IMG/VR virus record: IMGVR_UViG_3300028592_000035
Coordinates: 1 to 42,857 of that record
Source of the DNA: a virus
Direction: 5' to 3' (one strand)
DNA: 42,857 nucleotides
This document shows, one piece after another, positions 1-42,857 of this stretch. Within the stretch, counting starts at the first letter, position 1. Each line of letters starts with the position of its first letter. The notes below the pieces were generated by a model. It saw only the letters and a list, made by a program, of their open reading frames with translations. It was not told the origin of the DNA and searched no databases. The translations under genes were made by a program, and so were the position numbers.

Positions 1-465
1 AGCCCATGCCGCGTCAAGGCGCTTGGTGAAAGTGGACGGCGAGACCATAGAAATGGCGCCCGTCGAATCCACCGCAGACCCCGCCGCAATATCGATATCG
101 TTCGTAGCGTCCGTAACGTTATTCGAAAGCGTCAGGCCGTAAATCTGCCCACGAATATCACTGACCAAACCCAGAGTGCCGCTGTAGTAGGGGAGGTCAT
201 AAACGCGCACGCTGCCAGTCGGAAGGCCCGCAGCACTGAATGTGCCAATCTTGGTTAGATCGGTGGAGTTCTTGACACCGAAACTATTGTCAAGCGGCCT
301 GTTGTCAGCCACGCCATTGCCACCGAATTGAATGGGCTGGATGGTATTGAACGTCTGCGCAACATCGTCCGCAAACGCGTTGAACATGCTACTCGAAATT
401 ACGGTATTAGGCTGCTGCGGAGTCGTGCCCGGTGGCAGGGAGTAGTTTGTTGGTGACCTAGGCAT
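1..465 (-). CDS. Tail fibre protein, N-terminal part (continues at window position 42857)
   Basis: The gene starts at ATG 465 behind a GGAG ribosome site and is open to position 1, giving 155 codons. The last codons here read ...KRLDAAWA. The other window end, read leftward, begins with the same 9 bases and continues in frame as AVGSGNGGL. KRLDAAWAVGxGNGGL is a segment I recognise from many phage tail-fibre and receptor-binding proteins. Collapsing the overlap gives one 351-residue protein. The N-terminal part, with short Gly/Asn/Thr-rich stretches, probably attaches the fibre to the tail. It lies just after the SleB-type hydrolase gene and before the tailspike gene in the late operon. The fibre role is inferred from this family resemblance and the position. 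Confidence 0.82.
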   Translation of the reverse strand, partial: MPRSPTNYSLPPGTTPQQPNTVISSSMFNAFADDVAQTFNTIQPIQFGGNGVADNRPLDNSFGVKNSTDLTKIGTFSAAGLPTGSVRVYDLPYYSGTLGLVSDIRGQIYGLTLSNNVTDATNDIDIAAGSAVDSTGAISMVSPSTFTKRLDAAWA

Positions 466-504
466 TCGTTATCTCCGAACAATGTCTCTCGATTGTATAG
501 TGAA

Positions 505-1821
505 CTAGCCTGATATGCTATAGGCGGAGGCCCCAGAGGAGGATAGGTCGCTGCTGCCTCTTACCCGATCCTCTAGCGTCTGCTGGTTATTGAGCGCATT
601 AGCTGCCGCGTATGCTTGAGCAGGAGAAAGCCCCTGAGCCTGAAGGTTCTGGACAGGAGTTCTAGCCACAGGCGCCGAATACGAACCTGCGCCATTGACC
701 GTTACGCTGAGCGGCGCCGAACCCATGATTGGCAATCCGTACTGCTGTGCTGCCTGCAATTGGGGAAGCATGGCTGACGTAACAGCCATCCCTTGAGGTA
801 CGCGAACCGGATTAGTTGCGCTCCCGACACGAGGTGTGAGAGGACGTGCAGACGCGGCCATAGGTGTAGGCGCTACCCTCACAGCAGGAGGGGCCACAAC
901 CTGGATAGGCGGTTGATTGAGACGCACTCCATTGGTATTTGGCGTCAACCCAATCGGACCAGGAGCCAATCGAGCAGAGGCAGGAGGGCGTTGAGATAGC
1001 TGTTCTGCACGTTGAGCCGAGATATTCAGCGCAGACGACCCAACGGGGCGCGGAGCAGGATTGCGCTCTACGTTGCTCTGGTTCGCCGTCAATGCCGCTC
1101 TACGGGCCGCTTCGTTGATCTGAGCGCGGCTTGCCGTTGGAATGGTTGCAATCGTCGTTCCGGGGGCAGACGCTATCTCTCTAGCCGTGGGCTGTAGAGT
1201 GAATGGAACAGACGGCACAGTTCTGGTTGTTGGAGGCAGGCCAACACCAGATGTTGGGACAGTCGCAATCGTTTCGCCCATAGCTCGCCGGATTGCCATA
1301 TCGAGGGACTGCTCGGCGGGATATGGCGTGGCCTGAGACTGACGAGCAGATGCACTCATAAGCGGGTTGCGCATTAGAGACAGGTCTTGAGACTGCGTGG
1401 CGGGATTTGGAGCAACGCGGGGGATATTCAGCGGCGGAACCGGGCGATCAGATGCAAACGCATGATTTCCATAGGTGCCAAGTTGAGCCATGCCGCCAGC
1501 CCATGACGGATTGACGATGCTGGGATTCCAATAGTGATTAGCCCCGCCAGTCGGGTCGTCAGGGCCTTGAGCAAGGTTCCACGCTGCCTGTGCGGCGGAG
1601 ATAGAACGCGGATCGCTCTGAGCACGAACAGCAGCAGGCCCAGGGCTGGAGTACCCAGTGTACTGCGCTCTCTGCCTAACTACTTCAGCAGGGCTAATCC
1701 CGCGCTGCTCAGCACGGTTTAGGATTGTCTCGGCAATGCGGCGCATGCCCTCTTCGCCCTCGCCAATGCCTTCAGCGATGAGCGTGTTAATCACGTCCTG
1801 AATGTCGCGTTCCGAAGCCAT
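505..1821 (-). CDS. Virion-associated cell wall hydrolase, SleB/CwlJ-like domain with long low-complexity tail
   Basis: This is a 438-residue protein. Residues about 5-130 resemble the SleB/CwlJ (Hydrolase_2) family: a Glu-containing EGIGEGEEGMRRIAETILNR stretch, PAEVV, DPTGGANHYWNP and a GTYGNHAF end. Family members cleave peptidoglycan. In a phage particle such an enzyme would open the wall for DNA entry. The remaining 300 residues are rich in Pro, Ala, Thr, Ser and Gln with no recognisable fold, as is common in internal virion proteins. ATG 1821 follows an AAGGAT ribosome site. The neighbours are a putative internal virion protein upstream and the tail fibre downstream. This role is more likely than host lysis, because a separate lysozyme-like gene sits in the lysis cassette. 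Confidence 0.75.
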   Translation of the reverse strand: MASERDIQDVINTLIAEGIGEGEEGMRRIAETILNRAEQRGISPAEVVRQRAQYTGYSSPGPAAVRAQSDPRSISAAQAAWNLAQGPDDPTGGANHYWNPSIVNPSWAGGMAQLGTYGNHAFASDRPVPPLNIPRVAPNPATQSQDLSLMRNPLMSASARQSQATPYPAEQSLDMAIRRAMGETIATVPTSGVGLPPTTRTVPSVPFTLQPTAREIASAPGTTIATIPTASRAQINEAARRAALTANQSNVERNPAPRPVGSSALNISAQRAEQLSQRPPASARLAPGPIGLTPNTNGVRLNQPPIQVVAPPAVRVAPTPMAASARPLTPRVGSATNPVRVPQGMAVTSAMLPQLQAAQQYGLPIMGSAPLSVTVNGAGSYSAPVARTPVQNLQAQGLSPAQAYAAANALNNQQTLEDRVRGSSDLSSSGASAYSISG

Positions 1822-1849
1822 TGACGAAATCCTTAGTTGTCGCGATATT
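1821..1849 (+). promoter_or_regulatory. Predicted sigma70-type promoter for the antisense small gene
   Basis: On the plus strand, TTGACG (1821-1826) and GATATT (1844-1849) are separated by exactly 17 bases. A ribosome site (GGAGAGAG) and an ATG at 1872 follow. The surrounding genes all run on the minus strand, so this would be a private promoter for the 34-codon gene. The -10 matches consensus at 4 of 6 positions. Confidence 0.55.
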
Positions 1850-1871
1850 TAGAGGGAGCAGGAGAGAGACA

Positions 1872-1976
1872 ATGCATCATCTTACGGATAGGCGAGTTTG
1901 GGCATACGCCCTTGTGTTTGCGGCTTTCTATGCCGTGATGAAATTTGCAGTTCCGTGGCATCTGATCGTCTCTTAA
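1872..1976 (+). CDS. Small single-span membrane protein, antisense to the late operon (moron-like)
   Basis: There are 34 codons from ATG 1872 to TAA, preceded by GGGAGCAGGAGAGAG. The peptide has a short basic start (HHLTDRR) and then a hydrophobic stretch of about 22 residues (VWAYALVFAAFYAVMKFAV), so one membrane span is predicted. It occupies the 151-base gap between two leftward virion genes. It overlaps the stop of the downstream-coordinate gene by 4 bases on the opposite strand. It has its own promoter-like sequence and reads against all its neighbours. These are the marks of a moron, a gene added independently of the operon. I do not recognise a family. Confidence 0.5.
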   Translation: MHHLTDRRVWAYALVFAAFYAVMKFAVPWHLIVS

Positions 1977-3547
1977 AAGTTCTGAAGGACACGCCCGCCA
2001 ACGTTTCCAGCGGTATTTACCAAAGCCTGAGAAACGGGAGAGTAGACCTGAGATGGCAAAGCCCCGCCCGACCGCGCTAGAGCGGACGCTATCAGAGCGT
2101 TATTCATTGTTCCCTTCTCTGCTACGGTTCTTGCAAGTTCGGCTGGTAGAGCAACCGCTCCGCCTGCGAGTGCAGCGCCAACTGGACCGCCAAGACCTGC
2201 GCCAGCAGTACCAGCGAGTATTGATGGAATTGCAGAAACAGGACCACGAACGGAAAACTTCCCTACGGATCGCGCTAGGTTCTCGATAGGACCACCATCC
2301 GCGACCAGCTTAACCTGCTTCGCTAGCTCTGGCGTTACGCCAGGAACACGGCCCTTGATGATCTGGGCATTCAGTTGGCGGAATTGGGTCCGAAGTGCAT
2401 TTTCCATACCTGACTGAGAATACTGACTAGAGCGATTATCAGCGAGTTCAATCGCCTCATCGATCATTTCGCCCATCTTCGAACGCCAATATAGGTTCGA
2501 TGCCTCGGCAAGCTCTGGAGCCACGCCGTGAGCGAAGTCATCAAACTCACCAAGCATCAAAGTAGCGATACGACGCTCGCCCGGATCAACGCTCTTGGCG
2601 GCATCCTGAAGGTTGCGACGAATGGCCTGCATCTGGCCAACATCGAGCGGCAGTCCCTTATACTCGTCAAAGACATTCAGAACGCCCGCGATCTTAGGAT
2701 AGGTTTGATTGACCTTCCCGCTGGGCAGAACGACATTCTCGGACTTGGCGATGCTGGAAATAGCATCAGCAACCTTAGTTGAAGCCTGAGGCGTAGAGGT
2801 CACACCAGAAGCACGAGCGGCCTGATAGAGTGCCCCAGCCTGATCAGCTAGTTCTTGCGTGGTTGGAACGGCTGCTTGCTGTGCGCGAGCCATTGACCCG
2901 CCAACTATACCACCAGTCAAACCACCAAGAACACCGCCAACGCCTGCGCCTTGGGCAGCAGCAGCCAAGCGCCCAGGAAGCGTGTTGTCCTCAGCGGCGT
3001 TGAAACCTGCCCCAGCACCTTGAGCGCCACCCTCCAGCGCTCCCCGCCCTGCCATGCCAACGATAGACGGCCTTGCCACACTAGCAACGTTCGAACCGCC
3101 CGACAGCAGGCCAAGAGCCAATGCGCCTGCAATGTCACCGCCAGCGGCAGAGATAGGTGCCTGATCGTATGCCTGATTGACTAGGCCTTGCTGCCCTTCC
3201 TGCGCATCGAGGAAAGAACGGCCTAGAAATGGCAGAATATCGCCAGCACCGTTGATGCTATCGCGACCTGACAGCAGATTTTCACCCGCCTTAATGGGGG
3301 CGCCGAGTGCGGATGCTATCTCATCATAGGCGCCGAAGGTCAGGCCTTGCCCAATACCCGTCAGAGCAGAACCAAAACTCTGCCCTGCTCGATTAGCAAT
3401 TGCTCCGATATCAAAGCCTTGGTCTTGTGCCGGGGCCGTCGCAGGTGCACCTCCGAACTCCTGCTGCAACACGGCCTCAATGTCTGCATCAGCCATACCG
3501 TCAGGGAACTGGGCAATGGAGCCGTCAGGTAGCTTAATCTCAATCAT
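1973..3547 (-). CDS. Putative internal virion / DNA ejection protein
   Basis: This is a 524-residue protein starting at ATG 3547 with a 4-base overlap of the preceding gene. The first 35 residues (EIKLPDGSIAQFPDGMADADIEAVL) form a short motif found at the N terminus of many phage and bacterial proteins. After that come long Gly/Ala-rich hydrophobic stretches (about 130-230 and 430-480) that could insert into membranes, separated by helical segments. Size, composition and position between the adaptor genes and the wall hydrolase fit an ejection protein. Such proteins leave the capsid ahead of the DNA to make a channel. No catalytic motif is visible. The function is inferred from context, not from a recognised family. 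Confidence 0.55.
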   Translation of the reverse strand: MIEIKLPDGSIAQFPDGMADADIEAVLQQEFGGAPATAPAQDQGFDIGAIANRAGQSFGSALTGIGQGLTFGAYDEIASALGAPIKAGENLLSGRDSINGAGDILPFLGRSFLDAQEGQQGLVNQAYDQAPISAAGGDIAGALALGLLSGGSNVASVARPSIVGMAGRGALEGGAQGAGAGFNAAEDNTLPGRLAAAAQGAGVGGVLGGLTGGIVGGSMARAQQAAVPTTQELADQAGALYQAARASGVTSTPQASTKVADAISSIAKSENVVLPSGKVNQTYPKIAGVLNVFDEYKGLPLDVGQMQAIRRNLQDAAKSVDPGERRIATLMLGEFDDFAHGVAPELAEASNLYWRSKMGEMIDEAIELADNRSSQYSQSGMENALRTQFRQLNAQIIKGRVPGVTPELAKQVKLVADGGPIENLARSVGKFSVRGPVSAIPSILAGTAGAGLGGPVGAALAGGAVALPAELARTVAEKGTMNNALIASALARSGGALPSQVYSPVSQALVNTAGNVGGRVLQNF

Positions 3548-4671
3548 TCAAGCCGTCCTGTTACCGGATTAAACACGCGAACTACTGGTGCTGGCGATCC
3601 TGTTCCTGGAGTAGGGTTTCCGGTACGTGCGGCAACGTCGCGTTCCTTCTGTTCGATAAAGGCTTCGAGAATGGCCTTCTTCTCTTGGGGGCTTGCATTT
3701 GGATTGCCGAGGGTAGCCCGCAGAGATTCTCCTTCAGCCACGGTAAAGGCCGCGCCGAACGTATCCTTGAGCAGAGGCAGAACCTGATTGTCCACCATCG
3801 CAATGTACTTGGCGCGGGCAAGTGCGTTCTCGGTTGGCTCCTGACCCGTCTCTCTCATAACATTGTCGATGAACTGTCCGGACTGCGTGTAGGTAGCAGC
3901 TTCAGCAAGATCGTTGAGTTCTTCTACGACTGCCCGAACCCCAGGCATCTTGCTAACGATGCTCTGTGTCTCAGCATCCTTTTCAGCTTGGGTTTTCCCT
4001 TCTACGCTGCCGTATCCGGTCTGTCGGGCCGCTTCCTGATTTTGCTTGGGCGTCCGATAAAGCTCGTTGCCGTAAACATCGGTTGTGATGATTTCGGTTC
4101 CGGTGTCGATCTGCTTAGTGGTCGGGGCTGGCGTAAACCCTTCGGCGCCCTGAAGCGGTTGCCAATTCCCCTGATTAGAGGCTTGCCCCAAAACTACGTT
4201 GCCGCTGGCATCCTGCATAGGCACGATGTTGCCGAAGAACGTTTCGTTGCCTTGTCCGCCGTTCGCAAGATCGGCCTGCAACTTAGCAAGCTGCGCCTGA
4301 TACATCGGGTCTTGCCGCTCTAGGCCGCTATTGAGCAGAGCAGAGGCGATGGAAGTCTGCGCAGGACTGGCCCACGCGCTATCAGGAGACGTAAGGGCCG
4401 CAATGATCGAGTTGGGGTCGCTATTGACCGCAAGGTCCGCAAACAGCCCCCCAGCACGCTCCCTGCCAGCCTGTTCGGCTTCAGCAACGCGACCTTCCAG
4501 CACTGTGCCTGAAAGTGCGGCTGCTACGTCAGCGAGGCCACTTGCCCAATTATCAGCAGGGGTCGCAGACTGACCAATGAGTGCTTCGGCAATAGCCCGC
4601 TTGCGAGCAGCTTGTTCCGGAGACGTAATCTGCTGTCCACCCATGCCCCACTGGAAAGGAGTGCTTGCCAT
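3544..4671 (-). CDS. Putative internal virion protein
   Basis: This is a 375-residue protein starting at ATG 4671, which overlaps the preceding stop by one base. It begins MASTPFQWGMGG, then a long Ala/Gln/Glu-rich, mostly helical region, and ends in a Pro/Gly-rich tail (NPTPGTGSPAPVVRVFNPVTG). No signal peptide, membrane span or enzyme motif is seen. It lies among three consecutive genes for large, low-complexity proteins between the needle-like gene and the wall hydrolase, the place where podoviruses keep their internal core proteins. I do not recognise the family. Confidence 0.5.
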   Translation of the reverse strand: MASTPFQWGMGGQQITSPEQAARKRAIAEALIGQSATPADNWASGLADVAAALSGTVLEGRVAEAEQAGRERAGGLFADLAVNSDPNSIIAALTSPDSAWASPAQTSIASALLNSGLERQDPMYQAQLAKLQADLANGGQGNETFFGNIVPMQDASGNVVLGQASNQGNWQPLQGAEGFTPAPTTKQIDTGTEIITTDVYGNELYRTPKQNQEAARQTGYGSVEGKTQAEKDAETQSIVSKMPGVRAVVEELNDLAEAATYTQSGQFIDNVMRETGQEPTENALARAKYIAMVDNQVLPLLKDTFGAAFTVAEGESLRATLGNPNASPQEKKAILEAFIEQKERDVAARTGNPTPGTGSPAPVVRVFNPVTGRLE

Positions 4672-5621
4672 TATGCCACCGCCTTCTTGTAGAACACACG
4701 GTCAAAGCCATCAGGACCACGCTCAACTGCTTCCGGCGCTACTGCCTTAACCTCATCAGCCATCAGGCCGATCTGGAATGTATCGTCGCCAATATAGCGA
4801 TAGAGGTACACGGTAAGCCCGTTATCCAGCTTGCCTACCGCCTTGATATCCGTTTTCATTCGACGGTCCGACAACAGAGGAATGAGACTTGCGCCTGCCG
4901 AGAACAGGCCACCCAACTGCTGCTGGCCAGCGTTGTAGCCCTGCATTTGCTGCGCGTAGTTCGCGTTCGTAATGCCCGCAATGTCCGTTCCCGCTACACC
5001 AGTCTGTGGCGTTTGACCGAACTGTGGCGACTGAACCTGCGACTGTCCGGAAAGGGCTAGAATCTCATTTAGCGGCTGGGCACGTAGAGCTAGCTGGCTC
5101 TGGAGGGCGTTATTATAATTTCCGAGGTTCGCGTTGTTGTACGCGCTAGAACGAGACTGCGAGAACTGATCCACGGCGTTATTATATGCAGTTGATCCTG
5201 GACGCAGGCCACGATTAACCAGCGCCTGCTCATTGCGCTCGGCCATGCGATCCCATTGAGGGTCAAGGTTCTGCGCAGTCAGGTTGTTTAGGTATTCCTG
5301 CTGGGCCGCCCAATCCAACGGCTGGTTTAGTAGCCCGCTAAGTCGCCCTGACTGTTCCTTAGCTAGATTTGCTAGGTTTCCCTGCGTAGCCTGACCTGCA
5401 TTGGCAATCGCCTGCTGTGGCGCAGAGAGTGTCTGCTGAGACGTATATTTAGGAGTGCCGTCAGCCCAAGTCCCCTCCTGAGCATAAGAAAGCTTGTTCC
5501 CCAACGCGTCGGTCTGATTGACCATGTTGAGTTGGTTCTGAGTGATTGCAGTCTCACGGTTTGACGCGGTTTGCGCCTGAGCGGTCGTTACCGGATTTGG
5601 AGCGCTAGGAGCCTTGCCCAT
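4671..5621 (-). CDS. Virion protein with C-terminal S74-type intramolecular chaperone domain
   Basis: There are 316 residues from ATG 5621 (GAGGT ribosome site); a GTG three bases upstream is an alternative start. Residues 1-245 are Gln/Asn/Ala-rich and helical. From about residue 250 the sequence SDRRMKTDIKAVG, then YLYRYIG, then GLMADEVKAVAPEAV matches the Peptidase_S74 (ICA) domain. That domain trimerises fibre and spike proteins and in many cases cuts itself off at the Ser of the SDxRxK motif. The domain is short here and ends soon after PEAV. The body does not look like a beta-structured spike, so it may be an ejection or tail-hub protein that uses the chaperone for assembly. Confidence 0.65.
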   Translation of the reverse strand: MGKAPSAPNPVTTAQAQTASNRETAITQNQLNMVNQTDALGNKLSYAQEGTWADGTPKYTSQQTLSAPQQAIANAGQATQGNLANLAKEQSGRLSGLLNQPLDWAAQQEYLNNLTAQNLDPQWDRMAERNEQALVNRGLRPGSTAYNNAVDQFSQSRSSAYNNANLGNYNNALQSQLALRAQPLNEILALSGQSQVQSPQFGQTPQTGVAGTDIAGITNANYAQQMQGYNAGQQQLGGLFSAGASLIPLLSDRRMKTDIKAVGKLDNGLTVYLYRYIGDDTFQIGLMADEVKAVAPEAVERGPDGFDRVFYKKAVA

Positions 5622-6049
5622 CACTTACCTCTATTAAAGCGGCTAGAGCGCCATTGGTCATCGGTTAGGGTCATAACAACCTCGTCCTCTTTTTTACCAC
5701 GCAGACGGGCGATTGTATATTCAGAGAAACCAAATCGACGGCCAATGTTCAGCATTGTCGAATTATTGCTGCTGATGCGCATCACGGTCATTTGGCATTC
5801 GAGAAGGTCAAAGGCATACGTGAAGATTGCTCGGATCATTCGCCGCGTAAGCCACCGGCTATCGATGGAGGCAGAGGTCATCTCAATGACGCCCTCTTTG
5901 GGATAGTAGTTGTGGAACGCGGTGCCCCCGATCAGTGCCCCCTCATGTGCAACTCCGAAGGCCGTCATGAAGTATCCGGCGAAACCGGTCTGGCCTAACT
6001 GAGCGGCAATCCACTCTCCAACTGCCTTGTCCTGCCCGAAGACCATCAT
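5621..6049 (-). CDS. GNAT-family N-acetyltransferase
   Basis: This is a 142-residue protein starting at ATG 6049, overlapping the preceding stop. It shows the GNAT pattern: a beta strand with GGTAFHNY, a middle strand EMTSASIDSRWLTRRMIRAIFTYAF (acetyl-CoA pyrophosphate loop region followed by a helix), then NSTMLNIGRRFGFSEYTIARLRG. The last of these is the typical N-x-x-M-x-x-x-x-R-F-G-F segment of small phage and bacterial acetyltransferases. The substrate is unknown. Its place between two virion genes suggests modification of a capsid or internal protein, or of a host target at the end of infection. Both options are guesses. Confidence 0.75.
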   Translation of the reverse strand: MMVFGQDKAVGEWIAAQLGQTGFAGYFMTAFGVAHEGALIGGTAFHNYYPKEGVIEMTSASIDSRWLTRRMIRAIFTYAFDLLECQMTVMRISSNNSTMLNIGRRFGFSEYTIARLRGKKEDEVVMTLTDDQWRSSRFNRGK

Positions 6050-7653
6050 ACGCCATAACCTCCGGCGACGGTGGTGTGATAAACGGACACAAGCTCGATC
6101 TGAGGGGTGTTCGTGCCATTTACTGGAACCTGCACCTCCATGGAGAACACAAGCCCTGTGCGGCCTATGGAAAGCTGCCGGGAGCGCACATTGTATTGTA
6201 CTTCACCCGCGTCCCATTTGGCCGAGTCCCAGAGGCCTGAATCCCAGAGACTGGCGGGGTCAGTATCGGGCAGCGTATTCGGAGAAATCGGGAATTCCTG
6301 CCGATAGTCCGTAGAAGCGCTGAGGCGATAGGCGAATGGCCGCGTGGTGTTCCAGATGGCCTGAGCCTGCTTGATGGATTTGGTCCATCCTGGCGATCCC
6401 AGATGATCCCACGCGAATGCTGCTTGCGCGGTATATGGCATGCCATCATCAGACCCGCCGACCTCTGCAAGCCTCACCGTCCCGTCATTGCATCCGAAAT
6501 ACATCTGGCGGTTATGGATACCGAAACACCGATTGTCCCAACCCGTATAGGTGGAGATGGCCCCAGTCGTGAGGTTTCCAACAATGGTGAGCGTCTCTTG
6601 TCCGTCTATGGCAGGAGTGTTGACATAAAAGGCATCGTTCTCATTCCACTTGGCAATTTCCCAAGGCAAGGATGCGCGAGACTGCGCGGCCTGCTTCCAT
6701 GTAGGTTCGATCTTCTGCGAGATGGCATCCATGCCCAGAGCAGCGGGGTCTTTATACCGCGCCGCTGAAACCGGGACCATGCCCATTTCCGTAGCAATGA
6801 CGATATCGCCACCAGCGCGGAACCATCCATTCTTGCCGAGTGGACGGGCGATGTCATAGACGTTGACCAGGGACCAGTCATCCGCCTCAGGGAATGCGCC
6901 GGAGAATACTGCCGCCTCACCCTCGCTCGACATCACCACAAGATAGGCCTGCATAGAAGCGGCGCCGGATTCACTCGACCACGTGGCAGTAAACTGGATC
7001 ACACCGCCCTTGGTGAATACACCGGAGAGCGACAGCACAGACGCAGCACCGCCGACGCTATCAACCGGAAGATACCAGACATTAAGACTTCCGGATTCCA
7101 CCATGTAGATGCGGTTTCGATAGGCATTGATGTGAATGAGGGTAGAGGTGTCGACGCCGGTAATGGCGATAGGAACGGAAACCCCCGTCACGGCCTGCCA
7201 CGTCAAACCATCGTAAAGCTGGAGAGGGTCGGTGCCATTCACCACAGGCATGCGATTGCCGCCCGTCACCGGGAAATTGATGAAGGAGTAATAATTGCTT
7301 GTCTGCCCCGTCACATCTGGCGCTGGAGGCGTCACTGGATCAACCGGGCTGGTGATGTCATATATGTTCCCGCCCGCACCTGCAAAGATTGCGCTCGCAT
7401 TCCCTCCAACATAGTTCATCAGGCTTTCGACAGGCTCGGTTCCGGTCGTAGCATGCTTACGGTTGCCACCCCGAACCGCCGTTCCTGTGCGTGTTGGAAA
7501 CCAATTGGACAGTACGATTGCGGTGCCGGGCTGCATTGCACCGATGTTCTGAGACGTAACAAGCCCACCAACTGGGGCGGGCAATGCAGGGGTAACGATC
7601 TGGGGGCGCTGCTGGCGTTTGCTTGATGGAGCGATCCTGTTAACAAGGCTCAT
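6046..7653 (-). CDS. Tail needle/plug protein, P22 gp10-like (packaged DNA stabilisation)
   Basis: This is a 535-residue protein starting at ATG 7653 with a 4-base overlap. It is rich in beta-type sequence, with repeated aromatic/Gly turns (IYDITSPVDP, YNYVGG-like, VYHTTVAGGYGV). The start, PALPAPVGGLVTSQNIGAMQPGTAIVLSNWFPTR, is shared by large phage proteins that resemble the P22 gp10 beta-propeller-like tail factor. In P22 that factor seals the portal and holds DNA in the capsid. The gene order portal, scaffold, capsid, adaptor, then this protein supports the role. The gp10 assignment is by resemblance and order, not by an unmistakable motif. Confidence 0.6.
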   Translation of the reverse strand: MSLVNRIAPSSKRQQRPQIVTPALPAPVGGLVTSQNIGAMQPGTAIVLSNWFPTRTGTAVRGGNRKHATTGTEPVESLMNYVGGNASAIFAGAGGNIYDITSPVDPVTPPAPDVTGQTSNYYSFINFPVTGGNRMPVVNGTDPLQLYDGLTWQAVTGVSVPIAITGVDTSTLIHINAYRNRIYMVESGSLNVWYLPVDSVGGAASVLSLSGVFTKGGVIQFTATWSSESGAASMQAYLVVMSSEGEAAVFSGAFPEADDWSLVNVYDIARPLGKNGWFRAGGDIVIATEMGMVPVSAARYKDPAALGMDAISQKIEPTWKQAAQSRASLPWEIAKWNENDAFYVNTPAIDGQETLTIVGNLTTGAISTYTGWDNRCFGIHNRQMYFGCNDGTVRLAEVGGSDDGMPYTAQAAFAWDHLGSPGWTKSIKQAQAIWNTTRPFAYRLSASTDYRQEFPISPNTLPDTDPASLWDSGLWDSAKWDAGEVQYNVRSRQLSIGRTGLVFSMEVQVPVNGTNTPQIELVSVYHTTVAGGYGV

Positions 7654-8327
7654 GCAAAGGCTCCCGGCATCGTATACCGGCCTCTACGACCACCGAGGAT
7701 CAATGTCTGTCGCGCTCCAACATCTCGGAAGCGCTGCATCTCAAGGCGCTGTTGGTACTGGGCCAATTCCGCCGAGAAGTCGTAGCCTTTCGACTTCTTC
7801 CAGTTCCAGACAATTCCGAGACGCAGCAATTCGTCATCGAGCACAAACGTGTCAGTGTCGGCTGTAAACGTGGTTGGGTCGGTTCCTACAACAATGCTGG
7901 TGGAGATGTAGCCGTAGTTAAGCGGCTCACCCAAAGGCATGATCGGCATGACGTTCATATTGCCGCCAAACACCATCCAACGCTGCTGCCATGTAGCGAC
8001 TGGATAGTCGATCAGTTCAAGCCAGAGATTGAAATCCTGCATCTGCTGCGCAGGGAAGAACCGCCAGTTAGGCCCAATCAGATTAGCGTCCTTGACCATA
8101 CGGCTATAGTCATCCGGAAGGGCGAACGAGGTTTCGACGCCATCCCCGGTAAGGGTAGCAGTTCGAATGAGGCGCTGCCAATCGTAGTCATCCAGGATTT
8201 GCAGCGCCGATGTATTCGCCGTATCGATAAGCTCCAAAGCCGTGCGATCTGTGCTCGTAAACAGCACTTGCGGACGATCAACGTCAATGGACAGCGTTGC
8301 GGCCTGCACGATTTGGAGAATGTTCAT
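7650..8327 (-). CDS. Head-to-tail adaptor, P22 gp4-like
   Basis: This is a 225-residue protein starting at ATG 8327. The helical start (ILQIVQAATLSIDVDRPQVLF), the central LILDDYDW-like stretch, the SRMVKDANL and LGEPLNYGYIST segments, and the ending (RRGRYTMPGAFA) resemble the tail accessory factors that bind the portal in P22-like and related podoviruses. It is followed, with a 4-base overlap, by the gp10-like gene, which is the P22 order. It should act as the ring under the portal that extends the DNA channel and receives the needle/plug protein. No enzyme motif is seen. Confidence 0.6.
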   Translation of the reverse strand: MNILQIVQAATLSIDVDRPQVLFTSTDRTALELIDTANTSALQILDDYDWQRLIRTATLTGDGVETSFALPDDYSRMVKDANLIGPNWRFFPAQQMQDFNLWLELIDYPVATWQQRWMVFGGNMNVMPIMPLGEPLNYGYISTSIVVGTDPTTFTADTDTFVLDDELLRLGIVWNWKKSKGYDFSAELAQYQQRLEMQRFRDVGARQTLILGGRRGRYTMPGAFA

Positions 8328-9067
8328 TACTGAGACGCCTCAAGATCAGTGAGCATGCCCACCAGAGTTGCCTTGTTCGGGTTCCCACGCGGCCTTGACC
8401 CTGCAAGTGCTTCGATCTTGTCCTTAAGCTCGGCCTCTTCCATCTCGTAGTATGGATTAACTGGGCTTTGAGGTACGTCATCCACTTCAGCAACGAATGC
8501 AGGGGCCTCTGGCTCGACGTAGGTAATGGGACCGGGGCGGCCGGCCTCAACCATGCGTGTAAGCTCCTCATTGCGCTTCTGTAGAGCCGCAATCTGTTCA
8601 AGGACCTCAGTCATGCCTACCCGGCCTCCAGCCGCCGCGAGGTACTTCTGTGCCGACTGCTTGAGCGCATGCCCCTGAGGGCCAAGGTTCTTGATCCCCT
8701 GCCCTTCAAGGCTGGCGAGGGATTCAATAGTGTACACCGAAAGTGCCTTGAGCGTGGATAGCTGGATAGCGGTCAAGCCCGGAAGGTTCTGGAGCGGAGT
8801 ACCGCTAGCTTCATTTCCGCCCGTTTCCTTGAACTTCTTGTAAGCGTCCGGGAAACGCATGGCATGGGTTATGACTTCGCCGTTCTTTTCCTCATGAAAA
8901 CCATGGGCAAGATCGTGGAAGTTGAAATTACGGTTTGATGCGAAGCGGTATTCGATGCGCTCTTCATCGATAAAGATCGGTCGTCCGGCTTCTCGGGAGG
9001 CAAGAACGTCCTCAACCTGAGCCGTGTAGAAGATAGGCGTCATGCCTGCCTGTGCTGCGGTCTGCAT
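8327..9067 (-). CDS. Structural protein with helix-hairpin-helix-like segment
   Basis: This is a 246-residue protein starting at ATG 9067 behind an AAGGAA site. Residues about 90-145 (PGLTAIQLSTLKALSVYTIESLAS, then GPQGHALKQSAQKYLAAAG) look like a helix-hairpin-helix unit of the kind used to bind DNA or in small phage head proteins. The C terminus holds a coiled-coil stretch (LEQIAALQKRNEELTRMVEAG) and ends with a second small helical motif (LKDKIEALAGSRPRGNPNKATLVGML). It lies directly downstream of a terminator that follows the capsid genes. I do not recognise a named family. A head-completion or packaged-DNA role is plausible. Confidence 0.6.
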   Translation of the reverse strand: MQTAAQAGMTPIFYTAQVEDVLASREAGRPIFIDEERIEYRFASNRNFNFHDLAHGFHEEKNGEVITHAMRFPDAYKKFKETGGNEASGTPLQNLPGLTAIQLSTLKALSVYTIESLASLEGQGIKNLGPQGHALKQSAQKYLAAAGGRVGMTEVLEQIAALQKRNEELTRMVEAGRPGPITYVEPEAPAFVAEVDDVPQSPVNPYYEMEEAELKDKIEALAGSRPRGNPNKATLVGMLTDLEASQ

Positions 9068-9088
9068 TTCAGTTCCTTATGTCTGAGA

Positions 9089-9119
9089 TAAGAGAAAGGG
9101 CCGGAGCGAACCCCGGCCC
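9089..9119 (-). terminator. Intrinsic terminator after the capsid genes
   Basis: Read on the minus strand, GGGCCGG (9119-9113), an 8-base loop and CCGGCCC (9104-9098) are followed by TTTCTCTT. It lies 8 bases beyond the stop of the 110-residue gene and before the next gene of the same operon. It should lower expression of the tail genes relative to capsid. Confidence 0.75.
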
Positions 9120-9126
9120 CAGTGCT

Positions 9127-9459
9127 TTAGGCGGGGGTTGCGTTAAAGGCGCCGCGTCGGACGTGAACCGCTTCGCCAGTCACAATCGCAAGGCCTGGAG
9201 GCGTGTAGAATCCACCTGCGCCGGTCGCAATGGACTTGGTGGCGAAGGTGAGCGTCACTTGGGTGCCAGTGGTTGCAGTGGCGGCGATGTCAGCCGTTGC
9301 CACAACCCAGAAGTATTCGCCGCCATCCACGCCACGAACGACGCTACCAAGCTGGTAGGATGGAACGTTGGCATTTGCGCCGTCATAGAAGGCGTAGGGT
9401 GCGAACTTCTGGGTAAGGTCAGGGCCAAGAGAGGGAGTAATACGGAAAGGATAAGCCAT
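9127..9459 (-). CDS. Putative capsid decoration or head-stabilising protein
   Basis: This is a 110-residue protein starting at ATG 9459, 12 bases after the capsid gene. It is mostly beta-type sequence with Gly/Thr/Ala turns (GAGGFYTPPGLAIVTGEAVHVRRG) and no Cys or membrane span. Phages commonly encode a small decoration protein next to the major capsid protein, and the terminator directly after this gene groups the two for high expression. I do not recognise the family; the role is inferred from place, size and composition. Confidence 0.55.
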   Translation of the reverse strand: MAYPFRITPSLGPDLTQKFAPYAFYDGANANVPSYQLGSVVRGVDGGEYFWVVATADIAATATTGTQVTLTFATKSIATGAGGFYTPPGLAIVTGEAVHVRRGAFNATPA

Positions 9460-9471
9460 TTGATTTTCTCC

Positions 9472-10485
9472 TTACGCAGCCGGATTCGAATCATAGAACC
9501 GGAAGCTGTACTGGGGGTTCCCCAGAACGAACTGGCCTTCCCAGCCGATGAACTGAGCCAGCGCGTCCTGATTGAGCGGCATCTGGCCATCGCCTTCGAA
9601 CAGCCGGTCAAAGCTGAACTCATCGCGGTAGTAGACGAACAGGGAGCGGCTTTCGAGGCCATAGGTGGTATTAGCGGGCATGGACGAACGAATGCCCGAA
9701 GCCAGAACAGCATCAGCACGGCGACCCGAACCAATGAACTCCAGAGCAGAGAAGCCAATAGCGCCAAGACGCGTCTGGTTCACAATGCGCTGGTGAGCAA
9801 CCATCGAAGCCTCAAGAGCGCTGAAATGCTCCTGCGACATGATCAGCAGGTCGGCAGAGCGGTTGCCCTTGGTGCGTCGACCAATGATTTCACGAAGCAT
9901 CGGCTGAATCGTGGTCGAAGTGACCTGAGTGCCGATAGTCGGGAAAGCGGAGTTCGCGTCCCAAGTCGTGGTCTGCCATTCCGGAATGGTGCGGGAGATG
10001 CCACCATACACGCCGGTATTGGTAACGATGGGCAGGGCGGCGCCCAGACCAACCATGTCGCGACCATTGAAGGACGTGCCGTTGCCGTTGATGGCGACTT
10101 CAAGGCCATCGTTCAGCGATTCAGTTGCGGCCTGCACATAAGACCGAATAAGCGGGATCATCCGGTCGCCGGTATTGGCGCGGATTTCTGTGCCGGTGAA
10201 GCTGATCGGGGCGTAAATGGCGCTGGGCTGGAATACAGCGTCATTGAAGAGTTCGATGGGCGGGTTTTCGAGGAAATCATAGCCGGTTGCCCACTGAGTG
10301 CCCTGCTTGGCAAACTGGAGGTGATGACGGATTTCCGGGCCATCAAAGGAGCGATAGTTGCCCTTCTCGCGAACCGTATTGAAAACCACGTTGGAGTTAT
10401 AGACCAGTTCCTCAATGCCAGGCTTGTAATAGGCCAGAGTGGCGCTGAGGGTCTGCTGATATGCGCGAACTGGATTGATCGGCAT
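9472..10485 (-). CDS. Major capsid protein
   Basis: This is a 337-residue protein starting at ATG 10485. It lies immediately after an acidic scaffold-like gene and before a putative decoration protein, the standard position for the shell protein. The sequence has the character of an HK97-fold coat: long N-terminal helix (PVRAYQQTLSATLAYY), an extended beta loop (FDGPEIRHHLQFAKQGTQWA), then a spine-helix-like stretch (DRMIPLIRSYVQAATESLNDGLEVAINGNG) and a C-terminal strand near NPQYSFRFYDSNPAA. The exact coat family is not identified. The call rests mainly on gene order and length. Confidence 0.72.
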   Translation of the reverse strand: MPINPVRAYQQTLSATLAYYKPGIEELVYNSNVVFNTVREKGNYRSFDGPEIRHHLQFAKQGTQWATGYDFLENPPIELFNDAVFQPSAIYAPISFTGTEIRANTGDRMIPLIRSYVQAATESLNDGLEVAINGNGTSFNGRDMVGLGAALPIVTNTGVYGGISRTIPEWQTTTWDANSAFPTIGTQVTSTTIQPMLREIIGRRTKGNRSADLLIMSQEHFSALEASMVAHQRIVNQTRLGAIGFSALEFIGSGRRADAVLASGIRSSMPANTTYGLESRSLFVYYRDEFSFDRLFEGDGQMPLNQDALAQFIGWEGQFVLGNPQYSFRFYDSNPAA

Positions 10486-10508
10486 TTACATTCCCTTAGG
10501 GTTTAGAG

Positions 10509-11729
10509 CTACCCATTGACGGACCTAGCCGCCATTTTGAGTGACTCATCGAGTGACAGTTTGGCAGACTTGCGAGGGACTTCCGCCCCATAGGAAAGAC
10601 TACCTTTGACGGATTTACTGCCAGCCGGGTTTAGCGGCCTCTGGGCATTCGGTGCCGGTTCTAGCGGCTCACTTCTGGCATTCGAGCCAACGGGGCTTAG
10701 CCGTTCGGCGTGATCAACTGCGGCGTATAGCCTATCTCGTTCATTCATATTGGACGGCAGTAGATCACTGTTCCAGATTTTTAGCACAATTGGCCGAAGT
10801 TCGTCAAACCGTGGGTGCTGTTGGCGCACCTCGGCAAACAAGGTCTGCTCGACCTGCTGAGCGGCTCGCTGAGAGGCCTCTTGCTCCAGCCGCTGATTGA
10901 CCTGCTGAATCTGCGCCTGTAACTGCTGGTTCTGCTGCCGAAGCGTCTGCATCTCTTGTGACTGCGCATAGCCCTGCGGATTATCGCGCTGCATTTGCTG
11001 CTGTCCCAAGATGTGGTTAGCATACTGCTCAGGCGTGATATTGATGGAACGCAAGATGCGCTCAATACCGCCAACGGGATCGGTCTTGAGTTGGTTGTCG
11101 ATGGCAACATAATTTGCCAGAGCCGCCTTTACGGTGGTTCCAGCGCCCTTTGCCAAGTCATCGAACTCACGCAAATCCTTGCGGTAGTCCATGGCTTCTC
11201 GACCTTCTTCAAGGCCCTTCTCGTAGTTCTCCATCATGCGATGAACTTCACCGCGAACGTCTACGTTAACCCCAGCCCATGCCTCTTTGGCTCGGGGCAA
11301 GAAGTGAGCAGGAGCGCGGTTAATGTCCCGCACCTCAGACAGCTTGGGAGCTTCGCGTTCCTGCCCTACTTCCGCATCAACCCCATCGTGAGCGGCGGCG
11401 GGGGATTCTGGTTCTGCCTTGGGCTTGGCAGTGAATTTTCCATCGTTGCCGCGTTCCGCAACGGCCTTCTTAATGGCTTCATTAGCGGTCTTTGAATCAA
11501 CGGTCTTATCCTCAACCTTTGGCTTTTCGGGCTTTGGAACGGGCTCGTCTTTCTCTGCGCCTTCCTTGGTATCGGCTGCCGCCTTGTTCAGCGCATCCTC
11601 AAGGGACATTGGCTTGGGCGCTTCGACAACGGGCTCTGGCGCTACATCGGGGCGGAACTCTGCGCCGCCAGGAACAGGCGCATCGTTGTCAATTACAGTG
11701 CTCGGCACTTCGGCATTAAGTTCGGTCAT
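10509..11729 (-). CDS. Scaffolding protein
   Basis: This is a 406-residue, strongly charged protein starting at ATG 11729. The N-terminal 120 residues are rich in Pro, Glu, Lys and Ala and look disordered. Residues about 140-330 are helical, including a Gln-rich coiled coil (about 245-305: QEMQTLRQQNQQLQAQIQQVNQ). The C terminus is basic (GSKSVKGSLSYGAEVPRKSAKLSLDESLKMAARSVNG), the type of segment that binds coat protein. Its place just before the capsid gene and its composition fit a scaffold that directs procapsid assembly and is then lost. Confidence 0.75.
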   Translation of the reverse strand: MTELNAEVPSTVIDNDAPVPGGAEFRPDVAPEPVVEAPKPMSLEDALNKAAADTKEGAEKDEPVPKPEKPKVEDKTVDSKTANEAIKKAVAERGNDGKFTAKPKAEPESPAAAHDGVDAEVGQEREAPKLSEVRDINRAPAHFLPRAKEAWAGVNVDVRGEVHRMMENYEKGLEEGREAMDYRKDLREFDDLAKGAGTTVKAALANYVAIDNQLKTDPVGGIERILRSINITPEQYANHILGQQQMQRDNPQGYAQSQEMQTLRQQNQQLQAQIQQVNQRLEQEASQRAAQQVEQTLFAEVRQQHPRFDELRPIVLKIWNSDLLPSNMNERDRLYAAVDHAERLSPVGSNARSEPLEPAPNAQRPLNPAGSKSVKGSLSYGAEVPRKSAKLSLDESLKMAARSVNG

Positions 11730-11761
11730 TTGAATTCCCTTGTCTGAGTTGGGAGGTGAAG

Positions 11762-12106
11762 TTATTCGCCTAGACGGCCAGCACTAAGGTCCGCATAGGC
11801 CCGCTCTGTGGCCTCGCGGATTAGGTTCTCGTCTGGCTTTCGGTTGGCGGTTGCCTGCTTCTTGTAGGATTGGTCATCCCCAATTTCTACGAACGTGGCG
11901 CCCTGAGGATTTCCACTAGGCTTGTAGCTCTCACGCATAGCGGCTTTTGAGGTGTACATCTTCCCGTCCGCCATGCTCATCAAAGGCTCTTGTTCATCGC
12001 TCGTATTGATGCGCGGCATCTTGATCGGAGCATCGCGATTGAACGGCGTAACGAGGCCCGTTGATTTATCCATCAGACCATCAGGCGTGAAAACATAAGT
12101 CGTCAT
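11762..12106 (-). CDS. Hypothetical small structural-region protein
   Basis: This is a 114-residue protein starting at ATG 12106 with a 4-base overlap of the upstream gene. It opens with TTYVFTPDGLMDKSTGLVTPF and ends in charged helices (ENLIREATERAYADL). No motif, membrane span or Cys is seen. It sits between the small fibre-like genes and the scaffold gene. Its function is unknown. Confidence 0.6.
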   Translation of the reverse strand: MTTYVFTPDGLMDKSTGLVTPFNRDAPIKMPRINTSDEQEPLMSMADGKMYTSKAAMRESYKPSGNPQGATFVEIGDDQSYKKQATANRKPDENLIREATERAYADLSAGRLGE

Positions 12107-12285
12107 GGGGTATAGCCCTCAATGACAAACGGTGCGCCGAGAGGCGTGATGACAATGGGTGTGCCGATGCCATTCGTTGCAATGGTCATGACTGGCGCTT
12201 TGTCGCGGTTAAGATCGCCCACGAGAACCGGCTTAACGGGAATACCGATATTATTGGTTGCGATGACGACTGGAAATCCGGGCAT
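12103..12285 (-). CDS. Small hypothetical protein with internal repeat
   Basis: There are 60 residues from ATG 12285, preceded by GAGGT. An upstream in-frame start exists, but it would overlap the whole neighbouring gene. The sequence contains two copies of a unit: VIATNNIGIPVKPVLVG and IATNGIGTPIVITPLG. Such short beta repeats are typical of phage head or neck decoration pieces. Start and preceding stop share a base (TAATG). Confidence 0.6.
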   Translation of the reverse strand: MPGFPVVIATNNIGIPVKPVLVGDLNRDKAPVMTIATNGIGTPIVITPLGAPFVIEGYTP

Positions 12286-12401
12286 TATACGAACCTCACT
12301 GCATATTGGCCTAGCTTGAGAAGGGCGCATGCAACAGCGACGACAGCGCCTCGCATAAACACCCATGCACCTATGGCTAAAAGTTTTTCTCGGTCGGACA
12401 T
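12285..12401 (-). CDS. Small membrane protein
   Basis: There are 38 residues from ATG 12401 behind a TAGGAT site. A charged start (SDREK) is followed by a hydrophobic segment of about 25 residues (LLAIGAWVFMRGAVVAVACALLKL). One membrane span is predicted. Its stop shares a base with the next start, so the two are probably translated together. The role is unknown; it lies in the late operon. Confidence 0.55.
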   Translation of the reverse strand: MSDREKLLAIGAWVFMRGAVVAVACALLKLGQYAVRFV

Positions 12402-12406
12402 GCTCT

Positions 12407-12949
12407 TTATCCTAGCGTTTGCTCGATTGCGCTTGTGATGGTCGCTGTTGTCCCGGCAACGCGGCGAATGGCCCAATACCAGCCCACGGGAACCCAGCCA
12501 GAGATTTGATTGCCCTGCCCTAGGCCCATGCCAATAACCAGAGCAATGCCAGTCACCGATGCTCTGAAAGACGCTACACGTGTTCCGCCCGTCCCATTTG
12601 CCACTGTTGCCTGTACTGGCCCAACACGCAACTCAACGGTATCGGATTGGGTGCCGATGACTGTTACCGTGTAAGCGGCATCGATAACTGCACTGATGAA
12701 GCTTGGCTTCGTTGGAACCGCCGTTGCATAGGCAGTGCCGAAAGCAGGCGCAAGCGTGCTTGGTGCCGAAATGATTGCAGGCCCAGCCGGTCCCGTTGCT
12801 CCCGTGGCTCCGGGCGCTCCATTGGTCCCGTTAGTGCCGTTCGTCCCATTTGTGCCGGGGGCGCCAGGAATCCCCTGAGGCCCTTGTGGCCCTGTTGGTC
12901 CGATCCCTCCGGCCTTACCTCGATAGTTATTGAGAACAGTCCATTCCAT
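12407..12949 (-). CDS. Collagen-like fibre/decoration protein
   Basis: There are 180 residues from ATG 12949. Residues about 12-58 are Gly-X-Y triplets (GIGPTGPQGPQGIPGAPG, then four GTN triplets and GAPGATGATGPAGP), a collagen-like triple-helical stalk. The C-terminal 120 residues are beta-rich (ISAVIDAAYTVTVIGTQ, VELRVGPVQATVANG) and end in a helix. This would be a trimeric fibre with a globular tip. It belongs to a run of small fibre-like genes between portal and scaffold. Collagen-like fibre and collar proteins are known in phages, and in some they mediate host variation. Confidence 0.75.
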   Translation of the reverse strand: MEWTVLNNYRGKAGGIGPTGPQGPQGIPGAPGTNGTNGTNGTNGAPGATGATGPAGPAIISAPSTLAPAFGTAYATAVPTKPSFISAVIDAAYTVTVIGTQSDTVELRVGPVQATVANGTGGTRVASFRASVTGIALVIGMGLGQGNQISGWVPVGWYWAIRRVAGTTATITSAIEQTLG

Positions 12950-13263
12950 CAGAATGCCCCCACTTCATAGTCAACAAACCCAGCACATGAGAGGCCGGGG
13001 TCCATTTGGATAACGAAGGATTCTCCCTCTCCACCATTGTAGGTGTTTGGGCTATCCGTCTTGCGATATCGGATCGATCCCCCATCCGTGACGTAGAAGG
13101 GGCCAGCCGGATTGATGGCGCCGAAAAGAAACCAGACGCGCAGGGAGGTGGACGCATTATGCGCAAAGGTCACGTAGACCTCTCGCAGCATGATCCGGTT
13201 CTGAGCGCCAGGAGAGGCGATGTTGTGAGGGCCAGCGCCCGTAATATCGATGCTGGTTCTCAT
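12949..13263 (-). CDS. Hypothetical beta-rich structural protein
   Basis: There are 104 residues from ATG 13263; stop and next start share one base. It is made of beta-type segments (LREVYVTFAHNASTSLRVWFLFGAI, then FYVTDGGSIRYR) with one Cys. It is probably a small head or fibre component, judging only from its place between two fibre-like genes. No family is recognised. Confidence 0.6.
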   Translation of the reverse strand: MRTSIDITGAGPHNIASPGAQNRIMLREVYVTFAHNASTSLRVWFLFGAINPAGPFYVTDGGSIRYRKTDSPNTYNGGEGESFVIQMDPGLSCAGFVDYEVGAF

Positions 13264-14022
13264 TTAGCTCCAAATCCCAAACGAAGCGTTGCTATGGAGA
13301 AGCTGCCATTCCACATCGGTGGAATTGTAGATGAACTGGAAGATCAGAACCTTGCCGACAATGGTCGCGGTTCTAAGATCGGTTGGTGTGAAGGCGGTGT
13401 AGATCGCATTCCACGACACGGCCCGAATTGTGCCGTTATCCTTGATGCGAATGAGAAGAGATTGCCCATTGGTGGGGGTGCCAGTTGGGGCGGCAATGGA
13501 TAGTGCGCCAGCCTGCGCAGTTACAGCCGTTGCGTCCTGCGTGTCGGCATTAGGCGCCAGCGTAGCCGTAGAGGCGGTAGTTGCGATTCTTGGCGTAATG
13601 CGCTTATTCGTCAGCGTCTGCGTGGCCGCTGGCTGTACAGCGCTATCGGCTAGAGCGCCTTGAGCAGCCGTTGCAAAGTCGCCGGTATTGTTCAGAGCAG
13701 CAGAGCCAAGGCCCGTAATGGTCGTGTAGCTCTGCGTTCCCGTCTGGTTGGCACGAGCGAAGGCATCAGCGTTCTTGTTCTGTGGATCATAGACGGACTT
13801 GAGCATGTCGCCCACGCCCGCTGTCGTCCAGCCAACGTTAAGATCGGTATTGCTCAGCTTTGTGAGCACCTGTCCCGTTGTGCCGCCATTCGGCACGGCC
13901 TGAGCCATCGTCGCAAGGTCGGTGCGGATATTGAGGTTCTGACCTACAACAGCGGCTCCCGGTCCTACTGGAAGGCTTGCGAGGTAGTCGCGAAGTGTAC
14001 GCACTGGAATGGGCGGGATCAT
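13264..14022 (-). CDS. Head/tail fibre-like protein
   Basis: There are 252 residues from ATG 14022 (ATGA overlap). The middle and C-terminal parts contain the pattern TGQVLTKLSNTD, then LTNKRITPRI, then GTPTNGQSLLIRIKDNGTIRAVSWNAIYTAF and FIYNSTDVEWQLL. This series is familiar from many phage fibre and capsid-fibre proteins and forms a beta-sandwich tip domain. There is no enzyme motif. It most likely projects from the virion. Whether it sits on head or tail cannot be told; the location upstream of the scaffold gene slightly favours the head or neck. Confidence 0.65.
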   Translation of the reverse strand: MIPPIPVRTLRDYLASLPVGPGAAVVGQNLNIRTDLATMAQAVPNGGTTGQVLTKLSNTDLNVGWTTAGVGDMLKSVYDPQNKNADAFARANQTGTQSYTTITGLGSAALNNTGDFATAAQGALADSAVQPAATQTLTNKRITPRIATTASTATLAPNADTQDATAVTAQAGALSIAAPTGTPTNGQSLLIRIKDNGTIRAVSWNAIYTAFTPTDLRTATIVGKVLIFQFIYNSTDVEWQLLHSNASFGIWS

Positions 14023-14195
14023 GAGGCCTCTCCCATCAGGTAATTGCCGTTGTCGTCGGTGAGGTAAACGCCGTTATCATCGGTCAGAAGCATGAATCCT
14101 GGGGGGACGACAATAATGCCGCCTCCAAGAATGCCAGGATACGCTAGCCTTACGTTGAGCATAAGACCGCGACGGCGCTTGATGTTAACGGTCAT
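14019..14195 (-). CDS. Small protein with tandem LTDDNG repeats
   Basis: There are 58 codons from ATG 14195. The gene overlaps the end of the portal gene by 11 bases and the next start by 4 (ATGA). The sequence is a basic start (TVNIKRRRG), then a hydrophobic patch (GILGGGIIVVPPGFM), then two tandem units LTDDNGVY and LTDDNGNY. Such repeats occur in small phage structural proteins. The overlaps on both sides make a real gene likely in spite of its size. Confidence 0.65.
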   Translation of the reverse strand: MTVNIKRRRGLMLNVRLAYPGILGGGIIVVPPGFMLLTDDNGVYLTDDNGNYLMGEAS

Positions 14196-16518
14196 TGCCG
14201 CCTCCGCTTGGCTTCAGTGCCGCCTGTTGCCGGGCCGCTTCGGCATCAACTGCCTGCTGGTCCAGCTTGTCGTATTCCAACTGCGTGTTGATAGCCAATT
14301 CTTCACGGCGGAACGCAAGGTCAGCAGCTTCACGCGCATCCTCACTGATTTGCTTCTGGGCCTCTAGGACAGCTTCAGCATCGAGAGAAAGTTGAGTGGT
14401 CTGGATATCGGCGCCAAGCTGGGCTTCTTCACGCGCAACCGCCACCTGTGCATCAAGTTCCTTGGCCTGTGCATTCCCTTCGGCCTTGATCTGTTCCTTA
14501 ATGGCTTCGGTTTGTGGCTTCTGCTGGATTTCCTGAGCCTTTAGCTGCTGATCGCCCTTGCGGATTTCAATATCGGCCATCCTGTACTGACCTTCCTGCT
14601 GGAGCTTCTGCCCCTCAATGGCCAGCATACCCTTCTTGTATTCGGCTTCTGCTTCGTTCTTGGCAGCATCCGGATTAGGCTGGGGAGGCGTATTGGCCAT
14701 GGTGTCGATCCACTCATCAATGGATGACATGAGGGCGCGAGGAGGGCGATATACGTCCAGATTCCACTTGAGGATTTCCCCCGCAGCCCCAGCGCCTCCG
14801 CTTTGGATCATGGGCAGCAGAGCCTGCATACCAGTAGCCAGAGCGCCAAGGAATTCATTGCGCATCTGTTTCTCAGCCATCTCATCGGGATAGATGGTCG
14901 AATCCGTTTCAATGTCGAAAATGAAGGGGTCGGTCTTGGTATCGGAGAGAAGTTCCTTGACCTGCTCAACCGTTACGGCGGAAGCGGCCTTGCGGACCTG
15001 TTCAGTGGCCTCTGCGATAATCTGCTGTGTTTGCTGCTCGGCCTGTTGCGCGGCTTCCTGAGCCTTCTCTGGGTTCTGCTGTGCTAGTTCAAGAACGCCG
15101 CCCTCAATCTCATCGATCTTGGCTTTGGCGCTAGTCTCGATTTCCTTGATGTCGCGCTTGATCTCAGCGTTCGTGGGCAGTTCCATCTGCGCCATCTTGA
15201 GGAGCGTATCGATGCTAAACTCTTCGGCAAATATCTCCACCATCAGACGGCCAGCGTCACGAGCAATGCGCTCAAGGCCCTTCACACGATCCCGGCTTCG
15301 GGTAGAGGTGTGCTGAACCTTGATCTGCTGAGCACCCAGCGTCTCGTTAGGGTCACTGTCCCCGCGCTGAATGTCGGCAACGCCAAGAAGCTCCTGAACA
15401 TTGCCGATAAGTTCTCTGCGCTCTTCCACGGCGGCAAGAATGGTCTGCGCCACCTGATCTATAGGAAGCCACTCAACCAGCTTGTTGCTACTACCAAAGG
15501 CAGCAGCAGGGACAGGAACGAAGATCGCTGAATTATCGCCAGAGCGAATAGCTGTCTCGACCGCATCGCCAATATCAGTTCCGCCTGGAATGATACCGAT
15601 GACGCGGAGAAGTTCGGCAAGGTCATGAATCTTCTGCGTGAGAAGATTGATAGTCTCAAGCTGGCCCTGGATATAGACCATATCCGGCACGGGAACGAGG
15701 CTACGGCGCTGGCGGGTGCCATACGCTGGCTCAGGGCAGGGGAAGAAGCCCTTTAGCTTTAGATGAGGCTCCTCACGCTCCAGAATATCGGGAAGGCCGT
15801 CAGCGATCCAGATAACCTTGTTCTCGTTCTTGTCCCAGATTTCCCAGACAGCGGCCTTATTGACCGTATCCTTCACGCCGTATGTGCTGGAATCTCTGGC
15901 CTGCTCAGTGCGTTTCTCGGTGTAGGTTGCGTCATCGGCGGCATCTTCGCCAAACCGATCCCGCATTTCCTTCTTCGTCATCCATGCGCGGCGGGCCACC
16001 CACGAAACCTCCGTCCACTTGCGAACCGGATCATGCGCGAAGTCGTCTCGATCCAAATCCTCAATGCAGACCTTTTCCTCGCCGTCATCCTCATAGCTGA
16101 CCCACAATTGGCCACGAGCATTGATGGCTAGATCATCACGAACCCCAATCATGGAGGCGTTGATATTGGTGGTTTCGAACCCCGAAATAGCGGCCCGCTC
16201 AAGTAGCTCAGCCGTTACGCGTTTGACTGGCTTGCGATCCTTGAACTTGGTCGTGACAACCGGGACCGGGGGGCGCGAATAGATAGAGGGCTTGATGATT
16301 TCCATCGAAGCCCAGAACAGATCATACTCACGATCAACGATAGAGGTTTCGGTTAGCGTAATGCCCGAGAGTGATTGGAGGCCGGAGTAAACACGGTCGA
16401 TCTGGTCACACCGATGAAACCAACGGTCGAACTCCTTGCGGTACTGTTCGATGGCCTCAAGGTATGGAGCCGCAGCCTTCGGCTCGTCGCGCTGGCTGTC
16501 GTCCTCACCGAATGCCAT
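14185..16518 (-). CDS. Portal protein
   Basis: There are 777 residues from ATG 16518, a length close to P22-type portals. The N-terminal part (YRKEFDRWFHRCDQIDRVYSG, then EYDLFWASMEIIKPSIYSRPPVPVV) matches the start of large podovirus portals. A long middle part is followed by a strongly helical, Gln/Glu/Ala-rich C-terminal region (about 600-770), which would form the internal barrel. It forms the dodecameric channel through which DNA is packaged and ejected. It lies downstream of the terminase genes and upstream of the scaffold, as expected. No catalytic residues are expected in this family. Confidence 0.85.
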   Translation of the reverse strand: MAFGEDDSQRDEPKAAAPYLEAIEQYRKEFDRWFHRCDQIDRVYSGLQSLSGITLTETSIVDREYDLFWASMEIIKPSIYSRPPVPVVTTKFKDRKPVKRVTAELLERAAISGFETTNINASMIGVRDDLAINARGQLWVSYEDDGEEKVCIEDLDRDDFAHDPVRKWTEVSWVARRAWMTKKEMRDRFGEDAADDATYTEKRTEQARDSSTYGVKDTVNKAAVWEIWDKNENKVIWIADGLPDILEREEPHLKLKGFFPCPEPAYGTRQRRSLVPVPDMVYIQGQLETINLLTQKIHDLAELLRVIGIIPGGTDIGDAVETAIRSGDNSAIFVPVPAAAFGSSNKLVEWLPIDQVAQTILAAVEERRELIGNVQELLGVADIQRGDSDPNETLGAQQIKVQHTSTRSRDRVKGLERIARDAGRLMVEIFAEEFSIDTLLKMAQMELPTNAEIKRDIKEIETSAKAKIDEIEGGVLELAQQNPEKAQEAAQQAEQQTQQIIAEATEQVRKAASAVTVEQVKELLSDTKTDPFIFDIETDSTIYPDEMAEKQMRNEFLGALATGMQALLPMIQSGGAGAAGEILKWNLDVYRPPRALMSSIDEWIDTMANTPPQPNPDAAKNEAEAEYKKGMLAIEGQKLQQEGQYRMADIEIRKGDQQLKAQEIQQKPQTEAIKEQIKAEGNAQAKELDAQVAVAREEAQLGADIQTTQLSLDAEAVLEAQKQISEDAREAADLAFRREELAINTQLEYDKLDQQAVDAEAARQQAALKPSGGGNDR

Positions 16519-16520
16519 CT

Positions 16521-17075
16521 CTACGCAATCACGGCTGCTGTTGGGTTGCTGGTAGAGTCAGCCGTACCGCTAGCATTGGTCGCAGACACGACAACGCGGA
16601 TAACCTTGCCAACATCACCGACGACAGGAACATACGTTACCCCGGTAGCTCCGGGGATGGTCACGTTGTCAGCCGTCCAACGGCGTCCGTAGCTGTTTCC
16701 TGTGCCCTTCCACGTGCCTGTGGTGCTCGTTAGGGTCTGGCCCACCTGCGCAGTGCCGGTAATGGTTGGGCGAACCGTATTGAACGGGGTGTTGACCGCC
16801 TGTGCAATGACAACTGCCACGCCAGGGACAAATGATCCCTCAGACAGAAGGTTAGCGCTGACAGTGCCTGAGGTAATGCCCGCCGCGAGGATTTGTGCAT
16901 CCAGAGGCACAACGCCGACCTCTAGCAGTCGATTGATGATGCCGGTGCCCGCTGCGATCTGTCGCTGGACTTCCATGCCCAACTCTGCCGCCACACCGAG
17001 AGATTGAAGGTTCTGCGCTAGGTCAAATGGCATTGGTGCACCCATATCGAACAATGTTGGCACATTACCCGACAT
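16521..17075 (-). CDS. Virion-surface protein with bacterial Ig-like domain
   Basis: There are 184 residues from ATG 17075; an upstream TTG would add five residues. The N-terminal 95 residues are helical (FDLAQNLQSLGVAAELGMEV). Residues about 100-184 form an Ig-like repeat of the P-x-I-x-G-x-x-x-V-G-x-T-L-x(5)-G-T-W type, with the later part VPVVGDVGKVIRVVVSATNASG. This fold occurs on many phage capsid and tail surface proteins and is thought to give weak adhesion. It is the first gene after a terminator and is joined closely to the portal gene. Confidence 0.7.
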   Translation of the reverse strand: MSGNVPTLFDMGAPMPFDLAQNLQSLGVAAELGMEVQRQIAAGTGIINRLLEVGVVPLDAQILAAGITSGTVSANLLSEGSFVPGVAVVIAQAVNTPFNTVRPTITGTAQVGQTLTSTTGTWKGTGNSYGRRWTADNVTIPGATGVTYVPVVGDVGKVIRVVVSATNASGTADSTSNPTAAVIA

Positions 17076-17093
17076 TTCGTTACCGCACAAGCA

Positions 17094-17128
17094 AACGAAA
17101 AGGCCCCGCCCGGATTAAGGAGCGAGGC
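17094..17128 (-). terminator. Intrinsic terminator between terminase and portal sections
   Basis: On the minus strand, a stem of about 10 base pairs with two G-U pairs (GGCCTCGCTC with GGGCGGGGCC) is followed by TTTTCGTTTG. It stands between the 124-residue gene and the Ig-domain gene of the same leftward operon, so it should be a partial terminator. No promoter is obvious just after it. Confidence 0.7.
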
Positions 17129-17152
17129 CACAACACACAAAGGAGGAGGTGT

Positions 17153-17527
17153 TTACTTATCCGTGGTGGGCTTCCGATACTTTGAGCCGCCCGGACCATT
17201 TACACCGTCATGGTCGCCTTTGCCGCCGAAGGGCTCGGCCTTAGTTTCGGCCTTGGCCTTTGCTGCTTCCTTGTCCTCTACAGGATTACCCTGCGCAGCG
17301 CGTTCGGCATAACCGTACTGGTTCGGATTGAGGATGGTGTGGGAAGTGTGCAGAACTGGCTTTTCGCCGTGTACGCCCTTCACTGCCTCATTAGCCCGAT
17401 CAGCCTCATGCTGTTCAACGCGTCGGCGCTGATCTTCTGACGTATCGTTGGGCAAGGTGGACAGGTCGCCTTCGATATAACCAACGGCCTTGAGTTCACC
17501 GAGTTCTTTGTCACTGAGCTTAGTCAT
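17153..17527 (-). CDS. Hypothetical charged protein
   Basis: There are 124 residues from ATG 17527 behind AGGAG. It is hydrophilic, Lys/Glu/Asp-rich and probably largely disordered in its second half (EDKEAAKAKAETKAEPFGGKGDHDG). It contains ELKAVGYIEGDLSTLP near the start. It follows the terminase genes and precedes a terminator. It could be a minor head protein; no family is recognised. Confidence 0.6.
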   Translation of the reverse strand: MTKLSDKELGELKAVGYIEGDLSTLPNDTSEDQRRRVEQHEADRANEAVKGVHGEKPVLHTSHTILNPNQYGYAERAAQGNPVEDKEAAKAKAETKAEPFGGKGDHDGVNGPGGSKYRKPTTDK

Positions 17528-17828
17528 GGTTGACTCCTGTATCTGATGGTTCGGAAACGACTTCATCCGAGGAAGGTTCAATCACAGTTGGGCACAGGAA
17601 CTTCCATTGCCCATCGATACAAACCTGTGAAACCTTGCCATGAGGGCCCAGCTTTATAACATCAGTAGGTATTTCCTCACCCGCTATAGGATGCCCTCCA
17701 TGCGTCATCTCGAAGTCACTCGACATGATAACACTATGATAATGGATATCCCGAATAGCCCTGGCGTAGTGCTCTCCATTATCATGGGTAAGCCACTGGC
17801 CAGCCTTCATCACTAGCTGATCTGTCAT
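17520..17828 (-). CDS. Hypothetical protein
   Basis: There are 102 residues from ATG 17828, overlapping the end of the large terminase gene by 4 bases. It contains several His residues (THDNGEHYARAIRDIHYH) and a conserved-looking GGHPIAGEEIPTDVIKLG stretch, with an acidic end. No membrane span or known motif is seen. It is coupled to the terminase gene by overlap, so it is expressed with it. Confidence 0.6.
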   Translation of the reverse strand: MTDQLVMKAGQWLTHDNGEHYARAIRDIHYHSVIMSSDFEMTHGGHPIAGEEIPTDVIKLGPHGKVSQVCIDGQWKFLCPTVIEPSSDEVVSEPSDTGVNHD

Positions 17829-19228
17829 ATCCGTCTCCCGCCTTTCCTTGCTCTCTTGCGCTCTTCGTATGTTGGTACGCGTGACTTGCCGTAGTGCTCT
17901 GGAGGGATGAACTCTTCTTCTGGCTCTCGCTCTGGGGCCTTAACTCCAGCGTTCACCGCAAACTCACCAAACCCATCAGCGCCGTGGCTGTGCTCATCGT
18001 GGAGCGGGCCAAGGTATACGCCAAGCTGCTCATTGATCTTCCGACTATAGCGCCTCAGGTGAGTGAGGCCAATCATCACTCGTTCTGTCTGGTTAAACTC
18101 ACACATGGGGAGAAGCTGACGAACAGCGTTGATTCGCTCATCTGGATTCTGGGCAACGCCTCGATTGATCTGGCCAAGCGGCACCCCGAGAGAATTAACT
18201 GTTTGAACTCGCGTCTTTGCGCCAGCTCCCCATTCTCGGTTTCCGATGTCGTGCGGAAAGAAGTGCCTTTGGTAGATGAGCGGCTTTTCACGTCCTAGTT
18301 CCTCCATGGCTTCCCAACGCTTTACAACGTCAGGATTGTACTCTGGGTTAGCGGCATAAAGAAACTCATCTGCGCCAATGCCAGAGGCCTCGTAATAGTC
18401 GAACACTCTCACTCGGGGAACATAGTCAACGCTGTGGATTTGGAAGAACCATTCGGTCGTGTAGTCATCGACGCCCAAATCCCATGAGGTGTAGACGGGG
18501 CCTAGAAGCGGATCATAGGGATAATTGCCAATCCGGCCTTCCTTCTCCAGCTTGGCAATGTGCTTGGCATAGTAGGCGCCCGCGCTGATGCGTTCATACC
18601 CACCATTCCACACATGCTCGGCCATTTCAGGATCAGCGGCGAAATCGTCGTCCTTCTCCCGCTTCATGACGGCATTGAACCATGGATTGTCAGGCCAATT
18701 TACATTGATGATAATCGCATCGGCTGGTGGATTCTTACCACGGAAGAACTTGTCTACCGCATCAGTCTCGAACCTGGGGTTCCACGAGAACCAGATTTGT
18801 GACCCATCCTTACGAATGGTTGGGCGAAGCATGCGCAGGGAGGTTTCGGAGAATGTCTGGGCCTCTTCAACCCAAGCGCCGTCAAAATCCTCAAGCGACT
18901 TGATGTTGGCAGCGTTATAGCTCTGCATGCCCTTGAAGATAATCAGGCTATCGTGAGGGCCGCGTATCTCGTTGTCGAGCACTTCAAACTTATGCTCAAG
19001 ACCAAACTTGGCGATCTTGTCTACGAGTAGCTGGCGTACTGAATCCCTGAGCGTTCCCTGGACTTCACGAATGCAAGCCCAGCGCGTCCGCTTCAACAGG
19101 CACCGCTCTATGAGCTTCTCTGCAAAGAAATGTGACTTAGCCCCGCCACGTCCGCCGTACAAAGCGATGTAACGAGCATCGCCTAGGGCGGGGACTAGCT
19201 TGCGCGGGGTGTCAATTACCAGTTCCAT
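17825..19228 (-). CDS. terL: Terminase large subunit
   Basis: This is a 467-residue protein starting at ATG 19228. It has an ATPase part with Walker A GGRGGAKS (residues 25-32), a Walker B-like FDGAWVEE (115-122), and a C-terminal nuclease part beginning near YTSWDLGVDDYTTEW, where an Asp of the RNase H-like site is expected. It matches the Terminase_3/PBSX-type family. The enzyme cuts concatemeric DNA and pumps it through the portal. It overlaps the small subunit gene by 17 bases. Headful packaging would fit the circular map but cannot be proved from this gene alone. Confidence 0.92.
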   Translation of the reverse strand: MELVIDTPRKLVPALGDARYIALYGGRGGAKSHFFAEKLIERCLLKRTRWACIREVQGTLRDSVRQLLVDKIAKFGLEHKFEVLDNEIRGPHDSLIIFKGMQSYNAANIKSLEDFDGAWVEEAQTFSETSLRMLRPTIRKDGSQIWFSWNPRFETDAVDKFFRGKNPPADAIIINVNWPDNPWFNAVMKREKDDDFAADPEMAEHVWNGGYERISAGAYYAKHIAKLEKEGRIGNYPYDPLLGPVYTSWDLGVDDYTTEWFFQIHSVDYVPRVRVFDYYEASGIGADEFLYAANPEYNPDVVKRWEAMEELGREKPLIYQRHFFPHDIGNREWGAGAKTRVQTVNSLGVPLGQINRGVAQNPDERINAVRQLLPMCEFNQTERVMIGLTHLRRYSRKINEQLGVYLGPLHDEHSHGADGFGEFAVNAGVKAPEREPEEEFIPPEHYGKSRVPTYEERKRARKGGRRI

Positions 19229-19505
19229 CGCGTGGGTCTACAACCTTTCGGATGATCTGGCTAACTTCTAGAGGGCCGCCATCCTCACCAGTGACTTCCA
19301 TGCGCTGAGCGGGCTTGCCGTCGAGAGTGTCACGAATGTACTCAGCAGCCCAGCGCTCGCCGCCCTCGGCAAGGTCCATAATGGTTACTGCCATCTTACG
19401 CAGACCGCGCTTATCGCCGTCATTCTCCCGCGCCTTAACTTCTAGAAGAAGGGCGTCTGTGATGAATGTGGTCTTGCGTCGTCCGGAGTTAGCGTTCCCT
19501 GCCAT
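19212..19505 (-). CDS. terS: Terminase small subunit
   Basis: There are 97 residues from ATG 19505; the start MAGNANSGRR is a familiar beginning for phage small terminases. A TTG 15 bases upstream would overlap the preceding stop (TTGA) and is the alternative. The helical DNA-recognition part (ALLLEVKARENDGDKRGLRKMAVTIMDLAEGG) is followed by RWAAEYIRDTLDGKPAQ, the region often seen before the C terminus. It directly precedes the large subunit, recognises the packaging site and regulates cutting. Confidence 0.78.
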   Translation of the reverse strand: MAGNANSGRRKTTFITDALLLEVKARENDGDKRGLRKMAVTIMDLAEGGERWAAEYIRDTLDGKPAQRMEVTGEDGGPLEVSQIIRKVVDPRDGTGN

Positions 19506-19516
19506 TATAAAATCAC

Positions 19517-19717
19517 TCAAGCCTTTGTAATGTTATTACGTTCAATATCGTCTAACGTAACACCAGCCATCATATAAGTCCTAAGCCGTTCTTCGGCATT
19601 AGCGTCAGAAACAAGTGCGGTGTTTACGGGCTGTCCGTATCGTTCTGCCATCTCTTCGGCTATCTCCTGTTTAACCAAACAGCGCATCTTGATCAATGTT
19701 TCATATGTGTATGCCAT
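19517..19717 (-). CDS. Small hypothetical protein
   Basis: There are 66 residues from ATG 19717 behind a strong AGGAGG. It is helical and acidic (CLVKQEIAEEMAERYGQPVNT), with no motif recognised. It lies between the early small genes and the terminase genes. It has the same CAGGAGGATGAG leader as the Ead-like gene at 23711. Confidence 0.6.
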   Translation of the reverse strand: MAYTYETLIKMRCLVKQEIAEEMAERYGQPVNTALVSDANAEERLRTYMMAGVTLDDIERNNITKA

Positions 19718-19756
19718 CTCATCCTCCTGATTATGCGTCTAGCAGATTGTTGGGTG

Positions 19757-20065
19757 TTATTGGTTTAGATTGGCTTTGGAATGAAAACGCTCAGGGATTT
19801 TAGCCCATGCCGTTGACGCTTTCCTGAAATCCTTCACCCTCAAAACGCCACCGGCTGCATATTGCTCTGGCATGGGTTTATATAGGTCAAAGTCGTCTTC
19901 TTTTGCGCTTATGTCCCATATCTCAACCAAAGCGAACGGTTGCAACGCCTCCGATAACTCACCGATTAGCTTACTCTGAGCTTCAATCGTGTCGTTAGCT
20001 TTGTCGAGCCTCCGAATGGCATCTTGGTAATAAGCCTCGATGCTAGAACTGCCTTCCTCACTCAT
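19757..20065 (-). CDS. Hypothetical Ead/Ea22-like accessory protein
   Basis: There are 102 residues from ATG 20065 with a 4-base overlap. It has a coiled-coil start (YYQDAIRRLDKANDTIEAQSKLIGELSEAL) followed by QPFALVEIWDI and VLRVKDFRKASTAWAKI. The pattern SKLIGELSEAL followed by a KAxxAWAKI end is seen in many small early phage proteins of unknown role. The leader motif TTCCCCAACC lies 24 bases before its start. Confidence 0.55.
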   Translation of the reverse strand: MSEEGSSSIEAYYQDAIRRLDKANDTIEAQSKLIGELSEALQPFALVEIWDISAKEDDFDLYKPMPEQYAAGGVLRVKDFRKASTAWAKIPERFHSKANLNQ

Positions 20066-20271
20066 TCTTCATTCCCTGTTAGGTTAGTGGGTTGGGGAAG
20101 ACGAGACAGCCGTTCAACGCAAGGACAATCTTTGTGTCCGGGCTGAGGTCCTACGCACAGACAGCCTCCATTGTCTTCCACGATTCCCTTCCACTCTTGG
20201 CTCCGATACTCACGGATTGAATCTTGAGCCAGTCTCAGGTTTCGTTTGAACTTATCAAACAGTTCGCTCAT
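20062..20271 (-). CDS. Small protein with Cys/His cluster
   Basis: There are 69 residues from ATG 20271 (GAGG ribosome site). A longer reading to 20436 exists, but it would lie inside the next gene. A helical half (LFDKFKRNLRLAQDSIREYR) is followed by CLCVGPQPGHKDCPC, which could bind a metal ion. The end overlaps the next start by 4 bases. The function is unknown. Confidence 0.55.
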   Translation of the reverse strand: MSELFDKFKRNLRLAQDSIREYRSQEWKGIVEDNGGCLCVGPQPGHKDCPCVERLSRLPQPTNLTGNEE

Positions 20272-20287
20272 TTCACCCTCGTTAAGA

Positions 20288-20641
20288 TCATTGAATGGGT
20301 TTGGAGGCTTTGGAACGTAGGCGATATTCTCGCTGCTTAGCCGCCTTGTATGCCGCCATGTCGGCAATGGTTTTTGGACGGCCTCGTTTGGGCTTAGGAA
20401 TGACTGCCTCACCGGCGCCTCGAACGCCTGTGTCACAATGACCGCTACTTGGGTTGATCAAGTCTTTTCGCGAGTCCGAGAGAACCTGTTCCAATGCCGG
20501 TTCCGTGCTGTGAGGCATAACAGCCGCTAGGGGCTGATTCTTGGAAAGCCTTTTGGGCTTCCAATCCTTTGGTTTCGTATCACGCAGAGGGCAATTGAAC
20601 CATACGTGAGATGTCTTGCCACAGATGTCACATGGTTGCAT
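20288..20641 (-). CDS. Small zinc-knuckle/AT-hook-like protein
   Basis: There are 117 residues from ATG 20641, chosen because AGGAG lies 8 bases upstream. It begins MQPCDICGKTSHVWFNC, a CxxC-x(4)-H-x(4)-C zinc-knuckle-like pattern. It ends with PKPKRGRPKTIADMAAYKAA, in which KRGRPK is an AT-hook. Together these suggest a nucleic-acid-binding protein, possibly a regulator. The family is not recognised. Confidence 0.6.
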   Translation of the reverse strand: MQPCDICGKTSHVWFNCPLRDTKPKDWKPKRLSKNQPLAAVMPHSTEPALEQVLSDSRKDLINPSSGHCDTGVRGAGEAVIPKPKRGRPKTIADMAAYKAAKQREYRLRSKASKPIQ

Positions 20642-20861
20642 CGTGCGTCTCCTGTGTAAAAAACCACCAACGCATCCGCGCCCCCTCATAAAGGGGCCAT
20701 TCAAATCCATTTTTGTACGGCTCAAGCCCCCGACTACGGTTCATCCGTTGGATTCTAAGCTTCATGTGCCTGATGCTTTTATGGCCGCACCTGATGGGGC
20801 AATCTTCCCAAACCGAAGAAACTTCCCCATCGACCAATCGCTCCAAAACAAACTTAATCAT
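20628..20861 (-). CDS. Small hypothetical basic protein
   Basis: There are 77 residues from ATG 20861 behind GGAGG. It overlaps both neighbours by 14 and 8 bases. It contains two Cys, many Arg residues and the ending WPLYEGARMRWWFFTQETH. No family is recognised. The ribosome site and the packing support a real gene. Confidence 0.55.
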   Translation of the reverse strand: MIKFVLERLVDGEVSSVWEDCPIRCGHKSIRHMKLRIQRMNRSRGLEPYKNGFEWPLYEGARMRWWFFTQETHDATM

Positions 20862-21039
20862 TTCTGATAAACCTCCATCCGCTAGAGCGCAACTGGCCTA
20901 CAGAGGCAGGCGTTAGCAGATAGGTCGATACCCCAGATTCGTCATTTAGATGACGAATTCCGCGCCCACTCAGCTTTGTGCCAAGAGGGAAATCCACGAC
21001 TGTTTTCCCATTGATGTAGAAGGATATCGTCGCGGTCAT
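20854..21039 (-). CDS. Small hypothetical protein behind its own promoter
   Basis: There are 61 residues from ATG 21039 (GGAG site). It is beta-type at the start (TATISFYINGKTVVDFPLG) and ends GQLRSSGWRFIRND. It is the first gene behind the promoter at 21063-21091, so it heads a transcript running toward the terminase genes. No family is recognised. Confidence 0.6.
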   Translation of the reverse strand: MTATISFYINGKTVVDFPLGTKLSGRGIRHLNDESGVSTYLLTPASVGQLRSSGWRFIRND

Positions 21040-21062
21040 TTGTCATCTCCGTTGTTGAGATG

Positions 21063-21091
21063 AATATATTCCACACGTTGAAAGAATGCAA
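21063..21091 (-). promoter_or_regulatory. Predicted sigma70-type promoter
   Basis: On the minus strand, TTGCAT (21091-21086) and TATATT (21068-21063) are 17 bases apart. The first start codon is at 21039. This is the best promoter match I see in the leftward early region. It would drive the small genes from 21.0 kb toward the terminase. Confidence 0.7.
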
Positions 21092-21254
21092 GCACTTTGT
21101 TGAATTAATTGATCGGTCTACTCGCCCACCGTACCGATCAGAAGTGGGAATGCCGAGGGAGGCTCGGTGCGATGGCTTTGAGGGGGCTAGACTTTTGTTA
21201 CCGCAGTCCAACCCGTCCACGGCGGAACGGAGCTGCCAAGCACCCCCTCAAACT
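21092..21254. other. Non-coding control region with inverted repeat
   Basis: No convincing gene lies here on either strand; the readings that exist lack ribosome sites and one crosses the promoter. A perfect 7-base inverted repeat, GATCGGT and ACCGATC (21111-21117 and 21133-21139), lies 20 bases upstream of the -35 and could be an operator. Near 21240, ATAGAGTTTGAGGG (minus strand) repeats the leader of the gene at 21458, without a start codon after it. Confidence 0.45.
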
Positions 21255-21458
21255 CTATTTTCGTCTTAATCTAAATGGGCTAGGACGAGTATACTCGAAA
21301 TACTCACCTTTGCCATCGTCCCATGTTGCGACCTTGCGTCCGTAAACGTCATAGGCCACAGCATGAAGGACCTTCCCTGATGCCCTCTCACTCCAAATCC
21401 TGGTGGCCTTCCACTCGTCTCTTGCGGCCCGCTCCCATCTTGAGAATGAATCCCTCAT
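21255..21458 (-). CDS. Small hypothetical protein
   Basis: There are 67 residues from ATG 21458 (GAGGGA site). It is basic and aromatic (RWERAARDEWKATRIWSERASG), then HAVAYDVYGRKVATWDDGKGEYFEY. No family is recognised. It is the last gene before the 200-base non-coding region. Confidence 0.55.
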   Translation of the reverse strand: MRDSFSRWERAARDEWKATRIWSERASGKVLHAVAYDVYGRKVATWDDGKGEYFEYTRPSPFRLRRK

Positions 21459-21481
21459 ATCGTTCCCTCAAACTCTATGTT

Positions 21482-21667
21482 CTATTCCTTGTGGTCGTTT
21501 GGCTTTGGAAACAAGGGCTTAGTACGAATAGCCAGCCAAAACCCAATAAACCCTACCGACAAAGATGCGAGTAACCAATACCCTGGTGCGTTAAACGCGA
21601 TGATCATCACTGTCATCACAATAGAGCACAAACTGATGACGATTGAAACCTGATACTGCTCGCTCAT
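21482..21667 (-). CDS. Small two-span membrane protein
   Basis: There are 61 residues from ATG 21667 behind GGAGG/AAGGA. Two hydrophobic segments are separated by GYW: VSIVISLCSIVMTVMIIAF and LLASLSVGFIGFWLAI. The C-terminal tail is charged. It is probably an inner-membrane protein with the tail in the cytoplasm. Early small membrane proteins often act in superinfection exclusion, but nothing here shows that. Confidence 0.6.
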   Translation of the reverse strand: MSEQYQVSIVISLCSIVMTVMIIAFNAPGYWLLASLSVGFIGFWLAIRTKPLFPKPNDHKE

Positions 21668-21670
21668 TCC

Positions 21671-21895
21671 TTACTTGCCTCCGTTGCGAATGGCTTGGGA
21701 GATTAGAACCGGGATCATTTCGATCATATTGCCCCTAGTCGCCAACGGTATGCCAACCTCCTCCGCTATCTTCGCAGCGTTATTACGCTCGTTAAGGATG
21801 GCGCGGGCGATATTCCGGTAAATGGTTCCGCCGTCTTCCGCCCATCGATATGCCTCATCCCAAATGTCCTGCGGAATATCCTCATGCTTGTTCAT
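21671..21895 (-). CDS. Small hypothetical protein
   Basis: There are 74 residues from ATG 21895 (AAGGGT site); a start at 21967 would run into the neighbour. It is helical: DIPQDIWDEAYRWAEDGGTIYRNIARAILNERNNAAK. The segment IPQDIWDxA...ARAI resembles small phage proteins found beside Ead-like genes. The leader carries TTCCCCAGCC. Confidence 0.6.
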   Translation of the reverse strand: MNKHEDIPQDIWDEAYRWAEDGGTIYRNIARAILNERNNAAKIAEEVGIPLATRGNMIEMIPVLISQAIRNGGK

Positions 21896-21899
21896 CTCG

Positions 21900-22145
21900 T
21901 TACCCTTCTGTGATTGTGGGGGATAGGGGCTGGGGAAGTACGGTGTATTCCCCGCTGAGAACAGCAATTAGGTCCGAAACCCACCATGACGAAAAGTTCA
22001 TTTTGAAATACCAAGCGCCATCGTCTTCGACGTAAAGCTCGACCAAATCTCCGTACTCCTCGCGCTTGACGTACTTCAGTGCGAACACCTCTCCGACAAC
22101 ATCAAACTCATCAACCTTAGCCGTCTTGCTCGCTTCGTAGCTCAT
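21900..22145 (-). CDS. Small hypothetical protein
   Basis: There are 81 residues from ATG 22145, with an ATGA overlap to the upstream gene. It is beta-type: VFALKYVKREEYGDLVELYVEDDGAWYFKMNFSSWWVSD. It ends in the Pro-rich tail that encodes the TTCCCCAGCC leader of the next gene. No family is recognised. Confidence 0.6.
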   Translation of the reverse strand: MSYEASKTAKVDEFDVVGEVFALKYVKREEYGDLVELYVEDDGAWYFKMNFSSWWVSDLIAVLSGEYTVLPQPLSPTITEG

Positions 22146-22426
22146 TCTGCCTTATCCTTTGATTGGGCTTGGGAAATTCGATACAGAAGCTTCGAAGCGT
22201 CCTCCCATGCCGACCATGAAGCCTCCATTCTGCTCTCAAGGCCTTGATCGTGGAACAAGTCCCCATCGTATCTATTGCGTTGGGCGCATTTCTCTAGAGC
22301 CTCGCACAACTCCGCAATGGTCTTGTCGCGGGCTTCTAAAGCATCGGCTAAAAGCTTTAGGCGATGTTCGTAAGCCCTTACCTCCGGTTCGTAGATGTGT
22401 CGCTTCCAGTCGCTTAGTTCACTCAT
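22142..22426 (-). CDS. Small coiled-coil protein
   Basis: There are 94 residues from ATG 22426. The helical stretch YEHRLKLLADALEARDKTIAELCEALEKC is a likely coiled coil. The end, SWSAWEDASKLLYRISQAQ, resembles the C terminus of other small early proteins of this phage. No known family; the function is unknown. Confidence 0.55.
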   Translation of the reverse strand: MSELSDWKRHIYEPEVRAYEHRLKLLADALEARDKTIAELCEALEKCAQRNRYDGDLFHDQGLESRMEASWSAWEDASKLLYRISQAQSKDKAE

Positions 22427-22447
22427 CCTATTCCCCTTATCCTTGTA

Positions 22448-22666
22448 TTAGGTTTGCTTTGGGCGTTCAGGAATCGGCATAAACATAGTGGGAGTAAAAG
22501 ACAGTGGCGTCATCCCTCCTCGACTTCCCAATACCCGCCAAACTTCCGTCGCGTCGTTGAATGCAGAAATCGGCTCGCGCCACGCTCCATACCTGTTTTT
22601 GGCCGTGACCAGAACCGCCATGCAGTGTTTTACGTCATACTCAGCAATCGGTTGCCACTCACTCAT
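22448..22666 (-). CDS. DUF551-like protein
   Basis: There are 72 residues from ATG 22666 (ATGA overlap). It begins SEWQPIAEYD and has VLVTAKNRYGAWREP, then PLSFTPTMFMPIPERP. This is the pattern of DUF551 proteins (start WQPI, end with a WMPLPxPP-like segment), which are common in phages and have no known role. Confidence 0.65.
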   Translation of the reverse strand: MSEWQPIAEYDVKHCMAVLVTAKNRYGAWREPISAFNDATEVWRVLGSRGGMTPLSFTPTMFMPIPERPKQT

Positions 22667-22779
22667 TTCCGTACCAGTTGGCTTACGTGGAACTTACGAT
22701 GGGTTACGTCTATAATCCGGCGCTGCTTTTGAGTGTAGACAGTGCTGGAGCGATGGCTGGTGTAGTTGTAGCTGCTCAT
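22663..22779 (-). CDS. Very small basic protein
   Basis: There are 38 codons from ATG 22779. The start overlaps the upstream stop (ATGA) and the stop overlaps the downstream start (ATGA). This exact double fit argues for a translated gene. The peptide is basic and polar (SSYNYTSHRSSTVYTQKQ, then RRIIDVTHRKFHV). No family is recognised. Confidence 0.5.
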   Translation of the reverse strand: MSSYNYTSHRSSTVYTQKQRRIIDVTHRKFHVSQLVRK

Positions 22780-22988
22780 TTTGCCAGTACCTTTATCTCT
22801 GGAATGGGGTAACGCGCCGCAATGGCAATCATCCCCTTCTGCGTCAGTTGAAAGTCCAATGAGGTTTCTGGACCAACATGCCTAATCAGGCCTTCCTCTA
22901 GAGCCCATCCGTAACCAACCTTTTTCACCAGCGGGTAAATCTCAAACCCGCTACCAATGGCTAGAAGTAGGTCCATCCTCTCGCTCAT
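22776..22988 (-). CDS. Small hypothetical protein
   Basis: There are 70 residues from ATG 22988, overlapping the lipoprotein gene by 4 bases. It contains YPLVKKVGYGWALEEGLIRHV, then FQLTQKGMIAIAARY. The latter half resembles the end of a winged-helix fold (xLTxKGxxA), so it may bind DNA, but this is weak. Confidence 0.5.
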   Translation of the reverse strand: MSERMDLLLAIGSGFEIYPLVKKVGYGWALEEGLIRHVGPETSLDFQLTQKGMIAIAARYPIPEIKVLAK

Positions 22989-23296
22989 AGCATTCGGACC
23001 TTCCCGCCCTCACAGACGTAGATCATGTACAAATCGTACAAACACTCCGGTGTCGGAAGTGGCGGCACATACACAGGCTCAGGAACGGCTATAGGCTCTA
23101 TCTCTGCTACTGTGGTAGGTTCTGGTGGTGAAACTGGCTGTACGGGGCTCTCTGTTGATTGTAGGGGCTTTTGAGTAGTGATCGAGGCGCGATATTCATC
23201 CGCTGCTCTCGATGATGCGCCAGGATTGAGGAAATTGCTCAGGTCACACCCTGCTAGTGTTGGTGCGATGGCGAGGGGGAGAAGCAGCCGGATCAT
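22985..23296 (-). CDS. Proline-rich outer-membrane lipoprotein
   Basis: There are 103 residues from ATG 23296. The signal is MIRLLLPLAIAPTLAGC, with lipobox LAGC and the lipidated Cys at 17. A disordered linker and a Pro-rich part (PVQPVSPPEPTT, PEPVYVPPLPTPEC) follow, and three further Cys are near the end. It should be exported and anchored in the outer membrane. Rz1-type outer spanins are small Pro-rich lipoproteins, but those normally sit with the lysis genes. This one is in the early block, so superinfection exclusion is an equal option. Confidence 0.65.
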   Translation of the reverse strand: MIRLLLPLAIAPTLAGCDLSNFLNPGASSRAADEYRASITTQKPLQSTESPVQPVSPPEPTTVAEIEPIAVPEPVYVPPLPTPECLYDLYMIYVCEGGKVRML

Positions 23297-23711
23297 TTAC
23301 GCTCCTCTGCCTTTGCGATAGCAGCGCGGGCTTTCGAGGTGGCGGCATCATAATCGCGAAGCATTTGGGAAAACATGGCGTCTGAAGCGACCGCCATACT
23401 AGGTTGTTTTTTTGGTCCTCTGCTCTTATGACTATGCTGGTTATAGCCACCAAGGAAGCTGTTACATGCTTCAGTGCTTCCAACATCTCAGGAGCGGCAG
23501 CAATCACGCGGCCATTCGCCTCAAAAGGATCATTGCCGTTCTCTCGATGAATTTCATGAAACTCGAACGGGATTGAGCTATCCTTCGCTACAGCCACTAA
23601 GTGTCCAATGACTTCTCCGGGAAGTGGCTGTGTGCGCACGAATCCCCAATCGTCATGCTTTGCTGGCCTGTACGACCACGGACCCGGCGTGTGTTCCGTC
23701 TTCTCAGTCAT
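23293..23711 (-). CDS. Ead/Ea22-like protein, joined by a predicted -1 frameshift
   Basis: ATG 23711 follows AGGAGG. The start EHTPGPWSY and the middle ANGRVIAAAPEMLEALKHV mark the HTPGPW family of early phage proteins. In the starting frame the reading runs on to 23244 with an atypical Pro/Arg tail that lies inside the lipoprotein gene. In the -1 frame the end is ATSKARAAIAKAEERK, the usual family ending, and its stop overlaps the next ATG (ATGA). The switch falls at a run of seven A. The joined protein is 139 residues; the unshifted one is 155. A paralogue at 31452-31727 has the same beginning and the ending AAIRKAEGNE in one frame. Confidence 0.65.
23375..23412 (-). promoter_or_regulatory. 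Candidate programmed -1 frameshift site
   Basis: On the minus strand, A AAA AAC (23412-23406) is in the correct phase: the zero frame reads CAA AAA AAC. Eight bases follow, and then a hairpin ATGGCG (23397-23392), 11-base loop, CGCCAT (23380-23375), or alternatively 5+3 pairs with one bulge. Heptamer, spacing and stem all fit a -1 frameshift signal. A missing A in the assembly would look the same in protein terms. Confidence 0.5.
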
Positions 23712-23742
23712 ATCTCATCCTCCTGGTTGAGTGGGTGGCGCC

Positions 23743-23916
23743 TTATTCGTCGGCGCGTTGCTCATGAATGGCGTGGGACAGAAGGCTGACTTTGCTCCAG
23801 TGTGCACGGATAAACATACGGAGAACCTTGGGATTTACCTGAACGTCCATTTCTCGGCTCATCAGGTCGGCCAGCTTTTCGTGGGCCGATTTATCAACTG
23901 TGTAGCTAGTGCTCAT
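23743..23916 (-). CDS. Small hypothetical helical protein
   Basis: There are 57 codons from ATG 23916 behind AAGGAAGAG, with an ATGA overlap to the Fis-like gene. It is helical (DKSAHEKLADLMSREMDVQ, then NPKVLRMFIRAHW). It is probably co-expressed with the Fis-like protein. No family is recognised. Confidence 0.6.
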   Translation of the reverse strand: MSTSYTVDKSAHEKLADLMSREMDVQVNPKVLRMFIRAHWSKVSLLSHAIHEQRADE

Positions 23917-24158
23917 TTCTCTTCCTTCTCTATGGTGTTTTGTGGGATGGGCTTTGGAGAGGAAGTGTTTGCTTTAATTAGCATCTGAAGCGTTTTCCTA
24001 TGCATCCCAAGCCGTCTCGCAGTTGCTGAAATGTTGCCCTCGTTCAGGGTCAAAACCGCATCAACGTACAGCCATTTTATTTCGTTCGGAGATTTATTGG
24101 CTCTCACGATGTACTCAGAAAGGTTGTCAACCTTTTGGTAAAAAGCCGGATAATCCAT
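23913..24158 (-). CDS. Fis-type helix-turn-helix DNA-binding protein
   Basis: There are 81 residues from ATG 24158, behind GGAGGGAG and a promoter. Residues about 38-66 (LYVDAVLTLNEGNISATARRLGMHRKTLQ) are a Fis-type helix-turn-helix. They are nearly like the C-terminal domain of alphaproteobacterial response regulators of the RegA/ActR type, which lack only the receiver part here. It may regulate phage promoters or bend DNA. An inverted repeat in the promoter just upstream could be its own operator. Confidence 0.72.
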   Translation of the reverse strand: MDYPAFYQKVDNLSEYIVRANKSPNEIKWLYVDAVLTLNEGNISATARRLGMHRKTLQMLIKANTSSPKPIPQNTIEKEEK

Positions 24159-24184
24159 ACACTCCCTCCATGCGTTACATGACC

Positions 24185-24213
24185 ACACTAGCGGTGTTTT
24201 GCCGCACCGTCAA
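24185..24213 (-). promoter_or_regulatory. Predicted promoter with inverted repeat in the spacer
   Basis: On the minus strand, TTGACG (24213-24208) and TAGTGT (24190-24185) are 17 bases apart. The inverted repeat CGGTG-N8-CACCG starts within the -35 and fills most of the spacer. The Fis-like gene starts at 24158. The repeat could be an operator for autoregulation. Confidence 0.6.
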
Positions 24214-24258
24214 CACCATATTTCTCGCACACCCTCTTTGCCTCTCCTGGCATGAGGT

Positions 24259-24717
24259 TTAGAACGGGATATCATCATCAAGGCCCGCAAAAGCGGGGTT
24301 TGTGGCAGCTTTGGTTTGTTGGGGAGCGCTGGAGGTTTGCTGGTGTGGCTGCTGCTCATTTCGGCCATTGTGATCCAGCAGGACCATAGCGGCGTTAAAT
24401 CCCTGGAGCACAATTTCCGTGCTGTACTTCTCTGCGCCAGACTGATCGGTCCATTTGCGCGTCTGAAGCTGGCCCTCTAGGTAAACCTTGCTGCCCTTTT
24501 TAAGGTACTGCTCGGCAACCTTCGCAAGCCCCTCGGAGAAGATCACTACGCGGTGCCATTCCGACTTCTCGCGTTTCTCTCCAGTGTTTTTATCGCGCCA
24601 GCTTTCGGAAGTGGCTACCGACAGGTTAACAACCTTGCCACCACTAGGCAGGTTACGAACCTCTGGATCGCTGCCGAGATTGCCAACGATGATTACCTTA
24701 TTCACTGAACCTGACAT
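24259..24717 (-). CDS. ssb: Single-stranded DNA-binding protein
   Basis: There are 152 residues from ATG 24717. The OB-fold start [19 protein letters not shown], the central [24 protein letters not shown] and [13 protein letters not shown] are typical of bacterial SSB. The linker is Gln/Asn-rich, and the tail DDDIPF is the standard partner-binding tip. It coats single-stranded DNA in phage replication and recombination. It overlaps the end of the primase-helicase gene by 20 bases, which ties its expression to replication. Confidence 0.95.
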
Positions 24718-26533
24718 TTACGTCTCCTTGATTAATTGATGAGTGTTGCACGTATCGTTTTCCCCATCCGCTACGATCATAGCTCGAATGATAGCGGTAG
24801 GTTTCCTGATCGAACCAAAGCCCGATCTTGCCTTCAAAGTCTCCGTTGCGCTGCTTAGCAACGTTCATAATCACCCCTGCCTTATCCATCAGGGATGCAA
24901 GTTCCTCCTCCGTCTTTGCTGCCTTTACCTTGTCCTCGTGATCTCGGTTACGCCACACCGAGATAATGTTGAAGGCGTTCGAACCGATTTCGCTGGCGCC
25001 CTTAATGTCCTCCGTTTCAGGAGCGTTGCCGCCCTTCTCTCCCTTCCTGGAATGGGCCACCAGATGCACATGGACATTCTTGGAAATAGCCCAATCCACA
25101 ATTCGGAACACGGCCTTCTCCTGACCCGTGTAGTCATCCGATGCGATGCCAAGGCGCATGAGGCTGTCGATTATGAACTGGTCACAGCCATACTTGGCTC
25201 TGGCGTAGTCGAAAACCTCTAGAAGAGAGTCCACCCCAGCCTTGCCGACCCGCTCGTAAATCAACAGGCCGCTGGAAAGCCAGTCAATGATAGCCGTCAA
25301 ATAACTCTCAGTCGGCCTGTCGATATTCCCGGCCTGCTTGACCATGCGCTTGAGAGTCTGAGCAGGCTTCATTTCGAGAGACGCAATGCAAATCCGGCTC
25401 CCCTGTGAAACCCATTCCACGGTGCAATGAGATAGGATTTGGCTTTTACCCGACCCGCTCGCACCTGTCCAAATCGAGACTTCTCCCGGTCGGAACATGA
25501 GGTCTTCTCCGACCTTTCCGAACGGAGACGCGTAACCAATCTGTTCCTGATTGGACGGCCAAAATAGCTCCATCACGTCTTTCAGGTAAGCATCGGCACG
25601 GCGCAACCCATCAGGGTCATAGCTCTTGGCACTCGCCAACGCCTCATCCATGACAGCCTTTGTCACCCCTTCCTGAAGACAGGCGTTTGCATCCTTCAGT
25701 GGCAAGCTGACGCGGTAGCACCGATGCCGACCAAGGCGCGACATGATTTCCTGCGCAGCCAAGTCTCCAATCTCGTCCATGTCGGTGGAGATATAAATCT
25801 TCTCGAAGCGGTCGAGCCGGTCATAGTCATTTTCGATCCATTGCTGCTTGGCTCCCTTGCCGCCACCAAACGGAACAGATAGGGCTTCATGGCCGTAAGC
25901 ATGCCAACTCATCGCGTCTATCTCTCCCTCTGTGATTACAATGGCCCTAGAAGCCACAGAGAGAGCCTGCCAGCCGAATAGAATAGGTTCCGCGTCCTTG
26001 GACAAGGGAATTGGCTTTTCGCCGTCCGTGGCTTTCCTAGCCTTCGCAAACGATAACTCGCCATTTGGGAACAGGAACGGGAAAATGATCCTGTCGCCGT
26101 CAGCCGCAATCCGATATGCGTCGATTGACGCTTGAGGGATATTCCGAACCTCCCGCAGGAAGTCCAGAACCTCATCGGTCGGCTTCGTGCATTTCGGCTT
26201 AGGGGGTCGCACGTATTCCTTCCGCATGCCAATTGCTGGCTCAAGCCGAACAATTCCGCAAAACTCTCTGGCGCGGTCTAGCGCCTCGGATAGCGTGAGG
26301 TGATGGCATAGCATCCACAGGTCCAGCAGGTCGCCTGTCTCGCCCGTAGCGAAGTCGGCCCATATCCCGGCCTTGTCGCCTGCAAGGTGCACACCAAGAG
26401 ATTTTCCACTCTCGCCTGAGATGCTGCCCGCCCGCCATTCGCTGCCATCGCGGCGGCCACCCGGCAACAAGAATTCCGCCACTGCCTGCGCCCTGCTTTG
26501 AAGCGCCTGCTTAACCGCAAGAATGTCGCCCAT
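24698..26533 (-). CDS. Replicative primase-helicase (Toprim plus DnaB-like domains)
   Basis: There are 611 residues from ATG 26533. The Toprim part has TEGEIDAMS (201-209) and DMDEIGD (251-257). The helicase part has Walker A GASGSGKS (357-364), Walker B FIIDS (454-458) and HLVAHSRK (490-497). This is the arrangement of T7 gp4 and Twinkle proteins. No N-terminal CxxC zinc-binding motif is visible; the first 90 residues are a different small domain ([18 protein letters not shown]), as in several phage members. It should unwind DNA at the fork; primer synthesis is likely but would need the zinc-independent form. Confidence 0.9.
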
Positions 26534-27285
26534 CAGTAATCCACCCCATAGTACGGATCGCCCGGCAGGTTCCCGTGCTTGTCCGCAAACTTCATGTCGC
26601 CCTTTTTGTCGAGCGCTTGTTGGTTAGCTTTCTTCAGCCACTGCGAAACCTGAAAGAACCATTTCCCATCCTTGGGCGCGTTCTGGCTGTAGTAGTCATC
26701 CGCCAAGGTAAGCTCTGCCTTCAAGTCAGTGATGTTCGGGTAGCTGGTTTTCCACCGATCATAATCCGCATGCTTGAGGCGAATAACCTTACCGACAAAA
26801 GCGAACGCGTCAGCGCTCTCTTTCTTCTTACTTCTTTCTGTATCTGTATCTGTATCTGTATCTGTATCTGGGGGCGTCACCAAGCCGTCACGTGACGTAA
26901 CAGTAACGTCACTCAGTGTAACGTTCTCTCCAATTCCAGCCGTTTCCTGCCGTTTCCGCTCTCGATAACGAGCCTGACGGTTTGCGGATTTATCTGACTC
27001 ATACTGGCGGTCGCTCCACTTGACCACAACGCCGGAAGCAATACGGCCAGCGCTGGAAAGGGCATCCACAATGCTGCATATGTCAGACTCATCCGTGCGT
27101 AGAAAGTAAGCCGCTTCGGCTGCGTCCAAATCGAATCGTCCACTATCAGAAATCTCCGATGCGCTTTCCAGAATAGCGCTCCAAACCCACAAAACGCGCT
27201 CGACCGACTGTTTGCTTTTCACAGCTACAGCTACCAGCTTTTCGTCACGCATCATTCCAGTGTAATGCCTAAACCACCTAGTCAT
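26533..27285 (-). CDS. Replication initiator/loader-like protein
   Basis: There are 250 residues from ATG 27285 (ATGA overlap upstream, one-base overlap downstream). The N-terminal 100 residues (WFRHYTGMMRDEKLVAVAV, then VERVLWVWSAILESASEI and DESDICSIVDALSSAGRI) are a winged-helix type domain seen in phage replisome organisers. A basic linker (RQARYRERKRQE) and a Thr/Asp repeat follow. The C-terminal domain (YDRWKTSYPNI, LADDYYSQN, KWFFQVSQWLKK) resembles loader proteins. It lies just before the primase-helicase, so it likely recruits that enzyme to the origin. Confidence 0.7.
   Translation of the reverse strand: MTRWFRHYTGMMRDEKLVAVAVKSKQSVERVLWVWSAILESASEISDSGRFDLDAAEAAYFLRTDESDICSIVDALSSAGRIASGVVVKWSDRQYESDKSANRQARYRERKRQETAGIGENVTLSDVTVTSRDGLVTPPDTDTDTDTDTERSKKKESADAFAFVGKVIRLKHADYDRWKTSYPNITDLKAELTLADDYYSQNAPKDGKWFFQVSQWLKKANQQALDKKGDMKFADKHGNLPGDPYYGVDY
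26837..26870. repeat. Hexanucleotide tandem repeat (TCTGTA)
   Basis: Five full TCTGTA units plus TCTG lie inside the initiator-like gene. On the coding strand they encode Asp-Thr repeats. Copy-number change would keep the frame and alter the linker length by two residues per unit. Confidence 0.9.
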
Positions 27286-27473
27286 GATGGCTTCCGCATT
27301 TCTGCAATCAGGGCATCATACGCCTCGACGCACAAGCGGAAGTTCTCAACGCTGGGGTGATCCTTGCAGCGCCGGAAATGACCCACATAGATGTCGTAAA
27401 GGTACGTGGAATGATCGGTTGCCGCAGAGATTGCTTGCAACGGAATACGAGCGTTGGTATTGTCTTGTGGCAT
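27282..27473 (-). CDS. Small hypothetical protein
   Basis: There are 63 residues from ATG 27473 (AGAGGT site). Segments: LQAISAATDHSTYLYDIYVGHFRRCKDH, then ENFRLCVEAYDALIAEM. It is helical with two Cys. It overlaps the initiator-like gene by 4 bases and is the first gene of the replication section. No family is recognised. Confidence 0.6.
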   Translation of the reverse strand: MPQDNTNARIPLQAISAATDHSTYLYDIYVGHFRRCKDHPSVENFRLCVEAYDALIAEMRKPS

Positions 27474-27551
27474 GCGCTACTACCTCTAGCGTTATGTGTG
27501 GGTGACGAGTTTGCCGCTACGTCATCCCGATTTACGAACATTACGCCTTTG

Positions 27552-27577
27552 ACGGCTTCTGTTCAATGCCCGTGTTA
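27552..27577 (-). promoter_or_regulatory. Possible promoter for the replication genes
   Basis: On the minus strand, TTGAAC and TAATGT stand 17 bases apart, ahead of the start at 27473. The match is moderate. The gap 27474-27641 otherwise holds only this sequence and the hairpin at 27597. Confidence 0.35.
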
Positions 27578-27596
27578 AAAACGCCCCATCTCTTCC

Positions 27597-27634
27597 GCCC
27601 CGGTTGGTTTAAACGCCTTCCGGGGCTTTCCTTT
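27597..27634 (+). terminator. Intrinsic terminator facing rightward
   Basis: GCCCCGG (27597-27603) pairs with CCGGGGC (27620-27626), with an inner GG/CC pair, and TTTCCTTTCC follows on the plus strand. No rightward gene ends here; both neighbours are leftward. It therefore appears to stop antisense transcription coming from the left. Confidence 0.6.
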
Positions 27635-27641
27635 CCTAAGC

Positions 27642-27824
27642 CTACGATACTTCTGACAGCTTGAGATTAATGTAAGTGAGAAGAGCCTGACGAGCTAAGA
27701 AGCGGAAATGGCTTTTGTCCTCTACCGACCTCCAAGCTGGCGTTCTCATTCCCTTGTTCCCAGCCAGTGACCATTCTGCCTGAAAAATCGCTTCTGCTAC
27801 GCGATCAACAACTTCCGATTCCAT
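27642..27824 (-). CDS. Small hypothetical protein
   Basis: There are 60 residues from ATG 27824 behind AAAGGA. The sequence ESEVVDRVAEAIFQAEW is a helix type seen in many small phage proteins, followed by FRFLARQALLTYINLKL. The xAxAIxxAxx...ARxAL pattern recalls the Y-type gene at 37409. The function is unknown. Confidence 0.6.
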   Translation of the reverse strand: MESEVVDRVAEAIFQAEWSLAGNKGMRTPAWRSVEDKSHFRFLARQALLTYINLKLSEVS

Positions 27825-27837
27825 ATCTAATTTCCTT

Positions 27838-27933
27838 TTAATGAGTTACGTGGTAGGGTGGAGATGTGAGGCGGTGGCTACCGGATGGTGGCGATGCCGA
27901 AAGCGCTGCCCAGCTAATGGCAGAATCCCTCAC
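27838..27933 (-). CDS. Possible leader ORF
   Basis: There are 31 codons from GTG 27933 behind GGAGGGGGGAGA; the stop lies directly at the ribosome site of the next gene. The start MRDSAIS resembles the reading just before the Ead-like gene at 31452 (MRDAAIS). It could be a coupled leader peptide, or chance. Confidence 0.3.
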   Translation of the reverse strand: MRDSAISWAALSASPPSGSHRLTSPPYHVTH

Positions 27934-27982
27934 TCTCCCCCCTCCCAAGCCAATTCTTACCTATTAATAGGGGTAGTGGAGA

Positions 27983-28387
27983 CTAATCCCCGCCACCTCC
28001 GCCGCCGCTATCAGACGAAGACGATCCGCTGTCGGATGACGAATAGGAACTACCACTGTCGTAGCTTGAGGAACTGGAAGAGCTATGGTCGCTCATGCCT
28101 CCGCCGTAATGGTTCGACTCCCCACCAAACCCGCCACCTGTCTTGAAGCCGGTATGATCGCGAGAGCTATAGTCGCCTGAACGATCAGGCTCGCTAGGAG
28201 GAACATACGAGGCATGGCTATTGGCAATCATCTGATTGTGCATGGCCTGCATTTGCATTGACAGGTAGAGGTCCGACAGGCCGGAATCGACATTCGTAGT
28301 TGCCGGCCCCCGCCCATACGATAGCTGAGCACGGCGACGTTCTTCTTCACGCTTGCGTTTCGCTTTAGTCCAAGGCCATTCAAACAT
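27983..28387 (-). CDS. Protein with Ser/Gly low-complexity tail
   Basis: There are 134 residues from ATG 28387 (GGAGAGG site). A basic start (WPWTKAKRKREEERRRAQ) and a Met/Gln-rich middle are followed by about 50 residues of Gly, Ser and Asp repeats (GGGFGG, SSSSSSYDSGSSYSSSD, GGGGGGD). The tail is disordered. The shape is that of small membrane or surface-associated phage proteins, but no span is seen. The role is unknown. Confidence 0.55.
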   Translation of the reverse strand: MFEWPWTKAKRKREEERRRAQLSYGRGPATTNVDSGLSDLYLSMQMQAMHNQMIANSHASYVPPSEPDRSGDYSSRDHTGFKTGGGFGGESNHYGGGMSDHSSSSSSSYDSGSSYSSSDSGSSSSDSGGGGGGD

Positions 28388-28396
28388 TCGCCTCTC

Positions 28397-28780
28397 CTAT
28401 AGTGGTTTAAACCAGGGTCGTATTTCAATCTCCACACCGCCACCAGCCAGACCCCAGCCAATGGATACTCTTTCGCAGAGTTTGTCGTTCTCGATCACAT
28501 TGCAGGCCTGTAGCGCGTCCTGCGTGACCTTCTCGAAGTTGCCGATATCTGCCAGAGGGTGACGCTTGGAACGGTCTATGGTGATATCGATAGTGTAGGG
28601 GCCTTTAATAGGCGATTGTCGCGCCATAGAAGCCCGCACGTCCCACGCAAAGGCATTGAACCATGTCGCATAGTCTTTGGTCTTGATGCGGCCCTTAACG
28701 CTGTCCTTAGACGTTGCATTGCGGTAGGCTTTGTTGACCGAGATAGGAACGTGCGGGCTGGAGATACGAACGACTGTCAT
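28397..28780 (-). CDS. rusA: RusA-family Holliday junction resolvase
   Basis: There are 127 residues from ATG 28780, chosen for the ATGA overlap with the upstream gene. RusA features: N-terminal PHVPISVNKAYR, then PLADIGNFEKVTQDALQ (the Asp and following Asn/Lys positions of the active site), then NDKLCERVSIGW and the end GGGVEIEIRPW. RusA cuts four-way junctions and would resolve recombination and replication intermediates before packaging. It works alongside the ERF and NinB genes of the rightward block. Confidence 0.82.
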   Translation of the reverse strand: MTVVRISSPHVPISVNKAYRNATSKDSVKGRIKTKDYATWFNAFAWDVRASMARQSPIKGPYTIDITIDRSKRHPLADIGNFEKVTQDALQACNVIENDKLCERVSIGWGLAGGGVEIEIRPWFKPL

Positions 28781-29052
28781 GCTGCATTCTTCCGCATCTT
28801 GGCCGCCTTGATGTTTTCCCGAAGCCAACGACGCACTGCCTTATGGCGATAATCGTTGTCCTCTTCCCACCAAATGGTATAGGATAAGACCATAGTTCCA
28901 CGATGCGAAACCCACCGAATATCGTACGTTCCGCCCATGTCGTTCTCGTCTGAGAACATGAAGTTGCCCAACAGCTTGTAGGTCGATGGGTCAACCTGAA
29001 TGCCGTAGGTTGTCGAAAGCCTAACCGCAGGCTCTACCCCTTCCCAAGCCAT
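28777..29052 (-). CDS. Small hypothetical protein
   Basis: There are 91 residues from ATG 29052 (GGGGAG site). Beta-type segments (GTYDIRWVSHRGTMVLSYTIWWEEDND) are followed by a basic helix (RHKAVRRWLRENIKAAKMRK). No family is recognised. It is coupled by overlap to rusA. Confidence 0.6.
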   Translation of the reverse strand: MAWEGVEPAVRLSTTYGIQVDPSTYKLLGNFMFSDENDMGGTYDIRWVSHRGTMVLSYTIWWEEDNDYRHKAVRRWLRENIKAAKMRKNAA

Positions 29053-29053
29053 T

Positions 29054-29209
29054 CTAAATCTCCCCTCTATAAACAGCCCTGGTATTATCCTCTATCGCTT
29101 CCATACGTACCTTGTAGGAATGCTCTAGGATAATGGCGAAGATGATTCCGCTGAAGATCATGAGCATGCCAGCAGCCAGCCATAGATAAGCCTCTTGTTC
29201 GATGGTCAT
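29054..29209 (-). CDS. Small single-span membrane protein
   Basis: There are 51 codons from ATG 29209, overlapping the upstream stop (ATGA) and ending two bases before the next start. The hydrophobic segment AYLWLAAGMLMIFSGIIFAIIL is followed by a charged tail (EHSYKVRMEAIEDN). One span is predicted with the tail inside. The role is unknown. Confidence 0.6.
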   Translation of the reverse strand: MTIEQEAYLWLAAGMLMIFSGIIFAIILEHSYKVRMEAIEDNTRAVYRGEI

Positions 29210-29448
29210 TTGGAACGCTCCCTGATCAAGGCATCAGCGATCATGTACGAAACCCTAGCAGTCGCATCTACGGACTCCTTTAGATTGATCATGCGCATGC
29301 TTTTTGTTTCTTCCGTATTCGAGGATAGTCCTGCGGCAATCTGCCCAGCAAACCAATCCCTCAGCGTCATTCCCGGATTTGCATGGAGGCCGCTGTCTGA
29401 TCCTCCCTCGGCTGGGAATGCCGGTCCACCAGTTTCTTTCTCAATCAC
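29206..29448 (-). CDS. Conserved phage protein with GGPAFP...GMTLRDWFA motif
   Basis: There are 80 residues from GTG 29448, which overlaps the upstream stop as GTGA; GGATGGGG lies before it. The motif pair GGPAFP and GMTLRDWFAGQ is very common in small phage proteins. The tail VSYMIADALIRERSK also fits the family (usually ADAML). The function is unknown. A longer reading from 29502 would lie within the membrane-protein gene. Confidence 0.72.
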   Translation of the reverse strand: MIEKETGGPAFPAEGGSDSGLHANPGMTLRDWFAGQIAAGLSSNTEETKSMRMINLKESVDATARVSYMIADALIRERSK

Positions 29449-29558
29449 TTCAAATACCCCATCCAATAGAGAAGACCGATAGTGGGAAGAATCGTGACCC
29501 ATGCGATCACGAACAAGGTGAATAGGGTCGCGAAGATAACCACAATGGCATCACTCAT
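29445..29558 (-). CDS. Very small membrane protein
   Basis: There are 37 codons from ATG 29558. It overlaps the upstream stop (ATGA) and the downstream start (GTGA), so it sits precisely between two genes. Almost the whole peptide is hydrophobic: AIVVIFATLFTLFVIAWV, then TILPTIGLLYWMGYLK. One or two spans are possible. The role is unknown. Confidence 0.6.
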   Translation of the reverse strand: MSDAIVVIFATLFTLFVIAWVTILPTIGLLYWMGYLK

Positions 29559-29929
29559 TCGCCGCCTCCATCGCTGTGAGGATGAGCACGAGCGTAGTCG
29601 GAGAGGTCCTGCATGGCGGTGTTGATACCTAGAACCATATCCGCCACTATGTCGTTGTAATGGCCGCGCAGATAGCCCTCAAAGACGATTGCAGCATCAA
29701 GAACAGCCGCAGGCTGGGAGGGCCGAAGGTTAGTCCCATTGGCCTTCATTGTTTGGTACATAGAGCCATCCTTGACGATTGTCTCCTTGTGATATGAGAC
29801 AGCCATCATTAGCGCAGTGGCCCTAAGCTTTTCGTCTTTGCTAAGGTCAAGAGACATGTCTAGAATTTCCCTCACTTGAGGGATACCGGCCATCTCACCA
29901 ACCTGTTGCTCTTCGTTCTCCTCGATCAT
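29555..29929 (-). CDS. Hypothetical early protein
   Basis: There are 124 residues from ATG 29929, chosen because AAGGAG lies 9 bases upstream and the start overlaps the preceding stop (ATGA). An acidic start (IEENEEQQVGEMAG) is followed by helices (ILDMSLDLSKDEKLRATALMMAV, then AVLDAAIVFEGYLRG). The end is Gly/Asp-rich. No family is recognised. Confidence 0.6.
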   Translation of the reverse strand: MIEENEEQQVGEMAGIPQVREILDMSLDLSKDEKLRATALMMAVSYHKETIVKDGSMYQTMKANGTNLRPSQPAAVLDAAIVFEGYLRGHYNDIVADMVLGINTAMQDLSDYARAHPHSDGGGE

Positions 29930-30144
29930 TCTGATTTCTCCTTGAGCTTCGTCCATGCTGGCGAGTTGTTCATGGCTTTCCATCCAAGAAAGGCGCCATG
30001 GCTTTCGAGCATAACAGATGCCTGAGCCGACATGCTGCGCTTTTCTGATGCGGAATGCTCCTCTAGGAACTTCTCCATATCTGCGCTAATATTCACCGAA
30101 ATACGCGGCAATTCCTGATCCTTTCGAGTTTCGCCTATATCCAT
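29926..30144 (-). CDS. Ribbon-helix-helix (Arc-type) regulator, first gene of the leftward block
   Basis: This is a 72-residue protein if ATG 30144 is used; ATG 30165 (79 residues) is the alternative, and neither has a clear ribosome site. The pattern LPRISVNISADMEKFLEEHSASEKRSMSAQASVMLESH is a beta strand followed by two helices, as in Arc/MetJ-type repressors. Such proteins bind operators as dimers. It sits next to the divergent control region, which contains inverted TTGTGT/ACACAA elements. It is a good candidate for the early regulator. Confidence 0.62.
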   Translation of the reverse strand: MDIGETRKDQELPRISVNISADMEKFLEEHSASEKRSMSAQASVMLESHGAFLGWKAMNNSPAWTKLKEKSE

Positions 30145-30165
30145 TCCTAAGCCATATCGATGCAT

Positions 30166-30239
30166 CACACAAGCGCAAAATGATGCTTGACGCGGCGAAT
30201 TGTGTGTGGTGATATAAGAACACAAACGGAGATGAGGAA
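30166..30239. promoter_or_regulatory. Divergent early control region
   Basis: Rightward: TTGACG (30187-30192) and GATATA (30211-30216), 18 bases apart, ahead of the gene at 30240. Inverted TTGTGT...ACACAA elements flank the -10, and ATCACACA (30164-30171) repeats the half-site in the opposite orientation. The leftward promoter is not clear; a weak TTGCGC and TATGGC pair, 16 bases apart, overlaps the regulator start. This is the likely operator region for the ribbon-helix-helix protein. Confidence 0.5.
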
Positions 30240-30638
30240 ATGACCCAGACAATCACCGAACGGAAGTTGAGCCAGCGTGTAGCGCATATCCAGGAAAAGG
30301 CTGGATGCCGGAATACATTGGCTGAATCTGATGCAGCAGCCGCACTGTTGGCTGATGCACCTGCGTTTGGCTTTACGTGCAGCTATCACAATCAGCTTGG
30401 AAGCTTGTTCGTGGCAAGCGTCTCTCGACTTCGGTCAATTCAAGAAGCTCAGGTAGAAATGAAACGGTACGGCAATCGGTTTGATCGAGAGTGGGCGTTG
30501 GATTATCTGCTACCGCTCAACAAGCCTGCCGCCTTGATGCTCATGCGGGCATACCAGAACGAGGGCACATTCCGCACCTCTGAAGAGCTTCTAAAGCGTA
30601 CTGAACGAGTTGAATTTGGAATGGAGGACGTGGCATGA
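30240..30638 (+). CDS. Hypothetical protein, first gene of the rightward block
   Basis: There are 132 residues from ATG 30240 (GAGATGAGG site). It is helical: TERKLSQRVAHIQEKAG, then LAESDAAAALLADAPAFGF and REWALDYLLPLNKPAALMLMRAYQNEG. No family is recognised. As the first rightward gene it may act early against the host or as a regulator, which is inference only. Confidence 0.6.
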   Translation: MTQTITERKLSQRVAHIQEKAGCRNTLAESDAAAALLADAPAFGFTCSYHNQLGSLFVASVSRLRSIQEAQVEMKRYGNRFDREWALDYLLPLNKPAALMLMRAYQNEGTFRTSEELLKRTERVEFGMEDVA

Positions 30639-30910
30639 GAGTGAAGGATTTGCGAAAGGCTTTGGCCGACATGCCCGGAGAGATGAATGTCTATTTTCGG
30701 GATGGCACAGGGGTTAAATCGGTAATGCACTTGGTAGGAATGAACCTTGTCGGCATGGAACAGTGCTGTGAGGTAATCAGCTACCTTGAGGAACACACGC
30801 CAGACCTCCTAGACAGTAAGATTGAGCGCGAAACGGGCTTCAAAGATCGTGATGAACTAATAAGCGCTTACAAGGCACTCCTATCAAAACCCGAGGATGT
30901 AGCCAAATGA
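30635..30910 (+). CDS. Small hypothetical protein
   Basis: There are 91 residues from ATG 30635 (ATGA overlap). It begins MRVKDLRKALADMPGEMNVYFRDG, a start like those of small phage proteins with the LxxxLxxxPxDxxV pattern. The rest is helical (LDSKIERETGFKDRDELISAYKAL). The function is unknown. Confidence 0.6.
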   Translation: MRVKDLRKALADMPGEMNVYFRDGTGVKSVMHLVGMNLVGMEQCCEVISYLEEHTPDLLDSKIERETGFKDRDELISAYKALLSKPEDVAK

Positions 30911-31059
30911 ACGAGTTCGAACGACCCTACCGCTCCGACTTCACAGGCAAGCTCCAATGGTATGTTCATCATAGACCAACGACTATCGCTGTTATGGTGT
31001 TGGCTGTGTTTGTGCCGTTGGGATGGTGGCTGACAGGGAGTTATTCGCCATGGCCGTGA
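30907..31059 (+). CDS. Small membrane protein
   Basis: There are 50 codons from ATG 30907 (ATGA overlap with the preceding gene). A polar start (NEFERPYRSDFTGKLQW) is followed by one span (TIAVMVLAVFVPLGWWL). It ends in the next gene. It is a likely inner-membrane protein of unknown role. Confidence 0.6.
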   Translation: MNEFERPYRSDFTGKLQWYVHHRPTTIAVMVLAVFVPLGWWLTGSYSPWP

Positions 31060-31322
31060 ATTCTATTGCAGAATATCTGATAGAGGCTCGCTCCATATAC
31101 GAAGGTAATTTCCCTCGCTGGACTTTCCACATGTGCGTGGATCATGTTTCGGAGCACGTAGAATACGGCGATCCAGAGATAATCTATGCTCAGATGATGA
31201 ATGCGTTGAATGGGGCGCGCCATCAAGTACCGCCGCCGAAATACGGACTTGTTAAATGGTCCAAAACTGCGACCAAAGACGAAATTATATCGCTGTTCGA
31301 AAGAGCCATCGAACTGGCGTAA
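31050..31322 (+). CDS. Small hypothetical protein
   Basis: There are 90 residues from ATG 31050 (GGGAG site); an upstream start at 31023 would extend it by nine residues. Segments: IAEYLIEARSIYEGNFPRWTFHMCVDHVSEHV, then DEIISLFERAIELA. No family is recognised. It is the last gene before the hairpin at 31329. Confidence 0.6.
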   Translation: MAVNSIAEYLIEARSIYEGNFPRWTFHMCVDHVSEHVEYGDPEIIYAQMMNALNGARHQVPPPKYGLVKWSKTATKDEIISLFERAIELA

Positions 31323-31360
31323 AAGAAAGGCCCGGAGAGCGTTAAGGCTCAATCCGGACC
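31319..31360 (-). terminator. Hairpin with U-tract on the leftward strand
   Basis: GGCCCGGA (31329-31336) pairs with TCCGGACC (31353-31360) with one mismatch, and an inner GAGC/GCTC makes a 12-pair stem. On the minus strand TTTCTTTTAC follows; on the plus strand only TAAGTAGC. Both neighbouring genes run rightward. It should stop leftward transcription approaching the control region. Confidence 0.55.
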
Positions 31361-31451
31361 TAAGTAGCGGCAGGGGAGGATGAGGGATGCCGCAATCAGC
31401 TTCTATCCCACTTCCCCAGCCATATACAATACCCAACCAATGAGGATGAAC

Positions 31452-31727
31452 ATGTATAAGAAAAAACATACGCCGGGACCGTGGCGGGCAATTATGGAAC
31501 CAACGGAATCTGGCGCGGAATTCTGGAGCATCTATGGCGCAAATGGCGAGGCAGTCGAATACATGACCCTTCGAAACGGAGGGGAATTGGAGGCTAACGC
31601 TCGGCTAACGTCTGCCGGTCCAGAACTCCTAGAGGCGCTGAAACTGCTTCTGTCGAGTGCGCACGATTACCAGACCGGAATTGCAGAGGCTGAAGCCGCC
31701 ATCAGAAAGGCTGAAGGAAATGAGTGA
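31452..31727 (+). CDS. Ead/Ea22-like early protein (HTPGPW family)
   Basis: There are 91 residues from ATG 31452 behind GAGGAT; an in-frame reading from 31380 is also open. KKHTPGPW, then NARLTSAGPELLEALK and the end AEAAIRKAEGNE are the family marks. This is a single-frame relative of the frameshifted gene at 23711. The function of this family is unknown. The leader carries TTCCCCAGCC. Confidence 0.72.
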   Translation: MYKKKHTPGPWRAIMEPTESGAEFWSIYGANGEAVEYMTLRNGGELEANARLTSAGPELLEALKLLLSSAHDYQTGIAEAEAAIRKAEGNE

Positions 31728-31932
31728 CGATCTGATCAAAGAGGATTGGCCGCAGGACTACCGTTGGCGCCTGCTGATTGAGAACGAGGCCAAGAACATT
31801 ATCAACGCCTGTCAGGCAATCGCCGTCATTCCCAAGACTGAACACAATCGAGGGACGCTTGAGGGCTATTGGGGTGCTCTAGACGAGGCATGCCACGAAA
31901 TGAAGCTGCTGATTGAGGGAGACAGGACATGA
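31720..31932 (+). CDS. Small hypothetical protein
   Basis: There are 70 residues from ATG 31720 (AAGG site, overlapping the preceding gene by 8 bases). It is helical and acidic: IKEDWPQDYRWRLLIENEAKNIINAC, then GYWGALDEACHEMKLLIEGD. No family is recognised. It is followed by the Gp157-like gene with an ATGA overlap. Confidence 0.6.
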   Translation: MSDDLIKEDWPQDYRWRLLIENEAKNIINACQAIAVIPKTEHNRGTLEGYWGALDEACHEMKLLIEGDRT

Positions 31933-32432
31933 GCCGTATCGATTTGGACGTTCATTTCCTAGAGCAGGAAATCACCAACCTCGTCCTAGCGTACCCTGAA
32001 CTAGCCGAGGACGAAGCTCTCAAGGCTGACATGATTTCTGGTGAATTTGACGTTGAGGCTGTCATGGCTCGCGTCATCAGCCATTTGCTTGAGGCGGAGG
32101 AGGTTCTGGACGGGATCAAGCCGCGTTTCGAGGATTTGACCGAGCGTAAGAAGCGCTGGGAGCGTCGTAAGGAGTTCTGCCGTGCATTGGCTCAGCGAGT
32201 GCTAGAGGCGTCTGGACGGCCCCGTATCGAGCTTCCAGAGGCTACTGTGAGCAAGAGCGTCGGTCGGGATAGCGTTGAGATTACCGATATCAATTCCTTG
32301 CCTCAAGGCTACTATGCCTCTGAGCGTGTGGCGGACAAGAAGGCGATCAAAACGGCTCTGGATGCCGGGGCTGATATTCCGGGGGCTTCCGTCAAGAAGG
32401 GCGAACCTTCAATCACAGTGAGGACGAAGTGA
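31929..32432 (+). CDS. Gp157-like recombination-associated protein
   Basis: There are 167 residues from ATG 31929. It shows the Siphovirus Gp157 pattern: an acidic coiled coil (AVMARVISHLLEAEEVLDGI, then EDLTERKKRWERRKEFCRAL) followed by the beta part LPEATVSKSVGRDSVEI, then LPQGYYASERVADKKAIKTAL and IPGASVKKGEPSITVRTK. Gp157 proteins are found next to single-strand annealing recombinases. Here it precedes ERF by one small gene. Some relatives were described in phage resistance of Streptococcus; the molecular role is not settled. Confidence 0.78.
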   Translation: MSRIDLDVHFLEQEITNLVLAYPELAEDEALKADMISGEFDVEAVMARVISHLLEAEEVLDGIKPRFEDLTERKKRWERRKEFCRALAQRVLEASGRPRIELPEATVSKSVGRDSVEITDINSLPQGYYASERVADKKAIKTALDAGADIPGASVKKGEPSITVRTK

Positions 32433-32638
32433 GCACCGTTAACGCCACATTCCGGGCTGGAGCTTTAGTTCGTGGTCCAGTTCGTAGATATCTGGAAAAG
32501 TGCGAATTCAACGGAAAGGTCAAGGAATGGCGCGAGCTAAAAGGGTGGCTCCGAAGTGAGTTTTTGATCAAGGGCATGACCAAGCCGGAGTGGGACGCTC
32601 TTCAGGAGTGGGCTGAACAATTGGATAACGATAAATGA
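32429..32638 (+). CDS. Small hypothetical protein between Gp157 and ERF
   Basis: There are 69 residues from GTG 32429 (overlapping the preceding stop) and ATGA to ERF. Basic and aromatic segments: GPVRRYLEKCEFNGKVKEWRELKGWLRSEFL, then PEWDALQEWAEQL. The place suggests an accessory part in recombination; this is inference. Confidence 0.6.
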   Translation: MSTVNATFRAGALVRGPVRRYLEKCEFNGKVKEWRELKGWLRSEFLIKGMTKPEWDALQEWAEQLDNDK

Positions 32639-33270
32639 TCACGCACAGCGACAGCATTAAGACCATCTCCAGAGCCCTATTTACGTTTCAGGGTGCGGTT
32701 GATGGTGTCGAGAAGAACAAGGTCAATCCGGGCTTCAAGTCGCGTTATGCCAACCTAGAAGCGGTGCGCGATACCGCCGTTCCTGAGTTGCAGAAGGTTG
32801 GATTGCTCTACACTCAATCCCCCGGCGCAATCGTTGATGGCGTCATGGCTGTAACAACTATGATCATCCATGCCGAGAGCGGAGAGTGGATGAAGTTTGA
32901 GGGCGACATTGCCTTGGGGAAGCGTGATCCTCAGGGCGTTGGCTCTGCAATTACGTACATGCAGCGCTATTCGCTTATGGCTGCTCTTGGGCTTCCTCCG
33001 GTCGATGATGACGGAGAAGGTGCAATGGATCGTTCAAGGCCCGCTGACACCCCTCCCAAGCCTTCTGCAAGGCCTGTGGAGACGCCTAAGAACTTCAATG
33101 CCTACCTCACCAGCCTAACGAGCGCAAAGACGCTTGGTGATGCTCAGGCTGCGTTTGCCATCATCTGGAAATCCGATCTTTCTTCGGAGGATAAGACCAC
33201 TTTGCAAGCAGCGTATGAGGCTAAGAAGGTTCAGATCGCCACACCAAACTTTGAAGGGATGCAGCAATGA
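32635..33270 (+). CDS. erf: ERF-family single-strand annealing recombinase
   Basis: There are 211 residues from ATG 32635. The ERF core is clear: NPGFKSRYANLEAVRDTAVPELQKVGLLYTQSP, then GKRDPQGVGSAITYMQRYSLMAALGL. A Pro-rich linker and a short helical C-terminal domain follow. ERF proteins anneal complementary single strands and help circularise or recombine phage DNA. Partners in this genome are SSB (24.3 kb), Gp157-like and NinB. Confidence 0.9.
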   Translation: MITHSDSIKTISRALFTFQGAVDGVEKNKVNPGFKSRYANLEAVRDTAVPELQKVGLLYTQSPGAIVDGVMAVTTMIIHAESGEWMKFEGDIALGKRDPQGVGSAITYMQRYSLMAALGLPPVDDDGEGAMDRSRPADTPPKPSARPVETPKNFNAYLTSLTSAKTLGDAQAAFAIIWKSDLSSEDKTTLQAAYEAKKVQIATPNFEGMQQ

Positions 33271-33491
33271 CAGACATTCAGCAAAAGGCTTCTCGACTGG
33301 CAGAGTTGCAGCGGGTTCGGGTTAACGCGTTTTATGACGGACACCCTGACGATGTTGCAGCCTCTCTCGCTGTCGCCTTGAAATACATTAGCGGAACAGC
33401 ACAATACCGAACTGTTCTGAATTCTATCGCAGACGGTCTAGATGCGATGATAGCCGAGGCTAAGGATGAAATACGGGCGGTTCTAGATTGA
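33267..33491 (+). CDS. Small hypothetical protein
   Basis: There are 74 residues from ATG 33267 (ATGA overlap with erf). It is helical: QKASRLAELQRVRVNAFYDGHPDDVAASLAVALKYI, then IADGLDAMIAEAKDEI. The likely role is accessory to recombination, by position only. Confidence 0.6.
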   Translation: MTDIQQKASRLAELQRVRVNAFYDGHPDDVAASLAVALKYISGTAQYRTVLNSIADGLDAMIAEAKDEIRAVLD

Positions 33492-33883
33492 GTAGCTTTC
33501 ACCTCATAAGCGAGACCGTACGCCGAAACTGCATCTCCGCGATACTCAATGCTCCTGCAAATTGGGTTGTGACGATCAAGGAGCCGAAGCGCTCAATGGC
33601 ACAGAACGCGAGGCTTTGGGCGCTTCTGACAGATCTATCTGAGCAAGTGGATTGGTATGGGCAGAAGCTTTCGAAGGAGGACTGGAAAGACATGTGCACC
33701 GCGTCTCTTCGCAAGTCCCGCGTTGTCCCCGGCCTTGATCCAGGTAGCTTTGTGGTCACTGGCCTTCATACCTCAACAATGACCAAGGCGGAACACTCTG
33801 CCTTGACTGAACTAATCGTCGCCTTCGGCACAGAGAGGGGCGTCGTGTTTCATGATGGATGGAATGATGTGGACGCCTTTTGA
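33488..33883 (+). CDS. ninB: NinB-family recombination protein
   Basis: There are 131 residues. The start is TTG 33488, overlapping the preceding stop (TTGA); the first in-frame ATG would remove essential sequence. The NinB/lambda Orf pattern is visible: KRSMAQNARLWALLTDLSEQV, then LSKEDWKDMCTASLRK and TMTKAEHSALTELIVAFGTERGV. NinB supports recombination by acting on SSB-coated single strands. It completes a Gp157-ERF-NinB set. Confidence 0.82.
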   Translation: MSSFHLISETVRRNCISAILNAPANWVVTIKEPKRSMAQNARLWALLTDLSEQVDWYGQKLSKEDWKDMCTASLRKSRVVPGLDPGSFVVTGLHTSTMTKAEHSALTELIVAFGTERGVVFHDGWNDVDAF

Positions 33884-34112
33884 TCTAAAGCTAATCCTGC
33901 ATTTCCACTCTTGCTTGGATAAACCCGATAGCGCCAACGCCCCGATTTATCGAGAACGCGTAGATAACCTAATGAACGCAGGGCTTGTCGAGTATCGAGA
34001 GGGAATCCCGCGCACCACAGAATTAGGTGATGCATTCGTGGGGTTGCTGCTTTCCACGCCGATACCTGTGGTCAAATATGTTGATCCACGGTTCGCAGAT
34101 GCCTCGGCTTGA
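33852..34112 (+). CDS. Small possible winged-helix protein
   Basis: There are 86 residues from ATG 33852; starts at 33864 or 33867 fit the GGATGGA ribosome site as well. Segments: FDLKLILHFHSCLDKP, then YRERVDNLMNAGLVEYREGIPRTTELGDAFVGLLL. The ERVDNLMNAGLV...TTELGxAFV pattern resembles a small winged-helix fold. No named family. Confidence 0.55.
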   Translation: MMDGMMWTPFDLKLILHFHSCLDKPDSANAPIYRERVDNLMNAGLVEYREGIPRTTELGDAFVGLLLSTPIPVVKYVDPRFADASA

Positions 34113-34476
34113 GTTCTCTAAACGCACGAAACAAGAGGCGCTGAAGCGTTCTAGCGGGATTTGTGAGGCAATGGGGATTGTGTACGGTTTAGAGGCGGGA
34201 GAGCGTTGTACGACCTCCCTAGCCTACGGTGTGGAGTACGATCATTACCCCAAGTCGGCTTTGGATGAGGATAGCAATGGGCTTGATAACTGCGTTGCCT
34301 GTTGCCCGGCTCATCATAAGCATAAGACCCGCAAGTACGACATTCCCATGCACGCGAAGAACAAACGCATATTGAGGGATATGGACCCGGAAACGAGGAA
34401 GCGCAGCAAGCGACCCATCGCAAGCCGGGGATTCCCCAAACAGTCCATAGGATGGAGGAAGAGAGATGCTGAATAA
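34099..34476 (+). CDS. HNH-type endonuclease
   Basis: There are 125 residues from ATG 34099; an upstream reading begins in the neighbouring gene. The HNH-like core is VEYDHYPKSALDEDSNGLDNCVACCPAHHKHKTRKYDI, with D-H, a central Asn and the second His pair, and Cys residues that can bind zinc. The role may be host DNA cutting, packaging or homing. It sits directly before the gcrA gene, which it overlaps by 11 bases. Confidence 0.72.
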   Translation: MPRLEFSKRTKQEALKRSSGICEAMGIVYGLEAGERCTTSLAYGVEYDHYPKSALDEDSNGLDNCVACCPAHHKHKTRKYDIPMHAKNKRILRDMDPETRKRSKRPIASRGFPKQSIGWRKRDAE

Positions 34477-35035
34477 GACACTGATCGAGTGGGATGACGA
34501 CAAGGTATCGAAGCTGAAGAAGCTTTGGAAGTCAGGCGATAGCGCCGCTACGATTGCTGAAAAGCTGGGATGCGCACGAGGTCGCTTGGCTGTCATTGGG
34601 AAGGCTAAGCGCCTGAAGCTAGGACCGCACCCACACGCCATAGGAAAGTCAAAGGCCGCGCTGAACCGGCACAGAAGCAATGTTCGGAAGCTGGCAGCTA
34701 AGATGGAGGCCGATGGTTCTCTTAGCCGTTGTCAGGCTGTTGGGCCAGTACGTCATAAGAAGCCGCCACGGCCTGATATTGTCATTGAGAAAATCCAGGA
34801 GCGCCGAGCTTCGATTGATGGGCCTAGCATGCGTCCTGATTATCGGTTCCAGCGCTCTAAGGCATGGGAGGCTTTAGAGGGGAGCCAGCCGGTTAGCCTT
34901 GTGGACCTGAAGAAGGGCCAATGTTCATGGCCGGTTGGGGTAGATTCACCTTACCACTTCTGCGCCCTACCTGTCGATACGGACGGCAAATACTGTCAGA
35001 CACATCACCACCTCTCGCACCCAAAGGGAAATTGA
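34466..35035 (+). CDS. gcrA: Phage-encoded GcrA-family cell-cycle regulator
   Basis: There are 189 residues from ATG 34466 behind GGAGGAAGAG. N-terminal GcrA helix-turn-helix: IEWDDDKVSKLKKLWKSGDSAATIAEKLG, then LAVIGKAKRLKLG. The C-terminal sigma-binding region is also present: LVDLKKGQCSWPVGVDSPYHFCALPV, then GKYCQTHHH, close to the GcrA C-terminal pattern (CxWP, FC, YCxxH). In Caulobacter, GcrA binds sigma70 and activates promoters with methylated GANTC. The phage copy could redirect host RNA polymerase or recognise the host methylation state. It is somewhat longer than Caulobacter GcrA through a basic linker. Confidence 0.87.
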   Translation: MLNKTLIEWDDDKVSKLKKLWKSGDSAATIAEKLGCARGRLAVIGKAKRLKLGPHPHAIGKSKAALNRHRSNVRKLAAKMEADGSLSRCQAVGPVRHKKPPRPDIVIEKIQERRASIDGPSMRPDYRFQRSKAWEALEGSQPVSLVDLKKGQCSWPVGVDSPYHFCALPVDTDGKYCQTHHHLSHPKGN

Positions 35036-35036
35036 A

Positions 35037-35417
35037 ATGAGCGACGAACCTAGAAAGCCAGAATGGGCCACTGATGCCGTCTGGGAGGACAGTGTCGTTT
35101 CCTCAATTGACGCTATGATGGCCGGAAGCAGGCAAGAAGCCGCCGAGATCATTGCCTATGTCTCCATGCGAGCCTATGCAGCGGGAATCGAGCGAGCCGC
35201 TTCGCTGTGCGACAAGAGAGGCGATTGGGGCAAGGAAGTTTGGGATGAGTACGTTGCATCAGGAAGCAAGGGCCCTGCAACATCGTACCATGAATGGTTC
35301 TATACGATGGGGGCATTCATTCGGCGCTTTGGTAAACATTCCGAAACCGAACCCGATATAGCAGCCGCTCTCACGAAGAACCGATCTGAGATGTATTGGG
35401 ATGGAGAATCGAAATGA
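35037..35417 (+). CDS. Hypothetical protein
   Basis: There are 126 residues from ATG 35037. Segments: EWATDAVWEDSVVSSIDAMM, then YAAGIERAASLCDKRGDWGKEVW and SYHEWFYTMGAFIRRFG. AAGIERAA.LCD resembles the AAExxRxxCAxxAE segment of several small early phage proteins. The function is unknown. Confidence 0.6.
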   Translation: MSDEPRKPEWATDAVWEDSVVSSIDAMMAGSRQEAAEIIAYVSMRAYAAGIERAASLCDKRGDWGKEVWDEYVASGSKGPATSYHEWFYTMGAFIRRFGKHSETEPDIAAALTKNRSEMYWDGESK

Positions 35418-35746
35418 CCCCTCGCAAACCCCCAGAGAAAGCCACCGACGACATTACGATTGTTCCGGGTCCAGCAGTGGCCAAACAGCCAGCTCGCCAG
35501 CCATACGTGCTCCAAAGTGCTGTTGTGCTGAGTGAGCTAGATCGTCAGATGCGGGATGCACTATCCGAGATTGAGGTTGTGGAAGCCGATATCCTCTCCA
35601 TTACCGAAAGAGCCAATAGGGATATTGCAGCTATCAATGAGAGAAAGGAGCAGGAGATTACAGGGCGTATGGAACGCAAGGCTGATCTTGAGCTAACAGT
35701 GGCTATTGCTAGTGCTGGATTGGGGGCTGGGAAGGTAGGGGCTTAG
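35414..35746 (+). CDS. Hypothetical coiled-coil protein
   Basis: There are 110 residues from ATG 35414 (ATGA overlap). A disordered, Pro-rich start (PRKPPEKATDDITIVPGPAV) is followed by a long coiled coil (LDRQMRDALSEIEVVEADILS, then RANRDIAAINERKEQEITG). No family is recognised. Confidence 0.6.
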   Translation: MTPRKPPEKATDDITIVPGPAVAKQPARQPYVLQSAVVLSELDRQMRDALSEIEVVEADILSITERANRDIAAINERKEQEITGRMERKADLELTVAIASAGLGAGKVGA

Positions 35747-35755
35747 GAGTGCTTG

Positions 35756-36268
35756 ATGGCCTACAAGGTTCGAATTAGTCGGCGTTCTGCTAGTTGGATG
35801 CATCCATTACCAAACGTCCGCACACCTGAAGAACATCGGGCTATTCTCGAACGCAAGGCCACAACTATTATCGACCTCAACAGCAAGGCCGTAAAGGCCG
35901 CGCTGAAGAGAGAACGGCGCGAGAAGCGCAGAGCCCTAATGGCCGAGAAGAGGGCGGCAAAGCCACCAACCACCAAGAAGCTTACGCCTAAAGCCGTTGA
36001 GTACTACGCCTACATCGCTTCCGACCAGTGGAAAATCACCAAGGCAAAGTGGATGCAATCTGGGCAGTGTCGGGGACACTTCTGCCATGCTGCCGGGTGC
36101 GGTCAGACTACAAGCCTTCAAATGCATCACCGAACCTATAAGCGTCTTGGTCGTGAGGATATGAACGATCTGGTTCTCGTGTGCGGAGGCTGTCACCTCA
36201 AGATACATGAGCTTGCGAAATCCGGCGTTAAGCTGCGAGAGGCAACAAGGCGCGTCGTAGGATACTAA
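35756..36268 (+). CDS. HNH-type protein with basic N-terminal part
   Basis: There are 170 residues from ATG 35756 behind AGGAG. The first 95 residues are basic and helical (KAVKAALKRERREKRRALMAEKRAAK). The C-terminal part has CRGHFCHAAGCGQ, then LQMHHRTYKRLGREDMNDLVLVCGGCHLKIHEL: four zinc-type Cys, the HH of the active site, Asn and the terminal H. This is an HNH nuclease fold. The basic part may bind DNA. The role is unknown. Confidence 0.72.
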   Translation: MAYKVRISRRSASWMHPLPNVRTPEEHRAILERKATTIIDLNSKAVKAALKRERREKRRALMAEKRAAKPPTTKKLTPKAVEYYAYIASDQWKITKAKWMQSGQCRGHFCHAAGCGQTTSLQMHHRTYKRLGREDMNDLVLVCGGCHLKIHELAKSGVKLREATRRVVGY

Positions 36269-36314
36269 TCTGCACAAGGCCTCGGGTTAATTCCTGGGTC
36301 CTTCTCTTTTGTGT

Positions 36315-36343
36315 TTGCATACGAGTCGAATATGGGGTATTCT
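36315..36343 (+). promoter_or_regulatory. Predicted promoter with a GANTC (CGAGTCG) site in the spacer
   Basis: TTGCAT (36315-36320) and TATTCT (36338-36343) are 17 bases apart. The sequence CGAGTCG (36322-36328) lies inside the spacer just after the -35. It contains GAGTC, a CcrM GANTC site, and fits YGAKTCG, which I recall as the preferred GcrA site in Caulobacter. A perfect AAGGAGG and a GTG start at 36370 follow. The gap 36269-36314 holds no other feature I can see. Confidence 0.68.
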
Positions 36344-36369
36344 TTCACTACACAACCAAGGAGGGTGCC

Positions 36370-36738
36370 GTGGCGATAAAATGGCATGAAGAAGCCAGAA
36401 AGATGCGAAGTGAGGGAGGGAAGCTCTCAGACATTGCTCTTGCTCTAGGCGTATCTGCTGAGCGGGTGCGTCAGGTTTGTTTGGATGTTGTCTGTCCTGT
36501 AGACCACAAAGCGTTCTTCCGTGATCCTGAATGGAGGGCACAGCACAGTCAGAAGCCAGAGCGCAGGATGGAGCGAGAGGCGTTTATTCGAGCGCATTAC
36601 AAGAATGACCTTAGTGCGACCGAAATCGGATATCGCCTTGGCATTTCGCGAAATGCAGTTATCGGAAGTGCGCGCGATCTGGGCCTATGCACGCCTTCCA
36701 TTCCCCAGCCAAAACAAGCCACCCCTCATTTAGGGTAG
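36370..36738 (+). CDS. Regulator with two helix-turn-helix units, the second GcrA-like
   Basis: There are 122 residues from GTG 36370 (AAGGAGG site). The first unit is KLSDIALALGVSAERVRQVC, of the sigma-region-4 kind. The second is DLSATEIGYRLGISRNAVIGSARDLGL, which closely resembles the N-terminal GcrA segment (SASxIAxxLG..TRNAVIGKxHRLGL). The GcrA C-terminal part is absent. It may compete with or complement GcrA at GANTC sites. It is expressed from the promoter with the CGAGTCG element. Confidence 0.72.
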   Translation: MAIKWHEEARKMRSEGGKLSDIALALGVSAERVRQVCLDVVCPVDHKAFFRDPEWRAQHSQKPERRMEREAFIRAHYKNDLSATEIGYRLGISRNAVIGSARDLGLCTPSIPQPKQATPHLG

Positions 36739-36751
36739 AGGGAGAGAGAGT

Positions 36752-37009
36752 ATGACGGAATTAACAGAGAAGCTTCGTAGAGGGGTTCAGGAGTACGGGA
36801 ACGGGTACGCTCGAGGCTGGAACGTTTCGATGGCTGACAGCGCGATGGACGATGCCGCCGACCTTATCGATTCTCAGGAAAGGCTAATCGCAGAGATGGT
36901 GAAGTGGCTTGAGTATCTTCCAAAGCCATACCCAGATGATGCAGAGATGGTTATGGACTTAGTCAAGCGCGCTTCCCCTCCCCAGCCCTCTACCACAACA
37001 TCACAGTAG
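36752..37009 (+). CDS. Small hypothetical protein (W)
   Basis: There are 85 residues from ATG 36752 behind GGGAGAGAG. Helical: ELTEKLRRGVQEYGNGY, then DSAMDDAADLIDSQERLIAEMVKW. Its C terminus is encoded by the first copy of the 52-base repeat. The pattern LIDSQERLIAEM...L resembles other small phage proteins of unknown function. Confidence 0.6.
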   Translation: MTELTEKLRRGVQEYGNGYARGWNVSMADSAMDDAADLIDSQERLIAEMVKWLEYLPKPYPDDAEMVMDLVKRASPPQPSTTTSQ

Positions 37010-37026
37010 GAGAATGGGAATGAGTG
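36975..37026 (+). repeat. 52-base direct repeat, copy 1
   Basis: This copy covers the 3' end of gene W, the ribosome site and the first codons of gene X1. An identical copy is at 37364-37415. It marks the junction of a tandem duplication. Confidence 0.95.
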
Positions 37027-37277
37027 GCGGTGGTAAAATCATTGAACGTGAGACGATGAAACTTCCAGAAGGAGGACAAGACGTTGTGCGGTATCGGGTC
37101 ATGACAGAGTATCGACCGAACTGGTTTGATGAGACATTCGTATATGCTCTGCCACAAGAGGACGAGCCGGAACTGGGAGAGGCTATTTGGTGGGGTGGCG
37201 GAACGACCATTTATTGGGGTCCTAATGATTCCAAGCGACTCGCGAAGGTAGGGTATTCTTGGGGTGCCGACGAATGA
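37020..37277 (+). CDS. Duplicated small protein X, copy 1
   Basis: There are 85 residues from ATG 37020 (AGGAG site). The sequence includes GGGKIIERETMKL, then VVRYRVMTEYRPNWFDETFVYALPQEDEPE, then AIWWGGGTTIYWGPNDSKRLAKVGYSWG. It differs from copy 2 (37657-37914) at only about 9 of 85 residues. The fold is probably beta. No family is recognised. Confidence 0.75.
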   Translation: MSGGGKIIERETMKLPEGGQDVVRYRVMTEYRPNWFDETFVYALPQEDEPELGEAIWWGGGTTIYWGPNDSKRLAKVGYSWGADE

Positions 37278-37408
37278 CAGTCGCACACCTCAAAGCCCTT
37301 CTATCCCAAGCCCTAAGCTCGCCCAAGCTGCCGGTTGCCATGTTGGTATCAAAGTTACCGAAGCCCCTCCCCAGCCCTCTACCACAACATCACAGTAGGA
37401 GAATGGGA
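37274..37408 (+). pseudogene. Truncated copy of small gene Z, in frame with the following gene
   Basis: ATG 37274 overlaps the stop of X1 (ATGA). The start MTVAHLKALLSQAL matches Z2 at 37911 (MTVAHLLALLSQAQ), then the sequence departs and runs through the second 52-base repeat. No stop occurs, so the reading stays in frame with gene Y. It may be a relic, or make a 128-residue Z-Y fusion. Confidence 0.5.
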
Positions 37409-37415
37409 ATGAGTG
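37364..37415 (+). repeat. 52-base direct repeat, copy 2
   Basis: It is identical to 36975-37026. Here it supplies the ribosome site and start of gene Y and interrupts the relic of gene Z. Confidence 0.95.
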
Positions 37416-37660
37416 AGATGGTTGAGCGTGTTACCAACGCCATTTATGACGCAATGGACATTGCAGACAGCCTCGCGGTTCCAGAAGCCGAAAGGTATGC
37501 CCGCGCCGCAATCAAGGCCATGCGTGAAGCAACCTACCCTATGCTTTTGGAAGGTCAGGGCGTCGTCAATCTGTCCGAAGAGGTTGGAAGGTTTGAGTTT
37601 ATCTCCCGCGACGAGTGCCAAGAGATTTGGGAAACAATGATCGATGAGGCTTTGAAATGA
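37409..37660 (+). CDS. Small hypothetical protein (Y)
   Basis: There are 83 residues from ATG 37409, which carries the same AGGAG leader as X1. Helical: MVERVTNAIYDAMDIADS, then EAERYARAAIKAMREATYPML and DECQEIWETMIDEAL. The VxxAIxxA...ARAAIxAMREPT pattern is common in phage proteins of unknown role. Confidence 0.65.
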   Translation: MSEMVERVTNAIYDAMDIADSLAVPEAERYARAAIKAMREATYPMLLEGQGVVNLSEEVGRFEFISRDECQEIWETMIDEALK

Positions 37661-37914
37661 GCGGAGGCGGAAAGATCATCGAGCGGGAGGCTATGACGAT
37701 CCCGGGAAATGGACAGTCCGTTGTGCGGTATAGGGTAATGACGGAATATCGATCAAACTGGTTTGATGAGACATTCGTATACGCGTTGCCGCAAGAGGAC
37801 GAGCCGGGATTGGGTGAGGCCATTTGGTGGGGTGGCGGAACGACCATTTATTGGGGCCCCAACGATTCTAAACGCCTCGCAAAGGTAGGGTATTCTTGGG
37901 GTGCCGACGAATGA
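37657..37914 (+). CDS. Duplicated small protein X, copy 2
   Basis: There are 85 residues from ATG 37657 (ATGA overlap with Y). It is almost the same as copy 1, from GGGKIIERE to KVGYSWGADE. The differences are clustered near the middle of the first third and are mostly conservative. The duplication includes the following gene start, as in copy 1. Confidence 0.75.
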   Translation: MSGGGKIIEREAMTIPGNGQSVVRYRVMTEYRSNWFDETFVYALPQEDEPGLGEAIWWGGGTTIYWGPNDSKRLAKVGYSWGADE

Positions 37915-38039
37915 CCGTCGCACATCTCCTTGCCCTTCTATCCCAAGCCCAAAGACGCTCTAAGCCACGCACACAAGTAGAGATAACGGTATTCGGTCCA
38001 GATGATAGACGGGCCTTGATAATGAGGATGGGGAAATGA
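37911..38039 (+). CDS. Small protein Z, intact copy
   Basis: There are 42 codons from ATG 37911 with ATGA overlaps at both ends. MTVAHLLALLSQAQRRSKP, then VEITVFGPDDRRALIMRMG. This is the intact form of the gene cut short at 37274. The function is unknown. Confidence 0.6.
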   Translation: MTVAHLLALLSQAQRRSKPRTQVEITVFGPDDRRALIMRMGK

Positions 38040-38296
38040 ACGATGAGAGCATGAAGGAAATCCTGGCTCGTATCATTGGCGAAATGTACGATGGTTACGC
38101 AGACCCAGTAGACACACCAAACAACTGGGCTCGCGCTCTGCATGCCGCTGACGAGGTTCTAGAGGCCTTTATCAACCCAACCACAGCCATGATTCAGCGC
38201 GGGGCAGTTGAGGTTGAGGAAGATCACGCAAGCCCTCAGAGCAAGGCTTATGACGTATTTGGGGTTATGGTTCAGGCTGCGAAGGACGGGAAATGA
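38036..38296 (+). CDS. Small hypothetical protein
   Basis: There are 86 residues from ATG 38036 (GGGG site, ATGA overlap). It is acidic and helical (SMKEILARIIGEMYDGYADP, then WARALHAADEVLEAFINPTTAMIQRG). The pattern I-NPTxAMIxxG is familiar from small phage proteins. The role is unknown. Confidence 0.62.
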   Translation: MNDESMKEILARIIGEMYDGYADPVDTPNNWARALHAADEVLEAFINPTTAMIQRGAVEVEEDHASPQSKAYDVFGVMVQAAKDGK

Positions 38297-38430
38297 AAAG
38301 CGCAGAAACTAAGCTTGCAAAGCTCGCCCGCTGGAAAACCAAGAAGCCCTACAGTGACCGCATCACTAGCCTCTATTGGCGGTACAGCCATCAGGTCCAC
38401 GGCGACCTAAATGCAACTGGTGCGTGGTGA
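38293..38430 (+). CDS. Very small basic protein
   Basis: There are 45 codons from ATG 38293 (ATGA overlap) to TGA, which overlaps the next start (GTGA). Basic: SAETKLAKLARWKTKKPYSDRI, then YWRYSHQVHG. The couplings on both sides support translation. Confidence 0.5.
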   Translation: MKSAETKLAKLARWKTKKPYSDRITSLYWRYSHQVHGDLNATGAW

Positions 38431-38510
38431 ACCGCATATATGGCCTATCCCTTATTTTCCTCATCTCCTTAGCTTTGATAGGGGTAGGGAAGTGGATGGG
38501 GAGTATCTAG
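38427..38510 (+). CDS. Very small membrane peptide
   Basis: There are 27 codons from GTG 38427 (GTGA overlap). Sequence NRIYGLSLIFLISLALIGVG, then KWMGSI. One span is predicted. It is small, but the position between two genes and the overlap make it plausible. Confidence 0.4.
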   Translation: MNRIYGLSLIFLISLALIGVGKWMGSI

Positions 38511-38520
38511 GAGGAATGAG

Positions 38521-38682
38521 ATGAAGGAAATCCCCACCGACAAGCTAGAATCCTGGTTGTATCTATCTGATGAGCTAATTGCCCGGTATGGATATGAGTG
38601 CAAAGAGGCCATGAAGCTGCGATGGGAAATAGCGCAGGAAGTGGAGCTTAGAAAGCTAGCGAAGGGAGGTGATGCCAAATAG
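38521..38682 (+). CDS. Small hypothetical protein, last gene of the rightward block
   Basis: There are 53 codons from ATG 38521 behind AGGAGGAATGAG. Helical, charged: EIPTDKLESWLYLSDELIA, then ECKEAMKLRWEIAQEVELR. A terminator follows 45 bases later. No family is recognised. Confidence 0.6.
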   Translation: MKEIPTDKLESWLYLSDELIARYGYECKEAMKLRWEIAQEVELRKLAKGGDAK

Positions 38683-38727
38683 ACCCTCATTTCGGAGTTC
38701 CGGTGAAGTCAGGTGACATATAGATAG

Positions 38728-38754
38728 GCCCCGGTGCTAACGTGCCGGGGCTTT
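38728..38754 (+). terminator. Intrinsic terminator at the end of the rightward block
   Basis: GCCCCGG (38728-38734), a 10-base loop and CCGGGGC (38745-38751) are followed by TTT. It lies between the converging rightward and leftward blocks. The leftward strand also has the stem but a poorer U-tract. Confidence 0.75.
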
Positions 38755-39289
38755 AGAATGCGCGAGCTATACCGCCAAACACGCTCTTGATGAATGCCAT
38801 AATCTGGGGAATGTGCGAGACAACAAACACCGATAGAGTGCTCAAGGCCACAACGGCTAGAGACGCCAGTTCGGACAGGCCGTTCCTATCGTTCCCAAAC
38901 GGCGGCAGACGGGGTACAGAGGACGCAACCACTGCAAGGCCTACACCAACCAGAACAACGAAAGAAGCCCCCCAGTACTGGCTAGAGAGCCACAGGGGCC
39001 TATCATACGCGATGTAGACCCACCCATAGGCGATCTGGAGCATGAAGCCAACGAGGCAGATTGCCCAGCCGACAATGTTCCGGGCCTCTGGAGAGAAGTT
39101 CCTGGACCACATCAGGAACGGAGCCCGACCGACATAGCGGGCGGCAATGTAGCCGAGAAGGGTAAACACCGCCGCCCGCCCCCACAGGTTGATATAATCA
39201 GGGTCGGTGTCAAAATGGACAAGTGCCATGAAGATAGCGAGCGGAACAGCAATGATAGCCCAATACGGGTTTGTGAACTGATCTCTCAC
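38753..39289 (-). CDS. Multi-span membrane protein at the end of the late operon
   Basis: There are 178 residues from ATG 39289 (ATGA overlap). About five hydrophobic segments are visible: YWAIIAVPLAIFMALVHF, AAVFTLLGYIAARYVG, IVGWAICLVGFMLQIAYGWVYI, ASFVVLVGVGLAVVA and LASLAVVALSTLSVFVV. It lies in the lysis region but is larger than a typical holin. It may be a membrane accessory or an exclusion protein. No family is recognised. Confidence 0.6.
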   Translation of the reverse strand: MRDQFTNPYWAIIAVPLAIFMALVHFDTDPDYINLWGRAAVFTLLGYIAARYVGRAPFLMWSRNFSPEARNIVGWAICLVGFMLQIAYGWVYIAYDRPLWLSSQYWGASFVVLVGVGLAVVASSVPRLPPFGNDRNGLSELASLAVVALSTLSVFVVSHIPQIMAFIKSVFGGIARAF

Positions 39290-39477
39290 TTCTTATTCTC
39301 CAGTAGGAGCAACGATCTCTTGACCATAGCATCAAGGTCATTGGTGACCTTATCCAATTGAAACAGATTAGAATATAGCTTGTCGCGCTCACTACTCACT
39401 TCGACATGTAGCGCATCAATCTTCTTCTGGCGCTCAGAGTGAGTTCTCCGCTTCATGAAGGGCCACCAGGGCATCAT
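39286..39477 (-). CDS. Small coiled-coil protein of the lysis region
   Basis: There are 63 residues from ATG 39477 (AGAGGGGG site). A start rich in Trp/Pro (PWWPFMKRR) is followed by a coiled coil (SERQKKIDALHVEVSSERDK, then VTNDLDAMVKRSLLLLE). There is no lipobox, so it is not a typical outer spanin. It overlaps the spanin-like gene by 4 bases. Confidence 0.55.
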   Translation of the reverse strand: MMPWWPFMKRRTHSERQKKIDALHVEVSSERDKLYSNLFQLDKVTNDLDAMVKRSLLLLENKK

Positions 39478-39746
39478 TGCCCCCTCTTGCTTGACTCGAT
39501 AGCGATGACAACTTTCTCCGCCAATGTCGCCACCTTGTCGTTCTGGGCCTGTGTATCCGTGCGCCATTTGTTCAGAGTGTCAATGTGAGCTTCGTCTTTC
39601 GCCTTGATCTCGGCATCGTATTCCTTCCTTTCGGATACGCGCTCTCTGCGCTCATTGACTAAGGCCAATATGGAAAGAGCGGCAATTACGCCGCCCGCTC
39701 CATTATCCAGAAGCCACGATCCTATCCTTGCGAAAAGATCATCCAA
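39474..39746 (-). CDS. Inner-spanin-like protein
   Basis: There are 90 residues from ATG 39746. One N-terminal span (WLLDNGAGGVIAALSILALV) is followed by a charged coiled coil (ERRERVSERKEYDAEIKAKDEAHIDTLNKW), the architecture of Rz-type inner spanins. Position next to the holin-like genes supports it. No outer partner is found nested or adjacent. Confidence 0.5.
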   Translation of the reverse strand: MDDLFARIGSWLLDNGAGGVIAALSILALVNERRERVSERKEYDAEIKAKDEAHIDTLNKWRTDTQAQNDKVATLAEKVVIAIESSKRGQ

Positions 39747-39938
39747 TTAGATGCTCACGCCAGCCAAAGGGAGGGCGTTGTAAAGAATTATCAACACAGC
39801 AATGACGACAATCAGGACACGAGCAATGCGGCTGAATGGGTCTGGAATGCCGAGTTCACTGATAGCCCACAGCGCGAGCCACACGACAAGGCCGACAACC
39901 AGAACGAGAATCAGCAGGGAGATGAGGGACGATACCAT
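39747..39938 (-). CDS. Small two-span membrane protein, holin-like (Thivi_2564 type)
   Basis: There are 63 residues from ATG 39938. Two spans (LISLLILVLVVGLVVWLALWAI and IARVLIVVIAVLIILYNALPL) are joined by GIPDPFSR. The pattern with PDPFxRI before the second span is known from a widespread small bacterial membrane family that is annotated as Thivi_2564 type. It is a candidate holin or pinholin by place and topology. Confidence 0.6.
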   Translation of the reverse strand: MVSSLISLLILVLVVGLVVWLALWAISELGIPDPFSRIARVLIVVIAVLIILYNALPLAGVSI

Positions 39939-39939
39939 G

Positions 39940-40332
39940 TTAGTTCTCCGTGAGAGACTTTGGCGCGGAGTTCGGAAGCTTGGCTTCGATCAGCTTCTCC
40001 ATTGTGGTCTGGCTGAGCTGGAACTTGCGCACTGCGTCAGGAACGGATGAGGTCACATACTGTTGCGCCTTTGCGACCACAGCGGCCTTCTGGCTCTCTG
40101 GCACAGTACCGTCCTTACTCAACTTGCCGCTAAGAACCTGCTGAATCGCCCAGTTCAGACCATTCGTTAGGGCAGACTGAAGGGCCTCACGGTGCTTTGC
40201 CTCAAGCTCCTTGCCGGTGATACGGGCATAGAGGATTGCGGCCCACGTCAGGAGCGCGGTGACGATAAGGGGAAGAATCGCTGCAACGACTTGAGCGATG
40301 ATGTTGGATTGGATGAAGTCCCACAAGGTCAT
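39940..40332 (-). CDS. Holin-like protein with one span and helical tail
   Basis: There are 130 residues from ATG 40332. One N-terminal span (IIAQVVAAILPLIVTALLTWAAILYA) is followed by a long amphipathic part (KHREALQSALTNGLNWAIQQVL, then VVAKAQQYVTSSVPDAVRKF). This resembles the LLH-type holins of phages. It lies directly after the endolysin gene. Confidence 0.62.
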   Translation of the reverse strand: MTLWDFIQSNIIAQVVAAILPLIVTALLTWAAILYARITGKELEAKHREALQSALTNGLNWAIQQVLSGKLSKDGTVPESQKAAVVAKAQQYVTSSVPDAVRKFQLSQTTMEKLIEAKLPNSAPKSLTEN

Positions 40333-40334
40333 GG

Positions 40335-41039
40335 TTACTTACCTTTCGAAAGGAGGGATAGGAGGAAATCGGCAATTGCGGAAATCGCCTTCTGCCACCA
40401 GGTTTGCTTGGGAAGGATCGGCTCGTCGTTAGGATTCCAAACGTCCACAGGCTCCTCCTTTGGTGGAATTGGTGCAATGGGTGGGGAATGATCGGGCTTA
40501 GATTTTTCCATATCCCGGATACGCATCAGAAGCGCAGCCACACCCAACTGCTTGTCTACGTGCTCGGGATCGTACTTGCCATCTGCAACGTACTTGCCCT
40601 TCACATACTGATCAGTTCCAGCCCAGAGGTAGGGAGACGGAAGCCCCTTCTTTCGATATCCCAAACCATTATACCGCTCTAGAATGTCCAGAGTGCCGGC
40701 AATCGACCAATCCTTATTCTTGGCTGCATATGGCGGGCAGACAACCAGAGCGTCCTTCGCAGCCTCTTCCCATGTCGAGAATGGACCGCGACCTTCTGGA
40801 ACTAGCGTTGTGAGTTTTCCGGTGCCGATGATTTTCTGGCCGTTGTGCAGGACGCCTTTGAAGTCACCAGAGGACTCACGGTAGTGGATGACACCAATAA
40901 CGTCCCACGGAACGCCTGCGGCCTTGGAAACGGCCTCGTAGCGCTCGCGGTTGGCTTCGATCTTCGCCGCTTGAGCGTTGATTGCCGTTGAGCGAGTAAA
41001 CTTGGCCCGTTCCCAGCGCTCGGCGTTCGTCAGTTCCAT
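40335..41039 (-). CDS. Lysozyme-like endolysin
   Basis: There are 234 residues from ATG 41039 (GAGGAGAG site). The core is VPWDVIGVIHYRESSGDFKGVLHNGQKIIG, with a Glu in the HYRES position as probable catalytic residue, then TTLVPEGRGPFSTWEEAAKDAL, then LERYNGLGY and SPYLWAGTDQY. This series is typical of a phage/alphaproteobacterial lysozyme-like family. A Pro-rich linker and an amphipathic C-terminal helix (WWQKAISAIADFLLSLLSKG) may attach it to membrane. It digests the wall at lysis. Confidence 0.8.
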   Translation of the reverse strand: MELTNAERWERAKFTRSTAINAQAAKIEANRERYEAVSKAAGVPWDVIGVIHYRESSGDFKGVLHNGQKIIGTGKLTTLVPEGRGPFSTWEEAAKDALVVCPPYAAKNKDWSIAGTLDILERYNGLGYRKKGLPSPYLWAGTDQYVKGKYVADGKYDPEHVDKQLGVAALLMRIRDMEKSKPDHSPPIAPIPPKEEPVDVWNPNDEPILPKQTWWQKAISAIADFLLSLLSKGK

Positions 41040-41068
41040 CTATCTACTCTCCTCTTGGGCTTGGGTCA

Positions 41069-42058
41069 TTAATTCACCATGACGTTGTTTCTGGTGCCGG
41101 AACTACTAACCACAGATACGGGTAACCCCGACGACGCATAAGCTCTGCATGCATCATCAATGATCGTTCCGGGGGAATCGCTTACCGCAAATCCAGGGTG
41201 CGCGGGAGAATAAGGCATTCCGGATCGCCCCCCTACGTTACAAGACGATAGCGTAACCTTAGATGAGTTATTGACCGCAATCCCTATAGCGCCAACCATG
41301 CTTGAAATTAACTGATTGCCATAAACATATTCGCACCCGTTAAAGGCAAATCCGCTTCCTCCAACCATGTCAGCCATGCATTGTTCAATCCACACGGCCT
41401 TGCAGTTCACAAATCCAAAACCAAGCGCGGAAGTATTTCCAACATGGACACTGCCACCTGTAGCATCGCACTGGCGCCAGAATGAACCCTCATTACCAAT
41501 CGAGTAGAATGCCGGTTGAAGATTGCTGGCCACAGGGAGCATAGTTAGCTTTTCACAGTGCTGATATGCGAAGCTCCGTTGCAGCATAATTCCACTGCCG
41601 CGCAGGCCGTACGCGATGATGTTCTTAAGCGTCAGCAGAACGGCACGGTAAGTCGGGCTCGCCATATCCATAACGGCGTTTGTGGCGGCGCTGAGAATGA
41701 TATCTTCAATCAGGACCCTCTCTAAATGAGACTGATCTGTCCGAAGAAGAATTCCGCCTCCTGAAGCCAAATGCGATAGATCAGCCCGAAAACCAGTCAG
41801 CTTAACGTCTGATCCAACGACCTCAAAAAGCCAGTCGTTTGAATTTAGCTTTAGAGAGGGGCTTTTGGTGGAAAATTCCAACGCGGCTCCGGACTGAAGT
41901 CGAACCCTGTGTCCGAGAACATACCCTCCCGGCGTCCACGGCACATATATAGGCCAGCCACTGTCTGCTGCTGATTGGAACGCAGCTCGGTCATCCGTAG
42001 ATCCATCACCAACAGCACCAAAATCCTGTGGCGTTTTCCATTCAGGTCCGTAGCTCAC
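41069..42058 (-). CDS. Tailspike/fibre with pectate-lyase-type beta-helix
   Basis: There are 329 residues from ATG 42058 (ATGA overlap). The start KTPQDFGAVGDGSTDDRAAFQSAADSG is the typical entry of the Pectate_lyase_3 beta-helix; it continues in repeated short coils (NAVMDMASPTYRAVLLTLKNI, VEIRGSGIML-like, GFGFVNCKAVWIEQC, NQLISSMVGAIGIAVNNSSKVTLSSCNVGG). Such spikes bind and often cut surface polysaccharide. No catalytic residues can be pointed out from sequence alone. Confidence 0.82.
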   Translation of the reverse strand: MSYGPEWKTPQDFGAVGDGSTDDRAAFQSAADSGWPIYVPWTPGGYVLGHRVRLQSGAALEFSTKSPSLKLNSNDWLFEVVGSDVKLTGFRADLSHLASGGGILLRTDQSHLERVLIEDIILSAATNAVMDMASPTYRAVLLTLKNIIAYGLRGSGIMLQRSFAYQHCEKLTMLPVASNLQPAFYSIGNEGSFWRQCDATGGSVHVGNTSALGFGFVNCKAVWIEQCMADMVGGSGFAFNGCEYVYGNQLISSMVGAIGIAVNNSSKVTLSSCNVGGRSGMPYSPAHPGFAVSDSPGTIIDDACRAYASSGLPVSVVSSSGTRNNVMVN

Positions 42059-42258
42059 TCAGCATCTCCAGACGCCACAGATAAACTATCTTTAGGTTCG
42101 CTTTCTACAGACAACCCGCTAAGGAACTCGCTAATGAGAAGGTTAAACGCTGCTACTTCTGGATCATCGGCATCTAGCCATTCCTCTGCATATTCCGGCT
42201 GGACATTGGCGTAGCAGCCCTTCACCTTGCCGTTATCATCTCGTTCGACGTATGGCAT
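42055..42258 (-). CDS. Small tail-fibre associated protein
   Basis: There are 67 residues from ATG 42258 between fibre and spike genes. The start PYVERDDNGKVKGCYANVQPEYAEEWLDADDPEVAAF is a widespread phage pattern found beside tail-fibre genes, probably a fibre assembly or connector protein. The last 25 residues are acidic and variable. Confidence 0.7.
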   Translation of the reverse strand: MPYVERDDNGKVKGCYANVQPEYAEEWLDADDPEVAAFNLLISEFLSGLSVESEPKDSLSVASGDAE

Positions 42259-42857
42259 CAGAATGCTCCTCGTGTATCGGTCCAGCCCATTGTTTGAATA
42301 CGCAGAACTGTATTGGCATCGGAAAATGTAAGTCGACTTCTGATCTGAGATGCCGTGCCAGTATAAACCTGAATTTGAGAGTTGGTTAAGATTGCGCGGC
42401 CTGCTGCGTTGGAGATATTGCTGACCTGATCAAGAAGGGGCGCAATGTCTGCAACTGCGAGAGTGCTAATATAGACGCTACCTGGCCCTGTAGCTGCTGC
42501 AATAGACAGCGATACAATTATATTAGCGCAAACAACTACGCCTCCCGGAACCGTAAGCGATCTGGTAACGGCGGCAGTTCCGGAATTTGTGGCGTTTATA
42601 TCCAGAACTGGGGTTCCCAGATAAAAATCGTTACCGTATTGGACGAAGCCCAGGATCGAACCCGCACTGCGGATAATTGATCCGATGCGCCGAAAATAGA
42701 CGTAACCTGTTGGCAGCGTCGGAGCCGTTGGACTCACGTCAAACCCAAAGTCGGGAAGCGCAACCCCGGGACGATAAATTTCGAAAACATGGTAGGTTGT
42801 GTTTGTCAATGCAGCGGCAGACATCAAGCCGCCATTTCCAGACCCAACAGCCCATGC
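42258..42857 (-). CDS. Tail fibre protein, C-terminal part (continues from window position 1)
   Basis: This is the remainder of the gene that starts at 465: 199 codons to the stop at 42258, with no start codon needed because the frame is open to the window end. It reads AVGSGNGGL, NTTYHVFEIYRPGVALPDFGFD, then PTLPTGYVYFRRIGSIIRS, a familiar tail-fibre segment. The rest is beta-type with a tip (RLTFSDANTVLRIQTMGWTDTRG). A TTG at 42827 is not the true start. Confidence 0.82.
   Translation of the reverse strand, partial: AWAVGSGNGGLMSAAALTNTTYHVFEIYRPGVALPDFGFDVSPTAPTLPTGYVYFRRIGSIIRSAGSILGFVQYGNDFYLGTPVLDINATNSGTAAVTRSLTVPGGVVVCANIIVSLSIAAATGPGSVYISTLAVADIAPLLDQVSNISNAAGRAILTNSQIQVYTGTASQIRSRLTFSDANTVLRIQTMGWTDTRGAF
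42849..42857. repeat. 9-base terminal overlap with window positions 1-9
   Basis: AGCCCATGC occurs at both window ends. Collapsing it keeps the tail-fibre frame and gives the conserved KRLDAAWAVGSGNGGL reading. Confidence 0.8.

Follow-up and report, generated by a model that had tools for sequence, protein, structure and literature searches.

A probable one-base homopolymer indel resembling a programmed −1 frameshift in an HTPGPW-family phage gene

The window, a 42,857-base stretch of viral DNA, contains an HTPGPW-family (phrog_1273) gene at 23293–23711 on the minus strand whose authentic 139-residue product is obtained only with a −1 change of frame at a run of seven A residues (A7, 23407–23413). 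Comparison with relatives shows the gene to be exactly one nucleotide short, within or next to this run. An earlier note on this DNA had read the site as a programmed −1 frameshift. We infer instead an error or a recent mutation: this is very probably a single-frame phage gene left one nucleotide short in the A7 run by homopolymer slippage, and not a case of programmed recoding.

Reading frames and the authentic C-terminus

The earlier note left the strand unstated; it is the minus strand, on which the gene begins with an ATG at 23711, with AGGAGG just 5’ of it. Codons 100–102 read CAA AAA AAC (23414–23406), which places an A AAA AAC heptamer (23412–23406), overlapping the A7 run, in −1 phase. 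Eight nucleotides past the heptamer begins a hairpin (23375–23397, minus strand) in which ATGGCG (23397–23392) pairs with CGCCAT (23380–23375). The zero frame continues to 23244, giving an ORF of 155 residues (23244–23711, minus strand), and the −1 frame runs through the tail PSMAVASDAMFSQMLRDYDAATSKARAAIAKAEERK (23293–23403, minus strand) to a TGA at 23295–23293, giving 139 residues. This stop overlaps the ATG (23296–23294) of the downstream gene as ATGA. The phase of the heptamer, the spacing of the stem, both product lengths and the placement of the −1 stop on the next start are thus as first described. The downstream gene (22985–23296, minus strand) encodes 103 residues with a lipoprotein-like N-terminus containing LAGC. 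Its overlap with the −1 frame is 4 nt, a spacing that recurs in the operon around 23293–23711, versus 53 nt with the zero frame. Also on the minus strand, 23913–24188 encodes a small protein that matches the Fis-family helix-turn-helix (PF02954, E = 1.7e-6), beside SSB and primase/helicase genes. Elsewhere in the window, a 484-codon open frame (9052–10506, plus strand) is antisense to a 337-codon frame (9472–10485, minus strand).

Three observations identify the −1 tail as the true C-terminus. First, a codon-usage model built from the window’s own larger genes and applied to the 36 codons past the A run yields log-odds of +14.9 for the −1 frame, whereas the zero frame scores −12.0 and the third frame −37.1. 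Second, the joined protein scores 51.4 bits against the phrog_1273 profile (E = 2.3e-13, residues 2–136 onto profile positions 3–98 of 103), versus 41.4 bits for the 155-residue zero-frame protein. Third, the −1 frame ends in the 4-nt overlap with the downstream gene. On this evidence the −1 tail is clearly coding, beyond chance, and forms the true C-terminus. An HMM of the tail module described below rises from 14.5 bits in the zero frame to about 63 bits once the frames are joined; together with the profile match and codon usage, this gain supports the proposal that the −1 ending is typical of the family. The zero-frame tail past codon 103 was correctly judged to be out of character: it has no match in the PHROG search, and its codon usage is that of non-coding DNA.

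Relatives of the two halves and the missing nucleotide

The correct label for the gene is HTPGPW family, phrog_1273 (HTPGPW...ANARLIAAAPELLEAL...AIAKA), function unknown. With its relatives it shares HTPGPW at the N-terminus and the EANGRVIAAAPEMLEAL block, and with the frames joined also the ARAAIAKAE ending. The Ead/Ea22-like label given previously is rejected, as a Pfam search of the gene, its paralogue at 31452–31727 and five relatives returns no Ead_Ea22 match at E values up to 0.1–1. The two HTPGPW-family paralogues, 23293–23711 (minus strand) and 31452–31727 (plus strand), lie in oppositely oriented gene blocks. Relatives from viral contigs and bacterial genomes amount to 101 loci, and these stay in one frame into AIAKA-type endings, with few exceptions, which are either truncated at the edge of a contig or have a different ending. 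Unlike the relatives read, the window gene needs a one-base shift, and its linker is unusually long.

The tail belongs to a mosaic module. A degenerate DNA search for MFxQMLxDY across viral contigs identifies 25 distinct members, and many phage proteins that are not otherwise related carry the module at their C-terminus or close to it. Its consensus, SLVAAISLLERGGKKAAPSDKMFxQMLxDY...R (function unknown), is shared at 23293–23403, and its carriers are loci L137, L140–L142, L144, L146–L161, L166–L168, L171 and L172; the linker occurs in a short and a long (RAEDxKVKPSK) form. The module of L155 reads VLASLVATTSLIIRAEDMKVKPSKAVASDAMFTQMLKDYDNATIAGREAL, and in L153 the module is followed by RAAIAKAEEVKP, which resembles RAAIAKAEERK in the window. 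KPP25-like Pseudomonas phages encode hypothetical proteins that match the module more weakly, and L173 was rejected as a chance match. A degenerate pattern for the junction helix finds no further fused homologue, and searches of sampled bacterial genomes with the tail or phrog_29865 yield no useful relatives. The window copy differs from the other tails in its attached HTPGPW N-terminus and in being one nucleotide short at A7.

The position of the break was mapped by scoring every possible −1 join with the module HMM and against the four nearest relatives (L155, L159, L147 and L152), which share the longer, RAED-type linker. The HMM gives about 63–65 bits for joins near codons 94–103, and the comparisons with the four relatives reach their maximum at codons 100–101, on the A run, with a tie across codons 98–101 for L152. 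All four alignments cross the junction without gaps, that to L155 over 55 residues. The segment flanked by conserved D and P codons is 11 nt long in the window (CAAAAAAACAA, 23404–23414, minus strand), where the relatives carry four codons (12 nt). The gapless alignments, the scan maximum and the 11 versus 12 nt thus show that the gene lacks exactly one nucleotide, within or next to the A7 run; the scan also bears out the claim that the frames join at this run. At the same site L155 reads GAC ATG AAG GTG AAG CCC and L159 reads GAC CTG AAG GTG AAA CCG, both in a single frame and without the heptamer, as is also the case for L147 and L152. No homopolymer of five or more is present in this region in any of the four.

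Origin of the one-nucleotide difference

A7 is the only homopolymer of at least seven bases in the 42,857-base window, and is therefore the likeliest place to lose a base through a polymerase, sequencing or assembly. The gene would ordinarily be read in a single frame as an HTPGPW-family N-terminus fused to the widespread MFxQMLxDY module, and homopolymer slippage would have removed one nucleotide from the A run, either during sequencing or assembly or through a deletion that the phage itself underwent recently. A base lost from a longer A run preceding C leaves an in-phase A AAA AAC, so the heptamer and the join coincide without selection. No decay is visible in the tail, as would suit an error or a mutation of very recent date, and the restored 4-nt ATGA overlap, common in the operon, favours a one-base loss. 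As a counterpoint, the missing base sits exactly at an in-phase slippery heptamer, as programming also predicts. Error and true mutation have similar odds and are not separable, because the searches of viral contigs and phages returned no second record of the virus: a flanking DNA pattern over the A run finds no near-identical record among the viral contigs, and DNA searches of phages find no close relative. The replication-gene relatives (L003–L033) do not carry this gene.

If the mutation is real, low ribosomal slippage at the run may yield some full-length protein without being programmed. Such chance suppression is documented at slippery runs, one case being an E. coli rpoB frameshift for which a heptanucleotide present by chance gives suppression of about 5% (PMC7022156), and low-level full-length product is therefore possible even with a real deletion. 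As an account of the locus, a real one-base deletion partly compensated in this way, by the ribosome or RNA polymerase on A7, is unlikely. The intact tail and the correction of endosymbiont poly(A) runs by RNA polymerase slippage (PMC5009743) are in its favour; however, the reviewed bacterial RNA polymerase cases involve 9-base A or T runs or long poly(A) (PMC5009743), and a sequencing error explains the intact tail equally well. It is quite unlikely that the site is a recently arisen −1 site, in which the loss from the A run has been tolerated and A AAA AAC with the stem shifts enough ribosomes to produce two C-terminal forms.

A programmed −1 frameshift, in which the stem would stimulate slippage at A AAA AAC and the 139- and 155-residue proteins would be made in a set ratio, is very unlikely. 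Known programmed −1 sites, including dnaX, IS3-family elements and lambda G-GT, have in common an in-phase X XXY YYZ heptamer with a stem downstream of it. The window site has such a heptamer within the overlap of the frames, the join maps to it, and an 8-nt spacer leads to a stem with a 6-bp core of about −10.7 kcal/mol. Haloarchaeal virus HCTV-2 also has A_AAA_AAC as the site of its g-t shift (PMC5009743), and a natural A_AAA_AAC case in an IS family has no established stimulator (PMC4066793). Unlike dnaX, IS3 and lambda G-GT, however, the site is unconserved, its heptamer is weak, its stem is ordinary and its zero-frame tail is non-coding. In E. coli, ribosomes shift far less readily on A_AAA_AAC than on A_AAA_AAG (PMC5009743), and the window genes scanned contain 33 in-phase X XXY YYZ heptamers. 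In L156 (about 7034–7048, plus strand) an in-phase A AAA AAC stands at the start of the module, yet the zero frame continues; the motif alone therefore means little. The 29-nt hairpin has a folding energy of −10.7 kcal/mol and a z-score of −2.6, a value obtained on a stretch picked because it folds, whereas the z-score over the 69 nt past the heptamer is +0.12. When 2175 coding sites of the window were sampled, 3.5% had a local hairpin just as good, and the stem is not beyond chance in its context.

The comparison with relatives weighs most directly against programming. The earlier note had named as refuting evidence relatives that keep one frame without the heptamer, together with a single product; the first half of this holds for the nearest tails, which need no shift. 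Neither the heptamer nor a two-frame layout is conserved in L155, L159, L147 and L152, the about 100 HTPGPW loci stay in one frame, and none of the HTPGPW and tail-module relatives read showed a two-frame layout. With relatives of both halves in a single frame, a stem at chance level and a weak heptamer, the claim of a programmed shift with two products is not supported, and a one-base homopolymer indel of the ordinary kind would look no different. Separate translation of the tail as a 34-residue peptide from an internal ATG at 23397 in the −1 frame is rejected as extremely improbable, since this ATG has no Shine-Dalgarno sequence at a usable distance, versus the AGGAGG before the gene’s own start, and in relatives the module forms the C-terminal portion of a larger protein.

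Homopolymer loss in A7 thus remains the preferred reading, and the case illustrates that a programmed frameshift can be mimicked by a homopolymer indel. Relatives, together with the position of the missing base, tell such an indel from a programmed shift. If the shift is nevertheless real, this gene would be an example of a frameshift site born from a fresh mutation.
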